Below, piece by piece: positions 1-64,000 of a stretch of 64,000 bases of DNA. The first letter of the stretch is position 1. Every line of letters starts with the position of its first letter. The stretch is from Amycolatopsis lexingtonensis. Its GTDB lineage: Bacteria > Actinomycetota > Actinomycetes > Mycobacteriales > Pseudonocardiaceae. Location of the stretch: assembly GCF_014873755.1 (NCBI RefSeq), contig NZ_JADBEG010000001.1, positions 8,282,501 through 8,346,500 of the forward strand. The letters are read 5' to 3'. Position numbers and translations under genes: made by a program. Under the pieces are notes generated by a model. The model did no database searches. It was given only the letters and a program-made list of their open reading frames with translations, and was not told the DNA's origin.

Positions 1-2
1 AG

Positions 3-1115
3 GTCTACCTGGGCGGCGCCAAGGCGCTGGCCGCGCAGGGCTCGCCGTACGACGCCTGGGTGCCGACCACGCACCAGATCCTGCTGCCGTTCACGTACAC
101 GCCGTTCGCCGCGGCCGTGTTCCTGCCCGGCACGCTGCTGCCGTTCGCCGTGACGATGAAGCTGGTCAGCATCGCGTCGATCCTCGCGACCGGGGTCGTC
201 GCCTACCTCTACGTCGCGACGCTCAACGGCTCGCTCACCGACGCCTCGAAGGTCAACGGCCGCGTGGTGGCCGCACTGGTCGCGATCGGCGCGCAGCTGG
301 CCGGCGCCCTGCTGGAGCCGGTGCGCTCGACGCTGGGGTTCGGGCAGATCAACGCGCTGCTCATGCTGCTGGTGGTGCTCGACGTCCTGCTGCCCGGCGA
401 GCGGAAGCGGACGAAGGGCCTGCTGATCGGCGTGGCCGCGGCGATCAAGCTGACCCCGGCCGTCTTCGTCGTCTACTTCCTGTTCCGCCGCGACTTCAAG
501 TCGGCCGCGCGGGTGGTCGTCGGCTTCCTCGCGGCCGGGGCGCTGCTGTGGCTGGTCCGGCCGTCGGCGTCCTTCACGTACTGGACGAAGCTCGTCTTCG
601 ACGCGGGCCGCATCGGCGGCGTCGACTACGTCGGCAACCAGTCGCTGCACGGCCTGACCGCGCGCGCCGGCCTGCCGGAGTTCGTGTGGGTGCTGGCCGC
701 GCTGGCCGTGATGGCCCTGGTCGCGGTGATCATCGTGCGCGCCGCGGAGCCGGTGCTCGGGCTCACCGCCTGTGCGCTCGGCGGGCTGCTGGTCTCGCCG
801 ATCTCGTGGACCCACCACTGGACGTGGTGCGTGCCGATCCTCGTCCTCGCCGGGTGGTACGCGTGGCGCTTCGACCGGGCGGTCCGGTGGGTGGCGGCCG
901 CGGTCGTCGTCGCGGGAGTGGCGTTGTTCATCGTCGGCCCGATGTGGTTCGCGCCGCGCCCGGCGCCGTCTCCCGGCTGGTGGCTGGCCACGGAGTCCTA
1001 CGAACTGTTCGGCCTGCTTCTGCTCGCCCTCGCCGCCGTCGCCGCACCCCGCCTGAAAGCCGTGAATGCCACATCGAGGGACGTAAAGGCCCTCGATGTG
1101 GCATTCACGGACTGA
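3..1115 (+). CDS. GT87-family (DUF2029) membrane mannosyltransferase-like protein, 5' truncated
   Basis: The reading frame is open from the window edge, so the true start lies upstream. About 370 codons are visible. The N-terminal part (VYLGGAKALA, then SPYD and LPFTYTPFAA) is the recognisable signature of the GT87/DUF2029 polyprenol-phosphate-mannose-dependent alpha-mannosyltransferases. These are multi-pass membrane enzymes acting outside the cytoplasmic face on lipoglycans. Around ten hydrophobic helices follow, and WTHHWTW near the middle resembles the conserved luminal His/Trp motif of the family. The acceptor cannot be deduced. The last 17 or so residues (VNATSRD...LDVAFTD) and the TGA stop are encoded by a perfect palindrome, so the natural C-terminus was probably replaced or extended by that repeat. 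Converges on serC with 3 bp between stops. Confidence 0.8.
   Translation, partial: VYLGGAKALAAQGSPYDAWVPTTHQILLPFTYTPFAAAVFLPGTLLPFAVTMKLVSIASILATGVVAYLYVATLNGSLTDASKVNGRVVAALVAIGAQLAGALLEPVRSTLGFGQINALLMLLVVLDVLLPGERKRTKGLLIGVAAAIKLTPAVFVVYFLFRRDFKSAARVVVGFLAAGALLWLVRPSASFTYWTKLVFDAGRIGGVDYVGNQSLHGLTARAGLPEFVWVLAALAVMALVAVIIVRAAEPVLGLTACALGGLLVSPISWTHHWTWCVPILVLAGWYAWRFDRAVRWVAAAVVVAGVALFIVGPMWFAPRPAPSPGWWLATESYELFGLLLLALAAVAAPRLKAVNATSRDVKALDVAFTD
1060..1110. terminator. Palindromic repeat, 21-bp perfect arms (element A, copy 1), likely bidirectional terminator
   Basis: Arms 1060-1080 and 1090-1110 are perfect reverse complements around a 9-nt loop. The core is GTGAATGCCACAT. It lies where two convergent genes meet, inside the 3' end of the GT87 gene and just before its stop at 1113-1115. 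The same core recurs at 53624-53678. Its position suggests termination for both strands; there is no T-run. Confidence 0.75.
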
Positions 1116-1118
1116 CGG

Positions 1119-2255
<1,137 letters not shown>

Positions 2256-2311
2256 TCAGGTCGGGATCGGGCTGCTAACAGAGGTGGCCAGGTGTCCGAC
2301 ATGTGGAATCG

Positions 2312-3007
2312 ATGAAGCCTCGTTGGTACTTTTTCGCCTGGTTCGCGGTGGTGGCCGCGGTGCACCTCGTCGTCGAGGGCTGGACCGACACCACCGCCAT
2401 CGGGCTGCCGGTCGGCTTCGCGGCGACACTCGTGCTCGTCTTCGTTCCCCGGCTGCCGTGGTGGGCGACCGGCGAGGAACGTCCGGACCGCGTCCGGCGC
2501 GTCCGGCTGCGGAAGCGGTCGTGGGTGCCGGTGCGGCTCCTGGCCCGCACCGCGACGGCCTGGACCGCGGGGATCCTCGCCGTGGCCGCCGAGGTGGCGG
2601 CCATCGTCTTCGACGGCGGCTGGCTGCCGTGGCTGGTGCCGGTCCCGAGCCTGCTGGTCGTGCTCGGCTTGGTGGGCTGGCGGTCCGACCTCGCCGAAGT
2701 CGCGCGGTGCCTGAAGAGCGACCGCTGGACGCCGATCGCGGCGGCGGCGTTCGACGTGCGGCCGGGCGAGCCCGTCGACGGCTGGGCCGTGCTGCCCGGC
2801 GACGTGCGGATCAAGTTCCACCTGGACGCGGCACCGGCCGACGTCGCCGCCGAGCTGGCCGGGCGTCGCCGGCTGTGGCTGGCCGGGTGGCCTTCGGAGC
2901 AGCTCGTCATCGGCTGTCCGGAGGGCGAGCACTACACCGTCGGGCACTTCGGCGTCCACCACCGTGACCGGAAAAACACGGTGTCCGCGGGTCGCACGGC
3001 CCGGTAG
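2312..3007 (+). CDS. Hypothetical membrane protein
   Basis: 231 residues with no family I recognise. It begins MKPRWYFFAWFAVVAAVHL, giving one transmembrane segment, with a second following at about residues 30-50. A basic Arg-rich loop (RVRRVRLRKR) and further hydrophobic helices at about 80-125 come next. The C-terminal 100 residues are soluble-looking, with GWAVLPGDVRIKFHLDAAP. An in-frame GTG at 2303 would add three residues. I prefer the ATG because it directly precedes the positively charged N-terminus of the first helix, but neither has a strong ribosome site. It is divergent from serC and 11 bp upstream of the next gene, so the two are probably co-transcribed. Confidence 0.6.
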   Translation: MKPRWYFFAWFAVVAAVHLVVEGWTDTTAIGLPVGFAATLVLVFVPRLPWWATGEERPDRVRRVRLRKRSWVPVRLLARTATAWTAGILAVAAEVAAIVFDGGWLPWLVPVPSLLVVLGLVGWRSDLAEVARCLKSDRWTPIAAAAFDVRPGEPVDGWAVLPGDVRIKFHLDAAPADVAAELAGRRRLWLAGWPSEQLVIGCPEGEHYTVGHFGVHHRDRKNTVSAGRTAR

Positions 3008-3018
3008 GTTGGCCCGCC

Positions 3019-3336
3019 ATGACGACTGTGCAGCAGAACTTCCCGGTGCCGCCCCAGGTGCTGTGGAACGCGCTCCCCGCCGGGGTGACGGCGATCGGCG
3101 GGCAGGGCCCGTTCTACGACGCCCAGCGCGGGTACGTCACCTGCCGCACCGGGATGACCTTCCTCAGCTGGGGCCAGGTCATCACCGCGATGGTGTCGCC
3201 GTCGGCGCCGGGTTCGACGCTCACCGTCCAGACCCAGCTGAAGTTCGGGGTGTTCGACTGGGGCGAGGGCAAGCGCATCGCCACCCGGTTCGCCGCCGCC
3301 GTCGCGTACGCGACGGGCGCTCCCGCGCTGACGTGA
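3019..3336 (+). CDS. Small conserved hypothetical protein
   Basis: 105 residues starting MTTVQQNFPVPPQVLWNAL, with no signal peptide or membrane segment. The opening VPPQVLWNAL and alternating strands such as STLTVQTQLKFGVFDWG are compatible with a small START/SRPBCC-like or DUF1499-like beta fold, but I do not recognise a named family. It follows the membrane protein gene closely and ends directly before a strong hairpin at 3337. A real gene is likely from the codon bias and tight spacing; the function is unknown. Confidence 0.55.
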   Translation: MTTVQQNFPVPPQVLWNALPAGVTAIGGQGPFYDAQRGYVTCRTGMTFLSWGQVITAMVSPSAPGSTLTVQTQLKFGVFDWGEGKRIATRFAAAVAYATGAPALT

Positions 3337-3377
3337 GGGCCCCGCTCACCACCACGCTGGGGGTGTGAGCGGGGCCC
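3337..3377. terminator. Bidirectional hairpin terminator
   Basis: GGGCCCCGCTCAC (3337-3349) pairs perfectly with GTGAGCGGGGCCC (3365-3377) across a 15-nt loop. It sits between two convergent genes, directly after the stop at 3334-3336 and just before the stop of the hydrolase at 3384. Confidence 0.7.
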
Positions 3378-3383
3378 GGCTCC

Positions 3384-4724
3384 TCAGCGCCAGTCTTCGA
3401 CGCCGCCCGGGATCGGCGCGGCCGGGTCGTACGGCGTGCGCGTGAAGATGAACGTCGCCAGGTCGAGGTGGGTGGCCACGCCCTCGGCGTTCCGGCCCAC
3501 TTCGAGCGTCTCGCCGGCGTAGTAGCCGTCGAGGCCGACGTAGGTGTCCTTGCCGGTCGCGCGGAAGCGCGAGCTGCGCCCGGCGCCCTCGACCGGCGCC
3601 AGCAGCAGCTGCTCCTCGCCCTGGACGCGCAGGTGGTACGGCGTCGGGCCCCAGTGCCAGAGCCCGGTCAGCGCCAGCAGTTCCGGGGCGACGGTGGCGG
3701 GCTCCCACTCGGCGGCCGGCCGCGGTTCCAGTTCGTCGGTCGTCGTGATGAGGTCGAGGCAGAGCTGGGTGATGCCGACCCCGGACGTCGAGTTGGCGAG
3801 CACCAGCGCGCCGGTCTGCGCGACCGGGTCGACCAGCGTGACGGCGAGGAAGCCGGGCATCGAGCCGGTGTGCCCGGCCAGCCGGCGGCCGCCGTAGCGC
3901 ACGAGCATCAGGCCGAGCCCGAAGCCGGTCGTCCACACGTCGGTGTCGTCGACGGTGATCACGGTCCGCATTTCCTCGATGGTCTCCGGCGCGAGGACCC
4001 CGCCGCCGTGGCCGCCGAGGAACGCCGTCCAGCGGCCGAGGTCCTTCGCCGTCGACCACAGCTGGCCGGCGGGGGCCATCGCGCCGGCGTCCGGGCTCGG
4101 CTCGGGCAGGAGGACGTCGGCGAAGGGGTGCACGGCGAAGCCCTCGGCGTGCGCGCCGGTCGGGTGCGGGGTGGTGCGGCTCATCCCGAGCGGGCCGAGG
4201 ATCTCCTCCTCCAGCACGGAGAGCCAGCCCTTGCCTCGGTGGCGCGAAATGAGTTCGCCGAGCACGCCGTAGCCGACGTTCGAGTAGTGGAACCGCGCGC
4301 CCGGCCGGTGCTTGGTCGCGCCCTCGGCGAGGCTGCCGGCCAGCGCGTCCCAGTCGGCGCCCGGGGTCCGCTCCCACCACAGGCCCGGCGACTCGGACGT
4401 CAGGCCGGAGGTGTGGGACAGCAGCTGGGCGATGGTGGCGGCGCCGAACGGCGTGCCGGGGACGTGCTTTTCGAGCGGGTCGTTGAGGTCGAGCAGGCCT
4501 TCGTCGCGCAGCCGCATGACGGCGGTGGCGACGACGGTCTTGGTGATCGAGCCCAGCCGGTACTGGGTGTCGGTGCCGGGCCGCGTGTCCCCGACCCGCC
4601 CCCGGCCACCGGACCAGACGATTTCGCCGTCCCGCACCACGGCGGCGACCAGCGACGGCGCCCGGCAGGCGGCCTGCTCGTGGGCGATCCGGCGGAGCAG
4701 GGCGTGTTCGGTCGACTCAAGCAT
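3384..4724 (-). CDS. Serine hydrolase of the beta-lactamase/class C penicillin-binding fold
   Basis: 446 residues. The SxxK catalytic motif is SITK at 59-62 (Ser59 nucleophile), the Tyr of the YxN motif is in HYSNVGYG (Tyr147-Asn149), and an HTG-like third motif appears in AGHTGSMPGF. The layout is that of the Beta-lactamase (PF00144) family of esterases and D-amino peptidases. A C-terminal beta-rich extension of about 130 residues follows the catalytic domain. No signal peptide is evident, so a cytoplasmic esterase or peptidase is more likely than a secreted beta-lactamase. The substrate is unknown. It is separated by 45 bp from the downstream two-component operon on the same strand. Confidence 0.8.
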   Translation of the reverse strand: MLESTEHALLRRIAHEQAACRAPSLVAAVVRDGEIVWSGGRGRVGDTRPGTDTQYRLGSITKTVVATAVMRLRDEGLLDLNDPLEKHVPGTPFGAATIAQLLSHTSGLTSESPGLWWERTPGADWDALAGSLAEGATKHRPGARFHYSNVGYGVLGELISRHRGKGWLSVLEEEILGPLGMSRTTPHPTGAHAEGFAVHPFADVLLPEPSPDAGAMAPAGQLWSTAKDLGRWTAFLGGHGGGVLAPETIEEMRTVITVDDTDVWTTGFGLGLMLVRYGGRRLAGHTGSMPGFLAVTLVDPVAQTGALVLANSTSGVGITQLCLDLITTTDELEPRPAAEWEPATVAPELLALTGLWHWGPTPYHLRVQGEEQLLLAPVEGAGRSSRFRATGKDTYVGLDGYYAGETLEVGRNAEGVATHLDLATFIFTRTPYDPAAPIPGGVEDWR

Positions 4725-4769
4725 GGGGGCATTCTGCCGCGCGGAGGCGGGAGAAGCAGGTCCCGGGGT

Positions 4770-5390
4770 TCAGCCGAGCAGGTTCCGCGCCATCGCGGTC
4801 GTCACCGCGGCCGTGCGGTCCGAGACGCCGAGCTTGCCGAAGACGCGCAGCAGGTGCGTTTTCACCGTCGCCTCGCTGATGTGCAGGGCGCGGCCGATGT
4901 CCGCGTTCGTCCCGCCCTTCGCGACCAGCCGCAGGACCTCCACCTCGCGCGCCGAAAGCGTTTGCGGCTCGGGGTGGCGGACGCGGTTGACCAGCTTGCC
5001 CGCCACCGACGGCGCCAGCACCGTCTCGCCGCGGGCCGCCGCGCGGATCGCGTTCGCCAGTTCCGTGCGGGACGCGTCCTTCAGCAGGTAGCCGGACGCG
5101 CCGGCCTCGACCGCGCGCAGGATGTCGGCGTCCGTTTCGTACGTCGTGAGCACGACGACCCGCCGGGCCGGCCGGTCGCGCAGGATCCGCTTGGTGGCGC
5201 CGACGCCGTCGAGGCCGGGCATCCGCAGGTCCATCAGCACGACGTCGGGCTCGGCGACCCGGTCGAGCGCGACGGCTTCGTCGCCGGAGCCCGCTTCGCC
5301 GACCACCGTCAGGTCGGGTTCGGCTTCGAGCATGCCGCGGAGGCCTTCGCGGACGACCGGGTGGTCGTCGACCAGCAGGACGCGGATCAA
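4770..5390 (-). CDS. NarL/FixJ-type response regulator (LuxR HTH)
   Basis: 206 residues. It has a receiver domain starting IRVLLVDDHP, with phospho-acceptor Asp54 in VLMDLRMPG and the conserved Lys in YLLKDAS. A C-terminal LuxR/GerE helix-turn-helix (LSAREVEVLRLVAKG...ISEATVKTHL) follows at about residues 140-200. The start is chosen as TTG at 5390 because it overlaps the TGA of the upstream kinase gene by the usual 4 bp (TTGA) and places the receiver at residue 2. No ATG or GTG fits better. It is the last gene of the exporter/two-component operon and is predicted to control that operon. Confidence 0.9.
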   Translation of the reverse strand: MIRVLLVDDHPVVREGLRGMLEAEPDLTVVGEAGSGDEAVALDRVAEPDVVLMDLRMPGLDGVGATKRILRDRPARRVVVLTTYETDADILRAVEAGASGYLLKDASRTELANAIRAAARGETVLAPSVAGKLVNRVRHPEPQTLSAREVEVLRLVAKGGTNADIGRALHISEATVKTHLLRVFGKLGVSDRTAAVTTAMARNLLG

Positions 5391-6544
5391 GCGGGCACCT
5401 CCAGGGTGAGTTCGGTGCCGCTGGGGCCACTCCGGACGGTCAGTCTGCCACCGACCTGTTCCGCGCGGGACCGCATGCCCCGCAGCCCGTAGCCGTCGGC
5501 GTGGTCGGGGTCGAAGCCGGCGCCGTCGTCGCGGACGGACAGCCGGACGGCATCGTCCACAACGGACAGCGTGATCGAGACCGCCGACGCGGCCGCGTGC
5601 CGCCGGACGTTGTTGAGTGCTTCCTGCGCGCCCCGCAGCAGGACGACTTCGCCGGCCATCGGCAGCACGGGCAGCGCACCGTCCACTTCGTACCGCACGG
5701 CGAGGCCCGCCTCGTCCGCCAGCCGGTCGGCCTGCCGCCGGACGGCGTCGACGAGCGAGCCCGAAGTGAGGTCGGCCGGGGCCAGCGCGGCGACCATCGC
5801 GCGGGCCTCGGTGAGGTTGTCGCGCGCGGTCCGGGTGGCCAGCCCGGCGTGCCGCCGCGCCGCGGCCGGGTCGGTGTCCACTTCGGACTCGATGGCCTGT
5901 GCGAGGGTGACGATGCTGGTGAACCCCTGCGCGAGGGTGTCGTGGATCTCCCGTGCGAGGCGTTCGCGCTCGGCCGCGGTGCCCGCCTCCCGGGAGAGGC
6001 GGGCGACTTCGGCCTGGCTCGCTTCCAGCCGCGCGATCAGGTCCGCCCGCGACCGGCTCTCCTCGATGACGTGCAGGATGAACTTGCCGGACAGGATCCC
6101 GAACACGACCAGGATCGCGGTCATCGGCAGCAGGATGTGCAGCGTCGGCCCCCGCAGCCCGTTGTTGACGATCGCCGACGCGGGGCTCAGCAGGATCGCG
6201 ATCGTGGTGAACGCCGCGGCCGGGCGGAACTCGAGCGTCGAGAACAGCAGCGGGCACACCATGAACAGGATGAAGCTGGCCGTGGTGGCGGCGAACATCG
6301 AGACCGCGACGAGCGCCAGCACCACGAGGGCCAGCGTCCACCGCTGCGGGAGGTGGCCGTCGTCGCGGACCACCCCGCGGCCCCAGAGCAGGTAGGTGAG
6401 CGCGAGCGCGGTGAGCGCCCCGACCGCGACGGCGGTGCGCACCGGATCGGCTTCGTCCAGCACCACCAGCACCGTCGTGGCCAGGTACGCCACCGCGAAG
6501 AGGATTTCCCAGAGCCAGTTGAACCGGTCCCAGGCGTCCGTCAC
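5387..6544 (-). CDS. Membrane sensor histidine kinase (HisKA_3, DesK/LiaS type)
   Basis: 385 residues. Four to six predicted transmembrane helices occupy the first 165 residues with almost no extracellular domain, so it probably senses a signal in or at the membrane. A coiled linker leads to the HisKA_3 dimerisation box ERERLAREIHDTLAQG, containing the phospho-acceptor His. The C-terminal ATPase has an N-box-like EALNNVRRHA and the G-box DDGAGFD. The start is GTG at 6544, overlapping the permease stop (GTGA). Partner of the response regulator directly downstream. The arrangement ATPase-permease-kinase-regulator recalls the linearmycin-type and daunorubicin-type exporters. Confidence 0.9.
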   Translation of the reverse strand: MTDAWDRFNWLWEILFAVAYLATTVLVVLDEADPVRTAVAVGALTALALTYLLWGRGVVRDDGHLPQRWTLALVVLALVAVSMFAATTASFILFMVCPLLFSTLEFRPAAAFTTIAILLSPASAIVNNGLRGPTLHILLPMTAILVVFGILSGKFILHVIEESRSRADLIARLEASQAEVARLSREAGTAAERERLAREIHDTLAQGFTSIVTLAQAIESEVDTDPAAARRHAGLATRTARDNLTEARAMVAALAPADLTSGSLVDAVRRQADRLADEAGLAVRYEVDGALPVLPMAGEVVLLRGAQEALNNVRRHAAASAVSITLSVVDDAVRLSVRDDGAGFDPDHADGYGLRGMRSRAEQVGGRLTVRSGPSGTELTLEVPA

Positions 6545-7350
6545 TTCGCGTCGGTCCACCGGAACGTCAGCCGCGCCAGCACCGCGCCCACCACGCACCA
6601 GATCCCCAGCACCAGCGCCACCCGCGGGAGCTCCCATGACCCAGCCATCTCCATCCGCACCGCGGCGTCCGGCAGGAACACCGACCGGAAGCCCTGGCAA
6701 ATCCACTTCAAGGGGAAGAACGACGCGATGTCCACCATCACCTTCGGCAGGTTCGTGATCGGCGAAACGAACACCCCCGAGATGAACTGCAGCACCAAGT
6801 AGAGCATCTGCACGATGGCGACCGCGCCGTTGGTGGACTTGGCGAGCGCGCTGATCGCGATCCCGAGCAGCGTGCAGGAGACGATGCCGAGCGCGAACAC
6901 CCACAGCAGCGTCAGCCACTTCGCCGGGTCGGACGGCAGTTCGAGCCCGAAGAGCAGCACCGCGACGCCGGCCATCAGCACGGTCTGGGCCAGGCTGGAC
7001 ACCGCGACCAGCACCATCTTGCCGATGAAGTAGGACGCGGGCGGCATCGGCGTGCCGCGCAGGCGTTTGAGCGCCCCGGTTTCGCGGTCGCCGGAGACGC
7101 CGGTCGCGATGCTGTTGAACGACGTCGAGACGATGCCGGAGCCGATCATCCCGGCCGCGAGCAGCTGCCCGGAGGTGACGCCTTCGAGCGCGGTCGGACC
7201 GTCCAGGATGGACCCGAGCAGGATCATCAGCACCGCGGGCAGGGAGAAGGTGAAGACCACCTGTTCCTTGTGCCGGAAGAACTGCCGCAGCTCCGTGCCG
7301 CCGCGGGCGAGCCCGAGTGACAGCGGGCCGGGGAGGGCGAGCGTGGTCAT
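6541..7350 (-). CDS. ABC-2 type exporter permease
   Basis: 269 residues with six predicted transmembrane helices and the ABC-2 membrane topology. It starts with an amphipathic N-terminus, then RHKEQVVFTFSLPAVLMILLG, which is the first helix. It should form the membrane channel for the ATPase encoded immediately upstream; the two genes overlap by 4 bp (ATGA at 7347-7350). DrrB-like drug or lipid exporters are the nearest class I can name. Substrate unknown, though the coupled two-component system suggests a membrane-active antibiotic or envelope stress. Confidence 0.87.
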   Translation of the reverse strand: MTTLALPGPLSLGLARGGTELRQFFRHKEQVVFTFSLPAVLMILLGSILDGPTALEGVTSGQLLAAGMIGSGIVSTSFNSIATGVSGDRETGALKRLRGTPMPPASYFIGKMVLVAVSSLAQTVLMAGVAVLLFGLELPSDPAKWLTLLWVFALGIVSCTLLGIAISALAKSTNGAVAIVQMLYLVLQFISGVFVSPITNLPKVMVDIASFFPLKWICQGFRSVFLPDAAVRMEMAGSWELPRVALVLGIWCVVGAVLARLTFRWTDAK

Positions 7351-8186
7351 GCCTTGTCTCCGATCAGGTCCAGGTAGACGTCCTCCAGGCTCGGCCTGGT
7401 CACGGTGAGGTTGGCGAGCTCTCTACCCCCAGCGGAGAGCTCGGTGACGAGTTTCGTCGGGTACGCCGTGCGCTCGACGTGCTCGCCGCGTTCGTCCACC
7501 CACCGCACGGTGGCTTCGGCGGCGGCCCGGCCCCCGAGGTCGCGCGGGGTGTCCTGCGCGACGATCTCGCCGCGCGCGATCACGGCGACGCGGTCGGCGA
7601 GCGCCTCGGCCTCGTCGAGGTAGTGGGTGGTGAGCAGGATGGTGGTGCCGTCGGCGGCGAGGTCGCCGATGAGCGTCCAGAACTGCCGACGGGCCTCGGG
7701 GTCGAACCCGGTGGTGGGCTCGTCGAGGAAGAGCAGCTCGGGCCGCCCGACGATGCCCAGCGCGACGTCGACGCGGCGCCGCTGGCCGCCCGAGAGCGAC
7801 TTGACCCGCGCTTTCGCCTTCTCGGTGAGCCCGACCTTGTCGATGACTTCGTCGGGGTCGCGCGGGTCGGGGTAGTACTTCGCGAAGTGCCGCACGGTCT
7901 CCGCGACGCTCAGCTCGGCGGCGTCGTTGGCGGTCTGCAGCACGATGCCGATCCGTGATCGCCAGGCGCGGCCGGCCTTGCCGGGGTCCTCGCCGAGCAC
8001 GGTGACCTCGCCGGCGGTGCGCTGCCGGTGGCCTTCCAGGATCTCGACGGTCGTGGTCTTCCCGGCGCCGTTCGGGCCGAGCAGGGCGAACACCTCGCCC
8101 CGGGCGATGTCCAGGTCCAGCCCGGCCACGGCCAGGTGACCGGGGTACTGCTTGCGCAGGCCGCGCACGCTCACTGCTGTGGTCAT
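7347..8186 (-). CDS. ABC exporter ATPase (DrrA/LnrL-like)
   Basis: 279 residues. The Walker A motif is GPNGAGKT (37-44), the signature LSGGQRRRVD begins at 131, and Walker B is LLFLDEPTTG from 151. The switch His appears in ILLTTHYLDEAE. The C-terminal extension of about 70 residues is typical of DrrA-type ATPases. The ATG at 8186 is preferred over an in-frame start 39 bp upstream, because the family begins with a short lead to the first strand (VSVRGLRKQYPG). First gene of a four-gene operon in which every junction is a 4-bp overlap. Confidence 0.9.
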   Translation of the reverse strand: MTTAVSVRGLRKQYPGHLAVAGLDLDIARGEVFALLGPNGAGKTTTVEILEGHRQRTAGEVTVLGEDPGKAGRAWRSRIGIVLQTANDAAELSVAETVRHFAKYYPDPRDPDEVIDKVGLTEKAKARVKSLSGGQRRRVDVALGIVGRPELLFLDEPTTGFDPEARRQFWTLIGDLAADGTTILLTTHYLDEAEALADRVAVIARGEIVAQDTPRDLGGRAAAEATVRWVDERGEHVERTAYPTKLVTELSAGGRELANLTVTRPSLEDVYLDLIGDKA

Positions 8187-8411
8187 GGCTCCAGCCTGGC
8201 CCCCCGGAGCCTTGATCGGGAGCAACGCTCAGCTGAATCCGGCTGTCCACCGTTCGGTGGACACGGTCGTCGGCCGCGGCCGCTTGGTTCCACGGGAAAC
8301 CACGAAAACGCTGTCATACAAGCAAAAACGGCGCGAATGCATGAACGGCGAACCGCCACCAGCCGCCGCGCGGGTGAACGACGCTGTTGACAGGTTGTCT
8401 AACATGACGGA

Positions 8412-10121
8412 ATGTCTCACAAGTGGGTGACCGCCAGCGACGGTGTCCGCCTCTCGGTCCACATCGACGGCCGCGACGACGGCCCTACGGTCGTGCTCGT
8501 GCACGGCTACCCGGACAACAGCTCGATGTGGGACGGGGTGGCCGCCGAGCTGACGGCGAAGCACCGCGTCGTCACCTACGACGTGCGCGGGGCCGGGCAG
8601 TCGGACAAGCCCTCAGGTCGCTCGTCCTACCGGCTGGACCAGCTGGCCGACGACCTGCGGGCGGTCGTCGAGGCGGTGCAGCCGGCCGGGAAGGTGCACC
8701 TGGTCGCCCACGACTGGGGCTCGATCCAGACGTGGCACGCCGTCACCGGTGACGGGCTGCGCGGGCGGATCGCGTCCTACACGTCGATCTCCGGGCCGAG
8801 CCTCGACCACGCCGGCTCCTGGTTCCGCGCGCAGCTCACGCGCCCGACGCCGAAGCGCCTCAAGAACGCGCTGAGCCAGTTCCTGCACTCGTGGTACATC
8901 CTCGCGTTCCAGCTCCCGCTGATCCCGGACGTGCTGTGGCGCACCGGCCTGCTGGGCAAGCAGATCCAGCGGATGGAACCCGACGCGGCGGCCCCGGAGA
9001 AGTCCGACGGCCGGCACGGGCTCGAGCTCTACCGCGCCAACATGTTCACCCGGCTCTCGCGGCCCGCGCCGAAGCCCGCCGACGTCCCCGTGCAGGTGCT
9101 CGCCCCGACCGGCGACGCCTACGTCACGACGCCGCTGCAGACCGAGGTCGCCCGCTGGGTGCCGGACCTGCGGATCCGCCGGGTCGTCGGGACGCACTGG
9201 GTCACCCGCGCCAAGCCGGCGGTGGTCGCGCGCGCCGCCGCCGAGCTGATCGAGTACGTCGAAACCGGCGCCGAAAGCCGGGGCCTGCGCCGGGCACGCG
9301 TGGGGGCCGGCCGATTCGAGCACAAGCTGGTCGTCGTCACCGGCGCCGGCAGCGGGATCGGCCGGGCCACCGCGCTCGCGTTCGCCGCCGAGGGCGCCGA
9401 CGTCGTCATCACCGACATCGATCCCGCGGCGGCCGCGGAAACCTTGAAGCTGCTGGAAGACCACGGCGTCGCCGAGTACACAGTGGACTCTTCGGACGGC
9501 GACGCCGTGCACCGCTTCGCCCGCGATGTGCGGGAGAACCACGGCGTGCCGGACATCGTGGTCAACAACGCCGGCATCGGGATGTCCGGCCCGTTCCTCG
9601 ACACGTCCGTCGAGGACTGGGAGCGCGTCATCGACGTCAACCTCTGGGGCGTGATCCACGGCTGCCGGGCGTTCGCGCCGATGCTCGCCGAGCGCGCCGA
9701 AGGCGGCCAGATCGTCAACCTCGCGTCGGCGGCCGCTTATCTGCCGTCGAAGATCCTCACCGCCTACGCGACGACGAAGTCCGCCGTGCTGACGCTGAGC
9801 GTCTGCCTGCGGGCCGAGCTGGCCGAGCACCACATCGGCGTCACGGCCGTGTGCCCGGGCATCGTGAAGACGAACATCACGAACACGACGACGTTCGTCG
9901 GAGTGTCCGAAGAGGAGCAGCGACGGCGGCAGAAGGAAAGTTCGAAGCTGTACGCCCGACGCGGTTTCGGCCCGGAAGGCGTCGCGAAGGACATCCTGCG
10001 CGCCGTGGAGAAGGACACCGCGATCGCACCGTCCACTCCGGAGGCCAAGGCGGCGCTGGTCCTTTCGCGACTGGCGCCCGGACTGCTGCGTGCGGCGGCG
10101 AAGCTGGACCTGACGCCGTGA
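8412..10121 (+). CDS. Alpha/beta hydrolase-SDR fusion, EphD-like
   Basis: 569 residues with two domains. Residues 1 to about 290 form an epoxide-hydrolase-type alpha/beta hydrolase: oxyanion HGYPDNSSMWD and nucleophile Asp101 in AHDWGS. A catalytic His is in GTHWVTRAK. From about 300 an SDR oxidoreductase follows, with Rossmann motif TGAGSGIGRA, NNAGIG, and the active-site Ser and YATTK. This domain order matches the EphD family of mycobacteria (Rv2214c), implicated there in mycolate epoxide processing. The hydrolase nucleophile is Asp rather than Ser, supporting epoxide hydrolysis. The SDR half may reduce or oxidise the product. It overlaps the following TetR gene by 4 bp. A short GACA...TGTC repeat at 8389-8399 lies just upstream and may be an operator. 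Confidence 0.85.
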   Translation: MSHKWVTASDGVRLSVHIDGRDDGPTVVLVHGYPDNSSMWDGVAAELTAKHRVVTYDVRGAGQSDKPSGRSSYRLDQLADDLRAVVEAVQPAGKVHLVAHDWGSIQTWHAVTGDGLRGRIASYTSISGPSLDHAGSWFRAQLTRPTPKRLKNALSQFLHSWYILAFQLPLIPDVLWRTGLLGKQIQRMEPDAAAPEKSDGRHGLELYRANMFTRLSRPAPKPADVPVQVLAPTGDAYVTTPLQTEVARWVPDLRIRRVVGTHWVTRAKPAVVARAAAELIEYVETGAESRGLRRARVGAGRFEHKLVVVTGAGSGIGRATALAFAAEGADVVITDIDPAAAAETLKLLEDHGVAEYTVDSSDGDAVHRFARDVRENHGVPDIVVNNAGIGMSGPFLDTSVEDWERVIDVNLWGVIHGCRAFAPMLAERAEGGQIVNLASAAAYLPSKILTAYATTKSAVLTLSVCLRAELAEHHIGVTAVCPGIVKTNITNTTTFVGVSEEEQRRRQKESSKLYARRGFGPEGVAKDILRAVEKDTAIAPSTPEAKAALVLSRLAPGLLRAAAKLDLTP

Positions 10122-10723
10122 GCCGGCCGCGGCGGATGTCGCCGCAGGCGCGCCGCGACGACCTGATCCGCGCCGCGCTGGACCTGTTCGGTTCACGGGC
10201 GCCGGAACTGGTCACCGTGGACGACATCGTCGCGCGCGCCGAGGTGTCGCGGCCGTTGTTCTACCGGTACTTCCCGAGCCTGCGCGAGCTTCAGGTGCAG
10301 GCCCTGCGCACGGTCACCGACGGCCTCATCGACGGCTTGGCCGGGCTCGAGGAAGGCCCGCCGGAAACCCGGCTCCGGGCGGCGGTCCGGGGCCTGATCG
10401 ACGTCGCCGACCACTACCGGGCCGGGTACATCGCGTTGCTGCGCAGCGGTTCGGTGATCGCGACGTCGGAGACGGACGCGGCGATCGACGAGGTCCGCAA
10501 CCGCGCGGTGGCCCTGATCCTGGACGCGCTGGCCGTCACCGATCCCTCGCCTCTGCTCTCCCTCACCCTGCGCTGCTGGACGGCGGTGGTCGAGGGAGCC
10601 CTTCTGTCCTGGCTCCAAGAGCGCACGGTCCCGCGCGAGCACCTGGACACGTGGCTGGTCGACCAGCTCACGGCAATGCTCGCCGCCACCGCCGCCCACG
10701 ACCAAGCCGTCACTTTCACGTGA
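10118..10723 (+). CDS. TetR-family transcriptional regulator
   Basis: 201 residues from GTG at 10118, which overlaps the hydrolase stop by 4 bp (GTGA). An internal ATG at 10136 is the alternative. The N-terminal helix-turn-helix is clear: RRDDLIRAALDLFG, then VTVDDIVARAEVSRPLFYRYF. The C-terminal ligand domain is unremarkable. It is the predicted repressor of the EphD-like gene with which it is co-transcribed. The last codons (VTFT) and the TGA stop fall inside a TTTCACGTGAAA palindrome, so this repeat defines the C-terminus. Confidence 0.88.
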   Translation: MSRPRRMSPQARRDDLIRAALDLFGSRAPELVTVDDIVARAEVSRPLFYRYFPSLRELQVQALRTVTDGLIDGLAGLEEGPPETRLRAAVRGLIDVADHYRAGYIALLRSGSVIATSETDAAIDEVRNRAVALILDALAVTDPSPLLSLTLRCWTAVVEGALLSWLQERTVPREHLDTWLVDQLTAMLAATAAHDQAVTFT

Positions 10724-10767
10724 AAGTGACGTGGAGGGTGCCTCCGGGTCGCTTTCACGTGAAAGTG
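10711..10767. repeat. Pair of TTTCACGTGAAA palindromes (element E, copy 1)
   Basis: CACTTTCACGTGAAAGTG occupies 10711-10728, and a second TTTCACGTGAAA occupies 10753-10764. The centres are 39 bp apart. The first copy contains the stop codon of the TetR gene. The pair sits between convergent genes, ahead of the citrate synthase stop at 10779, so a terminator role is plausible. The same 12-mer occurs as a pair inside the gene at 60401-61951. Confidence 0.75.
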
Positions 10768-10778
10768 GCGCGTCGCGG

Positions 10779-11927
10779 TCAGTGCTTGGTGACCAGTTCC
10801 CAGCCCTCGACGTCCTCGGGGGTGCGGGGCGCCGGGCCGACGTACTTGGCCGACGGGCGCACCAGGCGTCCGGTGCGCTTCTGCTCGAGGATGTGCGCGG
10901 CCCAGCCGGCGGTGCGGGCCGAGCTGAACATCGCGGGCATCATGTGCGGCGGGACCTGGGCGAAGTCCAGGATCACGGCGGCCCAGAACTCGACGTTCGT
11001 CTCGATCGGGTGATCCGGGCGCCGCTCGCGCAGCTCCTTCAGCGCCGCCTGCTCCAGCGCGGCGGCCGCCTCGTAGCGGGTCGCGCCGAGCTCCTGGCAG
11101 GTGCGGCGCAGCACGCGCGCCCGCGGGTCCTCGGCGCGGTAGACGCGGTGGCCGAAGCCCATCAGGCGTTCCTTGCGGTCGAGGATGCCCTTGACCAGGC
11201 CCGCCGGGTCGCCGGTGCGCTCGACCTCTTCGATCATCGGCAGCACGCGGGCCGGGGCGCCGCCGTGCAGCGGGCCCGACATCGCGCCGATGGCGCCCGA
11301 CATGGCCGCCGCGACGTCCGCGCCGGTGGAGGCGATGACGCGGGCGGTGAAGGTCGAGGCGTTGAGGCCGTGCTCGGCCGCCGACACCCAGTAGGCGTCC
11401 AGCGCCTTGACGTGCGCCGGGTCGGGCTCGCCGCGCCAGCGGATCAGGAACCGCTCGGTGATCGAGTGGGCCTCGTCGACGCGGGTCTGCGGGACGGCAG
11501 GCTGGCCGATGCCGCGCGCCGACTGCGCGACGTAGGAGAGGGCCATCACCGAGGCGCGGGCCAGCTGCTCGCGGGCCTCTTCGTCGGTGATGTCGAGCAG
11601 CGGGCGGTAGCCCCAGATCGGCGCGAGCATGGCGAGCGCGGCCTGGACGTCCACCCGGACGTCGCCGGTGTGCACCGGCAGCGGGAAGGGCTCGGCGGGC
11701 GGCAGGCCGTGCCCGAACCGGCCGTCCACGAGGAGGCCCCAGACGTCACCGAAGGTCACCTTGCCGGCGAGGTCCTCGATGTCGACGCCGCGGTAGCGCA
11801 GCGCACCGCCGTCCCGGTCGGGTTCGGCGATTTCGGTGTGGAAGGCGACGACGCCTTCCAGACCCGGTCGGAAGCCGTCGTCGGGTTGGCCGGACGGCTG
11901 TGGCTTGCTGATCGTGGAGGTAGTCAC
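10779..11927 (-). CDS. Citrate synthase, CitA-type paralogue
   Basis: 382 residues. It condenses oxaloacetate (or a 2-oxoacid relative) with acetyl-CoA or propionyl-CoA. The family motifs are present: AEHGLNASTFTARV with the substrate His, GPLHGG, and GFGHRVYRAEDPRA carrying the second catalytic His and an Arg ligand. Length and the N-terminal VVAFHTEIAEPD...LRYRGVDIEDLA match the second citrate synthase (CitA) of actinobacteria rather than the long GltA encoded at 34396. The start is GTG at 11927, preceded by a GAAAGG stretch. A longer frame reaching 12086 reads through low-complexity basic sequence and is unlikely. 2-Methylcitrate synthase activity cannot be excluded. Confidence 0.85.
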   Translation of the reverse strand: MTTSTISKPQPSGQPDDGFRPGLEGVVAFHTEIAEPDRDGGALRYRGVDIEDLAGKVTFGDVWGLLVDGRFGHGLPPAEPFPLPVHTGDVRVDVQAALAMLAPIWGYRPLLDITDEEAREQLARASVMALSYVAQSARGIGQPAVPQTRVDEAHSITERFLIRWRGEPDPAHVKALDAYWVSAAEHGLNASTFTARVIASTGADVAAAMSGAIGAMSGPLHGGAPARVLPMIEEVERTGDPAGLVKGILDRKERLMGFGHRVYRAEDPRARVLRRTCQELGATRYEAAAALEQAALKELRERRPDHPIETNVEFWAAVILDFAQVPPHMMPAMFSSARTAGWAAHILEQKRTGRLVRPSAKYVGPAPRTPEDVEGWELVTKH

Positions 11928-12081
11928 TGTTTCGCGGAACCTTTCGGTGCGCTTTTTTCCCCGTCTTGGTGGTGGTGCACGCGCGGACGGAAATGCGCAC
12001 GGAACGCGCGCGCCATCGCACGGATGGATAGACCTTGCTCCCTCGATCGCCAGGGGGCAATCGAAAGAAGCGGTGGTTTCG

Positions 12082-12175
12082 GTCACGATTACGAGAACGA
12101 TTCAGTCACCGAGGCCGTCCGACGGGAGAATTTTCACCACTCAGTGTGACGAAGCCCAGGTTAAAGGTATGTTTC
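12082..12175. promoter_or_regulatory. Candidate GlnR-type nitrogen boxes in the citA-ureA divergent region
   Basis: The 289-bp region 11928-12216 between the divergent citrate synthase and urease genes contains no gene. Two arrangements fit the actinobacterial AC-n9-AC (GTnAC-n6-GaAAC-like) GlnR pattern. One is GAGAAC (12093-12098) followed by GTCAC (12105-12109), with an extra GTCAC at 12082-12086. The other, on the reverse strand, is GAAAC-n6-TTAAC at 12160-12175, ending 41 bp before the ureA start. The match is by eye only; urease is a known GlnR target in this phylum. Confidence 0.4.
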
Positions 12176-12216
12176 CGAACCAGGCGCCGTCGTGGTCCGG
12201 GTGATAGACCTAGCGG

Positions 12217-12519
12217 ATGCACCTCAGTCCGCAGGAGCGCGACAAGCTGCTCATCCACGTCGCGGCGGACGTCGCGCGGAAGCGGCTGGACCGCGGCGTC
12301 CGGCTGAACTACCCCGAGGCGGTCGCGCTGATCACCGACCACGTCCTCGAAGGGGCCCGCGACGGGTGCACGGTCAGTGAGCTCGTGGCCAGCGGCCGTA
12401 CCGTGCTGTCTCGTGCGCAGGTGCTCGACGGCGTGCCCGAAATGGTGGACTCGGTGCAGGTCGAGGCCACGTTCCCGGACGGCACGAAGCTCGTCACCGT
12501 GCATGACCCGATCGTGTGA
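12217..12519 (+). CDS. ureA: Urease gamma subunit
   Basis: 100 residues starting [20 protein letters not shown], the diagnostic N-terminus of UreA, and continuing [25 protein letters not shown]. It packs on the alpha subunit in the urease trimer and has no catalytic residue of its own. ATG at 12217 gives the family's exact length. First gene of the ureABCFGD cluster; ureB begins 9 bp after its stop. Confidence 0.97.
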
Positions 12520-12528
12520 AGGCGGACG

Positions 12529-12834
12529 ATGCACCCAGGTGAGATCATTCCCGGCGACGAGCCGGTCGAGCTGAACCCCGGCCGCCCGCGCGTGCGGCTG
12601 CTGGTCCGCAACCTCGGCGACCGGCCGGTCCAGGTCGGCTCGCACTACCACTTCGCCGCGGTGAACCCCGGCCTCGAATTCGACCGCGACGCCGCCCGCG
12701 GCCACCGGCTCGACGTCCCGGCCGGCACGTCGGTGCGGTTCGAACCCGGCGTCGAACGGGAAGTGGATCTCGTTCCCCTCGCCGGCGCCCGCCGCGTTCC
12801 GGGCTTGCGGACCGAATTTTCCGGGGAGTTCTGA
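12529..12834 (+). CDS. ureB: Urease beta subunit
   Basis: 101 residues starting [19 protein letters not shown], with the conserved [26 protein letters not shown] and GTSVRFEPG segments of UreB. It is a structural subunit of cytoplasmic urease. It is encoded separately from ureA, as is usual in actinobacteria, and its stop is followed by the ureC ATG after one base. Confidence 0.97.
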
Positions 12835-12835
12835 A

Positions 12836-14551
12836 ATGCCGCAGATCGACCGCGAGCGCTACGCCGAGCTGTTCGGCCCGACCACCGGCGACCGGATCCG
12901 GCTCGCCGACACCGACCTGCTGATCGAGGTCACCGAAGACCGTTCGATGGGGCCCGGCGGCTCCGGCGACGAGGTGCTCTTCGGCGGCGGCAAGGTCATC
13001 CGCGAGTCGATGGGCCAGGGCACGGCGACCCGCGCCGAGGGCACCCCCGACCTGGTCATCACCGGCGCGGTGATCCTCGACCACTGGGGTGTCGTCAAGG
13101 CCGACGTCGGGGTGCGCGACGGCCGGATCGTCGGCATCGGCAAAGCGGGCAACCCGGACACGATGGACGGCGTCGACCCGGCCCTGGTCATCGGACCGTC
13201 GACGGAGGTGCTGTCCGGCAACGGCAAGATCCTCACCGCGGGCGGCATCGACTGCCACGTCCACTTCATCTGCCCGCAGCTCGTCGACACGGCGCTGGCG
13301 GCCGGGCTGACCACCCTGGTCGGCGGCGGCACCGGTCCCAACGAGGGCACGAAGGCCACCACCGTCACGCCCGGCGCGTGGAACCTCGGCCGGATGCTGT
13401 CCGCCATGGACGGTTACCCGGTCAACGTCCTGTTGCTGGGCAAGGGGAACACCGTCCGGCACGACGCCCTGCGCGAGCAGCTCGCGGCCGGCGCGGGTGG
13501 CTTCAAGCTGCACGAGGACTGGGGCACCACGCCCGCCGCCATCGACGCCTGCCTGACCGTGGCCGACGAAGCCGGCGTGCAGGTCGCGATCCACACCGAC
13601 ACGCTGAACGAGGCCGGGTTCCTGGAGTCCACTGTGGACGCCATCGGCGGCCGCTCGATCAACGCGTACCACACCGAAGGCGCCGGCGGCGGGCACGCGC
13701 CGGACATCATCCAGGTCGTCTCGCTGCCGAACGTGCTGCCGTCGTCGACCAACCCGACCCGGCCGCACACGGCCAACACCCTCGACGAGCACCTCGACAT
13801 GCTGGTCGTCTGCCACCACCTCAACCCCTCGGTGCCCGAGGACCTCGCCTTCGCCGAAAGCCGCATCCGGCCGACCACGATCGCCGCCGAAGACGTGCTG
13901 CACGACATGGGCGCGATTTCGATGATGAGCTCGGATTCGCAGGCGATGGGCCGGATCGGCGAGGTGATCATCCGGACCTGGCAGACCGCGCACGTGATGA
14001 AACGCCGTCGCGGCGCGCTGCCCGGCGACGGCGCGGCCGACAACCTGCGCGCGCGGCGTTACGTCGCCAAGTACACGATCAACCCGGCCATCGCGCACGG
14101 CATGGAGACCGAGATCGGCTCGGTCGAGGTCGGCAAGCTCGCCGACCTCGTGCTGTGGGAGCCGAAGTTCTTCGGCGTCCGCCCGCACGTGGTGCTGAAG
14201 GGCGGCTTCCCGGCGTGGGCGGCGATGGGCGACGCGAACGCGTCCATCCCGACGCCGCAGCCGGTCATGGCCCGCCCGATGTTCGGGGCGAACATCGGGG
14301 CGGCGCTGAGCCTGCACTTCGTCGCGCCGTCCGCTTTGGACAGCGGGCTGCGCGAGACGTTCGGCATCACGCGGCCGCTGGTCGCCGTGTCGAACATGCG
14401 CGCGCGGACCAAGGCGGACATGGTGCTCAACGACGCCACGCCGGACGTCCGCGTCGAGCCGGACAGCTTCGCCGTGCACGTCGACGGCGAGCTGATCGAA
14501 CCGCAGCCGGTGACGGAACTGCCGATGGCGCAAAGGTACTTCCTGTTCTGA
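12836..14551 (+). CDS. ureC: Urease alpha (catalytic) subunit
   Basis: 571 residues. It hydrolyses urea to ammonia and carbamate at a di-nickel centre. All expected ligands are visible: HVH at 141-143, the carbamylated Lys224 in [10 protein letters not shown], and the flap VCHHL with Cys326 and His327. Asp367 is in [10 protein letters not shown]. The length is that of standard UreC. The start overlaps nothing but follows ureB by one base. Its TGA shares a base with the ureF ATG (TGATG). Confidence 0.98.
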
Positions 14552-15231
14552 TGGACCTTTCGGCACTGATCCTCGCGGACTCCCGCTTCCCCGGCGGCGG
14601 GCACGTCCACAGTGGCGGGCTGGAGGAAGTCGTCTCCCGGCGGCTGGTGACTTCGGTGCGCGACCTGCCGGGATTCCTTTCCGGACGGTTGCGGACGGCG
14701 GGGTTCCTGGCGGCCGTTTTCGCCGCCGCGTCGGCACATGCCGCCGCGCGAACCGTCTCCAGTGGACATTGGGCGCTCCTGGACGCCGAGCTGGACGCGC
14801 GGACGCCGTCGCTCGCGCAACGGGAGGCGTCGCGGGCACAGGGGCGGGGGACCGCGCGGGCCGGGCGGATCGCCTGGCCGTCTCCCGTACTGGACGCGCT
14901 GCTGGCCGAGACCCCGCGGCCGCACCACCCGGTGGTGCTCGGCGCGCTGGTCGGCGTCGCGGGCGGTTCGCCATACGACGCGGCGATGGCGGTCGCGTAC
15001 CTGGCGGTGAGCGGGCCGGCGAGCGCGGTGGTGCGGCTGCTGGGGCTGGATCCCTTCGCGGTCAACGCTGTCGTCGCGCGCTTGGATCTCGATTCCGTCT
15101 GTTCGGAAGCGGCGGCCGTGGCGGGGGACGCCCCGGCGTCGCTGCCTTCGCCGGGGTCGCCCGCGTTGGATCTGTTCGCCGAGGCGCACGCCCGGCACCA
15201 CCAGGAAGAGGTGCGTCTCTTTGCCAGCTGA
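14551..15231 (+). CDS. ureF: Urease accessory protein UreF
   Basis: 226 residues. UreF helps load nickel by bridging the apo-urease/UreD complex and the UreG GTPase. It begins [24 protein letters not shown], matching the UreF signature of LLxLADSxFPxGGxxHSxGLE. The rest is helical and Ala-rich with a conserved GALVGVAGG segment. ATG at 14551 overlaps the ureC stop by one base. It overlaps ureG by 11 bp at the 3' end, which suggests translational coupling. Confidence 0.92.
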
Positions 15232-15910
15232 AGGCCACGGCCACGGTCACTTCCACGAGGTCAACTTCGACCCGACGGCCGCCGAACCCGACCACTACGA
15301 CGCCGCGCCCACCGCGGGCCGCGCGTACCGGATCGGCATCGGCGGCCCGGTCGGCTCCGGCAAGACGGCGCTGACCGCGGCGCTGTGCCGCGCGCTCGGC
15401 GACGAGATCAACCTCGCCGTGGTGACGAACGACATCTACACGACCGAGGACGCGGACTTCCTGCGTCGCGCGGGCGTGCTGGACCCGGCTCGGATCGAGG
15501 CGGTGCAGACGGGCGCGTGCCCGCACACGGCGATCCGCGACGACATCACCGCGAACCTCGACGCGGTCGAGCGCCTGGAGGAGAAGTTCCCTGACCTGGA
15601 CCTGGTGATCATCGAAAGCGGCGGCGACAACCTGACGGCGGTGTTCAGCCGCGGGCTGGCCGACAGCCAGATCTTCGTGGTGGACGTGGCGGGTGGCGAC
15701 AAGGTGCCGCGCAAGGGCGGCCCCGGCGTCACGACGGCGGACCTGCTGGTGATCAACAAGATCGACATCGCGCACCTGGTGAACGCGGACATGGCGGTGA
15801 TGACGTCGGACGCGCACCGGATGCGGGGCGAGCTGCCGGTCATCACGCAGTCCCTTGTGGACACCCCCGACGCGCCCGACGTCGCGGCCTGGGTCCGTTC
15901 CCTGCTGTGA
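15221..15910 (+). CDS. ureG: Urease accessory GTPase UreG
   Basis: 229 residues. UreG is a SIMIBI GTPase that delivers nickel to urease. The P-loop is GPVGSGKT at 42-49. The nickel-binding CPH motif is in TGACPHTAI, and NKID is the guanine-specificity motif. The N-terminus is His-rich (HGHGHFH at about residues 6-12), which probably stores or binds nickel; no ureE gene is present and this tail may substitute. The start is TTG at 15221, preceded by AGGAAGAGG at a suitable distance; no ATG or GTG fits. It overlaps ureF by 11 bp and ureD by 4 bp. Confidence 0.95.
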
Positions 15911-16602
15911 AGGCCCACGCCCGGTTGACGGCGTGCTTCGACGGCTCGCGGACGGTGCTGCGCGAGCTGCGTTCGATGGCGCCGTTGACGTTGTTCCCCC
16001 GCCGGGGCCGCGGCTCGACGGCCGTGGTCCACCTGGTCAATTCGGCGACGGCCCCGCTGGGCGGGGACGACCTGCTGCTGACCGTCCGCGTGGGGCCGGG
16101 CGCGTCCCTCCGGTTGTCCGGCGTGGCGGCGACACTTGCGTTGCCGGGTCTCCACGGTGAGTCGTCACTGTCCACTGTGGAGGTGATCGTGGAGCCGGGT
16201 GGCTCGCTGGAGTACTTGCCGGAACCGACGGTGATCACCTCCCGCGCCCGGCATTCCGCGGTCTTCCGCGGGGAGCTGGCCGCGGACGCGTACCTGCACA
16301 CGCGGGAGGTGCTGGTGCTCGGCCGGGCGGGCGAGGCGCCGGGGTCCTTGACGACCACGCAGTCGGTCACCCGGGGCGGGGTTCCTGTGCTGCGCCAGAC
16401 ACTTTCGGTCGGCTCGGCGCTGGACCGGAGCCTGGCGGTGCTGGCGGGCCGCCGGGTGCTGGCGACGGACCTGGTGGTCGGCGGCCCGGAGCTGCCGGCG
16501 GCGTCGGGCGAGTGGTGGTCCCGCACCCCGCTCGCCGCCGGCGGCACCCTGACGACCTCCCTGGCCCCCGACGCGGTGACGGCTTTGAAGGTGTTTCACT
16601 GA
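15907..16602 (+). CDS. ureD: Urease accessory protein UreD (UreH)
   Basis: 231 residues. UreD is the first chaperone to bind apo-urease and recruits UreF and UreG. It has the beta-rich, poorly conserved pattern of the family: [17 protein letters not shown] near the N-terminus, [16 protein letters not shown], and [16 protein letters not shown] in the middle. GTG at 15907 overlaps the ureG stop (GTGA). It ends the urease operon and overlaps the convergent lipoprotein gene by 7 bp at 16596-16602, with no terminator visible between them. Confidence 0.88.
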
Positions 16603-16937
16603 GGCTGGCCGCAAGCCCACTTCCAGGTGGCGTCGCCGTACGCCTTGGCCGCCGCGTCGGGATCTTTGCCCGGGGCGGGCATCGCCGTTTCGCCGACGAG
16701 GGAGGGATCGAGAGCTTGCCTCGCCAGCCCGGCGATCGCCAGGGCCGAGCCGGTGGCGCAGAAGTTCTTGGCCGACTCGAACATCTCGTCGTAGGTGTGC
16801 GGCGAATTCGGTACGAAACCGGCGGTCTTCATCGCGAACGTCCACTCCGCTTTGGGGTCCGGCGGTGCGTCGCTGCCGCAGCCGGAGACGACCGCGATCG
16901 AGAGCGCGGCGAGAGCGGGCAGGGCGGTGCGGCGCAT
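16596..16937 (-). CDS. DUF732-like lipoprotein
   Basis: 113 residues from ATG at 16937. A signal peptide (MRRTALPALAALSIAVVSGC) ends in a lipobox with Cys20, so the mature protein should be anchored on the outer face of the membrane. The mature part has FVPNSPHTYDEMFESAKNFC and, near the end, WKWAC. This two-cysteine small helical pattern recalls the DUF732 family of actinobacterial exported proteins. Function unknown. A longer frame to 17003 would bury the signal peptide and is rejected. Confidence 0.72.
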   Translation of the reverse strand: MRRTALPALAALSIAVVSGCGSDAPPDPKAEWTFAMKTAGFVPNSPHTYDEMFESAKNFCATGSALAIAGLARQALDPSLVGETAMPAPGKDPDAAAKAYGDATWKWACGQPQ

Positions 16938-17006
16938 GGGTTCCCCTCCGTCGGTGATCAACACAGTGGTGTCGCCACCGTGCCGACATCCGTTACGGTT
17001 CACGCG

Positions 17007-17049
17007 CCGTTCGCCGGGGCAGGCCCCCTGCGCCGTCCCCGGCGAACGG
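17007..17049 (-). terminator. Hairpin terminator after the lipase gene
   Basis: CCGTTCGCCGGGG (17007-17019) pairs perfectly with CCCCGGCGAACGG (17037-17049). It starts 5 bp downstream of the lipase stop at 17055 (minus strand). Confidence 0.65.
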
Positions 17050-17054
17050 AATCC

Positions 17055-18155
17055 TCAGAACTTCGTGCCCAGCCAGGTCATCGCCGCCGGGCCGCCGATG
17101 GACACGCCGGCGATGTGTTCCAGCAGCGGGAACTCCTGCCAGGTGACAGCGGCACCAGCCGCCTTCCAGCGGTCTCGCAACGCCGTTCCGACGCTGAACG
17201 GGATCAGCTCGTCCAAGGTGCCGTGGTAGAGGTACACCGGAACCTTCGGGGCCGTCGTGCCCAGGTAGTTCGACGCCAGCCGGGCCTGCCAGCGCGGGTC
17301 GTGGATCGGGTCCGGCACCGTCACGAAGTCCTGCAAATGCGCGAACGGCGCCGCCGCGCCCAGTTCGATCGTGCACGCCTGCGACACCCGCGCCACCGCC
17401 TCGCGGCCGCGGTCGTTGAGGATCGACTCGAACGGCACGTCCGGGTAGGCCGCCGCGAAACCCGTGGCCGCGCCCAGGACCAGGCCGAAGGCCGCGCCGC
17501 CGTCGTTGGCGCGGAACACCTCGTTCAGGTCCGCCGGGACACCGCCCGCCGCGACACCGACGACGTTCAGCGAAGGCGCGTACGTCGCCTGCAGCTCCGC
17601 CGCCCACGCCGCCGCCTGGCCGCCCTGCGAGTAGCCGAACACGCCCACCGGGCCGGCCGCCGACAGCCCGGCGCCGGGCACCCGGGCGGCCGCCCGGGCC
17701 GCGTCCAGCACCGCGTGGCCCTCGGACCGGCCGACCGCGTACGTGTGCGTCCCCGGTGTGCCGAGGCCTTCGTAGTCCGTGACGACGACCGCCCAGCCCT
17801 GGGACAACGCCTGGGCCAGCAGCGCGCTTTCGTTCTCGGCGCCCCGGGCCAGCAACGCCGAAGGCGCGCACTGGTCACCGAGGCCGTGCGTGCCCACCGC
17901 GTACGTGACCAGTGGGCGCGGGCCGCCGCGCAGCCACGGCGTCGGCGGGACCAGGAGCGTGCCGGACACCGCGTCCGGCTCGCCAGTCGCCGACGTCGAG
18001 CGGTAGAGCAGGTGCCACGCCTTGACCGGGGCCGGGAAGGGGCCGACGAACACCGTCGTCGGCTGGGCGGAGAGCAGCGCGCCCGGATCGGCCTGCGCGG
18101 CCGGCGCGGCGGCCACGAAGAGGAGGGTGACGGCGACCAGTAACCGACGAAGCAT
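17055..18155 (-). CDS. Secreted lipase/esterase (secretory lipase, LIP family)
   Basis: 366 residues. A Sec signal peptide (LLVAVTLLFVAAAPAAQA) is followed by an alpha/beta hydrolase with nucleophile elbow GVFGYSQGGQAAAWAAE. A catalytic Asp and His are plausible in HGTLDELIPF and LEHIAG. The pattern, with VTDYEGLGTPGTHTYAVGRSEG before the elbow, is that of the secretory lipase family (PF03583), which acts on triglycerides or other esters outside the cell. ATG at 18155 is chosen because it begins the signal peptide. It is divergent from a TetR gene, its likely regulator. Confidence 0.85.
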   Translation of the reverse strand: MLRRLLVAVTLLFVAAAPAAQADPGALLSAQPTTVFVGPFPAPVKAWHLLYRSTSATGEPDAVSGTLLVPPTPWLRGGPRPLVTYAVGTHGLGDQCAPSALLARGAENESALLAQALSQGWAVVVTDYEGLGTPGTHTYAVGRSEGHAVLDAARAAARVPGAGLSAAGPVGVFGYSQGGQAAAWAAELQATYAPSLNVVGVAAGGVPADLNEVFRANDGGAAFGLVLGAATGFAAAYPDVPFESILNDRGREAVARVSQACTIELGAAAPFAHLQDFVTVPDPIHDPRWQARLASNYLGTTAPKVPVYLYHGTLDELIPFSVGTALRDRWKAAGAAVTWQEFPLLEHIAGVSIGGPAAMTWLGTKF

Positions 18156-18182
18156 CGTTGCCTCCGGCTGTGTGGTAATCGA

Positions 18183-18196
18183 AGTTTTCACAAACT
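18183..18196. promoter_or_regulatory. Candidate TetR operator in the lipase-TetR divergent region
   Basis: AGTTT-TCAC-AAACT is an inverted repeat in the 89-bp gap between the divergent lipase (start 18155) and TetR (start 18245) genes. The location fits an operator controlling both genes. The sequence is short and was assigned by eye. Confidence 0.35.
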
Positions 18197-18244
18197 AGCC
18201 AGCCCGGTAGGATCTGGCAATCCCTCAGAAGGAGGAGACAACCG

Positions 18245-18934
18245 GTGGCTCGCACGTACGGCGGCGTCGCACCCGAGCAACGCCGCGCCGACCGGCGGGA
18301 GCGGCTGCTCACGGCCGGTCTCGAGCTGTTCACCTCCACCGGCTTCCGGCACACCAAGATCACCGACGTGTGCGGCCGCGCCGGCGTTTCGACGCGGAAC
18401 TTCTACGAGGAGTTCACCGGCAAGGAAGACGTGCTCCGCATCCTGCACGACCGGATCAACACGCTCGCGCTCGAACACGTCACCGTCGCGCTCGACGAAG
18501 TCGCCGACGCCGACGCCATGACCCGCATCGCGACGCTGCTCGACGTCTTCATCGACACGGTCACCGTCGACCCCCGGCTGCCGCGGCTCAACTACGTCGA
18601 AGCGGTCGGCGTCAGCGCGGAGCTGGAGGAGCAGCACCAGGTCTGGGTCGACCGCTGGGCGGCCTTCATCGAGACGGAAGCGCGGCGCGCGGCCGAACGC
18701 GGCGCCGCGCCCGACCGCGACTACCGGCTGACGGCGATCGCGCTGGTCGGCGCGGCCACCGGCCTGCTGCGCGAGTGGCAGGCGCACGAGCCGCCGCTGC
18801 CGGTCGAAGACGTCGGCGCCGAGCTGCGGGCGCTGATGCTGGCGGCCATCATGCGGCCGGAAAAGATCTCGGAAATCCCGGGCAACCCCGGCGCGGCTTC
18901 GGACGTGAAGGAGTCGAGCCGGGAGGGGGACTAG
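18245..18934 (+). CDS. TetR-family transcriptional regulator
   Basis: 229 residues from GTG at 18245, with a good AAGGAGGAG ribosome site about 8 bp upstream. The N-terminal HTH reads ERLLTAGLELFTSTGFRHTKI followed by VCGRAGVSTRNFYEEF. The C-terminal half is a ligand-binding helical domain ending in an unstructured acidic tail. It is predicted to control itself and the divergent secreted lipase. Confidence 0.87.
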   Translation: MARTYGGVAPEQRRADRRERLLTAGLELFTSTGFRHTKITDVCGRAGVSTRNFYEEFTGKEDVLRILHDRINTLALEHVTVALDEVADADAMTRIATLLDVFIDTVTVDPRLPRLNYVEAVGVSAELEEQHQVWVDRWAAFIETEARRAAERGAAPDRDYRLTAIALVGAATGLLREWQAHEPPLPVEDVGAELRALMLAAIMRPEKISEIPGNPGAASDVKESSREGD

Positions 18935-18955
18935 GGGGGACCCCGGCCAACGCGG

Positions 18956-18992
18956 AGGCCCGTCACCTGCAGCGGACGCAGGTGACGGGCCT
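18956..18992. terminator. Bidirectional hairpin terminator
   Basis: AGGCCCGTCACCTGC (18956-18970) pairs perfectly with GCAGGTGACGGGCCT (18978-18992), loop 7 nt. The stem extends further with one mismatch. It lies between the convergent TetR (stop 18934) and permease (stop 19002) genes. Confidence 0.75.
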
Positions 18993-19001
18993 TCGCGGAC
19001 T

Positions 19002-20669
19002 CTACGGGGTCCGGACCGTCGGCAGGCCGAGCGAAACGGGGCCGGCCGACTGGCACATGTCGTGGCAGGTGCTGTCGAGCGTGCAGCACAGCGAGCAGAT
19101 CGGGCCGTCCTGCTTCGCGCAGTCCGCGACGTCCGGCACCTCGTACGGGTCGCCGCAGGCCGCGCAGGTGTGCGTCGCGAGCAGGTCGGCCTCCACCGTC
19201 ATGACGGTGTTCTCCCGCGCCAGGTAGTACTTCCCCTTCGTCGCGACGGCGAGCGCCGGCACCAGCACGACCGCGATGACCAGCGCGAGCAGCGGGCTGA
19301 ACGCGGCCAGGAACGGCCCGAACGCGCCGAAGTACGCCACGATCGACACCGCCGACGCGACCAGCATGGCGCCGAACCCGACCGGGTTGATCTTGTGCAG
19401 GTAGGCCCGCTTGAACTCGATGTAGCGCGGCGACAGCCCGAGCGGCTTCGCGATCACCAGGTCCGCGCACACCGCGCCGATCCACGCGATCGCGACGTTC
19501 GAGTAGAAGCCCAGGATCTTGTTCAGGAAGCCGAACGCGCCGAACTCCATCAGCGCGAGCGCGATCCCGCAGTTGACCAGCACGTACCAGACGCGGCCGG
19601 GGTGCTTGTGCAGCACGCGGGAGAAGAAGTTCGCGAACGACAGCGAGCCCGAGTACGCGTTCGTCGTGTTGATCTTGATCTGCGAGACGACGACGAACAG
19701 CGCGGCGAACGTCAGCGCCACCGGCCCGAGCGCGGGCTTCACCGCTTCCAGGTACGGCGCGATCGGCTCGAGCGCGTGCGTCTTCCCGACGACGCCGAGC
19801 GCGAGGAACGCCAGCAGCGCGCCGCCGATCTGCTTCGCGGCGCCGAGGATCACCCAGCCGGGGCCGGCGGCGAGCACCGCCGCCCACCACGACCGCTTGT
19901 TCTCGGCGGTCTTTTCGGGCATGAACCGCAGGTAGTCGGCCTGTTCGCCGATCTGCCCGATCAGCGACAGCGCGACACCCATGCCGAGGCCGAACCCGAT
20001 CGCGGAGAACCCCGAGCCGGCGCCGTCGGTGCCCGCGAAGTGCGCGAACTCGGCGAACTTGCCCGGCTCTCGGACCAGCACGACGACGAACGGCAGCACG
20101 AGCCCGGCGATCCACAGCGGCTGCGTCCAGGTCTGCATCTTCGCGACCGCGCCCATGCCGTAGAGCGCGAACGGCAGCACGATCAGCGTGGCGAGCAGGT
20201 AGCCGACCGGCAGGGGGATGCCGAGGGCGAGCTCGAAGGCCTGGCCCATGATCGAGCCTTCGAGCGAGAAGAAGATGACGGTGAAGCTCGCGTAGACGAG
20301 CGACGTCAGCGTCGACCCGAAGTAGCCGAAGCCGGCTCCGCGGGTCAGCAGGTCCATGTCCACTCCGGACTTCGCGCAGGCGGCCGCGATGGGCACGCCG
20401 GTCACGAAGATGACGACGGCGGCGGCGAGGATCGCGAGGACCCCGGACGTGAAGCCGTAGGAAAGGACGATGCTGGCGCCGATCGCGAAATCGGCGAGGT
20501 AGGCGATACCGCCCAGCGCCGTCGTCGCGACCACGAACGGTGACCATTTCCGGAACGAATGAGCGGCGAAGCGCAGTGAGTAGTCCTCGCGGTTTTCGTT
20601 GGCCGCGAGCGGGGCGTAGCGGCGTTTCGGCGGGGCGCTTTCTTCGGCGCTGGACAGGGTCTCGGTCAT
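19002..20669 (-). CDS. NCS1-family (cytosine/purine-type) permease with C-terminal Cys-rich domain
   Basis: 555 residues. The first 460 form about twelve transmembrane helices of the nucleobase-cation-symport-1 type, with [16 protein letters not shown] near the start and [20 protein letters not shown] later. This predicts proton- or sodium-coupled uptake of a nucleobase, hydantoin or similar nitrogen compound. After the last helix a soluble tail carries eight cysteines between 502 and 539 ([25 protein letters not shown]). This is a probable metal-binding or redox module, not part of ordinary NCS1 carriers. It is encoded near the urease operon and divergent from pdxH. A candidate GlnR-like site lies about 70 bp upstream. 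Substrate not determinable from sequence. Confidence 0.85.
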
Positions 20670-20737
20670 GCCTGCCTCCGGGGTGGTGGGGAACGGGCCG
20701 AAGGTAGGTGCGTCCTGTATCGATCCTGGTCCGGCGG

Positions 20738-20753
20738 GTAACGCGGGGGTTAC
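20738..20753. promoter_or_regulatory. Candidate GlnR-type site upstream of the NCS1 permease
   Basis: GTAAC (20738-20742) and GTTAC (20749-20753) are separated by 6 bp, giving an AC-n9-AC pattern. A further GGTTACGG follows near 20770. The site lies in the 229-bp divergent region between the permease (start 20669) and pdxH (start 20899). Assigned by eye. Confidence 0.35.
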
Positions 20754-20898
20754 GGCTTGTTGTCCAGCGGTTACGGGCTGCTGGCGGCGGCGTCGTGTCG
20801 GGTGTCACCGTTCAGTGGGTTCCGCTGCAGCTCGCGAGGCCTTAACGTGCCTAGAGCCGAAGTCGACTGATGCCCCGACCGGGCGTGGAGGTTTGGCC

Positions 20899-21576
20899 AT
20901 GATGCCGGGAATCGAGGACCAGGTGGAAGACGCCGTAGTACGGCTTCCGGGAATGCGGGTGGCCTATGACGGCGCCGCGTTCGACGAATCCGCGCTCGCC
21001 GCCACCTGGACCGACCAATTGCAGGGCTGGCTGAACCAGGCCGTCGCCGCCGGCATAGCCGAACCGAACGCGATGGTCTTGGCGACGGCGGACGCCGAGG
21101 GCCGCCCTTCGTCGCGCACCGTGTTGTGCAAGGGCCTCGACGAGCGCGGCGTCGTGTTCTACACGAACTACACGTCGACCAAGAGCCACGACCTGACCGC
21201 GACCCGGTACGCGTCGGTGACGTTCCCCTGGTACCCGCTGCAGCGCCAAGTCCACGTCCGCGGCGAGGTGGAGAAGGTCGGCACCAAGGAGACGGCGGAG
21301 TACTGGGCGAAGCGCCCGCGCGGTTCGCAGCTGGGGGCGTGGGCGTCCCCGCAGTCCCGTGTGGTCGACGGGCGGCGTGCGCTGGACAACGCGTTGAGCG
21401 GGATCGAGCGCCGGTTCGCGGACGTGGAGCACATCCCGGCGCCGCCGCACTGGGGCGGGTGGCGGATCCGGCCGGATCTCGTGGAGTTCTGGCAGGGGCG
21501 GGAGGACCGGATGCACGACCGGTTGCGGTACGTGCGGACGGATGACGGGTGGCACGTGGAGCGGGTCGCCCCCTGA
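20899..21576 (+). CDS. pdxH: Pyridoxamine 5'-phosphate oxidase
   Basis: 225 residues. This FMN enzyme oxidises PNP/PMP to PLP, the last step of vitamin B6 salvage. Conserved motifs are [34 protein letters not shown], the FMN/substrate segment [18 protein letters not shown], and the C-terminal [23 protein letters not shown]. All are characteristic of PdxH. ATG at 20899 is preceded by GGAGG at 20886-20890. Longer upstream reading in the same frame lacks this site. Followed by a large compound palindrome at 21581. Confidence 0.95.
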
Positions 21577-21580
21577 TCTC

Positions 21581-21669
21581 AAGCGCCCCAATGTGGCGTT
21601 CGGTGCGTCCAACGCACCGAACGCCACATTGGGTGCGTTGGACGCAACCAACGCCACATTGGGGCGCTT
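21581..21669. repeat. Compound palindrome (element B) with two alternative hairpins
   Basis: The outer arms 21581-21600 and 21650-21669 are 20-bp perfect reverse complements. The inner arms 21587-21608 and 21612-21633 are 22-bp perfect reverse complements around a 3-nt loop. The two hairpins share the left arm and so exclude each other. The core CCAATGTGGCGTT resembles the AATGTGGCATT core of element A. It lies between pdxH (stop 21576) and the MFS gene, where a terminator is expected. Confidence 0.75.
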
Positions 21670-21729
21670 CGGCGGGGGCACCCGATCGCGGGCGAGGTAA
21701 ATCACCTGCGGGAAGATAGTTAGCCGAGC

Positions 21730-21735
21730 TAAGCT
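21730..21735 (+). promoter_or_regulatory. Possible -10 element of a leaderless MFS transcript
   Basis: TAAGCT (TAnnnT form) ends 8 bp before the GTG start at 21744, and no Shine-Dalgarno sequence is present. An imperfect palindrome TTAGC-CGA-GCTAA (21720-21732) overlaps it and could be an operator. Confidence 0.35.
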
Positions 21736-21743
21736 CGCTTTTC

Positions 21744-23030
21744 GTGACTGGTGAACCGGGGACCATGCCGCCCCGCTCGGGCGTGCGCAAGGTCCTCGGA
21801 CGCATCATCGTCGACACCCGGCCGCTGAAGATCCCGGCTTTCCGGCGGCTCTGGCTGTCCACTGTGGTCACCGCCGTCGGTACGCAGCTGACCGCCGTCG
21901 CGGTGCCGAAGCAGGTTTTCGACCTCACCGGGTCCTCCGCCTACGTCGGGCTCACCGGGCTCGTCGCGCTCGTGCCGCTGCTGGTCTTCGGGCTCTGGGG
22001 CGGGGCCGTCGCCGATGCCGTCGATCGGCGGAAACTCCTTTTCGTCACCAACGTCGGGGTCGCGATCACCTCCGCGCTGCTGTGGCTGCAGGCGTTCGCG
22101 AACTTCGGCTCCGTCTGGCTGGTGCTCGGTCTCCTCGCCGTCAACCAGGCGTTCTTCGCGATCAACATGCCGACGCGCGGCGCGGTCGTCGCCCGGCTCG
22201 TGCCCGCCGAACTGCTGCCGTCCGCGAACGCGCTCAACACCACCATGTCCACCTTCGGCGCGGTCTTCGGTCCGTTGCTCGCGGGTGCGCTGATCCCGGT
22301 CCTCGGGCTCTCGACGCTCTACTTGATCGACGTCGTCGCCCTCGCGATCACGCTCATCGCCGTCTGGCGGCTGCCGTCGATCCCGCCGCTCAACGGGCCG
22401 TCGCGGCGCGCCGGGCTCGGGGACGTCATCGACGGCTTCAGGTACCTCGCCGGGCAGAAGATCCTGCTGGCCTCCTTCGTCGCCGACATCATCGCGATGG
22501 TCTTCGGGATGCCGCGGGCGCTGATCCCGGAGATGGCCGAGCGCACGTTCGGCGATCCGCCCGGCGGCGGGCCCGCGCTCGGCTGGCTCTACGCCGCGCT
22601 GCCCCTCGGCGCGATGCTGATCGGCCTGTTCAGCGGCTGGCTGACGCGCATCCACCGCCAAGGCGTCGCGGTGGTCGTCTCGATCTGCGCGTGGGGCGCG
22701 GCGGTCGCCGGGTTCGGGCTCGCGCACTCGCTGTGGCTCGCCGTCGTCTTCATGGCGCTGGCCGGCGCCGCGGACATGGTCAGCGCCGTCTACCGGATGG
22801 CGATCCTGCAGGTCGCGACCACCGACGAGATGCGCGGCCGGCTCCAGGGCGTCTTCACCGTCGTGGTGGCGGGCGGCCCGCGGATCGCCGACCTCACCCA
22901 CGGCTGGGGTGCCGCCGCGTTCGGCACGACGGCGGCCGCGACCGGTGGTGGCCTGCTGGTCATCGTGCTGGTCTGCGCCGCGATGTTCGTGCTCCCCGCC
23001 TTCTGGCGATACCGGGCACCGACCGCGTAG
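21744..23030 (+). CDS. Major facilitator superfamily exporter (EntS-like)
   Basis: 428 residues with twelve predicted transmembrane helices. The loop 2-3 motif is GGAVADAVDRRK. The N-terminal FRRLWLSTVVTAVGTQLTAVAVPKQVFDLT belongs to the MFS_3/EntS-like group, which includes enterobactin exporters but also many drug exporters of unknown substrate. Start GTG at 21744; no good ribosome site, so the transcript may be leaderless. No siderophore gene is adjacent, so export of a siderophore is only one possibility. The gene stands alone after the palindrome at 21581. Confidence 0.85.
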   Translation: MTGEPGTMPPRSGVRKVLGRIIVDTRPLKIPAFRRLWLSTVVTAVGTQLTAVAVPKQVFDLTGSSAYVGLTGLVALVPLLVFGLWGGAVADAVDRRKLLFVTNVGVAITSALLWLQAFANFGSVWLVLGLLAVNQAFFAINMPTRGAVVARLVPAELLPSANALNTTMSTFGAVFGPLLAGALIPVLGLSTLYLIDVVALAITLIAVWRLPSIPPLNGPSRRAGLGDVIDGFRYLAGQKILLASFVADIIAMVFGMPRALIPEMAERTFGDPPGGGPALGWLYAALPLGAMLIGLFSGWLTRIHRQGVAVVVSICAWGAAVAGFGLAHSLWLAVVFMALAGAADMVSAVYRMAILQVATTDEMRGRLQGVFTVVVAGGPRIADLTHGWGAAAFGTTAAATGGGLLVIVLVCAAMFVLPAFWRYRAPTA

Positions 23031-23053
23031 GCCGTTCAGAGTACGGTGCGGTC

Positions 23054-23605
23054 ATGCGTACCTTCGCCGTCGTTTTGGTCGCTTTTGCCGCTTTGACCGC
23101 CTGCTCCTCGGGGGACAAACCCACCACGGCGCCGTCGTCGTCCGCGGCCCCGAAGCCGGCGCCGAGTTCGAACGCCGCCGCCGCGTCGCTGGACCCGTGC
23201 AAGCTGCTGCCCGCCGCGGCCGTGTCGAAGGCGCTGTTCCTCGACAACCTCACGGCGGTCCCGGGGCCGGTGCAGGACAACGCCGCCAACGGCGGCAAGG
23301 CCCGCAGCTGCGAGTACCAGCTGAACGGCAAGGCCGCGGGCGCGCTCGCGGTGACCCGCTACGAGGGCAAGCAGGGCAAGCCCGCCGAGATGGTGGCGTC
23401 GATCAAGAAGGCCAAGCCGGCCGCGAAGGACGTCGCCGGCTTCCCGGACGGGGCCGTCTACTACGTCGACGAGCAGAAGACGGCCACCCTCGCCACGGCG
23501 GAGCTGGTCGCGGGCACGCCGGTGCTGGTCAACTACACCGGCCCGGCCAAGATGACCCCGGAGCAGATGGCGCCGCTGGTCAAGCAGGCCGTCGACGCCA
23601 GCTGA
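23054..23605 (+). CDS. DUF3558-like lipoprotein
   Basis: 183 residues. The lipoprotein signal is MRTFAVVLVAFAALTACSS, with Cys17 as the lipid anchor. A Pro/Ser/Ala-rich spacer (residues 20-48) leads to SLDPCKLLPAAAVSKAL, the typical opening of DUF3558 domains, with a second Cys in RSCEYQL. This family is common in Pseudonocardiaceae; its function is unknown. The start is ATG at 23054, 23 bp after the MFS stop. Its TGA (23603-23605) abuts the stop of the convergent gene, forming TGATCA. Confidence 0.8.
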   Translation: MRTFAVVLVAFAALTACSSGDKPTTAPSSSAAPKPAPSSNAAAASLDPCKLLPAAAVSKALFLDNLTAVPGPVQDNAANGGKARSCEYQLNGKAAGALAVTRYEGKQGKPAEMVASIKKAKPAAKDVAGFPDGAVYYVDEQKTATLATAELVAGTPVLVNYTGPAKMTPEQMAPLVKQAVDAS

Positions 23606-24616
23606 TCAGGCCCAGCCGACGAGCTGCCGCTCCGACAGCGTCCCGGTCGGCTTCAGCTGACCGAGCGCGGGCCGGGCGATCGCGCCCGGCGTGGCCTGCG
23701 ACTGGAACCACTCGTCCTGGTCGGTCTGGTACAGCACGGCGGCCTTGTCCGGGGCCACCGCGGTCTTGGCGATCATCGGCTCGGACCGGTCGACGAGCTT
23801 GGTGAGCTGCGGCGTTCCGCCGGCGAGCGACAGGCGCATCAGGACGCCGTGTTCCTCCGTGCCGGAGGCGGCGGACATCAGCACGGTCGTCGCGTCGAGC
23901 GCGGTGACGAACTGGTAGACGGCGCCGGGTTCTTCGTAGAAGGCGTAGGCGATCGCGCCCGCCGAGTCGGTCAGGTACGTCAGGCCGTCGCCGGCGTGCC
24001 GGGCGTCCTTCCAGGTCAGCACTTCGCCTTGCGAGCCGATCGCCCAGTCCTCGACGTGCTGGTCGGAGCTGCTGTTCGGCACGATGGCGGCTTCCATGAC
24101 CGGCTGCCCAAGCTGCCGGTAGTCGATGGAGTACACCGCTTTGCCGTCGTCGAAGTACAGCTTCGACCCGGCCGGCCCGAACCGCGGGTTCTGGAACCTG
24201 GCCGCCTTCTCGCTCATCGACCGCTCCGGTTCCGGCACGGTGCCGGTGCGTTCGTACCGCCGGTCGGCGGCGTTGAGCTTGAAGACGTCGACGCCGTCTT
24301 GGGTTTCGAGCGTCGCGTACTGACCGTCGGGCGAGATGAGGTCCAGTTTGGTGGCCGGCCCGTCGAACCGGTTCAGCGAGCTGTCGTACCCGGGCAGCGA
24401 CAAGGTCGTCTTCGCCGCGCCGGTGGCGGGATCGGCGAAGACGACGTCGTCGAGGTGCGTCGGCGCCTGCTGCAGCAGGACGACCCCGGAAAGGTCGAGC
24501 GGCGGCGCTTCCGGCGCCGCGGCGGCGGCCGGTGCGGGCGGGGTGCCGCTCCCGCACGCCGTGACCAGCACCGCGACCGCCCCGGTCAAGGCCGCACTCC
24601 ACCACTTGTTCGTCAC
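23606..24616 (-). CDS. Lipoprotein with predicted beta-propeller fold
   Basis: 336 residues from GTG at 24616, with GGAGGC upstream. The signal peptide WWSAALTGAVAVLVTACGSG ends in a lipobox Cys. An Ala/Pro-rich linker is followed by repeated beta-rich segments such as LISPDGQYATLETQDGVDVF and NPRFGPAGSKLYFDDGKAVY. These recall TolB/WD40-like propeller blades. No catalytic motif is visible. It probably binds a protein or ligand at the cell surface; function unknown. Ends back to back with the DUF3558 gene, without any spacer. Confidence 0.7.
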   Translation of the reverse strand: MTNKWWSAALTGAVAVLVTACGSGTPPAPAAAAAPEAPPLDLSGVVLLQQAPTHLDDVVFADPATGAAKTTLSLPGYDSSLNRFDGPATKLDLISPDGQYATLETQDGVDVFKLNAADRRYERTGTVPEPERSMSEKAARFQNPRFGPAGSKLYFDDGKAVYSIDYRQLGQPVMEAAIVPNSSSDQHVEDWAIGSQGEVLTWKDARHAGDGLTYLTDSAGAIAYAFYEEPGAVYQFVTALDATTVLMSAASGTEEHGVLMRLSLAGGTPQLTKLVDRSEPMIAKTAVAPDKAAVLYQTDQDEWFQSQATPGAIARPALGQLKPTGTLSERQLVGWA

Positions 24617-24669
24617 CGCTGAGCCTCCTTCGTCACGGCTCAGATGCGACGGGAGATCATCCGGTTCCC

Positions 24670-25494
24670 TCAGCGGCGAAGTGCGGCCAGTTCGACCGGG
24701 CTGTGCGCCGAGAACACCTTGACCTCGTCGTGGTGGTCCCGCGCCAGCTCGTGCAGCCGCGCCAGGTTCTCCAGCCGCGGCCGGCGCAGGGTCTGGACGA
24801 GGTTCTGGAACACCGTCAGCCCCGGTGGGCAGTGCGGCGCGACCGGGTCGAGCTGGCCGTGGAAGAAGTACGCGTCGCCCGCGTGCAGCAGCCAGCCGTC
24901 GCCGGTGTCGACCGCCACACCCGTGTGGCCGCGCGTGTGGCCGGTGAGCGGGACCAGCAGGATCTCCTCCGGCAACCCCTTCAGCGAGCGGACCGCTTCG
25001 AAGCCGAACCACGGCTCGCCCGTCTCGTCGTACGTGCTCCACAGTGGGCGGTGCGCGAACTGGGCCGCCCGGTAGCGGTTCTTCTCCGCCGCGTTCGCCG
25101 GGGCCGTCGCCGCGCGGTGCTCCTCGGCGCGGACGTGCACGACGGCGTTGGGGAAGTCGGCCAGGCCGCCCGCGTGGTCGACGTCGAGGTGGGTCATCAC
25201 GATGTGGCGGACGTCGGCCGGGTCGAGGCCGAGTGCCCTGATCTGCGCGACCGCCGTCTCGGCGGCGACGGGCTTGGCGCCGACCATCGCCATGAACGGC
25301 CGGCCCAGCCAGACGCCCGGGCGGGCCACGCCCTCGCTGCCGAAGCCGGTGTCGACCAGCACCAGGCCGTCGCCGGTCTCGATCAGCAGGCAGTGCGCGA
25401 CCAGCTCCGCCCGCCGCAGCAGGCCCGGCTCGCCGTCGAGCAGCTTGCCGCCCGCCGGGCGCATCGATCCGCAGTTCAGGTGGTGCACCTTCAT
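24670..25494 (-). CDS. Metallo-beta-lactamase-fold hydrolase (lactonase-like), copy 1
   Basis: 274 residues. The di-zinc motif HLDVDH sits at 102-107, with further metal ligands in GHTRGHTG and the Asp of LLHAGDAYFF. MKVHHLNCGSMRP and the whole layout match AiiA-like N-acyl-homoserine-lactonase relatives in the MBL superfamily. Substrate unknown; a quorum-quenching role would be speculative. It is about 65-70 percent identical by eye to the next gene upstream, with which it overlaps by 4 bp, so the two are tandem duplicates in one operon. Confidence 0.88.
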   Translation of the reverse strand: MKVHHLNCGSMRPAGGKLLDGEPGLLRRAELVAHCLLIETGDGLVLVDTGFGSEGVARPGVWLGRPFMAMVGAKPVAAETAVAQIRALGLDPADVRHIVMTHLDVDHAGGLADFPNAVVHVRAEEHRAATAPANAAEKNRYRAAQFAHRPLWSTYDETGEPWFGFEAVRSLKGLPEEILLVPLTGHTRGHTGVAVDTGDGWLLHAGDAYFFHGQLDPVAPHCPPGLTVFQNLVQTLRRPRLENLARLHELARDHHDEVKVFSAHSPVELAALRR

Positions 25495-26327
25495 ACGCTG
25501 CTCCTGGTGCTCAGCCGGAGGAACTCGGTCTCGTCGTGCGCGGCGAAGACGGTGACCTCGTCGCCGTGCTCCTGAACAAGCTGGCGCAGGCGGCGGTGAT
25601 TGTCCAGCCGGGCGCCCTTCACCGTCTCCATGTGGCCCTCGAACCACTTGAGCCCGGGCGGGCAGCTCGGCGCGGCCGGGTCGACCTGGCCGTGGAAGAA
25701 GTACGAGTCGCCGGCGTTGAGCAGCCAGCCGCTGCCGGTGTCGACGGCGACGCCGGCGTGCCCGCGCGTGTGCCCGGAGAGCGGGATCAGCAGGACCTCC
25801 GGGCCCACGCCGTCGAGCGGGCGGACGGCGTCGAAGCCGAACCACGGCTCGCCGGTGTCCGCATAGGACGTCCACTGTGGACCGTGGGCGAACTGGATCC
25901 GGCGGTAGCGGCCGCGCTCGGCGGCGTCGCGCGGTTCCGTGAACGCCCGCAGCTCTTCGGCGTAGACGTGCACGCGGGCCCACGGGAAGTCGATCAGCCC
26001 GCCCGCGTGGTCGAGGTCGAGGTGGGTCAGCACGATGTCGCGGACGTCCGCCGGGTCGAACCCGAGCGCGCGGATCTGCGTGATCGCCGGCTGCGCGGGG
26101 TCCGGGACGGGGTTGGACTGGCGGACGAACCCGGCGCCGAGCCAGGCCGTGCGGTCGACCGCGGCCGGCGTGCCCATGCCGGTTTCGACGAGCACGAGAC
26201 CCGTGTCCGTCTCGAGCAGCAGGCAGTGGCAGACCATGGTGGCGCGCCGGAACAAGCCCGGCCTGCCGTCGATCAGCCCGCCGCCGAGCGGGCGCATGGT
26301 GCCGCAGTTGAGGTGGTGGACGCGCAT
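25491..26327 (-). CDS. Metallo-beta-lactamase-fold hydrolase (lactonase-like), copy 2
   Basis: 278 residues starting MRVHHLNCGTMRPLGGGL. It carries the zinc motif HLDLDHAGG and the second cluster GHTRGHAGVAVD...LLNAGDSYFFHG, so both copies keep a complete active site. It differs from copy 1 mainly at the C-terminus and in a loop around residues 55-80, which may set substrate choice. ATG at 26327 shares a base with the stop of the TetR gene upstream (TGATG). Probable operon: TetR, copy 2, copy 1. Confidence 0.88.
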   Translation of the reverse strand: MRVHHLNCGTMRPLGGGLIDGRPGLFRRATMVCHCLLLETDTGLVLVETGMGTPAAVDRTAWLGAGFVRQSNPVPDPAQPAITQIRALGFDPADVRDIVLTHLDLDHAGGLIDFPWARVHVYAEELRAFTEPRDAAERGRYRRIQFAHGPQWTSYADTGEPWFGFDAVRPLDGVGPEVLLIPLSGHTRGHAGVAVDTGSGWLLNAGDSYFFHGQVDPAAPSCPPGLKWFEGHMETVKGARLDNHRRLRQLVQEHGDEVTVFAAHDETEFLRLSTRSSV

Positions 26328-26905
26328 CAGGCGAACTCCCGGTCGAGGGTGGTGTGCAGGTGGGTGGCGACCGCGCGCAGCGGCGCGAGGTCGCGGCGGG
26401 TGCGGGCCAGCAGCAGCCCGCCTTCGATGGTGGCGAGCACGACGGTGGCCAGCTCGTCTGCGCGCCCGGCCGGAAGACCTTGCCCGGCAAGGTAATCCGT
26501 GAAGATCGCGTGCCACGACGAGTAGCCGTCCACGCAGGCTTCGCGGATCGGCTCGCTCGCCGCAGCGACGTCCAATGCGACCGTCGCGAGTGGACACCCG
26601 CGCTGGAAGTCGGACTCCGTCAGGAAACTCGCCAGCGCGTCGATCGCCCGGTCGATCGCGGTCGGCGCGTCGGGCGCGTCCCGCAGGATCGCTTCGAGCA
26701 GCGTGCCGGTGCGCTCGCCGGAAAGCCGGACGGCTTCGGCGGCGAGCTGTTCCTTACCACCGGGGAAGTGGAAGTACAGCGAACCCTTGGGCGCGCCGCC
26801 CGCCGTTGTCAGCTGGGTGAGGCCGGTGGCGTGGTAGCCCTGGGTCTGAAACAGGTCGGCGGCGGTGTCGAGCATCCGCTGCCGCGTGTCGGTGCGACGG
26901 ACCAT
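26327..26905 (-). CDS. TetR-family regulator, LmrA/YxaF-like
   Basis: 192 residues from ATG at 26905. The HTH is TDTRQRMLDTAADLFQTQGYHATGLTQL, with GAPKGSLYFHFPGGKEQL, which is typical of the LmrA/YxaF subfamily. GCPLATVALDVAAASEPIREAC in the ligand domain is also characteristic. It is the first gene of the operon with the two lactonase-like genes, which it should repress. It is divergent from the aldose epimerase at 26973, with a short palindrome between them. An upstream in-frame ATG at 26980 would overlap that promoter and is rejected. Confidence 0.85.
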   Translation of the reverse strand: MVRRTDTRQRMLDTAADLFQTQGYHATGLTQLTTAGGAPKGSLYFHFPGGKEQLAAEAVRLSGERTGTLLEAILRDAPDAPTAIDRAIDALASFLTESDFQRGCPLATVALDVAAASEPIREACVDGYSSWHAIFTDYLAGQGLPAGRADELATVVLATIEGGLLLARTRRDLAPLRAVATHLHTTLDREFA

Positions 26906-26927
26906 GGCGATGACGGTAGCGCAAACT

Positions 26928-26946
26928 ATGACGACCGGTCTAGTGA
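26928..26946. promoter_or_regulatory. Candidate LmrA/YxaF-type operator
   Basis: GACCGGTC (26933-26940), extended as ACGACCGGTCTAG, lies in the 67-bp divergent region between the TetR gene and the aldose epimerase. LmrA/YxaF regulators bind TAGACnnGTCTA-like palindromes, so this is a plausible autoregulatory site. Assigned by eye. Confidence 0.45.
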
Positions 26947-26972
26947 CTTCGCGGATCGGTAAGGTCGTGCCC

Positions 26973-27878
26973 ATGGGCAACCCGACCGGTCAGCAGTTCG
27001 AGATCACCCGCGGCAACGCGCGCGCCGTCGTCACCGAAATCGGCGCCGGGCTGCGCGCTTTCGAGGTCGGCGGCGTGCCGTACGTCGAGGAGTTCGGCGA
27101 GGACGAGAAGCCGCCGAAGGGCGCCGGCCAGGTGCTGCTGCCGTGGCCGAACCGGACCAAGGGCGGGAAGTGGACCTTCCAGGGCGAGGAGCAGCAGCTC
27201 GAGATCACCGAGGAAGCGCGCGGCAACGCCATCCACGGCCTGACCCGCCACCTCGAGTGGGAGCTGCTGGAGCACGCCGAGTCGTCGATCACTCTGGCCG
27301 TCGACGTCGAGGCGCAGCCCGGCTGGCCGGTGCCGCTGCGCGCGACGGTGACCTACGAGCTCGCGCCGCGCGAACTGACCATCACGCACGAGATCCGCAA
27401 CGAGGGCGAGCAGCCGATCGGCGTCGGCGTCGGCACGCACCCGTACTTCCGGATCGGCGACGTCCCGACCGACGAGCTGACCCTGACGCTGCCGGCGAGC
27501 CGGGTGCGGCCCTACCTCGGTGACGAGCAGATGCCGTACGCGCCGGAGCAGGACGTCGAAGGCACGGAGTACGACTTCCGCGGCGGCCGCGTGCTGGAAG
27601 GCGTCGACCTGGACACGGCGTTCGGCGGCCTGGCGGCGGCTTCGGACGGCCAGCACCACTTCGTGCTGTCCCACGGGGAGCAGCAGCTGGTCGTCTGGAC
27701 CGGCCCCGACTTCCGCTGGGCGCAGGTCTTCACCCCGGACGACCTGGTCGGCCGCGGCCGGGCCGTCGCCATCGAGCCGATGACCTGCCCGGCCGACGCG
27801 CTCAACACGGGCACCGACCTGATCGAGCTGGAGCCGTCGGCGTCGTGGTCGGGCAGCTGGGGCATCCGGGTCCGGTGA
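26973..27878 (+). CDS. Aldose 1-epimerase family protein (galactose mutarotase-like)
   Basis: 301 residues. It interconverts alpha and beta anomers of a sugar, or of a sugar phosphate in the YeaD group. Family motifs visible: GQVLLPWPNRTKGGKWTF near residue 50, AIHGLTRHLEW with the catalytic His, and GVGTHPYFRI with the second His. The catalytic Glu is in AIEPMTCPADALN. This matches the actinobacterial GalM-like form. ATG at 26973. The following GNAT gene overlaps by 4 bp (GTGA), so both are likely one transcript. Confidence 0.9.
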   Translation: MGNPTGQQFEITRGNARAVVTEIGAGLRAFEVGGVPYVEEFGEDEKPPKGAGQVLLPWPNRTKGGKWTFQGEEQQLEITEEARGNAIHGLTRHLEWELLEHAESSITLAVDVEAQPGWPVPLRATVTYELAPRELTITHEIRNEGEQPIGVGVGTHPYFRIGDVPTDELTLTLPASRVRPYLGDEQMPYAPEQDVEGTEYDFRGGRVLEGVDLDTAFGGLAAASDGQHHFVLSHGEQQLVVWTGPDFRWAQVFTPDDLVGRGRAVAIEPMTCPADALNTGTDLIELEPSASWSGSWGIRVR

Positions 27879-28345
27879 AGCGGCTGGGTCCCGCCGACGC
27901 GGGCGAGGTGCTGACGCTGCAGCGCGCCGCGTACGTCACCGAGGCCCGCGCGCACGGCGACCTCGACCTGCCGCCGTTGCTGGAGACGCTCGACGAGACG
28001 CGCGCGGCTCTGGCGTCGGTGCTCTCGTGGGGCATCCGCGAGGCGGGCCGGCTGGTGGCCTCGGTGCGCCTGACGGTGACCGGCGAGGTCGGGGTGATCG
28101 GCCGCCTGGTCGTGGCGCCGGACCGGCAGGGCGCCGGCCTCGGGGGTGGGCTGCTGCGGTTCGCGGAGTCCGCCGCGCCCGCGGAGGTGACGGTTTTCCG
28201 GCTCTTCACCGGGGCGAACAGCGTGGGGCCGCTGCACCTGTACGCCAAGCACGGGTACCGCGAGACGCACCGGACGCCGGAGAACAACCACGAACTGGTG
28301 CACTTGGAGAAGGCCCGCGTGCACCCGCCCGGACGAGTTCGTTAG
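27875..28345 (+). CDS. GNAT-family N-acetyltransferase
   Basis: 156 residues from GTG at 27875. The acetyl-CoA-binding motif is RLVVAPDRQGAGLGGGLLRFAE (V-x-P-x-x-Q-G-x-G), followed by LFTGANSVGPLHLYAKHGYRE, which is the C-terminal GNAT strand-helix. The acceptor is unknown. Linked by a 4-bp overlap to the aldose epimerase and followed after 11 bp by the amidohydrolase. Confidence 0.85.
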   Translation: MKRLGPADAGEVLTLQRAAYVTEARAHGDLDLPPLLETLDETRAALASVLSWGIREAGRLVASVRLTVTGEVGVIGRLVVAPDRQGAGLGGGLLRFAESAAPAEVTVFRLFTGANSVGPLHLYAKHGYRETHRTPENNHELVHLEKARVHPPGRVR

Positions 28346-28356
28346 CGTGGCGAACT

Positions 28357-29574
28357 ATGGCGAAGGCAATTGTCGGGGGCTACGTCGTCCCCATCGACGG
28401 TGAACCCATCGACGGCGGCACGGTCCTCATCGACGGCGGCAAGATCGTCGCGGTCGGCGCCGAAGCCGACGTCGACATCCCGGAGGACGCCGAACTCGTC
28501 GACGCGGCGGGCACCTGGGTGCTGCCCGGCTTCATCGACGCGCACGCCCACCTCGGCGTCCACGAGGAGGGCGAGGGCTGGTCCGGCAACGACACCAACG
28601 AGATGACCGACCCGAACGGCGCCCGCTTCCGCGCGATCGACGGCATCGACCCGTACGAGCCGGGCTTCGACGACGCGCTGGCCGGCGGCGTCACGAGCGT
28701 CGTCATCAAGCCGGGGTCGGGCAACCCGATCGGCGGCCAGACGATCGGCGTCAAGACCTGGGGCCGCAGCATCATCGACATGGTCTTCGCGGAGCACGTC
28801 AGCGTGAAGAGCGCGCTCGGCGAGAACCCGAAGCGCGTGTACGGCGAGAAGAAGCAGACGCCGTCGACGCGGCTGGGGGTCGCGGCGATCCTGCGCGAGG
28901 CCTTCACCAAGGCCCGCAACTACCAGGCCAAGCGCGCGCACGCCGAGGCCGAGGGCAAGCCGCACGAGGTGGACCTGACGCTGGAGACGCTGTCGAAGGT
29001 CCTCGACGGCGAGCTGTACTGGGACCAGCACGTCCACCGCGCGGACGACATCGTCACGGCGCTGCGGCTGGCCGACGAGTTCGGCTACAAGCTGGTCATC
29101 AACCACGGCACCGAAGGCCACCTGATCGCGGACCTGCTGGCGTCGCGCGATGTGCCGGTGATCCTGGGCCCGCTGTTCACCACGAAGTCCAAGGTGGAGC
29201 TGCGCAACCGCACCCTGCGTTCGGCCGGCATCCTGGCCCGCGCCGGTGTGAAGATCGCGATCACGACCGACCACCCGGTGATCCCGATCAACTTCCTGGT
29301 CTACCAGGCGGCTTTGGCGGTGAAGGACGGGCTCGACCCGGCGACGGCGCTTCGCTCGCTGACGGTGAACCCGGCGTCGATGCTGGGCCTGGACGGGCAG
29401 ATCGGCGCGCTGAAGCCGGGTCTGGACGCGGATGTCGTGCTGTGGTCCGGCGACCCGCTGGACGTGATGAACCGCGCGCTGCGCGTGTTCGTGCGGGGTG
29501 ACGAGGTTTACCACTTCGACGAGTCGCTGGGTGAGGGCGTGTCGAAGGACCGGCGCTACCGCGAGGCCCACTGA
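28357..29574 (+). CDS. Amidohydrolase, imidazolonepropionase-like
   Basis: 405 residues. It has the urease-superfamily TIM barrel: the first metal motif is DAHAHLG at about residue 66, a central KVLDGELYWDQHVHRADD gives the HxH-type ligands, then NHGTEGHL, and the catalytic Asp is in ITTDHPVIP. The N-terminal small beta domain is AIVGGYVVPIDGEPIDGGTVLIDGGKI. These features match the imidazolonepropionase-related amidohydrolases, whose substrates vary (peptidyl or cyclic amides). ATG at 28357. Transcription probably continues from the GNAT gene. Ends near a 15-bp-arm hairpin. Confidence 0.85.
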   Translation: MAKAIVGGYVVPIDGEPIDGGTVLIDGGKIVAVGAEADVDIPEDAELVDAAGTWVLPGFIDAHAHLGVHEEGEGWSGNDTNEMTDPNGARFRAIDGIDPYEPGFDDALAGGVTSVVIKPGSGNPIGGQTIGVKTWGRSIIDMVFAEHVSVKSALGENPKRVYGEKKQTPSTRLGVAAILREAFTKARNYQAKRAHAEAEGKPHEVDLTLETLSKVLDGELYWDQHVHRADDIVTALRLADEFGYKLVINHGTEGHLIADLLASRDVPVILGPLFTTKSKVELRNRTLRSAGILARAGVKIAITTDHPVIPINFLVYQAALAVKDGLDPATALRSLTVNPASMLGLDGQIGALKPGLDADVVLWSGDPLDVMNRALRVFVRGDEVYHFDESLGEGVSKDRRYREAH

Positions 29575-29578
29575 GTTT

Positions 29579-29621
29579 CGGGCAGCACGCCGGTTACCGG
29601 GCGGTTCCGGCGTGCTGCCCG
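29579..29621. terminator. Hairpin terminator overlapping the 3' end of a Uma2 gene
   Basis: CGGGCAGCACGCCGG (29579-29593) pairs perfectly with CCGGCGTGCTGCCCG (29607-29621). It separates convergent genes, and its right arm lies inside the coding end of the Uma2 gene that stops at 29594. Confidence 0.7.
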
Positions 29622-30205
29622 ATCAATGCGTTCAGGTCGAGCTTTGCCGGGAAGGGGACTTCGGTCTCGAAGGTGCCGGTTGTCGGCGCTGCGTCGTGGT
29701 AGCCCTGGCAGGCGACGAGGGAGACCGGTTCGTTGAGGTCGATGATCCAGTAGTGCGGGATTCCCGCGTCGGCGTACTCGTCGTGCTTCACGCGGTAGTC
29801 CGTGCGCCGGGAGCCCGAGGTCGCGATCTCGACGACCACCGCCACTTCGTCCGCTTTGAGCATGCCGTCGTCTTTGTCGACGCGGGCAATTGCGGACTTG
29901 TCGATGACCATCAGATCCGGTCGACGGGAAAAGCCGGGCTTCCCAGGAGGCGCCAAGCCGAGGTCAACATCGCAGCCGGGGACGAAGTCGAGGTGTTCCG
30001 GCAGCTGCGCTTCGAGATGTGCCGCCAGCCGGTGGATCGCGCGGTTGTGTCTGGGTTCATGGCTGGGTGACATCAAGACGCGGCCTTCCACGAGTTCGGT
30101 GAAACCGGTGTCGGTTTCACCGAGCGCCGCGTACTCCTCGATCGTCAGCAGGTGATCGGGAATCTCCCATCGTCGAGCAGGGCCCGGCTCGGAAACTGCG
30201 GTCAC
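29594..30205 (-). CDS. Uma2-family (DUF820) putative nuclease, copy 3 of a tandem trio
   Basis: 203 residues from GTG at 30205, with AAGGAG 6 bp upstream. The Uma2 fold belongs to the PD-(D/E)XK nuclease superfamily. The metal and catalytic residues are visible in RRPDLMVID, VAVVVEIATSGSRRTDY and VKHDEYADAGIPHYWIIDL. The N-terminus is LTIEEYAALGETDTGFTELVEG. The biological role of Uma2 proteins is not established. It starts 10 bp after the stop of the neighbouring copy and is highly similar to it. The C-terminal residues lie in a terminator hairpin. Confidence 0.85.
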   Translation of the reverse strand: MTAVSEPGPARRWEIPDHLLTIEEYAALGETDTGFTELVEGRVLMSPSHEPRHNRAIHRLAAHLEAQLPEHLDFVPGCDVDLGLAPPGKPGFSRRPDLMVIDKSAIARVDKDDGMLKADEVAVVVEIATSGSRRTDYRVKHDEYADAGIPHYWIIDLNEPVSLVACQGYHDAAPTTGTFETEVPFPAKLDLNALIGQHAGTAR

Positions 30206-30215
30206 AGCGGCTCCT

Positions 30216-30743
30216 TCACGACAGCAGGCCGTCGAGGTCGAGCTTGACCGGGAACGGGACGTCGGTCTCGAAGGTGCCGGTCACTGGCGCTGCGTCGTGG
30301 TAGCCCTGGCAGGCGATTAGCGTGACCGGTTCGTTGAGGTCGACGATCCAGTAGTGCGGGATCCCCGCGTCGGCGTACTCGTCGTGTTTGACGCGGTAGT
30401 CGGTGCGCCGGGAGCCCGAGGTCGCGATCTCGACGACCACCGCCACGTCCTCGGCGCGGATCGGGTCGCCCGCTGTCCGGTCGAAGATCAGCAGGTCCGG
30501 ACGGCGGGAGAAGCCGGGCTCGCCGGGTGGTGCCAAGCCGAGGTCGACGTCGGTGCCGAGGGCGAACGCGAGGCCGCGTGGCAGCTGGCGTTCCAGCTGC
30601 GCGGCAAGCCGGCACGCGGCCATGTTGTGCGTGCGGCCGGCGCCGGGTGAGGGTACGACGCGGCCTTCCACCAGTTCGGTGAAGCCGCGGTCGGACTCCC
30701 CGAGCGCTCGGTATTCCTCGATGGACAACAGCTGACCTGGCAT
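30216..30743 (-). CDS. Uma2-family (DUF820) putative nuclease, copy 2 of a tandem trio
   Basis: 175 residues from ATG at 30743. It has the same motif order as its neighbours: LSIEEYRALGESDRGFTELVEG, RRPDLLIFD, VAVVVEIATSGSRRTDY and HDEYADAGIPHYWIVDLNEP. The C-terminal third is nearly identical to copy 3 at both protein and DNA level, pointing to a recent duplication or gene conversion. The middle loop (GDPIRAEDV) differs in length from the other copies. All predicted active-site residues are kept, so the duplicate is not obviously decaying. Confidence 0.85.
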   Translation of the reverse strand: MPGQLLSIEEYRALGESDRGFTELVEGRVVPSPGAGRTHNMAACRLAAQLERQLPRGLAFALGTDVDLGLAPPGEPGFSRRPDLLIFDRTAGDPIRAEDVAVVVEIATSGSRRTDYRVKHDEYADAGIPHYWIVDLNEPVTLIACQGYHDAAPVTGTFETDVPFPVKLDLDGLLS

Positions 30744-30797
30744 GCGGAAAACGTATCCGTACCGCGCGTGGGACAGGGTTCGCTCGACCAGGTCGGG

Positions 30798-31352
30798 TCA
30801 GTCGAGAAGGGCGTCCAGGTCGATCTTGACCGGGAAGGGGACGTCGGTGGTGAAGGTGCCGGTGACCGCGGAGGCGTCGAGGTAGCCGAATTCGCCGGCC
30901 TGGTGGCAGGCGACCAGGGAGATGGGCTCGGTGATGTCGATGATCCAGTAGTGCGGGATTCCCGCGTCGGCGTACTCGTCGTGCTTGACGTGGTAGTCGG
31001 TGCGTTTCGAGCCGGGCGACACGACTTCGATGACAACGGCCACTTCGGCGGCCCGAAGCATGGCGCCGCCCCGGCGAATCCCGGCTTTGTCGACGATCAT
31101 CAGGTCTGGCCGCCGGGAGAAGCCCGGTTTGCCGGGCGGCGCCAGACCGAGATCGACATCCGTGCCGGGAACGAGCTTGAGGTGGCCCGGCGCCTGTCGC
31201 ACGAGTTGCCGCCCGAGCTCGAACACCACGAGGTTGTGTCCGGCCTCGGGGCCGGGGGACGACACGACGCGGCCCGCCACAAGCTCGGTGAAACCCGACT
31301 CGGTTTCACCGAGCGCCGCGTACTCCTCGATCGTCAGCCGCTCACCTGACAT
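30798..31352 (-). CDS. Uma2-family (DUF820) putative nuclease, copy 1 of a tandem trio
   Basis: 184 residues from ATG at 31352 (MSGERLTIEEYAALGETES). It keeps RRPDLMIVD, VAVVIEVVSPGSKRTDYHVKHDEY and AGIPHYWIIDITEP. It is the most divergent of the three, carrying SPGSKR where the others have TSGSRR and a different C-terminal segment (HQAGEFGYLDASA). First in transcription order, 54 bp before copy 2. As with all Uma2 proteins the substrate is unknown; PD-(D/E)XK membership suggests DNA cleavage but this has not been shown here. Confidence 0.85.
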   Translation of the reverse strand: MSGERLTIEEYAALGETESGFTELVAGRVVSSPGPEAGHNLVVFELGRQLVRQAPGHLKLVPGTDVDLGLAPPGKPGFSRRPDLMIVDKAGIRRGGAMLRAAEVAVVIEVVSPGSKRTDYHVKHDEYADAGIPHYWIIDITEPISLVACHQAGEFGYLDASAVTGTFTTDVPFPVKIDLDALLD

Positions 31353-31396
31353 TCCGCCACCGTAGGTGTCCCAAGCGTGTGACAGAACCCGCTCGA

Positions 31397-32533
31397 TCAG
31401 GCCTTCTTCAGCTCCCGGGCGATCACCATCCGCTGAATCTGGTTCGTCCCCTCGAAGATCTGCGGCACCTTCGCCTCCCGCATGTACCGCTCCACCGGGA
31501 AGTCCCGCGTGTACCCGGCCCCGCCGAGCACCTGCACCGCATCCGTAGTCACCTTCATCGCCCCATCCGTCGCCACCAGCTTCGCGATCGAAGCCTGGCG
31601 CTGGAACGGCAGCCCGCGGTCACGTCGCCGCGCGGCCTCCAGATAACAAGCCCGGGAGGACTCCACCGTCGCCGCCATGTCGGCCAGCAGGAACTCGACG
31701 CCCTGGAAGTCGATGATCGCGCGGCCGAACTGCGAGCGGCCCTTCGCGTACGCCACCGCCTCGTCGAGCGCCGCCTGGGCCAGGCCGACCGCGCACGCCG
31801 CGATGCCGAGCCGGCCCGAGCTCAACGACGACAACGCGATCCGCAGCCCGTCGCCCGGCGAACCCAGCAGCCGGGACGCCGGTACGCGGGCGCCGTCGAA
31901 AATCATCTGCGCGGTCGGGGAGCCCGTGAGGCCCATCTTCCTCTCGCGCGGCGCTGCCGACAGTCCCTCGGTCTCGCCGTCGACCAGGAGGCACGAGATC
32001 TCGTCGGGGCTGGTGCGGACCATCGTCGTGTAGAAGTCGGCCACGCCCGCGTGCGTGATCCACGCCTTCGTGCCGTTGACGACGTAATCCGTCCCATCGA
32101 GACGGGCTCGAGTCGACAAAGCGGCCGCGTCCGAGCCGGCCTGAGTCTCCGAAAGCGCGTACGCGCCCAGCAGCGAGCCTTCGAGCATGTCCGGGAACCA
32201 CTCGTCGCGCTGGGTATCCGTGCCGTACTCCGCCAGCGCGTAGCAGGACATCGTGTGCACCGACAGCCCGACGCCGACCGTCATCCACGCGGCCGCGATC
32301 TCCTCCAGAACCTGCAGGTACACCTCGTACCGGACGTCGCCGCCGCCCCAGCGCTCCGGGTACGGCAGGCCCAGCAGGCCGGACTTGCCCAGCAGGCGGA
32401 ACTGCTCGCGCGGGAACTGCTCCGCCTCTTCGGCCGCTGCCGCGCGGGGGGCCAGCTCGTCGCGGGCGATCTCGGTCGCCAGTGCGACCAGGTCCTCGGC
32501 GTCCGAATCCGGCAGCAGGCGTTCGGCGGGCAT
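31397..32533 (-). CDS. Acyl-CoA dehydrogenase
   Basis: 378 residues. This FAD enzyme introduces the alpha-beta double bond into an acyl-CoA. Motifs: [15 protein letters not shown] (FAD/substrate binding), [38 protein letters not shown], and at the C-terminus [16 protein letters not shown] with the catalytic Glu. Standard length. It is divergent from a TetR gene at 32635, and palindromic half-sites lie between the two starts, so substrate-induced derepression is likely. Chain-length preference is not predictable. Confidence 0.9.
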
Positions 32534-32550
32534 CGTCGTCCTCCAAAGCG

Positions 32551-32591
32551 GTACTGAAAACAGTACTGTGGGCTAGTTCAGAGTACAGTAC
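32551..32591. promoter_or_regulatory. Candidate TetR operator with repeated GTAC half-sites
   Basis: GTACTG-AAAA-CAGTAC (32551-32566) is a perfect inverted repeat. A further ACAGTAC is at 32585-32591 and pairs with GTACTGT at 32563-32569. The sites lie between the divergent acyl-CoA dehydrogenase (start 32533) and TetR (start 32635) genes, suiting cooperative repressor binding. Confidence 0.55.
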
Positions 32592-32634
32592 GACAGGCCT
32601 GGGGTGGCCGGAAGACGTAGGAGATAGTGAGCCG

Positions 32635-33216
32635 ATGCGCCCCGAACCCCGCCGACGGCCGACCGCGCGGCAGCGCGCCCTGCTCGCCGAGCTGGAGGCG
32701 CTCTTCCTCGCCGAGGGCTTCGTGGCCTTCACCCTCGACGACCTCGCCGGCCGCCTGCGCTGCTCGAAGTCGACGCTCTACGCGCTCGCGCCCAGCAAGG
32801 AGCAGCTCGCCGTCAAGGTCGTCACCCACTTCTTCCGGGGCGCCGCGGAGCGGATCGAGGAGCGCATCGCCGGCATCGACGACGCCCGCAAGCTCATCGG
32901 GGAGTACCTGGCCGGCGTCTCCGAGCACCTGAACCGGGCGTCGGCGGCGTTCATGCGCGACCTCGCCGAGTTCGGGCCGGCGCGGGAGGCCTACCAGGTC
33001 AACAGCCGGTTCGCGGCGCAGCGGCTCCGGCGGTTCATCGACAAGGGTGTCGCCGACGGGGTGTTCCGGGACGTCCACGCCCGGCTGGTGGCCGAGATGA
33101 CCGGGCTGATCATCGAGGGCATCCAGACCGGCGTGCTCGGGCAGCGCACCGAAGTTTCCGACGCCGAAGCGTTCACCGCTCTGGGTGAGTTGCTGCTCGG
33201 TGGGCTGAACAAATAG
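32635..33216 (+). CDS. TetR-family transcriptional regulator
   Basis: 193 residues from ATG at 32635, with TAGGAGATAG upstream. The HTH is RQRALLAELEALFLAEGFVAF, then TLDDLAGRLRCSKSTLYALA, where ALA replaces the common YYF. The C-terminal domain has MRDLAEFGPAREAY and a helical ligand pocket. It should control the divergent acyl-CoA dehydrogenase, and the palindromes at 32551-32591 are its likely sites. Confidence 0.87.
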   Translation: MRPEPRRRPTARQRALLAELEALFLAEGFVAFTLDDLAGRLRCSKSTLYALAPSKEQLAVKVVTHFFRGAAERIEERIAGIDDARKLIGEYLAGVSEHLNRASAAFMRDLAEFGPAREAYQVNSRFAAQRLRRFIDKGVADGVFRDVHARLVAEMTGLIIEGIQTGVLGQRTEVSDAEAFTALGELLLGGLNK

Positions 33217-33256
33217 CGGACAGGAATTGTCAGCCCGCAATGGATAAACTCCCCGC

Positions 33257-34198
33257 GTGATCGTCGTAGGCGGAGAAGCTCTGGTCGACCTGGTTCCCGG
33301 CGACCCCCTGGATTCCACTGTGGACGGTGGGCTGCGCGCGCTGCTGCCCCGGCTCGGCGGTGGTCCGTACAACGTCGCCCTCGCGGCCGGGCGGCTCGGC
33401 GTGCCGGCGGCGTTCCTGTCCCGCGTGTCGACCGACCGCTTCGGCGACGCGATGGTCGAACGCCTGCACGCTTCCGGCGTCGACACGTCGCTGCTGCAGC
33501 GCGGCGACGAGCCGACGACGCTCGCCGTCGTCGCGCTCGACGCGAAGGGTGCCGCGCACTACACGTTCTACGTCGAGGGCACGGCGGACCGGCTCGTCGC
33601 CGACCCGGGACCGCTTCCGGAGAACGTGACCGCGCTCTCCCTCGGCACCCTCGGCATGGTCCTCGAGCCCGGTGCGTCGGTGTACGAGGCGATGCTGCGG
33701 CGCGAGGCCGCGCGCGGTGTGCTGACCGTCCTCGACCCGAACATCCGCGAGGCGCTGATCGCCGACCCGGCGGCCTACCGCGCCCGGTTCGCGTCCTGGC
33801 TGCCGGACGTCCGGCTGCTCAAGATCTCCGACGACGACGCCGCGTGGCTCACCGGCGGCGCCGACCCGCTCGCCGCCGCGAAGACGTGGGTCGAGTCCGG
33901 TGTGGACGCCGTGGTGCTCACCCGGGGCGCCGACGGGCTCGCGGTGATCACCGCCGCAGGTGAGCTGGCCCACGTGCCGTCGCGGAAGGTCGAGGTGGTC
34001 GACACGATCGGCGCCGGCGACACCGTGCAGGGCGCGCTGCTGGCCTGGCTGCACACCCGGGAGGTCGCCGACCTGGCTTCTCTCGACGCGGACGCGTGGC
34101 GCGAGGCCCTCGCTTTCGCGGCGAAAGCGGCGTCGATCACGGTGTCCCGCAGCGGTGCCGAGCCGCCGACGTCCGCGGATATGGCGTCGAGCGTGTGA
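33257..34198 (+). CDS. PfkB-family sugar kinase (fructokinase-like)
   Basis: 313 residues from GTG at 33257. A ribokinase-fold ATP-dependent kinase: GGEALVDLVP at the start, GGGPYNVALAAGRLG with the sugar-binding region, and DTIGAGDTVQGALLAWL with the anion hole GAGD and catalytic Asp255. VPAAFLSRVSTDRFGDAM supports the fructokinase-like branch, but adenosine or other sugars cannot be excluded. It stands alone between a TetR gene and gltA, 40 bp after the former. Confidence 0.88.
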   Translation: MIVVGGEALVDLVPGDPLDSTVDGGLRALLPRLGGGPYNVALAAGRLGVPAAFLSRVSTDRFGDAMVERLHASGVDTSLLQRGDEPTTLAVVALDAKGAAHYTFYVEGTADRLVADPGPLPENVTALSLGTLGMVLEPGASVYEAMLRREAARGVLTVLDPNIREALIADPAAYRARFASWLPDVRLLKISDDDAAWLTGGADPLAAAKTWVESGVDAVVLTRGADGLAVITAAGELAHVPSRKVEVVDTIGAGDTVQGALLAWLHTREVADLASLDADAWREALAFAAKAASITVSRSGAEPPTSADMASSV

Positions 34199-34395
34199 AC
34201 CTGGTCCCAAAGGGGCCCCCAGGAGCAACGCCACCGCTGCGCGAACACCAGTTCCTCGACTAGCGTAGAGGGGCATTCTTCATACCCCAGCGGGGCGGTG
34301 TGCAGCGAGGCGCCAGTGTTTCCTCGCGTGAACACGTGGCTACCTGTGAAACGTACAGGCGCCGCCGCTCCGTGCCGAACGTGAGAGGGACTTGC

Positions 34396-35712
<1,317 letters not shown>

Positions 35713-35730
35713 AAGCTCACCCTGGTAACC

Positions 35731-35758
35731 GCCCCGTCGTGCACCCGCACGGCGGGGC
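35731..35758. terminator. Hairpin terminator after gltA
   Basis: GCCCCGTCGTGC (35731-35742) pairs with GCACGGCGGGGC (35747-35758), one mismatch, 4-nt loop. It lies 18 bp after the gltA stop and just before the photolyase start. Confidence 0.7.
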
Positions 35759-35775
35759 GCTTATCGTTGGGCCGC

Positions 35776-37122
35776 GTGACCAAAGAAGCACCCGTCGTCC
35801 TGTGGTTCCGCCGCGACCTGCGGCTGGGCGACCACGCCGCCCTGCTCGAAGCCTCGAAGCACAGCAAGCACGTGCTCGCGCTGTACGTCCTCGACGAGGC
35901 ATTGCTCAAGCCCGGCGGCGCCCCGCGTGAGGCCTTCATGTACGGGTGCCTGGAAAAGCTGAACGAGCAGCTCGGCGGCCGGCTGATGCTGGTCCGCGGC
36001 GAGCCGGCGGCCGAGGTCGTGAAGGCGGCGAAGAAGATCGGCGCGGCCGCGGTGCACGTCAGCGCCGACACCGGACCGTACGGCCGCCGCCGGGACGCCG
36101 AGGTCGCGAAGGCGTTGGCCGAGAACGACATCGACTGGGTCGAAACGGGCTCCCCGTACGCGGTGACGCCGGGCCGGGTCACCAAGCCGGACGGCGACCC
36201 CTACCGCGTCTTCACGCCGTTCTACCGCGCGTGGACCGCGCGCGGCTGGCACTCGCCCGCGGACACCGGACCGTCCCTTGTGGACTGGGTCGAACCGCCG
36301 CGCTCACTGAAGATCCCTCGTGCGCCGAAGGTTTCCGCGACCCTGCCCGAGCCGGGCGAGCGGGCCGCGCTCGACGTCTGGCACGAATTCCTCGACGACG
36401 GCATCGAAACCTACGACGAGGACCGCGACCGGCCGGACCGCGAGGGCACCACGCGGCTTTCGCCGTACCTGCGCTGGGGCTGCATCCACCCGCGGACCAT
36501 CCTGGCGGATCTGGCGGGCGACGACCGTGTCGGCGCGAAGTCGTTGCGCAGCGAGATCTGCTGGCGCGAATTCCACGCCGACGTCCTGTGGAACCGGCCG
36601 GAAACCGCGCGGAAGAACTACGACAAGCGGTTCGACGGGATGAAGCACGACGACGACCCCGAGGCGTTCGAGCGGTGGTGCGCGGGCAAGACCGGCTACC
36701 CGATCGTCGACGCGGGGATGCGGCAGCTGCTGGCCGAGGGCTGGATGCACAACCGGGTGCGGATGGTCGTCGCGAGCTTCCTGGTGAAGGACCTGCACCT
36801 GCCGTGGTGGCTGGGTGCCCGCCACTTCATGAAGCACCTCGTGGACGGCGACCTGGCGTCGAACCAGCTGAACTGGCAGTGGGTCGCGGGCTGCGGCACC
36901 GACGCGGCGCCGTACTTCCGGATCTTCAACCCGACGACGCAGGGCGAGAAGTTCGACCCGAACGGCGACTACGTCCGGAAGTACGTGCCGGAGCTGCGGT
37001 CGGTCGAGGGGAAAGCGGTGCACAAGCTGAAGGAACGGCCGAAGGACTACCCGGAGCCCATGGTCGACCACGCGCACGAGCGCCAGGTTTCCCTGGAGCG
37101 GTACGGCAAGATCACGTCGTGA
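35776..37122 (+). CDS. phr: Deoxyribodipyrimidine photolyase, class I CPD type
   Basis: 448 residues from GTG at 35776. It repairs cyclobutane pyrimidine dimers with blue light. The N-terminal antenna domain opens VVLWFRRDLRLGDHAAL. The FAD domain has RLSPYLRWGCIHPR, WREFHADVLW, GYPIVDAGMRQLLAEGWMHN and RMVVASFLVKDLHLPW. The NQLNWQWVAGCGTDAAPYFR segment is near-invariant in class I photolyases. A TTG three codons upstream is possible but has a worse context. Its last 11 bp overlap the convergent GNAT gene. Confidence 0.95.
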   Translation: MTKEAPVVLWFRRDLRLGDHAALLEASKHSKHVLALYVLDEALLKPGGAPREAFMYGCLEKLNEQLGGRLMLVRGEPAAEVVKAAKKIGAAAVHVSADTGPYGRRRDAEVAKALAENDIDWVETGSPYAVTPGRVTKPDGDPYRVFTPFYRAWTARGWHSPADTGPSLVDWVEPPRSLKIPRAPKVSATLPEPGERAALDVWHEFLDDGIETYDEDRDRPDREGTTRLSPYLRWGCIHPRTILADLAGDDRVGAKSLRSEICWREFHADVLWNRPETARKNYDKRFDGMKHDDDPEAFERWCAGKTGYPIVDAGMRQLLAEGWMHNRVRMVVASFLVKDLHLPWWLGARHFMKHLVDGDLASNQLNWQWVAGCGTDAAPYFRIFNPTTQGEKFDPNGDYVRKYVPELRSVEGKAVHKLKERPKDYPEPMVDHAHERQVSLERYGKITS

Positions 37123-37600
37123 GCAGCGGGCGGGCGCGCCACACGACGGCGAGCCGGGGATCGCCGGAAGGGCTCGGCTCGATCCGCTCCACGGTGAAGC
37201 CCTCGCGCTCGTAGAACGCGCCGGCCCGCTCGTTGGCCGCGAAGTGCTCGATGCAGAGCCGGCTCGCGCCGGCGGGCAGCTGCCGGGCCAGGGCGTCGAG
37301 CAGCCGCGGACCGAGCCCGCGGCCGCGGCGCTCGGGGTGGACGTAAAGCTTGTAGACCACGTGATCGGTGCCGTCGTGGCCGCGCTGCCCGACGCCCGCG
37401 AGCCCGGCGTCGTCCCCGGCGACGACCACCCGCCCGGCGGCCACCGCCGCGGCGAGGTGCGGTTCGTTCCACCAGTCCCGGACCTGCGCGTCCGCGGCGG
37501 CCGCGCCGATCAAGGGCGTGTAGTGCGGCCGGATGTGCGTTTCGCCGAACCGGACGAGCGCGGCGACGTCGTCCGGCCCGGCCGTCCGCACGTCAGCCAC
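37112..37600 (-). CDS. GNAT-family N-acetyltransferase
   Basis: 162 residues from GTG at 37600. Motif A is KLYVHPERRGRGLGPRLLDALARQL, with the acetyl-CoA pyrophosphate loop RRGRGLG, followed by CIEHFAANERAGAFYEREGFTVERIE. Acceptor unknown. It overlaps the end of the ABC permease gene upstream by 8 bp and so is probably translationally coupled to that exporter operon. It also overlaps the convergent photolyase gene by 11 bp. Confidence 0.87.
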   Translation of the reverse strand: MADVRTAGPDDVAALVRFGETHIRPHYTPLIGAAAADAQVRDWWNEPHLAAAVAAGRVVVAGDDAGLAGVGQRGHDGTDHVVYKLYVHPERRGRGLGPRLLDALARQLPAGASRLCIEHFAANERAGAFYEREGFTVERIEPSPSGDPRLAVVWRARPLLTT

Positions 37601-38783
37601 GCAGGGCCTCCGACAGCTTGATGCGGCTGCCGATGCGCAGGACGCTGTTGCCGTAGATCTTCCCGCCCAGCCAGGTCAGCAGCGCGACGGACGCCAGTGT
37701 CAGCGCGAGCGACAGCACGATCTCCCAGCCCGCCGCCGCGCCGGTCGAGATGCGGGCCGGCATCAGGATGGGGGACAGCAGCGGGATCAGCGAGACGACC
37801 TTCGCCGCCGTGCCGGAAGGATCCTGCAGCAGCAGGTTGAAGCCCGCGACGAACCCGACGATGAGGATGATGTTCAGCGGCCCGACGACCGACTGCGTGT
37901 CCTCCTGCCGCGACACCAGCGAGCCGAGCGCGCCGTAGATCATGGCGTACAACAGGAAACCGAGCAGGTACCAGAGCAAGCCCCACAGCACCGCGCCGGT
38001 CGCGAAGCCGGACAGGGTGAACACGCCGGTCGCCGTCGCCGCCAGCAGGCCCGCCGCGCCGAGGATCACCAGCTGCGTCAGGCCGACCAGGCCGATCCCG
38101 ATCACCTTGCCCAGCAACAGCTGCCACGGCCGGACGCTGGCGAGCAGGAGCTCCACGACCCGGCTCGACTTCTCCTCGACCACGCCCTGGGCGACCATCA
38201 TCCCGTAGGTGATGATGCTCATGTAGAGCAGGAACGCGACGATCAGGCCGAGGACCAGCCGTTGCGTGTGGTCCGCCGGTTCGGGCGAGAGGGCGTCGTC
38301 CTGCACGTGGGTGGAGTTGACCTGCGCCATGACTTCGGCCGGTTCGAGCTGCGCGGACGACAGGACGCCGTCGAGCACCTGCTGCTGGGCGACCTGGTCG
38401 AGCACCCGGCGCAGCTGATCGTCCAAAGCGGACTTGTAGGTGGCGGTCAGCTTCGCCGCGCTGCCCGAGACGAGCGCGTCGAGGTCGCCGTCTTCGACCT
38501 TCTTGCGGCCCTCGGCGGGGTCGGTGACGGTGACCGTCTCGACGTGGCGGCCGGACTGCGCGGCGGCGATCTGCAGCTGCTTGGCGATCCCGGTCGCCTG
38601 CCCGGTCAGCCCGACCTTGCTCTGGTCCGACGAGCCGGCCAGCGCGGTCTGGAACCCGACGTAGCCGAGCAGCAGCACCAGCAGCACCGCGGTGCCGATC
38701 ACGAACGACCGCGTGCGCAGCCGCGTGTTCAGCTCGCGCTTGAGCACGAGCCAGACGGCCCGGCGCCCGCTCAGCTTCTTCAC
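37593..38783 (-). CDS. ABC-2 exporter permease, NatB-like
   Basis: 396 residues. One transmembrane helix near residue 25 (RSFVIGTAVLLVLLLGYVGF) is followed by a large extracytoplasmic domain of about 150 residues. A bundle of five to six helices follows, with YGMMVAQGVVEEKSSRVVELLLASVRPWQLLLGKV, a signature of the NatB/ABC2_membrane_3 group. In Bacillus NatAB exports sodium ions, but many actinobacterial relatives have other or unknown substrates. Overlaps the ATPase gene by 4 bp (ATGA). Confidence 0.87.
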   Translation of the reverse strand: MKKLSGRRAVWLVLKRELNTRLRTRSFVIGTAVLLVLLLGYVGFQTALAGSSDQSKVGLTGQATGIAKQLQIAAAQSGRHVETVTVTDPAEGRKKVEDGDLDALVSGSAAKLTATYKSALDDQLRRVLDQVAQQQVLDGVLSSAQLEPAEVMAQVNSTHVQDDALSPEPADHTQRLVLGLIVAFLLYMSIITYGMMVAQGVVEEKSSRVVELLLASVRPWQLLLGKVIGIGLVGLTQLVILGAAGLLAATATGVFTLSGFATGAVLWGLLWYLLGFLLYAMIYGALGSLVSRQEDTQSVVGPLNIILIVGFVAGFNLLLQDPSGTAAKVVSLIPLLSPILMPARISTGAAAGWEIVLSLALTLASVALLTWLGGKIYGNSVLRIGSRIKLSEALRG

Positions 38784-39691
38784 CGTTCCCCCTTCTCCGA
38801 GACGGCGTCGCGGAAGAGCTCGGTCAGCGACCGGCGACGGCGGCTGAACTCCGTGACCGGCCCGGTGCTCAGTGCGGCGGCGAGCACGGCCTGGTCGTCG
38901 GCACCCGGGTCGAGGTCGAGCACGGTGGTGGCGCCGTGGTCCTCGACCACGCGCACCCCGGGCAGGCCCCCGGCCCAGCCGGGCCGCGCGGCAGGCGCGG
39001 TGACCACGAGCTTGCTGCTCGCGCCCGCGGTCAGCTCGCCGACCGTGCCGACGGCGACCATCCGGCCCCCGCGGATGATCCCGACCCGGTCGCAGAGCCG
39101 CTCGACGAGGTCGAGCTGGTGGCTGGAGAACACCACGGGCACCCCGGCCGCGGCCTTCTCCCGCAGCACCCCGCTCATCACGTCGACGGCGAGCGGGTCG
39201 AGGCCGGAGAACGGCTCGTCCAGCACCAGCACGGCCGGGTCGTGGACCAGGGCCGCGGCCAGCTGGACGCGCTGCTGGTTGCCGAGGCTGAGCTTCTGCA
39301 CCTCGTCCTTGCGGCGCTCGGCCAACCCGAGCCTGCCGATCCAGTCCTCGGCGTTGCGGTGGGCTTCGTTCGTGCTCAGGCCGTGCAGCTCGGCGAGGTA
39401 GACGAGCTGGTCGAGCACCTTCATCTTCGGGTACAGGCCGCGTTCCTCCGGCATGTACCCGATGTGCGTGCGGGTCTCGTGCGTGACCGGCTTGCCGCCG
39501 AAGCGGACTTCCCCGCTGTCGGCGGCGAGCACCCCCAGCGCGATCCGCATCGTCGTGGTCTTCCCGGCCCCGTTGCTGCCGACGAAGCCGAACAGCTCCC
39601 CGGCACGGACGTCGAACGTGACGCCGTCCAGCGCGACCTTCGTGCCGTAGCGCTTGGAGATCCCGTCGATCTCCAGCGTCCCCTCGGTCAT
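38780..39691 (-). CDS. ABC exporter ATPase, NatA-like
   Basis: 303 residues. Walker A is GSNGAGKT at 38-45, the signature reads KLSLGNQQRVQLAAAL, Walker B is VLVLDEPFSGLDPLAV, and the switch His is in VVFSSHQLDLVERLC. The C-terminal 70 residues (VRVVEDHGATTVLDLDPGADD) form the regulatory extension found in NatA/ABC-2 ATPases. First gene of the three-gene operon ATPase-permease-GNAT. Confidence 0.9.
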   Translation of the reverse strand: MTEGTLEIDGISKRYGTKVALDGVTFDVRAGELFGFVGSNGAGKTTTMRIALGVLAADSGEVRFGGKPVTHETRTHIGYMPEERGLYPKMKVLDQLVYLAELHGLSTNEAHRNAEDWIGRLGLAERRKDEVQKLSLGNQQRVQLAAALVHDPAVLVLDEPFSGLDPLAVDVMSGVLREKAAAGVPVVFSSHQLDLVERLCDRVGIIRGGRMVAVGTVGELTAGASSKLVVTAPAARPGWAGGLPGVRVVEDHGATTVLDLDPGADDQAVLAAALSTGPVTEFSRRRRSLTELFRDAVSEKGER

Positions 39692-39722
39692 GCCCTCACC
39701 CTAAGCCAAGCAAGGACCGCGC

Positions 39723-41264
39723 TCAGGCGAGGCCGGCCAGCGACTTGTCGACAAGTTCCGCCACCCTCGCCCGCGCGGCTTCCGCGTCCGCCGGGATCAA
39801 CGCCAGCCGCGTGCGGCGCTCCAGGACGTCTTCGACGCTCAGCGCGCCCTCGTTCCGGACCGCCCACACGACCTCGGCCGCCGTGATCCCGGTGCCCGGC
39901 GACACCGGGGCGGCGAACTCGGCGTCCAGCTCGCCCAGCGCCGCCACGCGCGGGGCCTCGGTGCCGTACCGTGCCACCAACCGCGCCGGGGCGTCCACAA
40001 GGGACAGTTCCGCGCGGGGTGCGGCGCCCAGCAACGGCAACCGGGCGGTCCGGCAGGGGACGACGGAAAGCCCGGCCAGCCGGATGGCCGCGTCGACGGC
40101 GTCTTCGGCCATCCGGCGGTAGGTGGTCAGCTTGCCGCCGACCACCGTCAGCAGCCCGTCGGAACCGGCCAGCACCGCGTGCTTGCGGGACAGGTCGGCC
40201 GAGCGGCCGCCGCTGCCTTCGACCAGGGGGCGCAAGCCCGCGTACGAACCCGCGACGTCGGCACGGGTCAGCGGCCGGTCCAGTACCGAAGAAGCCAGCG
40301 AGAGCAGGAAGTCCACATCGGACTCGGGCACCGAAGGCACGTCGGGGATCGCGCCCGCGACCGGCTCGTCGGTGAGTCCCAGGTAGACCCGGCCGTCCGG
40401 CTGGGGGAGCAGGAAGACGAACCGGTTGGTCTCCCCGGGCACGCCGACGTTGATCGACGTCGTCCCCATCGGCACCGTCCCCGGCGCGAGCACCAGGTGC
40501 GAACCGAGGGACGGCCGCAGGCGCACCGCGCCGGTCAGGGTGCCCGCCCACACACCCGTCGCGTTGATCACCTGGCGCGCGTGGATGTCGAACGCGTCGC
40601 CCGAAACGCCGTCGACGACCGCGACCCGGTCCGCCGAAAGCGAGGACGCCGACAGGCGCGTCAGGATCCGCGCGCCGAACGACGCCGCCGTGCGGGCCAG
40701 GGAAACGACCAGCCGGGCGTCGTCGACCAGCGCGCCGTCGTAGGCCAGGAGGCCGCCGCGCAACCCGTGCGGGGACAGCCCGGGCGCCAGCGCCAGCGCT
40801 TCGGCGGGCGGGACCGACCGCGGCCGCGGCAGCACCGACGACGGCGTCCGCGCCGCCCGGCGGAGCACGTCGCCCGCCCGGAGCCCCGCCGCCACCAGCG
40901 CCTGCTGGGCCCGGGAAGTGCCGGGGTACAACGGGAACAGCTGCGGCATCGCGCGAGTCAGGTGCGGCGCGGTCCGCGTCATCATGATGCCCCGCTCAAC
41001 CGCGCTTTCGTGCGCCAGGCCCAGCTCGCCGTGCGCGAGGTACCGCAGGCCGCCGTGCACGAGCTTCGACGACCAGCGTGACGTCCCGAAGGCGAGGTCG
41101 TGCGCCTCCACGAGCGCCACCGACAGCCCGCGGGAAGCCGCGTCCAGCGCGATGCCCGTGCCGGTGACGCCACCGCCGACCACGACCACGTCGACGCGCT
41201 CGCCCGAGGCCAGCTCGGCGAGTTCGCGATCGCGGCGGCGCGCGTTGAGGGAGCCGGTCGTCAC
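39723..41264 (-). CDS. glpD: FAD-dependent glycerol-3-phosphate dehydrogenase
   Basis: 513 residues. Membrane-associated oxidation of glycerol-3-phosphate to DHAP, passing electrons to quinone. The FAD dinucleotide motif is VDVVVVGGGVTGTGIALDAASRG. The GlpD signatures FGTSRWSSKLVHGGLRYL and GGKLTTYRRMAEDAVD are intact, and the C-terminal helical cap is present. GTG at 41264 overlaps the TetR stop (GTGA), so the two are co-transcribed. The same order, glpD after a TetR gene facing a flavoprotein gene, occurs in mycobacteria (glpD1 locus). Confidence 0.92.
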   Translation of the reverse strand: MTTGSLNARRRDRELAELASGERVDVVVVGGGVTGTGIALDAASRGLSVALVEAHDLAFGTSRWSSKLVHGGLRYLAHGELGLAHESAVERGIMMTRTAPHLTRAMPQLFPLYPGTSRAQQALVAAGLRAGDVLRRAARTPSSVLPRPRSVPPAEALALAPGLSPHGLRGGLLAYDGALVDDARLVVSLARTAASFGARILTRLSASSLSADRVAVVDGVSGDAFDIHARQVINATGVWAGTLTGAVRLRPSLGSHLVLAPGTVPMGTTSINVGVPGETNRFVFLLPQPDGRVYLGLTDEPVAGAIPDVPSVPESDVDFLLSLASSVLDRPLTRADVAGSYAGLRPLVEGSGGRSADLSRKHAVLAGSDGLLTVVGGKLTTYRRMAEDAVDAAIRLAGLSVVPCRTARLPLLGAAPRAELSLVDAPARLVARYGTEAPRVAALGELDAEFAAPVSPGTGITAAEVVWAVRNEGALSVEDVLERRTRLALIPADAEAARARVAELVDKSLAGLA

Positions 41265-41905
41265 GGCTTCAATGCCGCGTCGAGCACGTGCCTGAACTCC
41301 GCCAGTAGTGCCGTTTCGTCGACGTCCGCGGTGGCCGGCCGCAGCGAGAACGCGAACGACTGGACCACCAGCAGCACCGCCCGGGACTGCGCCGCGACCG
41401 GGGCGCGCCGGATCGAGCCGTCGTCGTGGCCGGCCGCCAGGAGCAGGTGCAGCGCCTGCTCGGCGAACTTCTGGGTCGCGCCCAGCCGCTCCACGATGTA
41501 CGGCAGCACCAACTCGGGGTCGACGTCGAGCAGCGTGCGGAACAGCGGGTCGTCCGACAGCGCGCGGACGCCGGCCGAGGCGATGACCACGAGCCGCTCG
41601 CGGCTGTTCGCGGCGTCGGCGCCGCGCTCGCTCGCGGTCTGCAGCAGCCCGCTGAACTCGCGAGTCATCAGTGCCGCGAGCACGCTGCGGACGTCGGGGA
41701 AGCGGCGGTAGACCGTCATCCGGCTGACCCGGGCGGTGCGAGCGATTTCGGCGAGTGTGGTGCGGCGCACACCGACCGCCAGCACGCATGCGCGTGCGGC
41801 GTCGAGCAGCACGTCATCGGCCACTCTGGTCGCCGTTTGCCGGTTGCGGGTGTCCGCGAGCGCGGAAGATCCCGCCGTCTGCGTGGTGTGACGTTTCACG
41901 TCCAT
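41261..41905 (-). CDS. TetR-family transcriptional regulator of the glpD locus
   Basis: 214 residues from ATG at 41905. The HTH reads DVLLDAARACVLAVGVRRTTLAEIARTARVSRMTVYRRFPDV. A 30-residue basic N-terminal arm precedes it. First gene of the TetR-glpD operon and divergent, by only 16 bp, from the AGPS-like flavoenzyme. Any operator must therefore overlap both promoters, so this protein probably coordinates both directions. The ligand may be a glycerolipid or acyl compound; this is inference. Confidence 0.87.
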   Translation of the reverse strand: MDVKRHTTQTAGSSALADTRNRQTATRVADDVLLDAARACVLAVGVRRTTLAEIARTARVSRMTVYRRFPDVRSVLAALMTREFSGLLQTASERGADAANSRERLVVIASAGVRALSDDPLFRTLLDVDPELVLPYIVERLGATQKFAEQALHLLLAAGHDDGSIRRAPVAAQSRAVLLVVQSFAFSLRPATADVDETALLAEFRHVLDAALKP

Positions 41906-41921
41906 ATGTCACACTGTAGTC

Positions 41922-43541
41922 GTGAACGCGCTCATTGACCACCGTCTCCGCCGGTCCTGGACCGCGGAAGCCGGCGACGCCGCCCAGCTGCCCGCGCGGG
42001 CGGCCAAGTGGCTTGAACAGCGTATAGGCCAGGTGGCCCCCAGTGCTGCCCCCGCGGGCGAATTGCCGGTGGAAATACCGTCACGGAAACTGGACGAATC
42101 TGCTGCCGCCGCGTTGTCGGAAGTGGTCGGCGCGGAGAACGTGCTGGTGGACGACGCGGCACGGCTGGCGAGGGCGACGGGGCTGTCCTACCTCGACCTG
42201 CTGCGGCGCCGGTCGCCGTCGGTGGAATTCCCGGTGCCCGACGCCGTCGTGCTGCCGGCCGGCCCCGACGAGGTCCAGGCGGTGCTCGACGTCTGCGTGC
42301 GGCACGACATCGGCGTCGTCCCCTTCGGCGGTGGCACGTCGGTGGTCGGCGGCGTCGCGGCGCTGCGCGGCGACAAGGCGTCGGTGATCGCGCTCGACCT
42401 CGTCCGGCTCGACGCGCTGGTGTCGGTCGACGCCGAGTCGCGCATCGCCGTGCTGCAGGCCGGTGTGCGCGGCCCCGAGGCCGAGCGCCTCCTCGGCGAG
42501 CACGGGCTGACGCTCGGGCATATCCCGCAGTCGTGGGAGCGGGCGACGATCGGCGGCTTCGCGGCGACGCGCTCGGCCGGCCAGGCGTCGTCGGGCTACG
42601 GGCGGTTCGAGGACATGGTCACCGGCGTGCGGCTGGCGACCCCGCGCGGCGAGTGGAAGCTCGGCGTGGCACCGGCGTCCGCCGCCGGGCCGGACCTGCG
42701 CCAGCTCGCGGTCGGCAGCGAGGGGACGCTGGGCGTGATCACCGAGGTCGCGCTGCGGGTCCGCCCGACGCCGGCGGTGAAGCGCTACGAGGGCTACGCG
42801 CTGCCCGGCTGGGCGGCGGGCGCCGATGCGGTCCGCGACCTCGCGCAGCACCACGCGCTCGCCGACGTCACCCGGCTGTCCGATGTGGACGAAACCGAGG
42901 TTTCGCTGGCGCTGAACGCGGGCCTCAAGACGGCGGCGCTGCGCCGGTACCTCGCCGCCCGTGGGGTGCGGCGGCCGTGCTTCCTCATCGTCGGCTGGGA
43001 AGGCAGCGCGCACGAAGTCGCGGTGCGCCGGCGCGAGACGGTCCGCCGGCTGAAGGCTGCGGGTGCCGTGCGCGTCGGCAAAGCGCTCGGCGAGTCCTGG
43101 CGGCACGGCCGGTTCGCCGGGCCCCGGCAGCGGGATGCCCTGCTGGATAGGGGGATCTGCGTCGAGACGCTGGAGACCGCGGCCTACTGGTCCAATGTGG
43201 ACGAACTGCGTGACGACGTCCGGGCCGGGCTGACGGCGTCGCTCGGCCGCGCGATCGTGATGTGCCACGTTTCGCACGCGTACGAAACCGGCGCGTCGCT
43301 GTACTTCACGGTGCTGACGGCCCGCGACGAGGCCGACCCGATCGGCCAGTGGCAGCGCGCGAAGGCGGCGGCGTGCGAGGCGATCACCGGGCTCGGCACG
43401 ATCTCCCACCACCACGCGGTCGGCGTCGACCACGCGCCCTACCTGAGCGCGGAAATCGGCTCGCTGGGCGTGGAAGTGCTGCGGGCGGCCAAGTCCGCGG
43501 TGGACCCGACCGGGATCCTCAACCCCGGCAAGCTGATCTAG
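41922..43541 (+). CDS. FAD-binding oxidase, alkyldihydroxyacetonephosphate synthase (AGPS)-like
   Basis: 539 residues from GTG at 41922. The PCMH-type FAD domain has VPFGGGTSVVGGVAAL, IPQSWERATIGGFAATRSAG and AVGSEGTLGVITEVALRVRP. The C-terminal half shows the AGPS hallmark SHHHAVGVDH (triple-His segment) and ends [17 protein letters not shown] replaces the acyl chain of acyl-DHAP by an alkyl chain to start ether lipids; bacterial relatives are mostly unassigned. The divergent glpD makes DHAP, which supports a linked role in glycerol-3-phosphate or ether-lipid chemistry. Its TAG stop is shared head-on with the next gene in a CTAG palindrome. Confidence 0.85.
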   Translation: MNALIDHRLRRSWTAEAGDAAQLPARAAKWLEQRIGQVAPSAAPAGELPVEIPSRKLDESAAAALSEVVGAENVLVDDAARLARATGLSYLDLLRRRSPSVEFPVPDAVVLPAGPDEVQAVLDVCVRHDIGVVPFGGGTSVVGGVAALRGDKASVIALDLVRLDALVSVDAESRIAVLQAGVRGPEAERLLGEHGLTLGHIPQSWERATIGGFAATRSAGQASSGYGRFEDMVTGVRLATPRGEWKLGVAPASAAGPDLRQLAVGSEGTLGVITEVALRVRPTPAVKRYEGYALPGWAAGADAVRDLAQHHALADVTRLSDVDETEVSLALNAGLKTAALRRYLAARGVRRPCFLIVGWEGSAHEVAVRRRETVRRLKAAGAVRVGKALGESWRHGRFAGPRQRDALLDRGICVETLETAAYWSNVDELRDDVRAGLTASLGRAIVMCHVSHAYETGASLYFTVLTARDEADPIGQWQRAKAAACEAITGLGTISHHHAVGVDHAPYLSAEIGSLGVEVLRAAKSAVDPTGILNPGKLI

Positions 43542-44170
43542 GGGAAGGTGCGCCCGTCCGGCGGTTCGACGACCTCGCAGGCGACGCCCGGGCCGTCGGC
43601 CGGCTCGCCTTGGAGCTCGACGGCCTGCGCCTGCGGGACGTCGGCCGTGCGCACCGGCTTGCCGTCGACCAGCAGCGGGTAGCGGATCGGCATCGCGCCG
43701 ATGTAGGCGAGCACGTCGGTCACCCGGCTGCCGTCTTCGAGCGTGATGTCCGGATCCGTCAGCCGCACCAGGTGGTAGCGGTTGCCGCGGCCCTCACAGA
43801 CGTCCAGCACCGCGAGCTGCTGCGGAGTCACGAACCAGACGGCGTGCTCCTCGACGCCCGGCAGCGCGGTGAGCGTCGCCGGGCGCTGGCCGTCGCGGAA
43901 CCGCAGGCCGGACGCCCAGACCGCGGCGAGACTGTCGCAGCGCGCGTGCGCCACGACGACCGGGCCTTCGAGCCCGAGTTCGGCGCGCATCCAGCTGATC
44001 TTCGACGGGTTCGCGTTGGAGCCGTACGCGAGCACGGCCTGCCTGTCCCGCCAGCCGGCCGGCGCCGTGTCCAGCGGGTGGCCGGCGCCCTGGGTGTGGA
44101 CGAAGGAGAAGCCCGGCCGGGTCCCCGGGTAGGGGTCGGCCGGGTAGTCCTCGTCGGTGAAGAGGATCAG
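43538..44170 (-). CDS. Gamma-glutamylcyclotransferase-like hypothetical protein, unusual start
   Basis: About 210 residues. The core [17 protein letters not shown] resembles the YGSN substrate loop of gamma-glutamylcyclotransferase-fold proteins, and later [22 protein letters not shown] carries the conserved acidic position. The protein-like N-terminal part [19 protein letters not shown] has no ATG, GTG or TTG ahead of it in frame near the ADH stop. CTG at 44170 would overlap the mscR stop as CTGA, analogous to the ATGA overlaps elsewhere here. The first GTG lies at the YGSN core and would remove about 45 residues. The start is therefore uncertain. Confidence 0.6.
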
Positions 44171-45264
44171 AACGTCACTACGCTGCGCAGGACGTCGCCG
44201 TGGTGCATGCGCTCGAAGGCCTGCTCGACGCCGTCGACGCCGATCCGCTCGGTGACGAACTTGTCCAGCGGCAGCCGGCCCTGCAGGTAGAGGTCGACGA
44301 GCATCGGGAAGTCCCGGCTCGGCAGGCAGTCGCCGTACCAGGACGACTTCAGCGAGCCGCCGCGCGAGAAGAAGTCGATCAGCGGCAGGTCGTCGAGCCG
44401 CATGTCCGGCGTCGGCACGCCGACGAGCACGACGGTGCCGGCCAGATCGCGCCCGTAGAACGCCTGCCGCCAGGTCTCCGGGCGGCCGACGGCGTCGATG
44501 ACGACGTCGGGGCCGAAGGAGTTCGTGGCGTCCTGCATGGCCTCGACGACCTGCGCCTCGGAGAGGCCACGGCTGTTGAGGGTGTGCGTCGCGCCGAAGT
44601 CCTTGGCCCACTCCAGCTTCCGGTCGTCCATGTCGATCGCGACGATCGTGGTGGCGCCGGCCAGCTTCGCGCCCGCGATGGCGGCGTCACCGACCCCGCC
44701 GCAGCCGATCACGGCCACCGAGTCGCCGCGGGTGACGGCCCCGGTGTTGATGGCGGCGCCGAGCCCGGCCATGACCCCGCAGCCGAGCAGCCCGGCGACG
44801 GCGGGTTCGGCTTCCCGGTTGACTTTGGTGCACTGTCCGCTGTGGACGAGCGTCTTCTCGAGGAACGCGCCGACGCCGAGCGCGGGCGACAGCTTGGTGC
44901 CGTCGGCGAGCGTCATCGGCCGGCTGGCGTTGAAGGTGGAGAAGCAGTACCACGGCTTGCCGCGCTTGCAGGCCCGGCAGGTGCCGCAGACCGCGCGCCA
45001 GTTGAGGATGACGTAGTCACCGGGTTCGAGATCGGTGACCCCCTCGCCGACGGCTTCCACGATGCCGGCGGCTTCGTGGCCGAGCAGGAACGGGAAGTCG
45101 TCGTTGATCCCGCCTTCGCGGTAGTGCAGATCGGTGTGGCAGACCCCGCAGGCCTGCACGTTCACGACGGCCTCGCCGGGCCCGGGGTCGGGCACCACAA
45201 CGGTCTCGAGCGAGACGGGCTCGCCCTTCGCCCGCGAAACGACCCCCTGCACCTCGTACGGCAT
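44167..45264 (-). CDS. mscR: S-(hydroxymethyl)mycothiol dehydrogenase (mycothiol-dependent formaldehyde dehydrogenase)
   Basis: 365 residues. A zinc alcohol dehydrogenase that oxidises the mycothiol adduct of formaldehyde, and may act as S-nitrosomycothiol reductase. Catalytic zinc ligands are Cys42 in ACGVCHTD and His63 in LLGHEAAG. The four structural-zinc cysteines are 93, 96, 99 and 107 in [21 protein letters not shown] region. The NAD motif is [14 protein letters not shown]. Length and the structural-zinc lobe match the class III-like mycothiol enzymes described from Amycolatopsis and mycobacteria. ATG at 45264. Upstream inverted repeats at 45315-45376 may control it. Confidence 0.9.
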
Positions 45265-45314
45265 GCGAATCCACCTTCCGGCTCCTGCGGTCCTGCCCGC
45301 AGCTAATCACGGAT

Positions 45315-45376
45315 CATGCGGAGATGGCGACATCCGCATGAGTGAGGTTCGGTGGTGAATACGCAACGGGTTGCGT
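45315..45376. promoter_or_regulatory. Inverted repeats upstream of mscR
   Basis: The gene-free stretch 45265-45549 contains CATGCGGA-n10-TCCGCATG (45315-45340, perfect 8-bp arms) and ACGCAAC-GG-GTTGCGT (45361-45376, perfect 7-bp arms). They lie 50-110 bp before the mscR start and could be regulator sites. A third palindromic element follows at 45441. I see no other coding or RNA feature in this stretch. Confidence 0.4.
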
Positions 45377-45440
45377 CCTCCGCAACTCGGCTCAGAGGTC
45401 AAAGTCAGCTCGGCGTGGCAGGTCCGGTGTCCCTGAATGT

Positions 45441-45489
45441 CTTGAATGAGTCATTCAGGACCTCCGAAGACCTGAATGACTCATTCAGG
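45441..45489. repeat. Paired TGAATGAnTCATTCA palindromes (element C)
   Basis: CTTGAATGAGTCATTCAGG (45441-45459) and CCTGAATGACTCATTCAGG (45471-45489) are each near-perfect palindromes and are also reverse complements of one another. They lie between mscR (transcribed leftwards) and the end of the sigma-factor gene (stop 45550), where a terminator for the latter is expected. Confidence 0.65.
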
Positions 45490-45549
45490 ACGCCTGCGAA
45501 GCCGCCGCGCCGGGGCTTGGGCAGGTTGGGGCGGGGCCGGACGTGCTCC

Positions 45550-46386
45550 TCACTCGGGCCTCGGCAGGTCCATCGACGCCAGCCGCACCGGGTCGGCCAC
45601 CGCGGCGATGCGCGTGACCCGGCCGTCCGCCACCACGAACGCCACCACCGACAACGGCGACCCGTCCGGACGCCAGGCCACCACGCCCGGCAGCCCGCCG
45701 ACCAGCACCGTGCTGCCGCCGGACGCCGCGCCGAACTGGGCGCCCGCCGCCACCTTCGTCGCGCCCAGTACCACCACCACGCCGCCCGGGGTGTCCACCG
45801 TCAACTGGACGTCCGGGTCGAGCACCCGCAGCAGCCCTTCGAAATCGCCGTCGCGAGCCGCGCGCAGGAACGCCTCGACCACCACGCGCTGCGAACGTCC
45901 CGCCGCCGGGGGCCGGTCCGCGGCCCGCACCTTGCGGCGGGCGCGGCTGGCCAGCATCTTCGTCGCGCCCGCGGACTTGCCCAGGATGCGGCCGATCTCC
46001 TCGAACGGGACCGCGAACAGGTCGTGCAGGACGAACGCCAGCCGCTCGGCCGGGCCCAGCGACTCGAGGACCACGAGCAGTGCCAGGCCGACGGAGTCCG
46101 TGCGGGCGACGTCCTCGGTGCCGTCGTCGACCGCCACCACGATCTCGTCGTAGGGCGACTCGGGGCGCGACTTGCGCGAACGCAGGACGTCCAGGCTGAT
46201 CCGGCCGACCACCGTGGTCAGCCAGCCGTCGAGGTTTTCGATGGCCGCCGCGTCCTGGCGCGACAGGCGCAGCCAGGCCTCCTGGACCACGTCCTCGGCG
46301 TCGGCGTGCGAGCCGAGCAGGCGGTGGGCCACCGCGCGCAAGCGGTCGCGCCGCTCTTCGAACGCTTCGGCCAGCGTGTCGGGCAT
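45550..46386 (-). CDS. ECF RNA polymerase sigma factor, ECF41/SigJ-like with SnoaL-type C-terminal domain
   Basis: 278 residues from ATG at 46386. Sigma region 2 is RDRLRAVAHRLLGSHADAEDVVQEAWLRL, followed by the ECF41 marker DGWLTTVVGRISLDVLRSRKS. Region 4 is LAFVLHDLFAVPFEEIGRILGKSAGATKMLASRARRKVRA. The last 110 residues form a SnoaL-like domain (FLRAARDGDFEGLLRVLDPDV), which in ECF41 factors modulates activity in place of a separate anti-sigma factor. The divergent gene at 46464 encodes an AhpD/carboxymuconolactone-decarboxylase-like protein, the conserved partner and usual target in ECF41 loci. Confidence 0.88.
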   Translation of the reverse strand: MPDTLAEAFEERRDRLRAVAHRLLGSHADAEDVVQEAWLRLSRQDAAAIENLDGWLTTVVGRISLDVLRSRKSRPESPYDEIVVAVDDGTEDVARTDSVGLALLVVLESLGPAERLAFVLHDLFAVPFEEIGRILGKSAGATKMLASRARRKVRAADRPPAAGRSQRVVVEAFLRAARDGDFEGLLRVLDPDVQLTVDTPGGVVVVLGATKVAAGAQFGAASGGSTVLVGGLPGVVAWRPDGSPLSVVAFVVADGRVTRIAAVADPVRLASMDLPRPE

Positions 46387-46463
46387 GTCGTTACCTTCCT
46401 CGGTTCCGCTCCGTCGTGGTGGTGACGAGCCCGGAGGGGCACAGGTAACCGATGGAGGAAAAG

Positions 46464-46913
46464 ATGGAAGCACGGCTGGCGAACGACAGCAGTCCCGAGG
46501 TGACCGGCGCGGTCCAGCAGCTGTTCAAGGCGGTGCACGGCGCCGGCGTCGATCCGCTGCTGCTCGAACTGGTCCACCTGCGGGCCAGCCAGATCAACGG
46601 TTGCAGCCCGTGCGTCTTCGCGGGTGTCGCGTCGGCGAAGCGGCAGGGGGAGACCGACGAACGGCTGCACAACGTCGTCACCTGGCGCGAGACGCCGTTC
46701 TTCACCGAGCCGGAGCGGGCGGCGCTCGCCCTGACCGAAGCCGCGACGCGGATCCAGGACGGCCAGCCCGGCGTCACCGACGAGATCTGGGCGGCCGCCG
46801 CCGCGCACTTCGACGACAAGCAGCTGTCGGCGATCGTCCTGAACATCGCGCTGACCGGCTTCTTCAACCGGATCAACCGCGCGATCGGGGAGCAGGCCGG
46901 CAAGACCTGGTGA
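46464..46913 (+). CDS. AhpD/carboxymuconolactone decarboxylase-like protein (ECF41 partner)
   Basis: 149 residues. The CxxC motif is INGCSPCVFAG with Cys47 and Cys50, and a helical CMD fold follows (RETPFFTEPERAALALTEAATRI). This is the alkyl-hydroperoxidase AhpD-core group, with thiol-disulfide redox activity. I choose the second ATG at 46464, because GGAGGA lies 5 bp before it; the first ATG at 46452 would put that ribosome site inside the gene. Divergent from the ECF41 sigma gene, whose regulon it probably forms. Followed by a terminator. Confidence 0.87.
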   Translation: MEARLANDSSPEVTGAVQQLFKAVHGAGVDPLLLELVHLRASQINGCSPCVFAGVASAKRQGETDERLHNVVTWRETPFFTEPERAALALTEAATRIQDGQPGVTDEIWAAAAAHFDDKQLSAIVLNIALTGFFNRINRAIGEQAGKTW

Positions 46914-46914
46914 C

Positions 46915-46970
46915 AAAAGCCGTGAAGGCCTCCTTACCGGCTTTTTTGCCCGTTAAGGAGGCCTTCACGG
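46915..46970. terminator. Composite terminator with two mutually exclusive hairpins (element D)
   Basis: Hairpin 1: AAAAGCCG (46915-46922) with CGGCTTTT (46938-46945) followed by more T, a classical intrinsic terminator for the + strand gene. Hairpin 2: 17-bp perfect arms 46920-46936 and 46954-46970, core GTGAAGGCCTCCTTA. The left arms overlap, so only one can form at a time. It lies between convergent genes. Confidence 0.8.
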
Positions 46971-46972
46971 AT

Positions 46973-48226
46973 TCAGGCGGGGGTGATGATGTACGCGATG
47001 CCGCCGGGGCCGCCGGCCACCGTGCCGTCCGCGCGGTAGCGCTTGGTCCGCTGCCAGATCTTCTCGAACTGGTCGCGCTTGTAGACGTTCCGCACGCGGT
47101 CGTTGCTGCTGGCCGCCGGGTCGTTGGCGATCACGTCGCCGTCCTTGGTGAACCCGACGACGACCATGATGTGCCCTGCCGTCCCGTAGCCGGCGCCGTC
47201 CAGCTCCGAGGCCAGGAACGACTGCGACGTGATCACCGGGATGCCGCGGGCGATGTAGTTCTCCAGCTCGTTCAGCGAGTGCAGCCGCGTGATGTGCCCC
47301 TTCAACCCGCGCGACGCCGCGTAGGCGGTGTTGAACGGCCAGTTCCCGGTGCCGTCGTAGGCGTGGTCGTAGGTGTAGCGCGCCGCGAAGGCCACCTGCG
47401 GGTCGACGTAGTCGGCCGGGATCCACGACATCTCTTCGGCGGACGGCTTCTTGCCCCAGTACTCGGCCACCATCTCGGTCGACGTCGGGCTGCACCAGGC
47501 TTCGCCGCCCCCGCCGTACTGCGGGAACTGTCCCTTGTGGAGGTTCTGCGCGTACGCGGGCACCTTCAGCTCGATCCCGGTGGCGCGGCCCGGCTTCGTC
47601 GGCTGCACCTCGAAGCGGTCCGGCACCGCCGACGTCATCGCGCCCAGCAGCGACACCGACGGCGTCGCGCCCGAGCCGGCTTCGCGGTAGAGGCTGATCC
47701 GCAGCTTGTACGACTTCAGCGTCACCCCGGCCTTCGTGACCAGCGTGTCGACGTCGACCAGCGCGTTCGCGTCGTCCTGGCCGTCGACGCTGGTGCGCAG
47801 GATGTCGGCGTCCCCGCTGGCCCAGCGGCCCATCACGTACCAGCCGGTTTCGGCACCGGCCGACGTCCGGCCTTGCGCTTCGACCTGCAGCCACGTCTTG
47901 GCCGGCGTCTTCGCGTTCCAGGACGCGACCAGCTGCGTCGCGCCGAAGCCCTGCCGGTACGACGGGGACGTCCACTGGCTGTACTCGTACGTCCGCGTCG
48001 TGCCGAGCTCCGGCTCGGTGTGCTGCACCGTGCCGATCGGGCGCGTGATGCGCAGGCCGTCCCGGGTCAGCGCGAGCCCGGCGAAGTCGCCTTCGTGGAA
48101 GCGGCCGCCGGTCCACTCGTGGTAGTCGACGGCTTCGTCGTCGCGTGGCCCCGCTTCGGCGACTTGAACGGTTACGGCTGTCAGCACGACAACCGACAGT
48201 AGTGTGAACAGACTGCGCACCCGCAT
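46973..48226 (-). CDS. Secreted C39-like cysteine peptidase
   Basis: 417 residues from ATG at 48226. A Sec signal peptide (LFTLLSVVVLTAVTVQVAEA) is followed by a beta-rich domain to about residue 215 and a Peptidase_C39_2-type papain-like domain. The catalytic Cys245 is in GGGGEAWCSPTSTEM, His352 in YGTAGHIMVVVGFT, and Asn368-Asp369 in VIANDPAA. Such exported proteins are common in actinobacteria and of unknown substrate. It is not next to an ABC transporter with a bacteriocin leader, so bacteriocin processing is unlikely. Single gene between two terminators. Confidence 0.83.
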   Translation of the reverse strand: MRVRSLFTLLSVVVLTAVTVQVAEAGPRDDEAVDYHEWTGGRFHEGDFAGLALTRDGLRITRPIGTVQHTEPELGTTRTYEYSQWTSPSYRQGFGATQLVASWNAKTPAKTWLQVEAQGRTSAGAETGWYVMGRWASGDADILRTSVDGQDDANALVDVDTLVTKAGVTLKSYKLRISLYREAGSGATPSVSLLGAMTSAVPDRFEVQPTKPGRATGIELKVPAYAQNLHKGQFPQYGGGGEAWCSPTSTEMVAEYWGKKPSAEEMSWIPADYVDPQVAFAARYTYDHAYDGTGNWPFNTAYAASRGLKGHITRLHSLNELENYIARGIPVITSQSFLASELDGAGYGTAGHIMVVVGFTKDGDVIANDPAASSNDRVRNVYKRDQFEKIWQRTKRYRADGTVAGGPGGIAYIITPA

Positions 48227-48297
48227 CGCGGCTCCTCGCTCGACCCACCCAGTAGGCGAGGATTTTCGCCGGTCCGGCGAGGTATGTAAACAGGTAC

Positions 48298-48699
48298 CTA
48301 GAGGACGGCCTGGGTCTGTGTCACTTTCGCGACCAACTTGCCGTCGTCGTCGTGGACCTCGGTTTCCACGACGACGAACTTGCGCCCGGCGTGCAGTGGT
48401 CTGGACGACGCAACGGCGTAGCCCGAACGCACCGCGCGCAGGAAGTTCGTCTTCGATTCGACGGTCGTCGTGCCCTGTCCGCCCTCGGGCAGGTTGAGGA
48501 ACGCGCACACGGCACCGGTCGAGTCGGCCAGCGCCATGAGCGCGCCCCCGTGCAGCGCGCCGCCGAGCGTGCAGAGGCTCTCGTCCCACTTCAGCCGGCT
48601 GCGGACGAGCGCGGGCCCGTGTTCCAGCACCTCGACGCCGAGGCGTTCGGAGAACGGCATGGAGCGGTGGAAGAGCTGCGTGCCCTCGGGATCGGTCAT
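48298..48699 (-). CDS. PaaI-type hotdog thioesterase
   Basis: 133 residues. The hotdog signature is LGGALHGGALMALADSTGAVCAF (HGG with the catalytic Asp in ALAD) followed by GGQGTTTVESKTNFLRAVRSG. It should hydrolyse an acyl-CoA or aryl-CoA thioester. ATG at 48699. It stands as a single gene between the C39-like peptidase and the phosphoesterase. Substrate unknown. Confidence 0.85.
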   Translation of the reverse strand: MTDPEGTQLFHRSMPFSERLGVEVLEHGPALVRSRLKWDESLCTLGGALHGGALMALADSTGAVCAFLNLPEGGQGTTTVESKTNFLRAVRSGYAVASSRPLHAGRKFVVVETEVHDDDGKLVAKVTQTQAVL

Positions 48700-48752
48700 G
48701 CCCCGCAGCTTGCCCGAAAGCCCGCCGCGGGGCGATTACCTCCGGGGTAACG

Positions 48753-50477
48753 TCAGGACAGCGGGTTGACCAGCAGCAGCTCGGTGTTGTGGTCCCCGCT
48801 CGCCCCGACGCGGCCCGGGTCGGTGTGGATGTCGTTGTAGGACAGTTCGCGGTACAGCGACGCAAGCGCTTGCGGCGTCCGGGCGCCGTAGTCCACCGCG
48901 TACGGCGCTTCCGCCTCGATCAACGTCGTGAACAGCGACAACGTGCCGTCGGCGTTGTCCGCGACCTCGACGATCCGGGCGTGCTGCGGGAAGTCGACGT
49001 GCGACGCGGTGTTGATCTCCCAGAAGCTCTGCCGCGGGGTGTTGCCGGCGTGGGCGGTGATCTGGTTGCGGTGCGTGTGGCCGTTGACCCAGGCCAGCAC
49101 GTTCGGGAACCGCTTGAGCAGCGCGACGAACGCGTTGCCGTCCAGGCGCGGGTCGAGGAGGTGGCGCGAGTCCGGCAGCAGGTTGCCCATCGAGCCGCTG
49201 GTGTGGTGGCTGAACAGGATGAACAGCTCGTCGGTGACGGCGTGGGTGACCTTGCGGCCGAAGAAGTCGTAGTACGCCGAGCTGTTCCGCTTGAGCGTCG
49301 ACTCCACCCAGTTGTACTGCGTCAGCCCGATCGACCCGTCGGCGAACCCGGCGTCGGTGGTCGTGTCGAGGCTGATCCCGGTGATGCCCGGGGCGATCCG
49401 GAACGTGTAGTAAACGTTGCTGCCGTCGGCGTTCGCGCTGGTGAAGCCGTGCCCGACCGGCCCGGGGCCGGTGTTGGCGGTGTCGAGGTGCGCGCGGACG
49501 AACTCGCCGGTGGTGAACGGGCGGCGCCGGGCGTCCGGCGTGATCTCGCGGATGGTGCCGGAGCCGCCGAAGAGTTCGGTGACCGGGATGCTCGAGCCCG
49601 GCGTCTTGATCGCGTCCGCGAGCTTCTTCGCGGTGGTCTCGTCCTTGCCGATGACCTTGTACTTCCCGGTGTACCAGGCGTCGATGCCGGGGATCTGGGC
49701 CGGAAGTGAGCCGACGATGCTGTCGTCGTGGTTGCCGAAGGTGCAGAACCACGGCACGTCGAGGCCCGGCGCGGTGAACGTCTTCATGGCCGCTTCGAGC
49801 AGGCCCGGCAGCTGCGGGAAGCCCTTGGCCGAGTAGTCGTCGCCGACGCCGGGGATCGACGGGTTCCAGTACTCCTTGTTGCCCGAGCTCTGGACGCCTT
49901 CGTAGACGTTCGGGTCGCCGGAGCCGGGGGTGACGCTGCCGCCGTTGAGGACCTTGAGGAACCAGTCGAGCTCGATCAGCTCGTGGTTGTCGGTGTTGTC
50001 GCCGGTGGTGACCATGAGGTCGAACGGCCGCCCGGTGAACGGGCCTTGGCGCACGCTGTTGACGCGCTCGACCAGCGCGCTGGTGGCGACGGTGCCGAGC
50101 GCCTCCTGCGGCCGGTGCGCGGAGCCGATGAACGGGTGCAGGTACTCGAACCGCGCGGGGCTCTCGGTGTCGGTGATGTGCAGGTCGGTGAACTGCACGA
50201 AGGCGCTGAGCGCCCGGCGCCGATCGTCGCGGCCGCTCTGCGGCGTGGCTAGGTCACTGCGGACGACCAGCGGCCAGCCCGGGCCCGCGGACAGCCGCGA
50301 GTAGCCCGTGCCCGACGCCGTCGCGACCTGCTCGAGCGTGGTGCCGGTGGTGCTGACCGACCGGGTGCCGGTGAGCCGCAGGGCGCGGTCGAGGGCGTTC
50401 GCGGTGGGCGTGCAGAGCAGGAGCCCGAGACCGGCGGCGCCCGCGGTGGCGACGGTGCGCCGGGTGAGTTCGGCCAT
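48753..50477 (-). CDS. Secreted metallophosphoesterase (PPA1498/TIGR03767-like)
   Basis: 574 residues from ATG at 50477. The N-terminus LTRRTVATAGAAGLGLLLCT resembles a twin-arginine signal. Calcineurin-type metal motifs are FTDLHITD, MVTTGDNTDNHELIELDW, CTFGNHDD, FSHHTSGS and NGHTHRNQI. The long insertions and this motif set match the PPA1498 family of actinobacterial exported phosphoesterases, which may act on nucleotides or phosphoesters outside the cell. A longer frame to 50552 would place the signal internally. The ABC importer genes next to it run the same way but end 133 bp upstream. Confidence 0.82.
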   Translation of the reverse strand: MAELTRRTVATAGAAGLGLLLCTPTANALDRALRLTGTRSVSTTGTTLEQVATASGTGYSRLSAGPGWPLVVRSDLATPQSGRDDRRRALSAFVQFTDLHITDTESPARFEYLHPFIGSAHRPQEALGTVATSALVERVNSVRQGPFTGRPFDLMVTTGDNTDNHELIELDWFLKVLNGGSVTPGSGDPNVYEGVQSSGNKEYWNPSIPGVGDDYSAKGFPQLPGLLEAAMKTFTAPGLDVPWFCTFGNHDDSIVGSLPAQIPGIDAWYTGKYKVIGKDETTAKKLADAIKTPGSSIPVTELFGGSGTIREITPDARRRPFTTGEFVRAHLDTANTGPGPVGHGFTSANADGSNVYYTFRIAPGITGISLDTTTDAGFADGSIGLTQYNWVESTLKRNSSAYYDFFGRKVTHAVTDELFILFSHHTSGSMGNLLPDSRHLLDPRLDGNAFVALLKRFPNVLAWVNGHTHRNQITAHAGNTPRQSFWEINTASHVDFPQHARIVEVADNADGTLSLFTTLIEAEAPYAVDYGARTPQALASLYRELSYNDIHTDPGRVGASGDHNTELLLVNPLS

Positions 50478-50610
50478 GGTTGTTCGCTCCCCAGTCTTCT
50501 CGGTTGCCCAGCACCGTGCCGGACGTCGGTGTCCGGGCGATGAACGTGACATTTCGAGCTACCATGTCACGGGCGTCGAGGTGGGTGTACCGCCGAAGGT
50601 CGTGGTCATT

Positions 50611-51426
50611 TCAGCCCGTCAGGCCGGACTCGGTCACCCCGCGCACCAGGTACCGCTGCAGGAACGCGAACAGCAGCACGATCGGCAGGATCGACACCGC
50701 CGCCGCCAGGAACAGCAGGTTCAGCTGCGGGTTCTGGGCCGTCAGCAGCCCCGACAGCGCCACCTGGACCGTCCACGAATCCGGGGACTGGGCGATGATC
50801 AGCGGCCACAGGAACGCGTTCCAGCTGCCGATCACCGTGATGACCGCGATCGCCGCGAAGAAGCCCTTCGAATTCGGCACGACGATCCGCCAGAACACGC
50901 CCCAGCGGCTGAGCCCGTCCACCCGCCCGGCTTCCTCCAGCTCGCGCGGGAAGTCGAGGAAGTACTGGCGGAACAGGAACACGCTGAACGCGCTGAACAG
51001 CCCGGGGATCACCAGGCCGCGGAAGTCCGACAGCCAGCCCAGCGACGAAACCACCACGAAGCTCGGCACGAACGTCACCGACGTCGGGATCATCAGCGTC
51101 GCCAGCACCGCGTAGAACACGATCTTGGCATGCCGGTACGGGATCCGGGCCAGGCCGTAGCCGGCCAGGGAACAGAGCACCAGCAGGCCGACCGTCTGCA
51201 GCACCGCCACGATCGCCGAATTGAGCAGGCTGCGCGCGAACGGGACATCCTGCGCGGAGAACAGCTTCGAGAAGTTCTCCCAGTGCACTGTGGACGGGAA
51301 GAACGTCCACTCGGGAGCGGTGATCTCGGCCCGCGACGCCAAGCCGTTGCGCAGCAACAGGTAGAAGGGCAGCAGGAACAGGACCGCCGCCACGATCAGT
51401 GCGGCCCACCGGAGGAACGTCCTCAC
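50611..51426 (-). CDS. Carbohydrate ABC importer permease (MalG type)
   Basis: 271 residues from GTG at 51426, overlapping the other permease by 4 bp. Six transmembrane helices; the EAA loop is ELEEAGRVDGLSRWGVFWRIVVPNSK, which contacts the ATPase. It is typical of the CUT1 family of sugar importers. No ATPase gene accompanies the set; in actinobacteria CUT1 importers often share a general ATPase (MsiK). Last gene of the binding protein-permease-permease operon. Confidence 0.9.
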   Translation of the reverse strand: MRTFLRWAALIVAAVLFLLPFYLLLRNGLASRAEITAPEWTFFPSTVHWENFSKLFSAQDVPFARSLLNSAIVAVLQTVGLLVLCSLAGYGLARIPYRHAKIVFYAVLATLMIPTSVTFVPSFVVVSSLGWLSDFRGLVIPGLFSAFSVFLFRQYFLDFPRELEEAGRVDGLSRWGVFWRIVVPNSKGFFAAIAVITVIGSWNAFLWPLIIAQSPDSWTVQVALSGLLTAQNPQLNLLFLAAAVSILPIVLLFAFLQRYLVRGVTESGLTG

Positions 51427-52319
51427 GCCTGCCTCCCGAAGCGCAGCACGCGGCCTTGCAACAACGTCACCAGTGCGATGATCAGCGCCAGGATCACCGC
51501 GCCCGCGCTGCCGCGGCCGAGGTCCTGGCCGCCCGAACCCAGCGAGGTGTAGTAGAGGTACACCAACGGCGGCCGGGCGAACGGCGGATAGCCGCGGCTG
51601 TCGCCCATGATGTTGTAGAACTCGTCGAACGCCTGGTAGGCGTTGATCAGGTTCAGCAGCAGCACCGCCACCGCCGTCGCGCGCAGCTGCGGGAGCGTCA
51701 CGTACCGGAACACCTGCCAGCCCGGTTTCGCGCCGTCGAGCCACGCGGCTTCGTAGAGGTGCTTCGGGATCCGTTGCAGCGCGGCGATGAACAGGATCAT
51801 GTAGAAGCCCAGCTGCAGCCACAGCCGGGCGGTCACCAGCACGATCCAGTACAGCGGCGGGTGCACCGTCCCGGTCCACGCCACCGGATCCACGCCGAAC
51901 ACCGACAGCACCGTGTTCGCCAGTCCATATCGGACACCCGAGAACAGCGACGTCTTCCAGATCAGCGACGCCACGACGTACGAGCACGCGAACGGAAGGA
52001 AGAACACCGACCGGAAGAACGCCCGCGCGAACCTCAGCTGGTTGACGCCGAGCGCGAGCGCCAGCGACAGCACGAACGTCAGCGGCACGATGAACACCGC
52101 GAACACGCTGAACGTGCCCAGGCTGGACAGGAACGGCTCGTCGGTGAGCATGTGCCCGTAGTTGTCCAGCCCGACGAAGTCCGTCGGGGTCACGGTGTTG
52201 CGCGCGTCGAAGAAGGACAGGTACGCGCTCCAGCCGATCGGGAGGTACGCGAAGACCGCGAGCCCGATCAGGAACGGTCCGACGAAGAGCCAGAAAGCGC
52301 GCGCGTCGCGCCGTTTCAT
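51423..52319 (-). CDS. Carbohydrate ABC importer permease (MalF type)
   Basis: 298 residues from ATG at 52319, overlapping the binding-protein gene (ATGA). Six helices, with FWLFVGPFLIGLAVFAYLPIGWSAYLSFF at the start and the EAA loop HLYEAAWLDGAKPGWQVFRYVTLPQLR. The LDNYGHML segment before helix 2 is typical of CUT1 MalF-like subunits. It forms the channel with the downstream permease. Sugar not predictable. Confidence 0.9.
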   Translation of the reverse strand: MKRRDARAFWLFVGPFLIGLAVFAYLPIGWSAYLSFFDARNTVTPTDFVGLDNYGHMLTDEPFLSSLGTFSVFAVFIVPLTFVLSLALALGVNQLRFARAFFRSVFFLPFACSYVVASLIWKTSLFSGVRYGLANTVLSVFGVDPVAWTGTVHPPLYWIVLVTARLWLQLGFYMILFIAALQRIPKHLYEAAWLDGAKPGWQVFRYVTLPQLRATAVAVLLLNLINAYQAFDEFYNIMGDSRGYPPFARPPLVYLYYTSLGSGGQDLGRGSAGAVILALIIALVTLLQGRVLRFGRQA

Positions 52320-53602
52320 CCGAACAAGCGCTTCAGCTCGGACTGGGCCACACCGACGGCCGTCTTGACCTGCGCCGCCGGGTCCGCACCCTCCTTGGCG
52401 ATCTTCGCGGCCGCGTCGGACAGCGCCGTGTTCGCCTGCTGGGTCCACACCGGACCGCCGACGAGGTGGCTGTTCTCCTTGACGAACCGGGCGGCGTCGG
52501 CGGCCGGGCCGCTCTTGAGGTTGTCCGCGCGGTCGATCAGGCTCTGGCGGGCCGGCACGTGGAAGCCGAACTTCGTCGCGAACTCGAGCTGGTTCTGCGT
52601 CTGGTCGATCCACAGCCACTTCACGAACGCCTTGGCCTCGGCGACGTGCGCGCTCTTGGCGTTGACCATCGCGCCGTACGCGCCGACCGGCACCGAGGGC
52701 GCGCCGCTGCCGTCCAGTTTGGGGAACGGGAGCACGCCGAAGTCGTCGTCGAACGCCGAGCGGATCTTCGGCATGTTCCACAGCCCGGTCCACTGCATCG
52801 CGGCGAGCCCGTCGACGAACGCGCCGGGGTCCGACCAGTCGGCCGGGGCGCCGAGCAGCAGGGAGCCGTTGGTGTTGAGCGTGTGCAGCTTGCCGAGCGC
52901 GGTCGCCGCGCGCGGGTCGTCGAAGCCGACCTCGCGGTTGCCGTTCTTGAGGTAGTCGAGACCCGCCGACCACAGCAGCGGGCCGGTGAGCACGCCGACG
53001 CCGCCGTCGTTGCCCGCGAAGAAGCCCTTGACGCCGTCCTTGGTGAGCTTCGCGGCCGCGTCGATCAGCTCGTCGACCGTCTGCGGTGGTTGCACGCCCG
53101 CGGCCTGCAGCAGGCTCTTGCGGTAGAAGAGCACCTGCGTGTCGGTGGCCTGCGGGATGCCGTAGACCTTGCCTTCGACGGTCTGCGCGGCGAGCACGGC
53201 CGGGCTGAAGTCGCCCTTCACCGGCGCGATGACGTCGTCGAGCGAGACGACCTGGTTCTGCCGCACCCAGTCGATCTTGACCTGCGCCTCGAAGACGTCC
53301 GGGACCTTGCTGTTCTGCAGCGCGGTGACGATCTTGGAGTCGTAGTCGCCGGGGTTCCACTGCACGTTCACGGTCGCGCCGGGGTAGCTCGCCGCGTAAC
53401 GCTTCACGGCTTCCTGGACGCCGTCCTCGCCGTACGCGTGGTACCACTGCTGGAGCGCGACTTTCGGGGTTTCCGACGGCGGGGGCCCCGCCGAGTACGC
53501 CGTGGAAGGTGGCGGGTCACCCTGCCGCCCGGTGTTCGACCCGCACGCCGCCGTCAGCGCGCCCGCACCCGCCAACGCCAAGAACCTGCGCCTGTTATGC
53601 AT
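52316..53602 (-). CDS. Carbohydrate ABC importer substrate-binding lipoprotein
   Basis: 428 residues from ATG at 53602. The N-terminus MHNRRRFLALAGAGALTAAC combines a twin-arginine-like motif with a lipobox ending at Cys20. The mature part is a type I SBP_bac_1 fold: KVALQQWYHAYGEDGVQEAVKRY at the start, VYGIPQATDTQVLFYRKSLLQAAG in the hinge region, and PVGAYGAMVNAKSAHVAEAKAFVKWL later. An in-frame start at 53674 would run through the palindrome at 53624-53678 and prefix MNATLRDARSLNVAFTD; it lacks support. Confidence 0.9.
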   Translation of the reverse strand: MHNRRRFLALAGAGALTAACGSNTGRQGDPPPSTAYSAGPPPSETPKVALQQWYHAYGEDGVQEAVKRYAASYPGATVNVQWNPGDYDSKIVTALQNSKVPDVFEAQVKIDWVRQNQVVSLDDVIAPVKGDFSPAVLAAQTVEGKVYGIPQATDTQVLFYRKSLLQAAGVQPPQTVDELIDAAAKLTKDGVKGFFAGNDGGVGVLTGPLLWSAGLDYLKNGNREVGFDDPRAATALGKLHTLNTNGSLLLGAPADWSDPGAFVDGLAAMQWTGLWNMPKIRSAFDDDFGVLPFPKLDGSGAPSVPVGAYGAMVNAKSAHVAEAKAFVKWLWIDQTQNQLEFATKFGFHVPARQSLIDRADNLKSGPAADAARFVKENSHLVGGPVWTQQANTALSDAAAKIAKEGADPAAQVKTAVGVAQSELKRLFG

Positions 53603-53623
53603 CCCCAGTACTCCTCCGCGTAC

Positions 53624-53678
53624 GTCCGTGAATGCCACATTGAGGGACCTAGCGTCCCTCAATGTGGCATTCACGGAC
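53624..53678. repeat. Palindromic repeat, 25-bp perfect arms (element A, copy 2)
   Basis: Arms 53624-53648 and 53654-53678 are perfect reverse complements around the 5-nt loop CTAGC. The core GTGAATGCCACAT is the same as at 1060-1110. It lies between fadD (stop 53705) and the binding-protein start (53602), both on the minus strand, so it probably terminates fadD and insulates the sugar importer operon. Confidence 0.78.
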
Positions 53679-53704
53679 TTCGAGCCACGCCGGAGATTTA
53701 CCCG

Positions 53705-55333
<1,629 letters not shown>

Positions 55334-55767
55334 GGTCGCTCCCGGGGGTCGTTCGCCGGTGAACTGGGGTTGCGCCGACTCTAGTGCGGATCGGGTGAAG
55401 CGGGCATGGTCAACAACGGCTCCGTTCGGTCACGGTCGTCGCGCGATCGGGCGACAACCGGACGATGATCAAGATCATCAATTTTTCCGCCTTTCCTTAT
55501 AGGCAAGGAAATACGTGCGGTAACGGAGGCTCCACTTCCGGGTGAGTCTGGCCACTCGAGCCGCTTATTGGGAGCGTTTCCGCAGGCCGGAGCGGGTTGC
55601 CCGGTATCACCTCCGGGGGTAATAAGTGCGTGTCGGTTGCACGGCCACGCAGCCGGTGGCGTTTACTGGGGCCGTGGCAAGAGACGGCTGAGCAGCGCTT
55701 GCAGGAGCAAGCACTCACAAAAGCTGTCGGCCGCGAAAGCGGAGACCTGAGAGGAAAGGACACTACG
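55334..55767. promoter_or_regulatory. Gene-free divergent region between fadD and mihF with AT-rich inverted repeats
   Basis: No convincing gene is seen in these 434 bp. The section 55464-55511 is AT-rich against its surroundings. It contains GATGATC-AA-GATCATC (55464-55479) followed by a T-run, and TTTCCTT-ATAGGC-AAGGAAA (55492-55511). The first looks like a terminator or operator, the second like an operator or the 5' end of the mihF transcript. The mihF ribosome site is at 55751-55760. Confidence 0.5.
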
Positions 55768-56079
55768 TTGGCTCTGCCTACGTTGACTCCGGAGCAGCGC
55801 GCCGAGGCCCTGGCCAAGGCCGCCGAGGCTCGCAAGGCGCGTTCGGAGCTGCTCGCGTCGATCAAGTCCGGCAAGGAGAGCATCGAGAAGGTGCTCAAGC
55901 AGGCCAAGGAGAACAAGACCATCGGGAAGACGAAGGTCACCCAGCTGCTGAAGGCCGTCCCCGGCCTCGGCGCGGTGAAGGTCGCCGCCCTGCTCGAGCA
56001 GGCCGGCATCGACCCGGACCGGCGTGCGGCCGGCCTGGGCGAGCGCCAGCGCGAGGCGCTCATCGACGCGCTCAAGTAG
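55768..56079 (+). CDS. mihF: Integration host factor, actinobacterial type (mIHF)
   Basis: 103 residues from TTG at 55768, with GAGGAAAGGA ending 8 bp upstream. The start LALPTLTPEQRAEALAKAAEAR aligns with the mycobacterial protein, and no other start fits. mIHF is a small nucleoid protein that binds and bends DNA and is needed for phage integration and chromosome organisation. The helical N-terminus (Lys/Glu-rich, residues 10-50) is followed by the H2TH-like segment VTQLLKAVPGLGAVKVAALLEQAGIDPDRRAAGLGERQREAL, which contacts DNA. Typically essential and highly expressed, which agrees with its strong ribosome site and terminator. Confidence 0.93.
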   Translation: MALPTLTPEQRAEALAKAAEARKARSELLASIKSGKESIEKVLKQAKENKTIGKTKVTQLLKAVPGLGAVKVAALLEQAGIDPDRRAAGLGERQREALIDALK

Positions 56080-56096
56080 CTCGTCGTCAGGAGCTC

Positions 56097-56134
56097 CCGC
56101 GAGGGGAGTGTCGCTCGTGACACTCCCCTCGCGG
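56097..56134. terminator. Strong hairpin terminator after mihF
   Basis: CCGCGAGGGGAGTGTC (56097-56112) pairs perfectly with GACACTCCCCTCGCGG (56119-56134), 6-nt loop. It starts 18 bp after the mihF stop and ends before the isochorismate synthase start. Confidence 0.75.
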
Positions 56135-56162
56135 ATCTCCCGAAGCCTGGGACGCTGGAGTC

Positions 56163-57320
56163 GTGAGTTCACCTGACCCGGCGACCCCGGCACTCGACCT
56201 CGCCGCCCGCTACCAGCGTGGCGACTTCCTCTTCACGACGGCCCAGCGCGCACTCCTGGCGCAGGGCGTGCTCCGGACCGTCACCGAGACGGACCCGCGG
56301 CGGCTCGCTTCGGCGATCCCCGGCGTCCTGGCCGAGACCGGAGCCCCGCTGGCCGTCGGTGTCCTGCCGTTCGACACCGGGCCCGACACGAAGGTGCCGG
56401 GTCACCTCGTCGTGCCGCGGACCGTCCACCGCGCCGAGGGCGCGCCTTCGCTCGCGCGTGAGGTCCTGGCGGCGCCCGTTCGGGTGCGTGCGGTGCCCTC
56501 GCCCGCGCAGCACATGGCCGCCGTGCGCGCCGCGGTGGACGCGTTGGCTTCGCGGGATCTGCGCAAAGTCGTGCTGGCTCGCGCCCTGGACCTCGAGTTT
56601 TCGTCGCCGGTGTCCGCCGAGCGCGTCGTGCGCAACCTGGCGGCCGGCAACCCCCGGCACTTCACGTACGCGGCCGAGGTGCCCGGCGGCCGCACGCTCG
56701 TCGGCGCGACGCCCGAGCTGCTGCTGCGCCGCACCGGCCGCACGGTGTTCTCGTCGCCGCACGCGGGCTCGATGCCGCGGTCCGCGGACCCGGCGACCGA
56801 CCGCGCCAACGGCGAGGCGCTGCGGACGTCCCGCAAGGACCAGCTCGAGCACGCGGTGGTCATCGACTACCTCGTCGAGGCGCTGCGGCCGTTCTGCCGC
56901 ACGCTGGACGTCCCGGCGGGCCCGGAGCTGGTGACGACGCCGGCGATCTGGCACCTGCGCACCCCGATCACGGGCGAGCTGATCGACCCGGACATCACGG
57001 CCCTGGACCTCGCGGCGGCGCTGCACCCGACCCCGGCGATCTGCGGCACCCCGACGGCGGACGCCCGTGACCTGGTCCAGGAGCTGGAGCCCTTCGACCG
57101 CGACTACTACGCGGGCGCGGTCGGCTGGGTCGACGCGGCAGGCGACGGCGAGTGGGCGGTGGCGATCCGCTGCGCGGAGATCGCGTCGACGTCGATGCGG
57201 TTGTATGCGGGCGGCGGCATCGTGGCGGCTTCGGACCCACAGGCGGAACTGGACGAGACGACGGCGAAGTTCCGCACGCTGCTGACGGCGATGGGCCTGG
57301 AGGACCTCACCTCGGTCTGA
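56163..57320 (+). CDS. Isochorismate synthase
   Basis: 385 residues from GTG at 56163. A chorismate-utilising enzyme of the EntC/DhbC/MenF group. The general base Lys135 lies in LRKVVLARALDL, and the acid Glu is in ELEPFDRDYYAGAVGW. HPTPAICGTPTADARDLV and RLYAGGGIVAASDPQAELDET are the typical C-terminal motifs. Isochorismate feeds siderophores (2,3-dihydroxybenzoate or salicylate) or menaquinone. The convergent PPTase gene favours a siderophore or other NRPS role, but no other siderophore gene is in the window. Confidence 0.9.
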   Translation: MSSPDPATPALDLAARYQRGDFLFTTAQRALLAQGVLRTVTETDPRRLASAIPGVLAETGAPLAVGVLPFDTGPDTKVPGHLVVPRTVHRAEGAPSLAREVLAAPVRVRAVPSPAQHMAAVRAAVDALASRDLRKVVLARALDLEFSSPVSAERVVRNLAAGNPRHFTYAAEVPGGRTLVGATPELLLRRTGRTVFSSPHAGSMPRSADPATDRANGEALRTSRKDQLEHAVVIDYLVEALRPFCRTLDVPAGPELVTTPAIWHLRTPITGELIDPDITALDLAAALHPTPAICGTPTADARDLVQELEPFDRDYYAGAVGWVDAAGDGEWAVAIRCAEIASTSMRLYAGGGIVAASDPQAELDETTAKFRTLLTAMGLEDLTSV

Positions 57321-57335
57321 CCCCGGGATGGTCGC

Positions 57336-58022
57336 TTAGGGGACCCAGTGCTCCTCGGTCACCGACAGCTCCTCGGTGGTCAGCACCGCGATCGCCGCGC
57401 GATAGCCGTCCGTTGCCTTCAAATCCGCCAGCCGCGTGCGGGCCGGGTCCAAAGCCGCGTCCCCGGACGACACCAGCCGGGCCGGTTCGTCGTAGCGGGA
57501 GAACGTGATGCTCTGCAGCGGGATGCGCAGGCCCTTGCCCGTGGCCTTCATCACCGCCTCCTTGCGGGTCCAGTAGACGAAGAACGCCGCCGCCTTCTCC
57601 TCCGGGCCCAGGCCCGCCAGGTGGGCCGCCTCGGCCGGGCTCAGCGCGTAGTCGATCAGGCCGTCGTCCGCGCGGCGGTTCGCCGTCTCGACGTCCAGGC
57701 CGACCGGGACCGCCGGGGTCGCCGCGAGGCCGATCAGGTCGCCCGAGTGCGAGATCGACAGCGTCAGGTCCGCCCCCGGCACCCGGGGCCGGCCGTGGGG
57801 CTTGCCGCAGTCTTCGCAGGTCGCGTCGAACTTCACCGCCTCGGGGGTCAGGCCCAGCCGCTCCGCCGCGACCGTCTTCGCCAGTACGCGGCCGGTCAGG
57901 AAGCGGCGCTTGTCGGCGTCCTGGCGGTACGCCGCGAAGCGGTCCTGCTCGGCTTCGTCCAGCAGACGCAGGAAGCGCTCTTCGGCGGGCAACGGCGGCG
58001 ACCAGCGGACCACGATCTCCAT
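57336..58022 (-). CDS. 4'-Phosphopantetheinyl transferase (Sfp type)
   Basis: 228 residues from ATG at 58022. It attaches phosphopantetheine to carrier proteins of NRPS, PKS or fatty acid synthases. Motifs: GRVLAKTVAAE with the CoA-binding region, SHSGD at 91-95, GLDVE with metal ligands Asp110 and Glu112, and WTRKEAVMKATGKG at 151-164 with Glu155 and Lys159. It matches the Sfp/Gsp branch. A Cys pair (ATCEDCGKPHG) is seen in many actinobacterial Sfp-type enzymes. Convergent with the isochorismate synthase, 15 bp apart. An upstream in-frame ATG (58091) would add a Pro/Arg-rich leader and is unlikely. Confidence 0.92.
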   Translation of the reverse strand: MEIVVRWSPPLPAEERFLRLLDEAEQDRFAAYRQDADKRRFLTGRVLAKTVAAERLGLTPEAVKFDATCEDCGKPHGRPRVPGADLTLSISHSGDLIGLAATPAVPVGLDVETANRRADDGLIDYALSPAEAAHLAGLGPEEKAAAFFVYWTRKEAVMKATGKGLRIPLQSITFSRYDEPARLVSSGDAALDPARTRLADLKATDGYRAAIAVLTTEELSVTEEHWVP

Positions 58023-58111
58023 CACCCCTCCGATCCTTCCGGGCGCCCGGGCGCTTGTCACGAATTCGGGGCGAGGTCTGGGGTAATCCACCTCTCACGG
58101 GGTACCCTCGA

Positions 58112-58127
58112 CTAAGCAAGCGCTTAG
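58112..58127. promoter_or_regulatory. Candidate operator upstream of the acyl-CoA dehydrogenase
   Basis: CTAAGCAAGCGCTTAG is an imperfect inverted repeat (CTAAG...CTTAG) 25 bp before the ATG at 58153. Its position over the promoter suggests TetR-type control of fatty-acid genes. The regulator is not next to it. Confidence 0.45.
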
Positions 58128-58152
58128 CCAGTGTCGGAGGAGCAGCTCACCC

Positions 58153-59322
58153 ATGGACTTTTCACTCAGCACCGAAGAACGGGAAGTGCGCGACTGGGTC
58201 CGCACGTTCGTCCAGCGGGAGCTGATCCCGCTCGAGCAGGAAGTCCTCCGCCGCGAGCGCGCGCACCAGCCGGGGCTGACCGGCGAGGAGCTGAAGGATC
58301 TCCAGCTCAAGGCGAAGGAGTCCGGCTTCTGGGGTGTCTTCACGCCGGAGGAGTACGGCGGCATGGGCCTGTCCGCCGTGATGGCCGCGCTGCTGGAGGC
58401 CGAGCTCGGGCGCACCTTCGTGCCGTTCCGCTTCGGCGGCGCCGCGGACAACATCCTGTTCCACGCCAACGAGGAGCAGAAGCAGACCTACCTGCTGCCG
58501 ACCATCTCGGGCGAGCGCAAGTCGTGCTTCGCGATCACCGAGCCGGGCGCCGGGTCGGACGCCAAGGCCATCCGGACCACCGCCCGCAAGGACGGCACCG
58601 ACTGGATCATCAACGGCGAGAAGACCTTCATCACCGGTGGCAACGAAGCCGACTTCACCATGGTCTTCGCGATCACCGACCCGGAGAAGGGCGCGAACGG
58701 CGGCGTCACGTGCTTCCTCGTCGACCGCGAGGCAGGCTGGAAGTCCGAGTACATCGATACCATGGGCGAGTGGGGCCCGGCGTCGCTGATCTTCCAGGAC
58801 GTCCGCGTGCCCGAGACGCAGATCCTCGGCGAAGAGGGCCGCGGCTTCGAACTCGCGATGCAGTGGATCGGGCAGGGCCGCTACCTCCTGCCGGCGCGCG
58901 CGATCGGTTCGTGCGAGCGGCTGATCTCCATGGCCATCGAGCACGCCAACACGCGGGAGACGTTCGGGCAGAAGATCGCCGAACGCCAGGCCATCCAGTG
59001 GATGATCGCCGACTCCGGAGTGGAGCTCGAGGCGCTGCGCTGGCTCGTGCTCAACGCCGCCTGGCAGGTCGACCAGGGCATCGACTCGCGGCACGCGCAG
59101 TCCATGGCGAAGCTGTACGGCGGCCAGAAGGCCAACGAGATCGTCGACCGCGTCCTGCAGATCCACGGCGGCATGGGCTACACGCGGGAGCTGCCGATCG
59201 AGCGGTGGTACCGCGAGCTGCGGCTGCTGCGCATCTACGAGGGCACCGACGAGATCCAGCGCCGCACCATCGCGCGCAATCTCCTCAAGGGGCACGTGAA
59301 GGTCGGCGGCGTGCTGGGCTGA
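58153..59322 (+). CDS. Acyl-CoA dehydrogenase
   Basis: 389 residues from ATG at 58153, with GGAGGAGC upstream. Motifs: CFAITEPGAGSDAKAI (FAD/substrate), ARETFGQK-like NTRETFGQKIAERQAIQWM, and LLRIYEGTDEIQRRTIARNL at the C-terminus with the catalytic Glu. Length is standard. It oxidises an acyl-CoA with electron transfer to ETF. Single gene with its own operator-like palindrome and a perfect terminator. Substrate chain not predictable. Confidence 0.9.
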   Translation: MDFSLSTEEREVRDWVRTFVQRELIPLEQEVLRRERAHQPGLTGEELKDLQLKAKESGFWGVFTPEEYGGMGLSAVMAALLEAELGRTFVPFRFGGAADNILFHANEEQKQTYLLPTISGERKSCFAITEPGAGSDAKAIRTTARKDGTDWIINGEKTFITGGNEADFTMVFAITDPEKGANGGVTCFLVDREAGWKSEYIDTMGEWGPASLIFQDVRVPETQILGEEGRGFELAMQWIGQGRYLLPARAIGSCERLISMAIEHANTRETFGQKIAERQAIQWMIADSGVELEALRWLVLNAAWQVDQGIDSRHAQSMAKLYGGQKANEIVDRVLQIHGGMGYTRELPIERWYRELRLLRIYEGTDEIQRRTIARNLLKGHVKVGGVLG

Positions 59323-59340
59323 TCCCGTCCGGAACGCGAA

Positions 59341-59376
59341 CGAGGCCACCTCCCGGACGTCCGGGAGGTGGCCTCG
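59341..59376. terminator. 36-bp perfect palindrome, bidirectional terminator
   Basis: CGAGGCCACCTCCCGG (59341-59356) and CCGGGAGGTGGCCTCG (59361-59376) flank a self-complementary ACGT, so the entire 36 bp is one palindrome. It lies between the convergent acyl-CoA dehydrogenase (stop 59322) and the small gene stopping at 59390. Confidence 0.75.
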
Positions 59377-59389
59377 GCGGTGTTCGGGG

Positions 59390-59710
59390 TTACTTCTTGT
59401 TGCGGATGGCGATCGGGACGCCGGCCAGGTCCTCTTCGTTGCACAGGAGCTTCACGTCGTAGTACGGCGAACCCTGACGGTCGTCGTAGTCGAGGTGGAT
59501 GGCCAGGACGTCGAGCGGCTCGCCCAGCCATTCCTGCGCCTGCCGTAGCCAGGCGGAGCACCGTTCCAGGGCGGTGGGGAGATCGTCATCGCGGAACTCG
59601 ACCGGGCGATAAGGGACATCCTGCACCTGATCGCGGGGGTGTGCCGGCGCCGGGAGGCCCGGCGCGAGACCCGAGTCGTCCAGTTCCAGTTGGATCGTTT
59701 CCTCAGTCAC
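59390..59710 (-). CDS. Small conserved hypothetical protein
   Basis: 106 residues from GTG at 59710. It has an acidic N-terminus (VTEETIQLELDDSG) and a C-terminal alpha/beta region with the segment LERCSAWLRQAQEWLGEPLDVLAIHLDYDD and SPYYDVKLLCNEEDLAG. No signal peptide, membrane segment or catalytic motif is seen, and I do not recognise a family. Bounded by a terminator and by a convergently oriented gap to the TetR gene upstream (59769). Confidence 0.6.
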   Translation of the reverse strand: MTEETIQLELDDSGLAPGLPAPAHPRDQVQDVPYRPVEFRDDDLPTALERCSAWLRQAQEWLGEPLDVLAIHLDYDDRQGSPYYDVKLLCNEEDLAGVPIAIRNKK

Positions 59711-59768
59711 CCTTCGAGCGTCCCCCACGCACGCCGTCTGGGCAAGGCGTACACAGGTAAAAGCGCCG

Positions 59769-60410
59769 CTAAACGGACACGCCCCACTCTTTCGCGACGA
59801 TTTCCCGGCACCGCCGGAAGTCGGTCCGGCCCGGCGGCGACGGGCAGCCCAGCGCCCTCGACACCAGCTCCGCGTAGTGCTCCGCGAGCTGGTCCAGCGC
59901 GAGCGGGCCGCGCGGGGAGTACCACCTGGCCACGCCGCTGCACATCTCCAGCAGTGCGAGCCGCGTCACGGCCGGGTGTTCGGTGTGGAACACCCCGGCC
60001 GCGACGCCCTCGTCGATCGCCGCCGCCCACAGGCGTTCGTACGCGTCCCGCAACGCCACCACCGGCTCGCGCGCGGCCGGGGACAGGACGTCGACTTCGT
60101 TGTCCACCACCCGGGTTTCCGCCGGGCCGACCGCGTGCGCGAGCACGTGCAGCGCGACCAGCGTGCGCAGCCGGTGCACCGGGTCGCCGCCGCCCGCCGT
60201 CGCTTCGCGGGCCGCGTCCAGCAAGCGGTTCAGGGCGGTGTGCATGATCTCCGCGAGGAGATCCTCCTTGGTGCCCATGTAGTGGTACAGGCTCGCCGAC
60301 GAGAGTTCCGCCTCCTGCGCCAGATCCCGGATGCCGGTGCCGTGGAACCCCTTGGTGGCGAACAGTTTCACCGCCGCCGCCCGCACCCGTTCCCGGCTGC
60401 TCACAGCCAT
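59769..60410 (-). CDS. TetR-family regulator of the acyl-CoA ligase operon
   Basis: 213 residues from ATG at 60410. The HTH is RERVRAAAVKLFATKGFHGTGIRDLAQEAELSSASLYHYMGTKEDLL. The C-terminal domain is a TetR_C-type ligand pocket similar to the KstR2/FadR-like repressors, which respond to acyl-CoA. It is the third gene of the operon and overlaps the end of the ligase gene by 10 bp. Predicted autorepressor of the operon, probably acting at the CGAT-rich promoter near 62705. Confidence 0.87.
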   Translation of the reverse strand: MAVSSRERVRAAAVKLFATKGFHGTGIRDLAQEAELSSASLYHYMGTKEDLLAEIMHTALNRLLDAAREATAGGGDPVHRLRTLVALHVLAHAVGPAETRVVDNEVDVLSPAAREPVVALRDAYERLWAAAIDEGVAAGVFHTEHPAVTRLALLEMCSGVARWYSPRGPLALDQLAEHYAELVSRALGCPSPPGRTDFRRCREIVAKEWGVSV

Positions 60411-61951
60411 GCTCCCGCCTTCGCGTCCCACGACCCGGCGCGCGGGTCGGCCACCTTCCGCAGCTCGCCCTTCGCGACCCGCTCCGACGGCGTCATCGGC
60501 AGCGCGTCGGCGAACGCCCAGAACCGCGGAACCTTGAAGTAGGCCAGCTTGCCCGAGCAGAACTCGGCGAGCTCGGCCGGCTCCGGACGTTCGCCGTCGC
60601 ACACGACGTACGCCTTGATCTCCTCGCCGCGCAGCTCGTCGGGCACCGCGACGACGGCGGCCAGCTTGACCGCGGGGTGCAGCAGCAGCGCGCGCTCGAC
60701 CTCGTCCGCGGACACGTTTTCGCCGCTGCGGCGGATCATGTCCTTCGTGCGGCCGACGTAGTGGACGCGGCCGGCGTCGTCCAGCCGCGCGAGGTCGCCG
60801 GTGTGGAACCAGCCGTTCTCGAACGCCTTCGCCGTCGCTTCGGGATCTTCGTGGTAGCCGTGCATCAGCCCGATGCCGCGGATCAGCAGCTGCCCGGTTT
60901 CCCCTCGCGGCAACGGCTTCCCGTCGTCGCCGGCGATCATCACCTCGCGGTCGCGGCTCGGCCGCCCGATGCAGCCGGTGCCGACGGTCTCGTCGTGGTC
61001 GGCCACCGTCATCCGGATGTCGCCGCCGGTCTCGGTCATCCCGAACGCCTCGTACCACGGGACGCCCCAGCGCGCCTCCAGCTCGGCGTGCAGTTCTCGG
61101 GGGATGGCCGACGCGCAGATCGCGCGGACGCGGTGGTCGCGATCGGCCGCCGACGGTTCCTGGCGCAGCAGCAGCGTCGGCATCAGGCCGAGGCAGTAGA
61201 ACCACGTGACGCCGTGCTCGCGGACCTTCGCCCAGAACGTGCTGGGGTGGAACCGGTCCAGCACGACGAGGGTGGCGCCGCCGGCCAGCCCGAGCGCGAC
61301 GTTCCACTGTGGATCGATGTAGTGGAAGGGCTGCGCGGTCAGGAGGACGTCCGTCTCGCCGACGGCCGGGAAGTCGGTGGCCAGGCTGATCGCGAGCGTC
61401 GTCCAGTAGCGGTTCGGCAGGACGCAGCCCTTGGGCGCGCCGGTGGTGCCCGAGGTGTACTGGATGTTGACCGGCAGCTCGGGCACCGGGGTGAAGGCGC
61501 CGCTTTCACGTGAAAGCTCCGCCCGCAGGTGGTCGCTTTCACGTGAAAGCTCCGCTGGGGTGACGACCTCGGTCAGGCCGATCCGGCCGAGCAGGTCGGT
61601 GAACTCCGCGGCCGCGACGACGAGCTTCGCGCCGGAATGGCGGAGGACGTGGGCGCCGTCGAATTCCTGGTAGTTCGTGTTGACCGGCACCAGCTGCGCG
61701 CCGATCTTCGCCAGCGCGAGCCAGGTCAACGGGAACGCGGGCACGTTCCGCAGCATCACCGCGACCCGGTCGCCGGGGCCGATGCCGCGCCCGGCCAGCG
61801 CCGCGGCGATCCGCGAGCTTTCGCGGTCGACCTCGGCGAATGTGAACTCCTGGTCCAGGTGGTCGAAGACCCACGCCGTGCGCGCCGGCCACAGCTCGGC
61901 GGCGCGCCGGACGAGCTGCTCCAGGGTCCCGATCTCGGCGAGCGGGGTCAT
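60401..61951 (-). CDS. AMP-dependent acyl-CoA ligase with palindrome-encoded insertion
   Basis: 516 residues from ATG at 61951, which overlaps the enoyl-CoA hydratase stop (ATGA). It activates an acyl acid as AMP and CoA ester. The ATP loop is QYTSGTTGAPKG from 165, then YEAFGMTETGGDI, GWFHTGDLARLDD and the C-terminal Lys region SERVAKGELRK. Just before the ATP loop, residues 134-150 read ELSRES...ELSRES. Both copies are encoded by TTTCACGTGAAA palindromes, making an 11-residue imperfect repeat unlikely to belong to the ancestral enzyme. The frame stays open, so the protein is probably functional. Substrate unknown. Confidence 0.88.
   Translation of the reverse strand: MTPLAEIGTLEQLVRRAAELWPARTAWVFDHLDQEFTFAEVDRESSRIAAALAGRGIGPGDRVAVMLRNVPAFPLTWLALAKIGAQLVPVNTNYQEFDGAHVLRHSGAKLVVAAAEFTDLLGRIGLTEVVTPAELSRESDHLRAELSRESGAFTPVPELPVNIQYTSGTTGAPKGCVLPNRYWTTLAISLATDFPAVGETDVLLTAQPFHYIDPQWNVALGLAGGATLVVLDRFHPSTFWAKVREHGVTWFYCLGLMPTLLLRQEPSAADRDHRVRAICASAIPRELHAELEARWGVPWYEAFGMTETGGDIRMTVADHDETVGTGCIGRPSRDREVMIAGDDGKPLPRGETGQLLIRGIGLMHGYHEDPEATAKAFENGWFHTGDLARLDDAGRVHYVGRTKDMIRRSGENVSADEVERALLLHPAVKLAAVVAVPDELRGEEIKAYVVCDGERPEPAELAEFCSGKLAYFKVPRFWAFADALPMTPSERVAKGELRKVADPRAGSWDAKAGAWL
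61502..61550. repeat. Pair of TTTCACGTGAAA palindromes inside a coding region (element E, copy 2)
   Basis: GCTTTCACGTGAAAGC occurs at 61502-61517 and again at 61535-61550, centres 33 bp apart, an exact multiple of three. They lie within the acyl-CoA ligase gene, whose frame stays open through them. The 12-mer also occurs as a pair at 10711-10764 between genes. Confidence 0.8.
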
Positions 61952-62685
61952 CCGCGGCTCCGGAACGCTTCCGTCGACGCGGCGACCGCGGCCGAGTGCT
62001 CGGTGATCAGGGCGTGGCTGACCTCGAGTTCGAGGGCCGGCTCGACGTCGATCGGAGTGTCGAGGACGCGCTTCGCCATCGCCGCGGCCGCCGGCGGGTG
62101 CTCGGCGATCCGCTTCGCCCAGCTCAATGCCTCGGCCTGGAGCTGCTCGGCGGGCACGGCGGCGTTGACCATGCCCAGTTCGGCGGCCTTCCGGCCGTCG
62201 AAGCGCTCGCCGAGCAGCAGGAGTTCCTTCGCCTTGAGCGGGCCGACGAGCAGCGGCAGCAGCCGCGACGCCGCGCCGGTGACGCTCAGGCCCAGCGAGA
62301 CCTCCGGGAACGCGAACACGGCGTCCTCGGCGGCCAGGATCATGTCGCAGCCCAGCGCGAATTCGGCGCCGGCGCCGATCGCGTAGCCGTGCACCGCCGC
62401 GATCACCGGCTGGCGCAGCCCGCGCAGCCGCCGCGTGACGTCCTGGAGCCGGTCCAGCCGCGTGCGCGAATCACCCTCGGGGGTGGGTTCCTTGAGGTCG
62501 TGGCCGGCGCAGAAGGCGCGCCCGTTGCCGGACAGCACGACCACGCGGGCGTCGCTGCGGGCGGCCGCGTCGAGGGCGGCGAGGAAGTCGTCGACCAGGA
62601 CGGCGGCGACCGCGTTGAGCCGCTCGGGCCGGTTCAGCCGGATCTGTGCGATGCCGTCCTCGACGGCGAAGTCCACGGTGGGCAT
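61948..62685 (-). CDS. Enoyl-CoA hydratase/isomerase family protein
   Basis: 245 residues from ATG at 62685. Crotonase fold with the oxyanion segments VLSGNGRAFCAGHDLKE and AAVHGYAIGAGAEFALGCDM. FAFPEVSLGLSVTGAASRL holds a Glu at the catalytic position. It hydrates a 2-enoyl-CoA, or isomerises it. First gene of the operon hydratase-ligase-TetR, each overlapping the next. It is divergent, by 47 bp, from the YtcJ-like amidohydrolase. Confidence 0.9.
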   Translation of the reverse strand: MPTVDFAVEDGIAQIRLNRPERLNAVAAVLVDDFLAALDAAARSDARVVVLSGNGRAFCAGHDLKEPTPEGDSRTRLDRLQDVTRRLRGLRQPVIAAVHGYAIGAGAEFALGCDMILAAEDAVFAFPEVSLGLSVTGAASRLLPLLVGPLKAKELLLLGERFDGRKAAELGMVNAAVPAEQLQAEALSWAKRIAEHPPAAAAMAKRVLDTPIDVEPALELEVSHALITEHSAAVAASTEAFRSRG

Positions 62686-62704
62686 GAGGGCGATGCTAGA
62701 CGTT

Positions 62705-62720
62705 CGATCGATCGATCGAT
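62705..62720. promoter_or_regulatory. (CGAT)4 tandem repeat in a 47-bp divergent promoter
   Basis: Four copies of CGAT form an overall palindrome between the divergent enoyl-CoA hydratase and amidohydrolase genes. Both promoters must overlap it, so it is a likely operator, possibly for the operon's TetR protein. Confidence 0.45.
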
Positions 62721-62732
62721 AGCCTCTGGCTC

Positions 62733-64000
62733 ATGCGGGTTGACACGGTCTACGAGAACGCCACGGTGTGGACGGGCACCGGCGTGACCAGCGCTCTTGC
62801 CGTGTGGCAGGGCCGGGTGGTCGCGCTGGGGGATGACGCGCTGTCGCTGTCGGCGCGCTCGCGGGTCGACCTCGCCGGCGGCTTCGTGGTGCCCGGCTTC
62901 CACGACGCCCACAACCACATGGCGTGGTTCGGCATGGGCCTCGACGACGTGCCGCTCAGTGACTGCCGCAGCGTCGAGGAGGTCTACGACGCCGTCGCCG
63001 CGCGCGCCAAGACGCTGCCGCCCGGGAGCTGGGTGGTCGGCAGCGGGTACGACCAGAACAAGCTCGCCGGCGGGCACCCCGACTCCCGCGGCCTCGACCG
63101 CGCCGCGCCGGGGATGCTCGTGCGGCTCAAGCACACGTCCGGGCACATGACCGTGGTCAACTCGGCCGTGCTCGACCAGCTCGACCTGGCGCACGTCCCG
63201 GTCGGCGGCGACGTCGTGCACGTGGACGGCTCGCCGACGGGACTGCTGCGCGAGCAGGCCCAGCTGCTGCTGCGGCCGCTGACGTACCCGACGCCGGTCT
63301 CGCGGGTCGTGCGCGGGCTCGCCCGGGCGTCCGAGCGGTACCTCGCCGAGGGCATCACCAGCGTCCAGGAGGCCGGGATCGGCGGCGGCCTGGTCGGCGA
63401 GACGCCCGCCGAGCTGGCCGCCTACCAGGAGGCGCGCGACACCGGCGTGCTTCGCGTGCGCAGCACGGTGATGGTCGCCGCGAGCGTGCTGCACGACCTG
63501 CCCGACGACGCCGGCTTCGGCCTCGACCTCGGCCTGCGCACCGGCCTGGGCGACGAGTGGCTGCGCGTCGGCCCGATGAAGTTGTTCGCCGACGGCTCCC
63601 TCGTCGGGCGTACCTGCGCGATGCACGACCCGTTCGACGGAGAGCCGGACAACCGCGGCTACTTCCAGGTGCCCGAGGACGAGCTGGCCCGCACGATCCG
63701 CCGCGCCCACGAGGCGGGCTGGCAGATCGCGACGCACGCGATCGGCGATCGCGCGATCACCGTCGTCCTCGACGCCTACGAAGCCGCGTTGGCCGCTTCG
63801 CCGCGCGCGGACCACCGGCACCGCATCGAGCACTGCGCGGTGCTCCAGCCCGCGGAGCTGACCCGGCTCGCCTCGCTCGGCCTCATCCCGTCCCCGCAGG
63901 GGCGGTTCGTCAACGAGCTCGGCGACGGCATGCGCGCCGCGCTCGGCGAGTCCCGCGTCCCCTGGTGCTACCGGCTGCGAAGCGTCCTCGACGCGGGCTG
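62733..64000 (+). CDS. YtcJ-like amidohydrolase, 3' truncated by the window
   Basis: About 422 codons are visible, from ATG at 62733; the family is usually 520-550 residues, so the end lies beyond. Signatures: VYENATVWTGTG, metal motif GFHDAHNHMAWFG, LKHTSGHMTVVNSAVL, the YtcJ-specific WLRVGPMKLFADGSLVGRT, ATHAIGDRAI and HRIEHCAVLQP. Such amidohydrolase_3 proteins hydrolyse exocyclic amide or ester bonds; most have no assigned substrate. It is divergent from the hydratase-ligase-TetR operon, which may be unrelated functionally. Confidence 0.87.
   Translation, partial: MRVDTVYENATVWTGTGVTSALAVWQGRVVALGDDALSLSARSRVDLAGGFVVPGFHDAHNHMAWFGMGLDDVPLSDCRSVEEVYDAVAARAKTLPPGSWVVGSGYDQNKLAGGHPDSRGLDRAAPGMLVRLKHTSGHMTVVNSAVLDQLDLAHVPVGGDVVHVDGSPTGLLREQAQLLLRPLTYPTPVSRVVRGLARASERYLAEGITSVQEAGIGGGLVGETPAELAAYQEARDTGVLRVRSTVMVAASVLHDLPDDAGFGLDLGLRTGLGDEWLRVGPMKLFADGSLVGRTCAMHDPFDGEPDNRGYFQVPEDELARTIRRAHEAGWQIATHAIGDRAITVVLDAYEAALAASPRADHRHRIEHCAVLQPAELTRLASLGLIPSPQGRFVNELGDGMRAALGESRVPWCYRLRSVLDAG

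Follow-up and report, generated by a model that had tools for sequence, protein, structure and literature searches.

Dispersed DNA palindromes restricted to a clade of Amycolatopsis, one doublet of which is translated in frame within an acyl-CoA ligase gene

The two palindromes found inside an acyl-CoA ligase gene of Amycolatopsis lexingtonensis are one doublet of a clade-restricted, dispersed family of DNA palindromes in the genus Amycolatopsis. The 14-bp heart of the palindrome, CTTTCACGTGAAAG, is kept exact at the DNA level both within and between genes, while the arms on either side of it, the spacers between paired units and sometimes the head itself turn over, often on both sides. The interpretation preferred here, which is given about an even chance of being correct, is that the palindrome is a DNA signal of this clade, whose heart would be held by a sequence-specific candidate factor and whose surroundings, at permissive sites, would be reshaped through fold-back template switching. 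The candidate factor would recognize the heart as DNA; as with other signals of genome-wide extent, mutated hearts would be either removed by selection or restored by conversion; template switching by fold-back of the inverted repeats would even out the arms and invert the spacers; and within genes the palindrome would survive at permissive places and in open frames, yielding LSRES or FHVK peptides.

The DNA analyzed (“the window”, 64,000 nucleotides) spans positions 8282501-8346500 of the 10.74 Mb one-contig A. lexingtonensis genome (G000). Exact copies of the inner 12-mer TTTCACGTGAAA occur in the window at 61504-61515 and 61537-61548, both in the ligase gene; a further pair, with a spacing of 39 bp, is located at 10714-10725 and 10753-10764. 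When up to two mismatches are allowed there are five matches, four of them exact, compared to a mean of 0.48 in shuffled sequence, and none of 100 shuffles reached five. The features of the two doublets are collected in Table 1. The ligase reading frame matches Pfam AMP-binding (PF00501, E 1.5e-73), and its translation contains VTPAELSRESDHLRAELSRESGAFTPVPELPVNIQYTSGTTGAPKG, with AELSRESDHLRAELSRESG preceding YTSGTTGAPKG. The original prediction, that a single element occurs both between genes and in frame within a gene, and that the ligase carries two in-frame copies 33 bp apart which encode ELSRES twice ahead of the YTSGTTG loop (the distance is about 15 residues), agrees with these coordinates and with the genome-wide copies described below. 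The arms of the ligase hearts are GTCG / CTCC at 61536..61549 and GCCG / CTCC at 61503..61516, so that each unit pairs at only two of four arm positions, which counts against the preferred interpretation. At the other doublet, the plus-strand upstream reading frame stops at 10723, its TGA lying within the palindrome. Neither window doublet has an Rfam match at gathering scores. A full-length match to Rfam RF02514 (5_ureB_sRNA; 65.1 bits, cut-off 40) is located on the minus strand at 13000-13292, just downstream of the citrate synthase gene in window coordinates; it may reflect coding sequence and not an RNA.

Table 1. Coordinates of the two palindrome doublets and associated genes (positions in the window).
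Feature	Position	Strand	Remarks
Acyl-CoA ligase gene, 516 aa	60401..61951	minus	AMP-binding and AMP-binding_C domains
20-codon segment	61496..61555	minus	residues 133-152, used for carrier comparison
Exact 14-bp heart CTTTCACGTGAAAG	61536..61549		first LSRES of ligase, residues 135-139
Exact 14-bp heart CTTTCACGTGAAAG	61503..61516		second LSRES of ligase, residues 146-150
Spacer of ligase doublet	61517..61535		variant of recurrent CACCTGGGGGC spacer, here CACCTGCGGGC on minus strand
Exact heart, second window doublet	10713..10726		22-bp perfect palindrome, arms GTCA / TGAC
Second exact heart of same doublet	10752..10765		13 bp before end of convergent citrate synthase gene
Spacer of second doublet	10727..10751		short hairpin, TGGAGG..CCTCCG type
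Citrate synthase gene	10779-12086	minus	

Across the whole G000 genome the 12-mer is present in 120 copies (reversed control 0), of which 119 extend to the 14-mer, and one more copy is gained when the 14-mer may contain a single mismatch; 40 doublets have 10-35 bp between their units. A scan of 80 Amycolatopsis genomes detected doublets in 16 (the carriers), which contain 26-194 exact single copies, compared to 1-3 in six other genomes and none in the remaining 58. At the level of the family, doublets occur in 16 of 390 genomes, all of them Amycolatopsis, and the paired form is found in none of the 310 family genomes outside the genus. A search of a species-genome collection gave at least 120 doublet stretches, and the 80 listed are all from Amycolatopsis, including A. 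rifamycinica, A. pretoriensis, A. eburnea, A. iheyensis and A. bullii. Carriage by phages or plasmids was rejected: viral contigs contain no doublet, and the 96-bp stretch of the ligase is unmatched among plasmid and phage records. Similar AT-rich palindromes were also sought in the non-carriers G054 and G014, and none occurs among their 14 commonest 12-mers (400 kb each). Other recurrent hairpin-like words, such as TCGTGAGTGGTAAGGACGGTTAGAACC, were observed in G014 (L306-L325), one of which occupies the place of the G000 doublet L239.

The state of the heart may be expressed as the ratio of exact to one-mismatch copies in each genome. This ratio is 119:1 in G000, 135:1 in G069, 194:2 in G065, 144:3 in G040, 136:4 in G017, 43:2 in G066, 85:5 in G047, 124:8 in G041, 181:13 in G043, 51:5 in G030, 66:6 in G019 and 26:5 in G061. 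It is looser in G008 (51:12), G075 (115:24), G050 (67:25) and G038 (39:17), relic-like in G056 (3:11) and G067 (1:9), and near background in G064 (1:3), G023 (1:2) and G054 (0:3), the reversed control itself yielding 0-3 one-mismatch copies in each genome. The condition of the heart therefore ranges from nearly perfect to worn, depending on the genome, and G050, G038, G056 and G067 look as if the upkeep of the palindrome has been lost.

An ortholog of the ligase is present in all 80 genus genomes, and 29 of 30 ligase loci were aligned: 14 have both copies (both hearts exact in 12, one changed in G019, both changed in G050), G061 has one degenerate copy, and 14, namely 13 clade members and the outgroup G055, lack the segment. 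The heart codons CTT TCA CGT GAA, present twice, vary among the 14 carriers at none of their eight third positions, even though they are AT-rich, whereas 69 of 116 third positions within 60 codons (59%) vary; in the three hearts that are changed, the differences are at first or second codon positions. Because the third positions of the heart codons are fixed where nearby ones vary, the constraint acts on DNA. It had been anticipated that close homologues without the segment would exist, as 13 of the 28 clade ligases do, and that the segment would be an insertion or duplication tolerated in a loop. The site is indeed a permissive one, with raised amino-acid diversity among the 13 non-carriers, whose matching stretch is 9 residues shorter than the carrier segment; the segment, however, replaces sequence with a net gain of 27 nt and is no clean insertion. 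The structural model proposed as a check on the loop was poor (mean pLDDT 54.7, residues 137-178 below 50) and was set aside. The ligase gene tree, whose bootstrap support is not fully settled, needs 8 state changes (at least 4 forced), and the element is present at this locus in the deep pair G066/G061. The plain reading is that the ligase doublet is old and has been lost several times; transfer may also account for the pattern. Most probably the palindromes serve the enzyme nothing.

The anatomy of the element was characterized in 175 non-redundant groups from several species, a set which includes orthologs; two units are present in 145 of the groups, from loci that were chosen in part for their doublets. 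About a quarter of the groups (47) lie in open coding frames as judged by a GC3 criterion, and the units within genes are read 75 times as LSRES and 22 times as FHVK, but never in the TGA frame. The 33-bp spacing had been regarded as a frame-preserving property of the gene, but it is also the commonest spacing outside genes (59 of 115 intervals). What remains of a link to the frame is a weaker effect: spacings are divisible by 3 in 45 of 50 intragenic intervals and in 76 of 115 others (nominal p 0.001, the orthologs not being independent). Several polyketide-synthase-like proteins (L023, L027, L031, L033, L235, L079, L081 and L082) have LSRES segments just before WDPDGTV or WNPDGTV, apparently in the same ketoreductase-domain linker, the domain having been named by eye.

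The arms are self-complementary at positions 1-4, both in genes (0.91, 0.85, 0.70 and 0.89; shuffled 0.53, 0.66, 0.55 and 0.66) and outside them (0.88, 0.84, 0.62 and 0.84; shuffled 0.50, 0.52, 0.45 and 0.65), with no complementarity at position 5 and little beyond. Since this complementarity exceeds that of shuffles equally inside and outside genes, it was counted in favour of a DNA-level interpretation. TG, CT and CG account for nearly all of the base pairs of letters adjacent to the heart on each side: 357 units include 177 of type TG/TG, 88 CT/CT, 34 CG/CT, 23 CG/TG and 13 CG/CG, and 17 of type CT/TG, for which a hand calculation from the totals gives an expected count of about 128. Species differ in their preference, TG being found in 69 of 74 A. 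rifamycinica arms and CT in 56 of 86 arms of strain A133. Many single copies are perfect palindromes of 34-42 bp, which exceed the 22-bp unit and count against the preferred interpretation. A hairpin formed between the two palindromes of a doublet was rejected as the structure under selection, because their arm agreement at positions 1-4 is no better than that of an unpaired control and is exceeded by the agreement within each palindrome. The outer bases of the doublet do show higher agreement at position 5 (0.91 and 0.84), possibly as a consequence of outer versus inner composition.

Another explanation places selection on transcript hairpins or terminators. A crude gene caller places the 46 groups of G000 between convergent genes (15), between tandem genes (18), between divergent genes (2, both of which fall under coding by the GC3 criterion) and inside genes (9), with 2 unclear; a cruder count assigns 31 to intergenic sequence, 21 to coding sequence and 3 to sites where a gene has its end within the element. 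The scarcity of divergent sites and the location of many groups 6-30 bp past a stop codon, both as called by this crude method, are what terminators would produce, and the long single copies resemble terminator stems. The explanation is nevertheless very improbable, as arm complementarity is the same inside genes, the core is sequence-specific, and the arm mismatches within genes (6 G.U, 7 A.C) have no RNA wobble signature; the corresponding noncoding counts of 45 and 27 are unreadable because strand is arbitrary there.

Comparison of orthologous places reveals how the element changes. In most of 35 comparisons (some loci entering twice) the partner keeps the element in place with other arms, spacers or unit number, and a few partners hold other hairpins. 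Twelve sites were compared between G000 and G069: unit number is equal at 7, two units are matched by one at another, and G069 has no unit at the remaining four. At the 7 equal sites, where the flanks are 94% identical, 18 of 52 arm position pairs are identical and 14 are changed on one side; of those changed on both sides, 17 retain pairing and 3 are unpaired. The corresponding numbers at 20 sites shared with named species are 82 the same, 31 both-sided with pairing, 2 both-sided and unpaired, and 45 one-sided. Among 38 locus clusters, any of which may be counted under two headings, 6 have an inverted spacer and 24 a spacer of unchanged orientation, while 7 are ambiguous and 9 differ in spacer length. 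The head may also be replaced: a second head, CTTTCCCTANGAAAG, is present in 18 of the 80 genomes and 12 of the 16 carriers, with 16 copies in G000, and G029 has 19 copies of it without CTTTCACGTGAAAG. At 7472118 G000 has CTTTCACGTGAAAG where the G069 head is CTTTCATAGGGAAAG, the partner hairpin being unchanged; at 8514112 a one-head doublet of G000 stands where G069 has the other head; and at 7226602 the second-head loop is oppositely oriented in the two genomes. Arm homogenisation and spacer inversion are given as marks of template switching between inverted repeats in an excerpt of PMC8604942, and the two-sided arm changes, spacer inversions and in-place head exchanges were counted in favour of the preferred interpretation.

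Several further observations concern the heads and other repeats. All 16 G000 copies of CTTTCCCTANGAAAG lie in C1:5393626-9111451, the half of the chromosome around parB (7.33 Mb), unlike the ACGT head. An inverted doublet of another family, TTGAATGAGTCATTCAGG..CCTGAATGACTCATTCAGG, occurs at 45445-45485 of the window and at several other G000 places, and in G069 this family occupies the site of a G000 ACGT doublet. A third-family array based on AACGCCACATTGG / CCAATGTGGCGTT, in steps of near 30 bp, occurs at 21588-21662 of the window and also at L221, L222 and L234. A. rifamycinica has a ATCACNCGTGAT palindrome array (L073, about 5275-5420) where G000 has a 42-bp CTTTCACGTGAAAG palindrome (L236). 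Repeats like GTCCACATCGGAC were dropped as ordinary coding sequence by eye.

The main rival to the DNA-signal interpretation is a REP-like or MITE-like mobile palindrome, whose doublets would be copied by a putative mobiliser and whose exactness would reflect the youth of the copies. The doublets are organized like those that an excerpt of PMC3116915 describes for REPINs, and the G069 absences, together with the single unit found there in place of two at a fifth site, count against the preferred interpretation. At 14 sites in the non-carrier G054 and 2 in G014 no partner has the 14-mer, and at two intergenic loci (L011 and L215) G000 and G054 look to differ by the presence or absence of a 63-71 nt block; such blocks and the G069 absences suit mobility. 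A 53-nt presence/absence of the related CCTAN head is seen at L405, and a 17-bp direct repeat flanks both ends of the G000 doublet at L209. This repeat is confined to L209, and the ligase has no clean insertion with a target-site duplication such as a MITE might leave; at the coding site L274, LPAES is changed to LSRES relative to a non-carrier without any change of length (hand translation). The remaining non-carrier sites differ irregularly; one G054 protein, compared by hand, reads LSREI and LSGEI, encoded by different codons, at the position of the two LSRES copies of G000, as would a decayed copy. Against a mobile element, species with a flank divergence of 6-9% share an identical 14-mer at many orthologous sites, and both hearts are exact in 12 of the 14 two-copy ligases. 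Y1 transposase (PF01797, RAYT/TnpA-REP) is found in none of the 80 genus genomes (positive in 5 of 14 controls), on which ground membership of the REP/RAYT class was rejected, and none of 27 scanned neighbour and host proteins is mobiliser-like: six lack any Pfam match, and the others are of such kinds as enzymes, transporters, sensors, regulators and ScpA. Because of the four missing G069 sites and the block-like loci, mobility is retained as a substantial possibility, though one that falls short of an even chance, and the DNA-signal interpretation is put no higher than even.

Two other explanations have little probability. One is that the palindrome is a functionless by-product of DNA methylation or mismatch repair that ratchets sequence towards a palindrome, as in the model proposed for HIP (PMC4390886). 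Palindromic sequence, patchy distribution in the clade and gain and loss would all fit, but a methyltransferase site bears little resemblance to a 14-bp heart with variable arms arranged in doublets, and an exchange of heads requires simultaneous change of several bases; this explanation is improbable. The other is that the copies are extra parS sites bound by ParB or a Noc-like paralogue. The inner 12 bp of parS are identical to the 12-mer of the palindrome, and the literature matches listed for this 12-mer concern mostly ParB, parS or origins, as judged by title. The outer bases of parS are G..C, however, and it is located at the origin, while the palindrome has C..G in 119 of 120 copies and is dispersed, with copies also opposite the inferred origin. 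Beside parB, a stretch of 0.9 kb contains four parS-like sites that have G..C flanks and 0-1 mismatch; each of the 80 genomes has one strong ParB, extra weak matches occurring only in the non-carriers G006, G044, G046 and G048; and no column of the ParB alignment separates 8 of the 16 carriers from 7 non-carriers of the same clade. With parS-like sites in place at parB, and neither a carrier-specific paralogue nor a separating column, this explanation was rejected and retains almost no probability.

A broader proposal, advanced tentatively and judged somewhat less likely than not, is that one Amycolatopsis clade possesses a previously undescribed system of genome-wide DNA recognition, in which a factor would keep about 100-200 copies near letter-perfect, translated copies included, the dialect would change in place from a CCTAN to an ACGT head, and loss of the factor would leave relics. 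It counts against a dedicated factor that among the 80 genomes neither ParB, nor Y1 transposase, nor ComEC singles out the carriers; ComEC, considered as a discriminating gene, is present in all 80 and therefore does not distinguish them. Letter-perfect motifs on a genome-wide scale are rare and usually mark a DNA-handling machine. Here 14 bp are held in translated sequence against synonymous drift, and a DNA signal is seen to rewrite protein loops; sister genomes that look active, decaying or empty amount to a natural experiment, in which the presence and absence of genes could point to the machine.

Among known systems, REPs and REPINs share with the palindrome short palindromic units, mostly in doublets and many of them intergenic, but the palindrome has no Y1 transposase, about a quarter of its groups are in genes, and its heart is nearly free of mismatches. 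Palindromes inside coding sequence are known elsewhere (PMC6649704, excerpt). The RPE parallel drawn in the original prediction is a loose one: both are palindromic repeats translated in frame, but RPEs are insertions of about 150 bp (PMC10969869, excerpt), mostly inside ORFs, while the palindrome has units of 14-22 bp mostly outside genes. HIP1 of cyanobacteria is likewise an iterated palindrome in and between genes with lineage-wise gain and loss (PMC4390886), although it is an 8-mer found about once per kb and tied to methyltransferases, and the present element is a sparse 14-mer in doublets. The DNA uptake sequences DUS and USS, according to excerpts of PMC2397512 and PMC3630211, are short motifs conserved far above their flanks, located in permissive parts of genes and in intergenic regions, often as close inverted pairs at terminators, and divided into species dialects. 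The palindrome, too, is more conserved than its flanks, as seen in the ligase third positions and the G000/G069 arms; it differs in being palindromic and in having about 11 copies per Mb as opposed to thousands per genome. Its pattern resembles that of DUS and USS without membership being claimed. No description of the palindrome was found among the matches listed from open-licence literature, and there is a fair chance that this variant of dispersed palindromic repeats marks a previously undescribed DNA-handling system.
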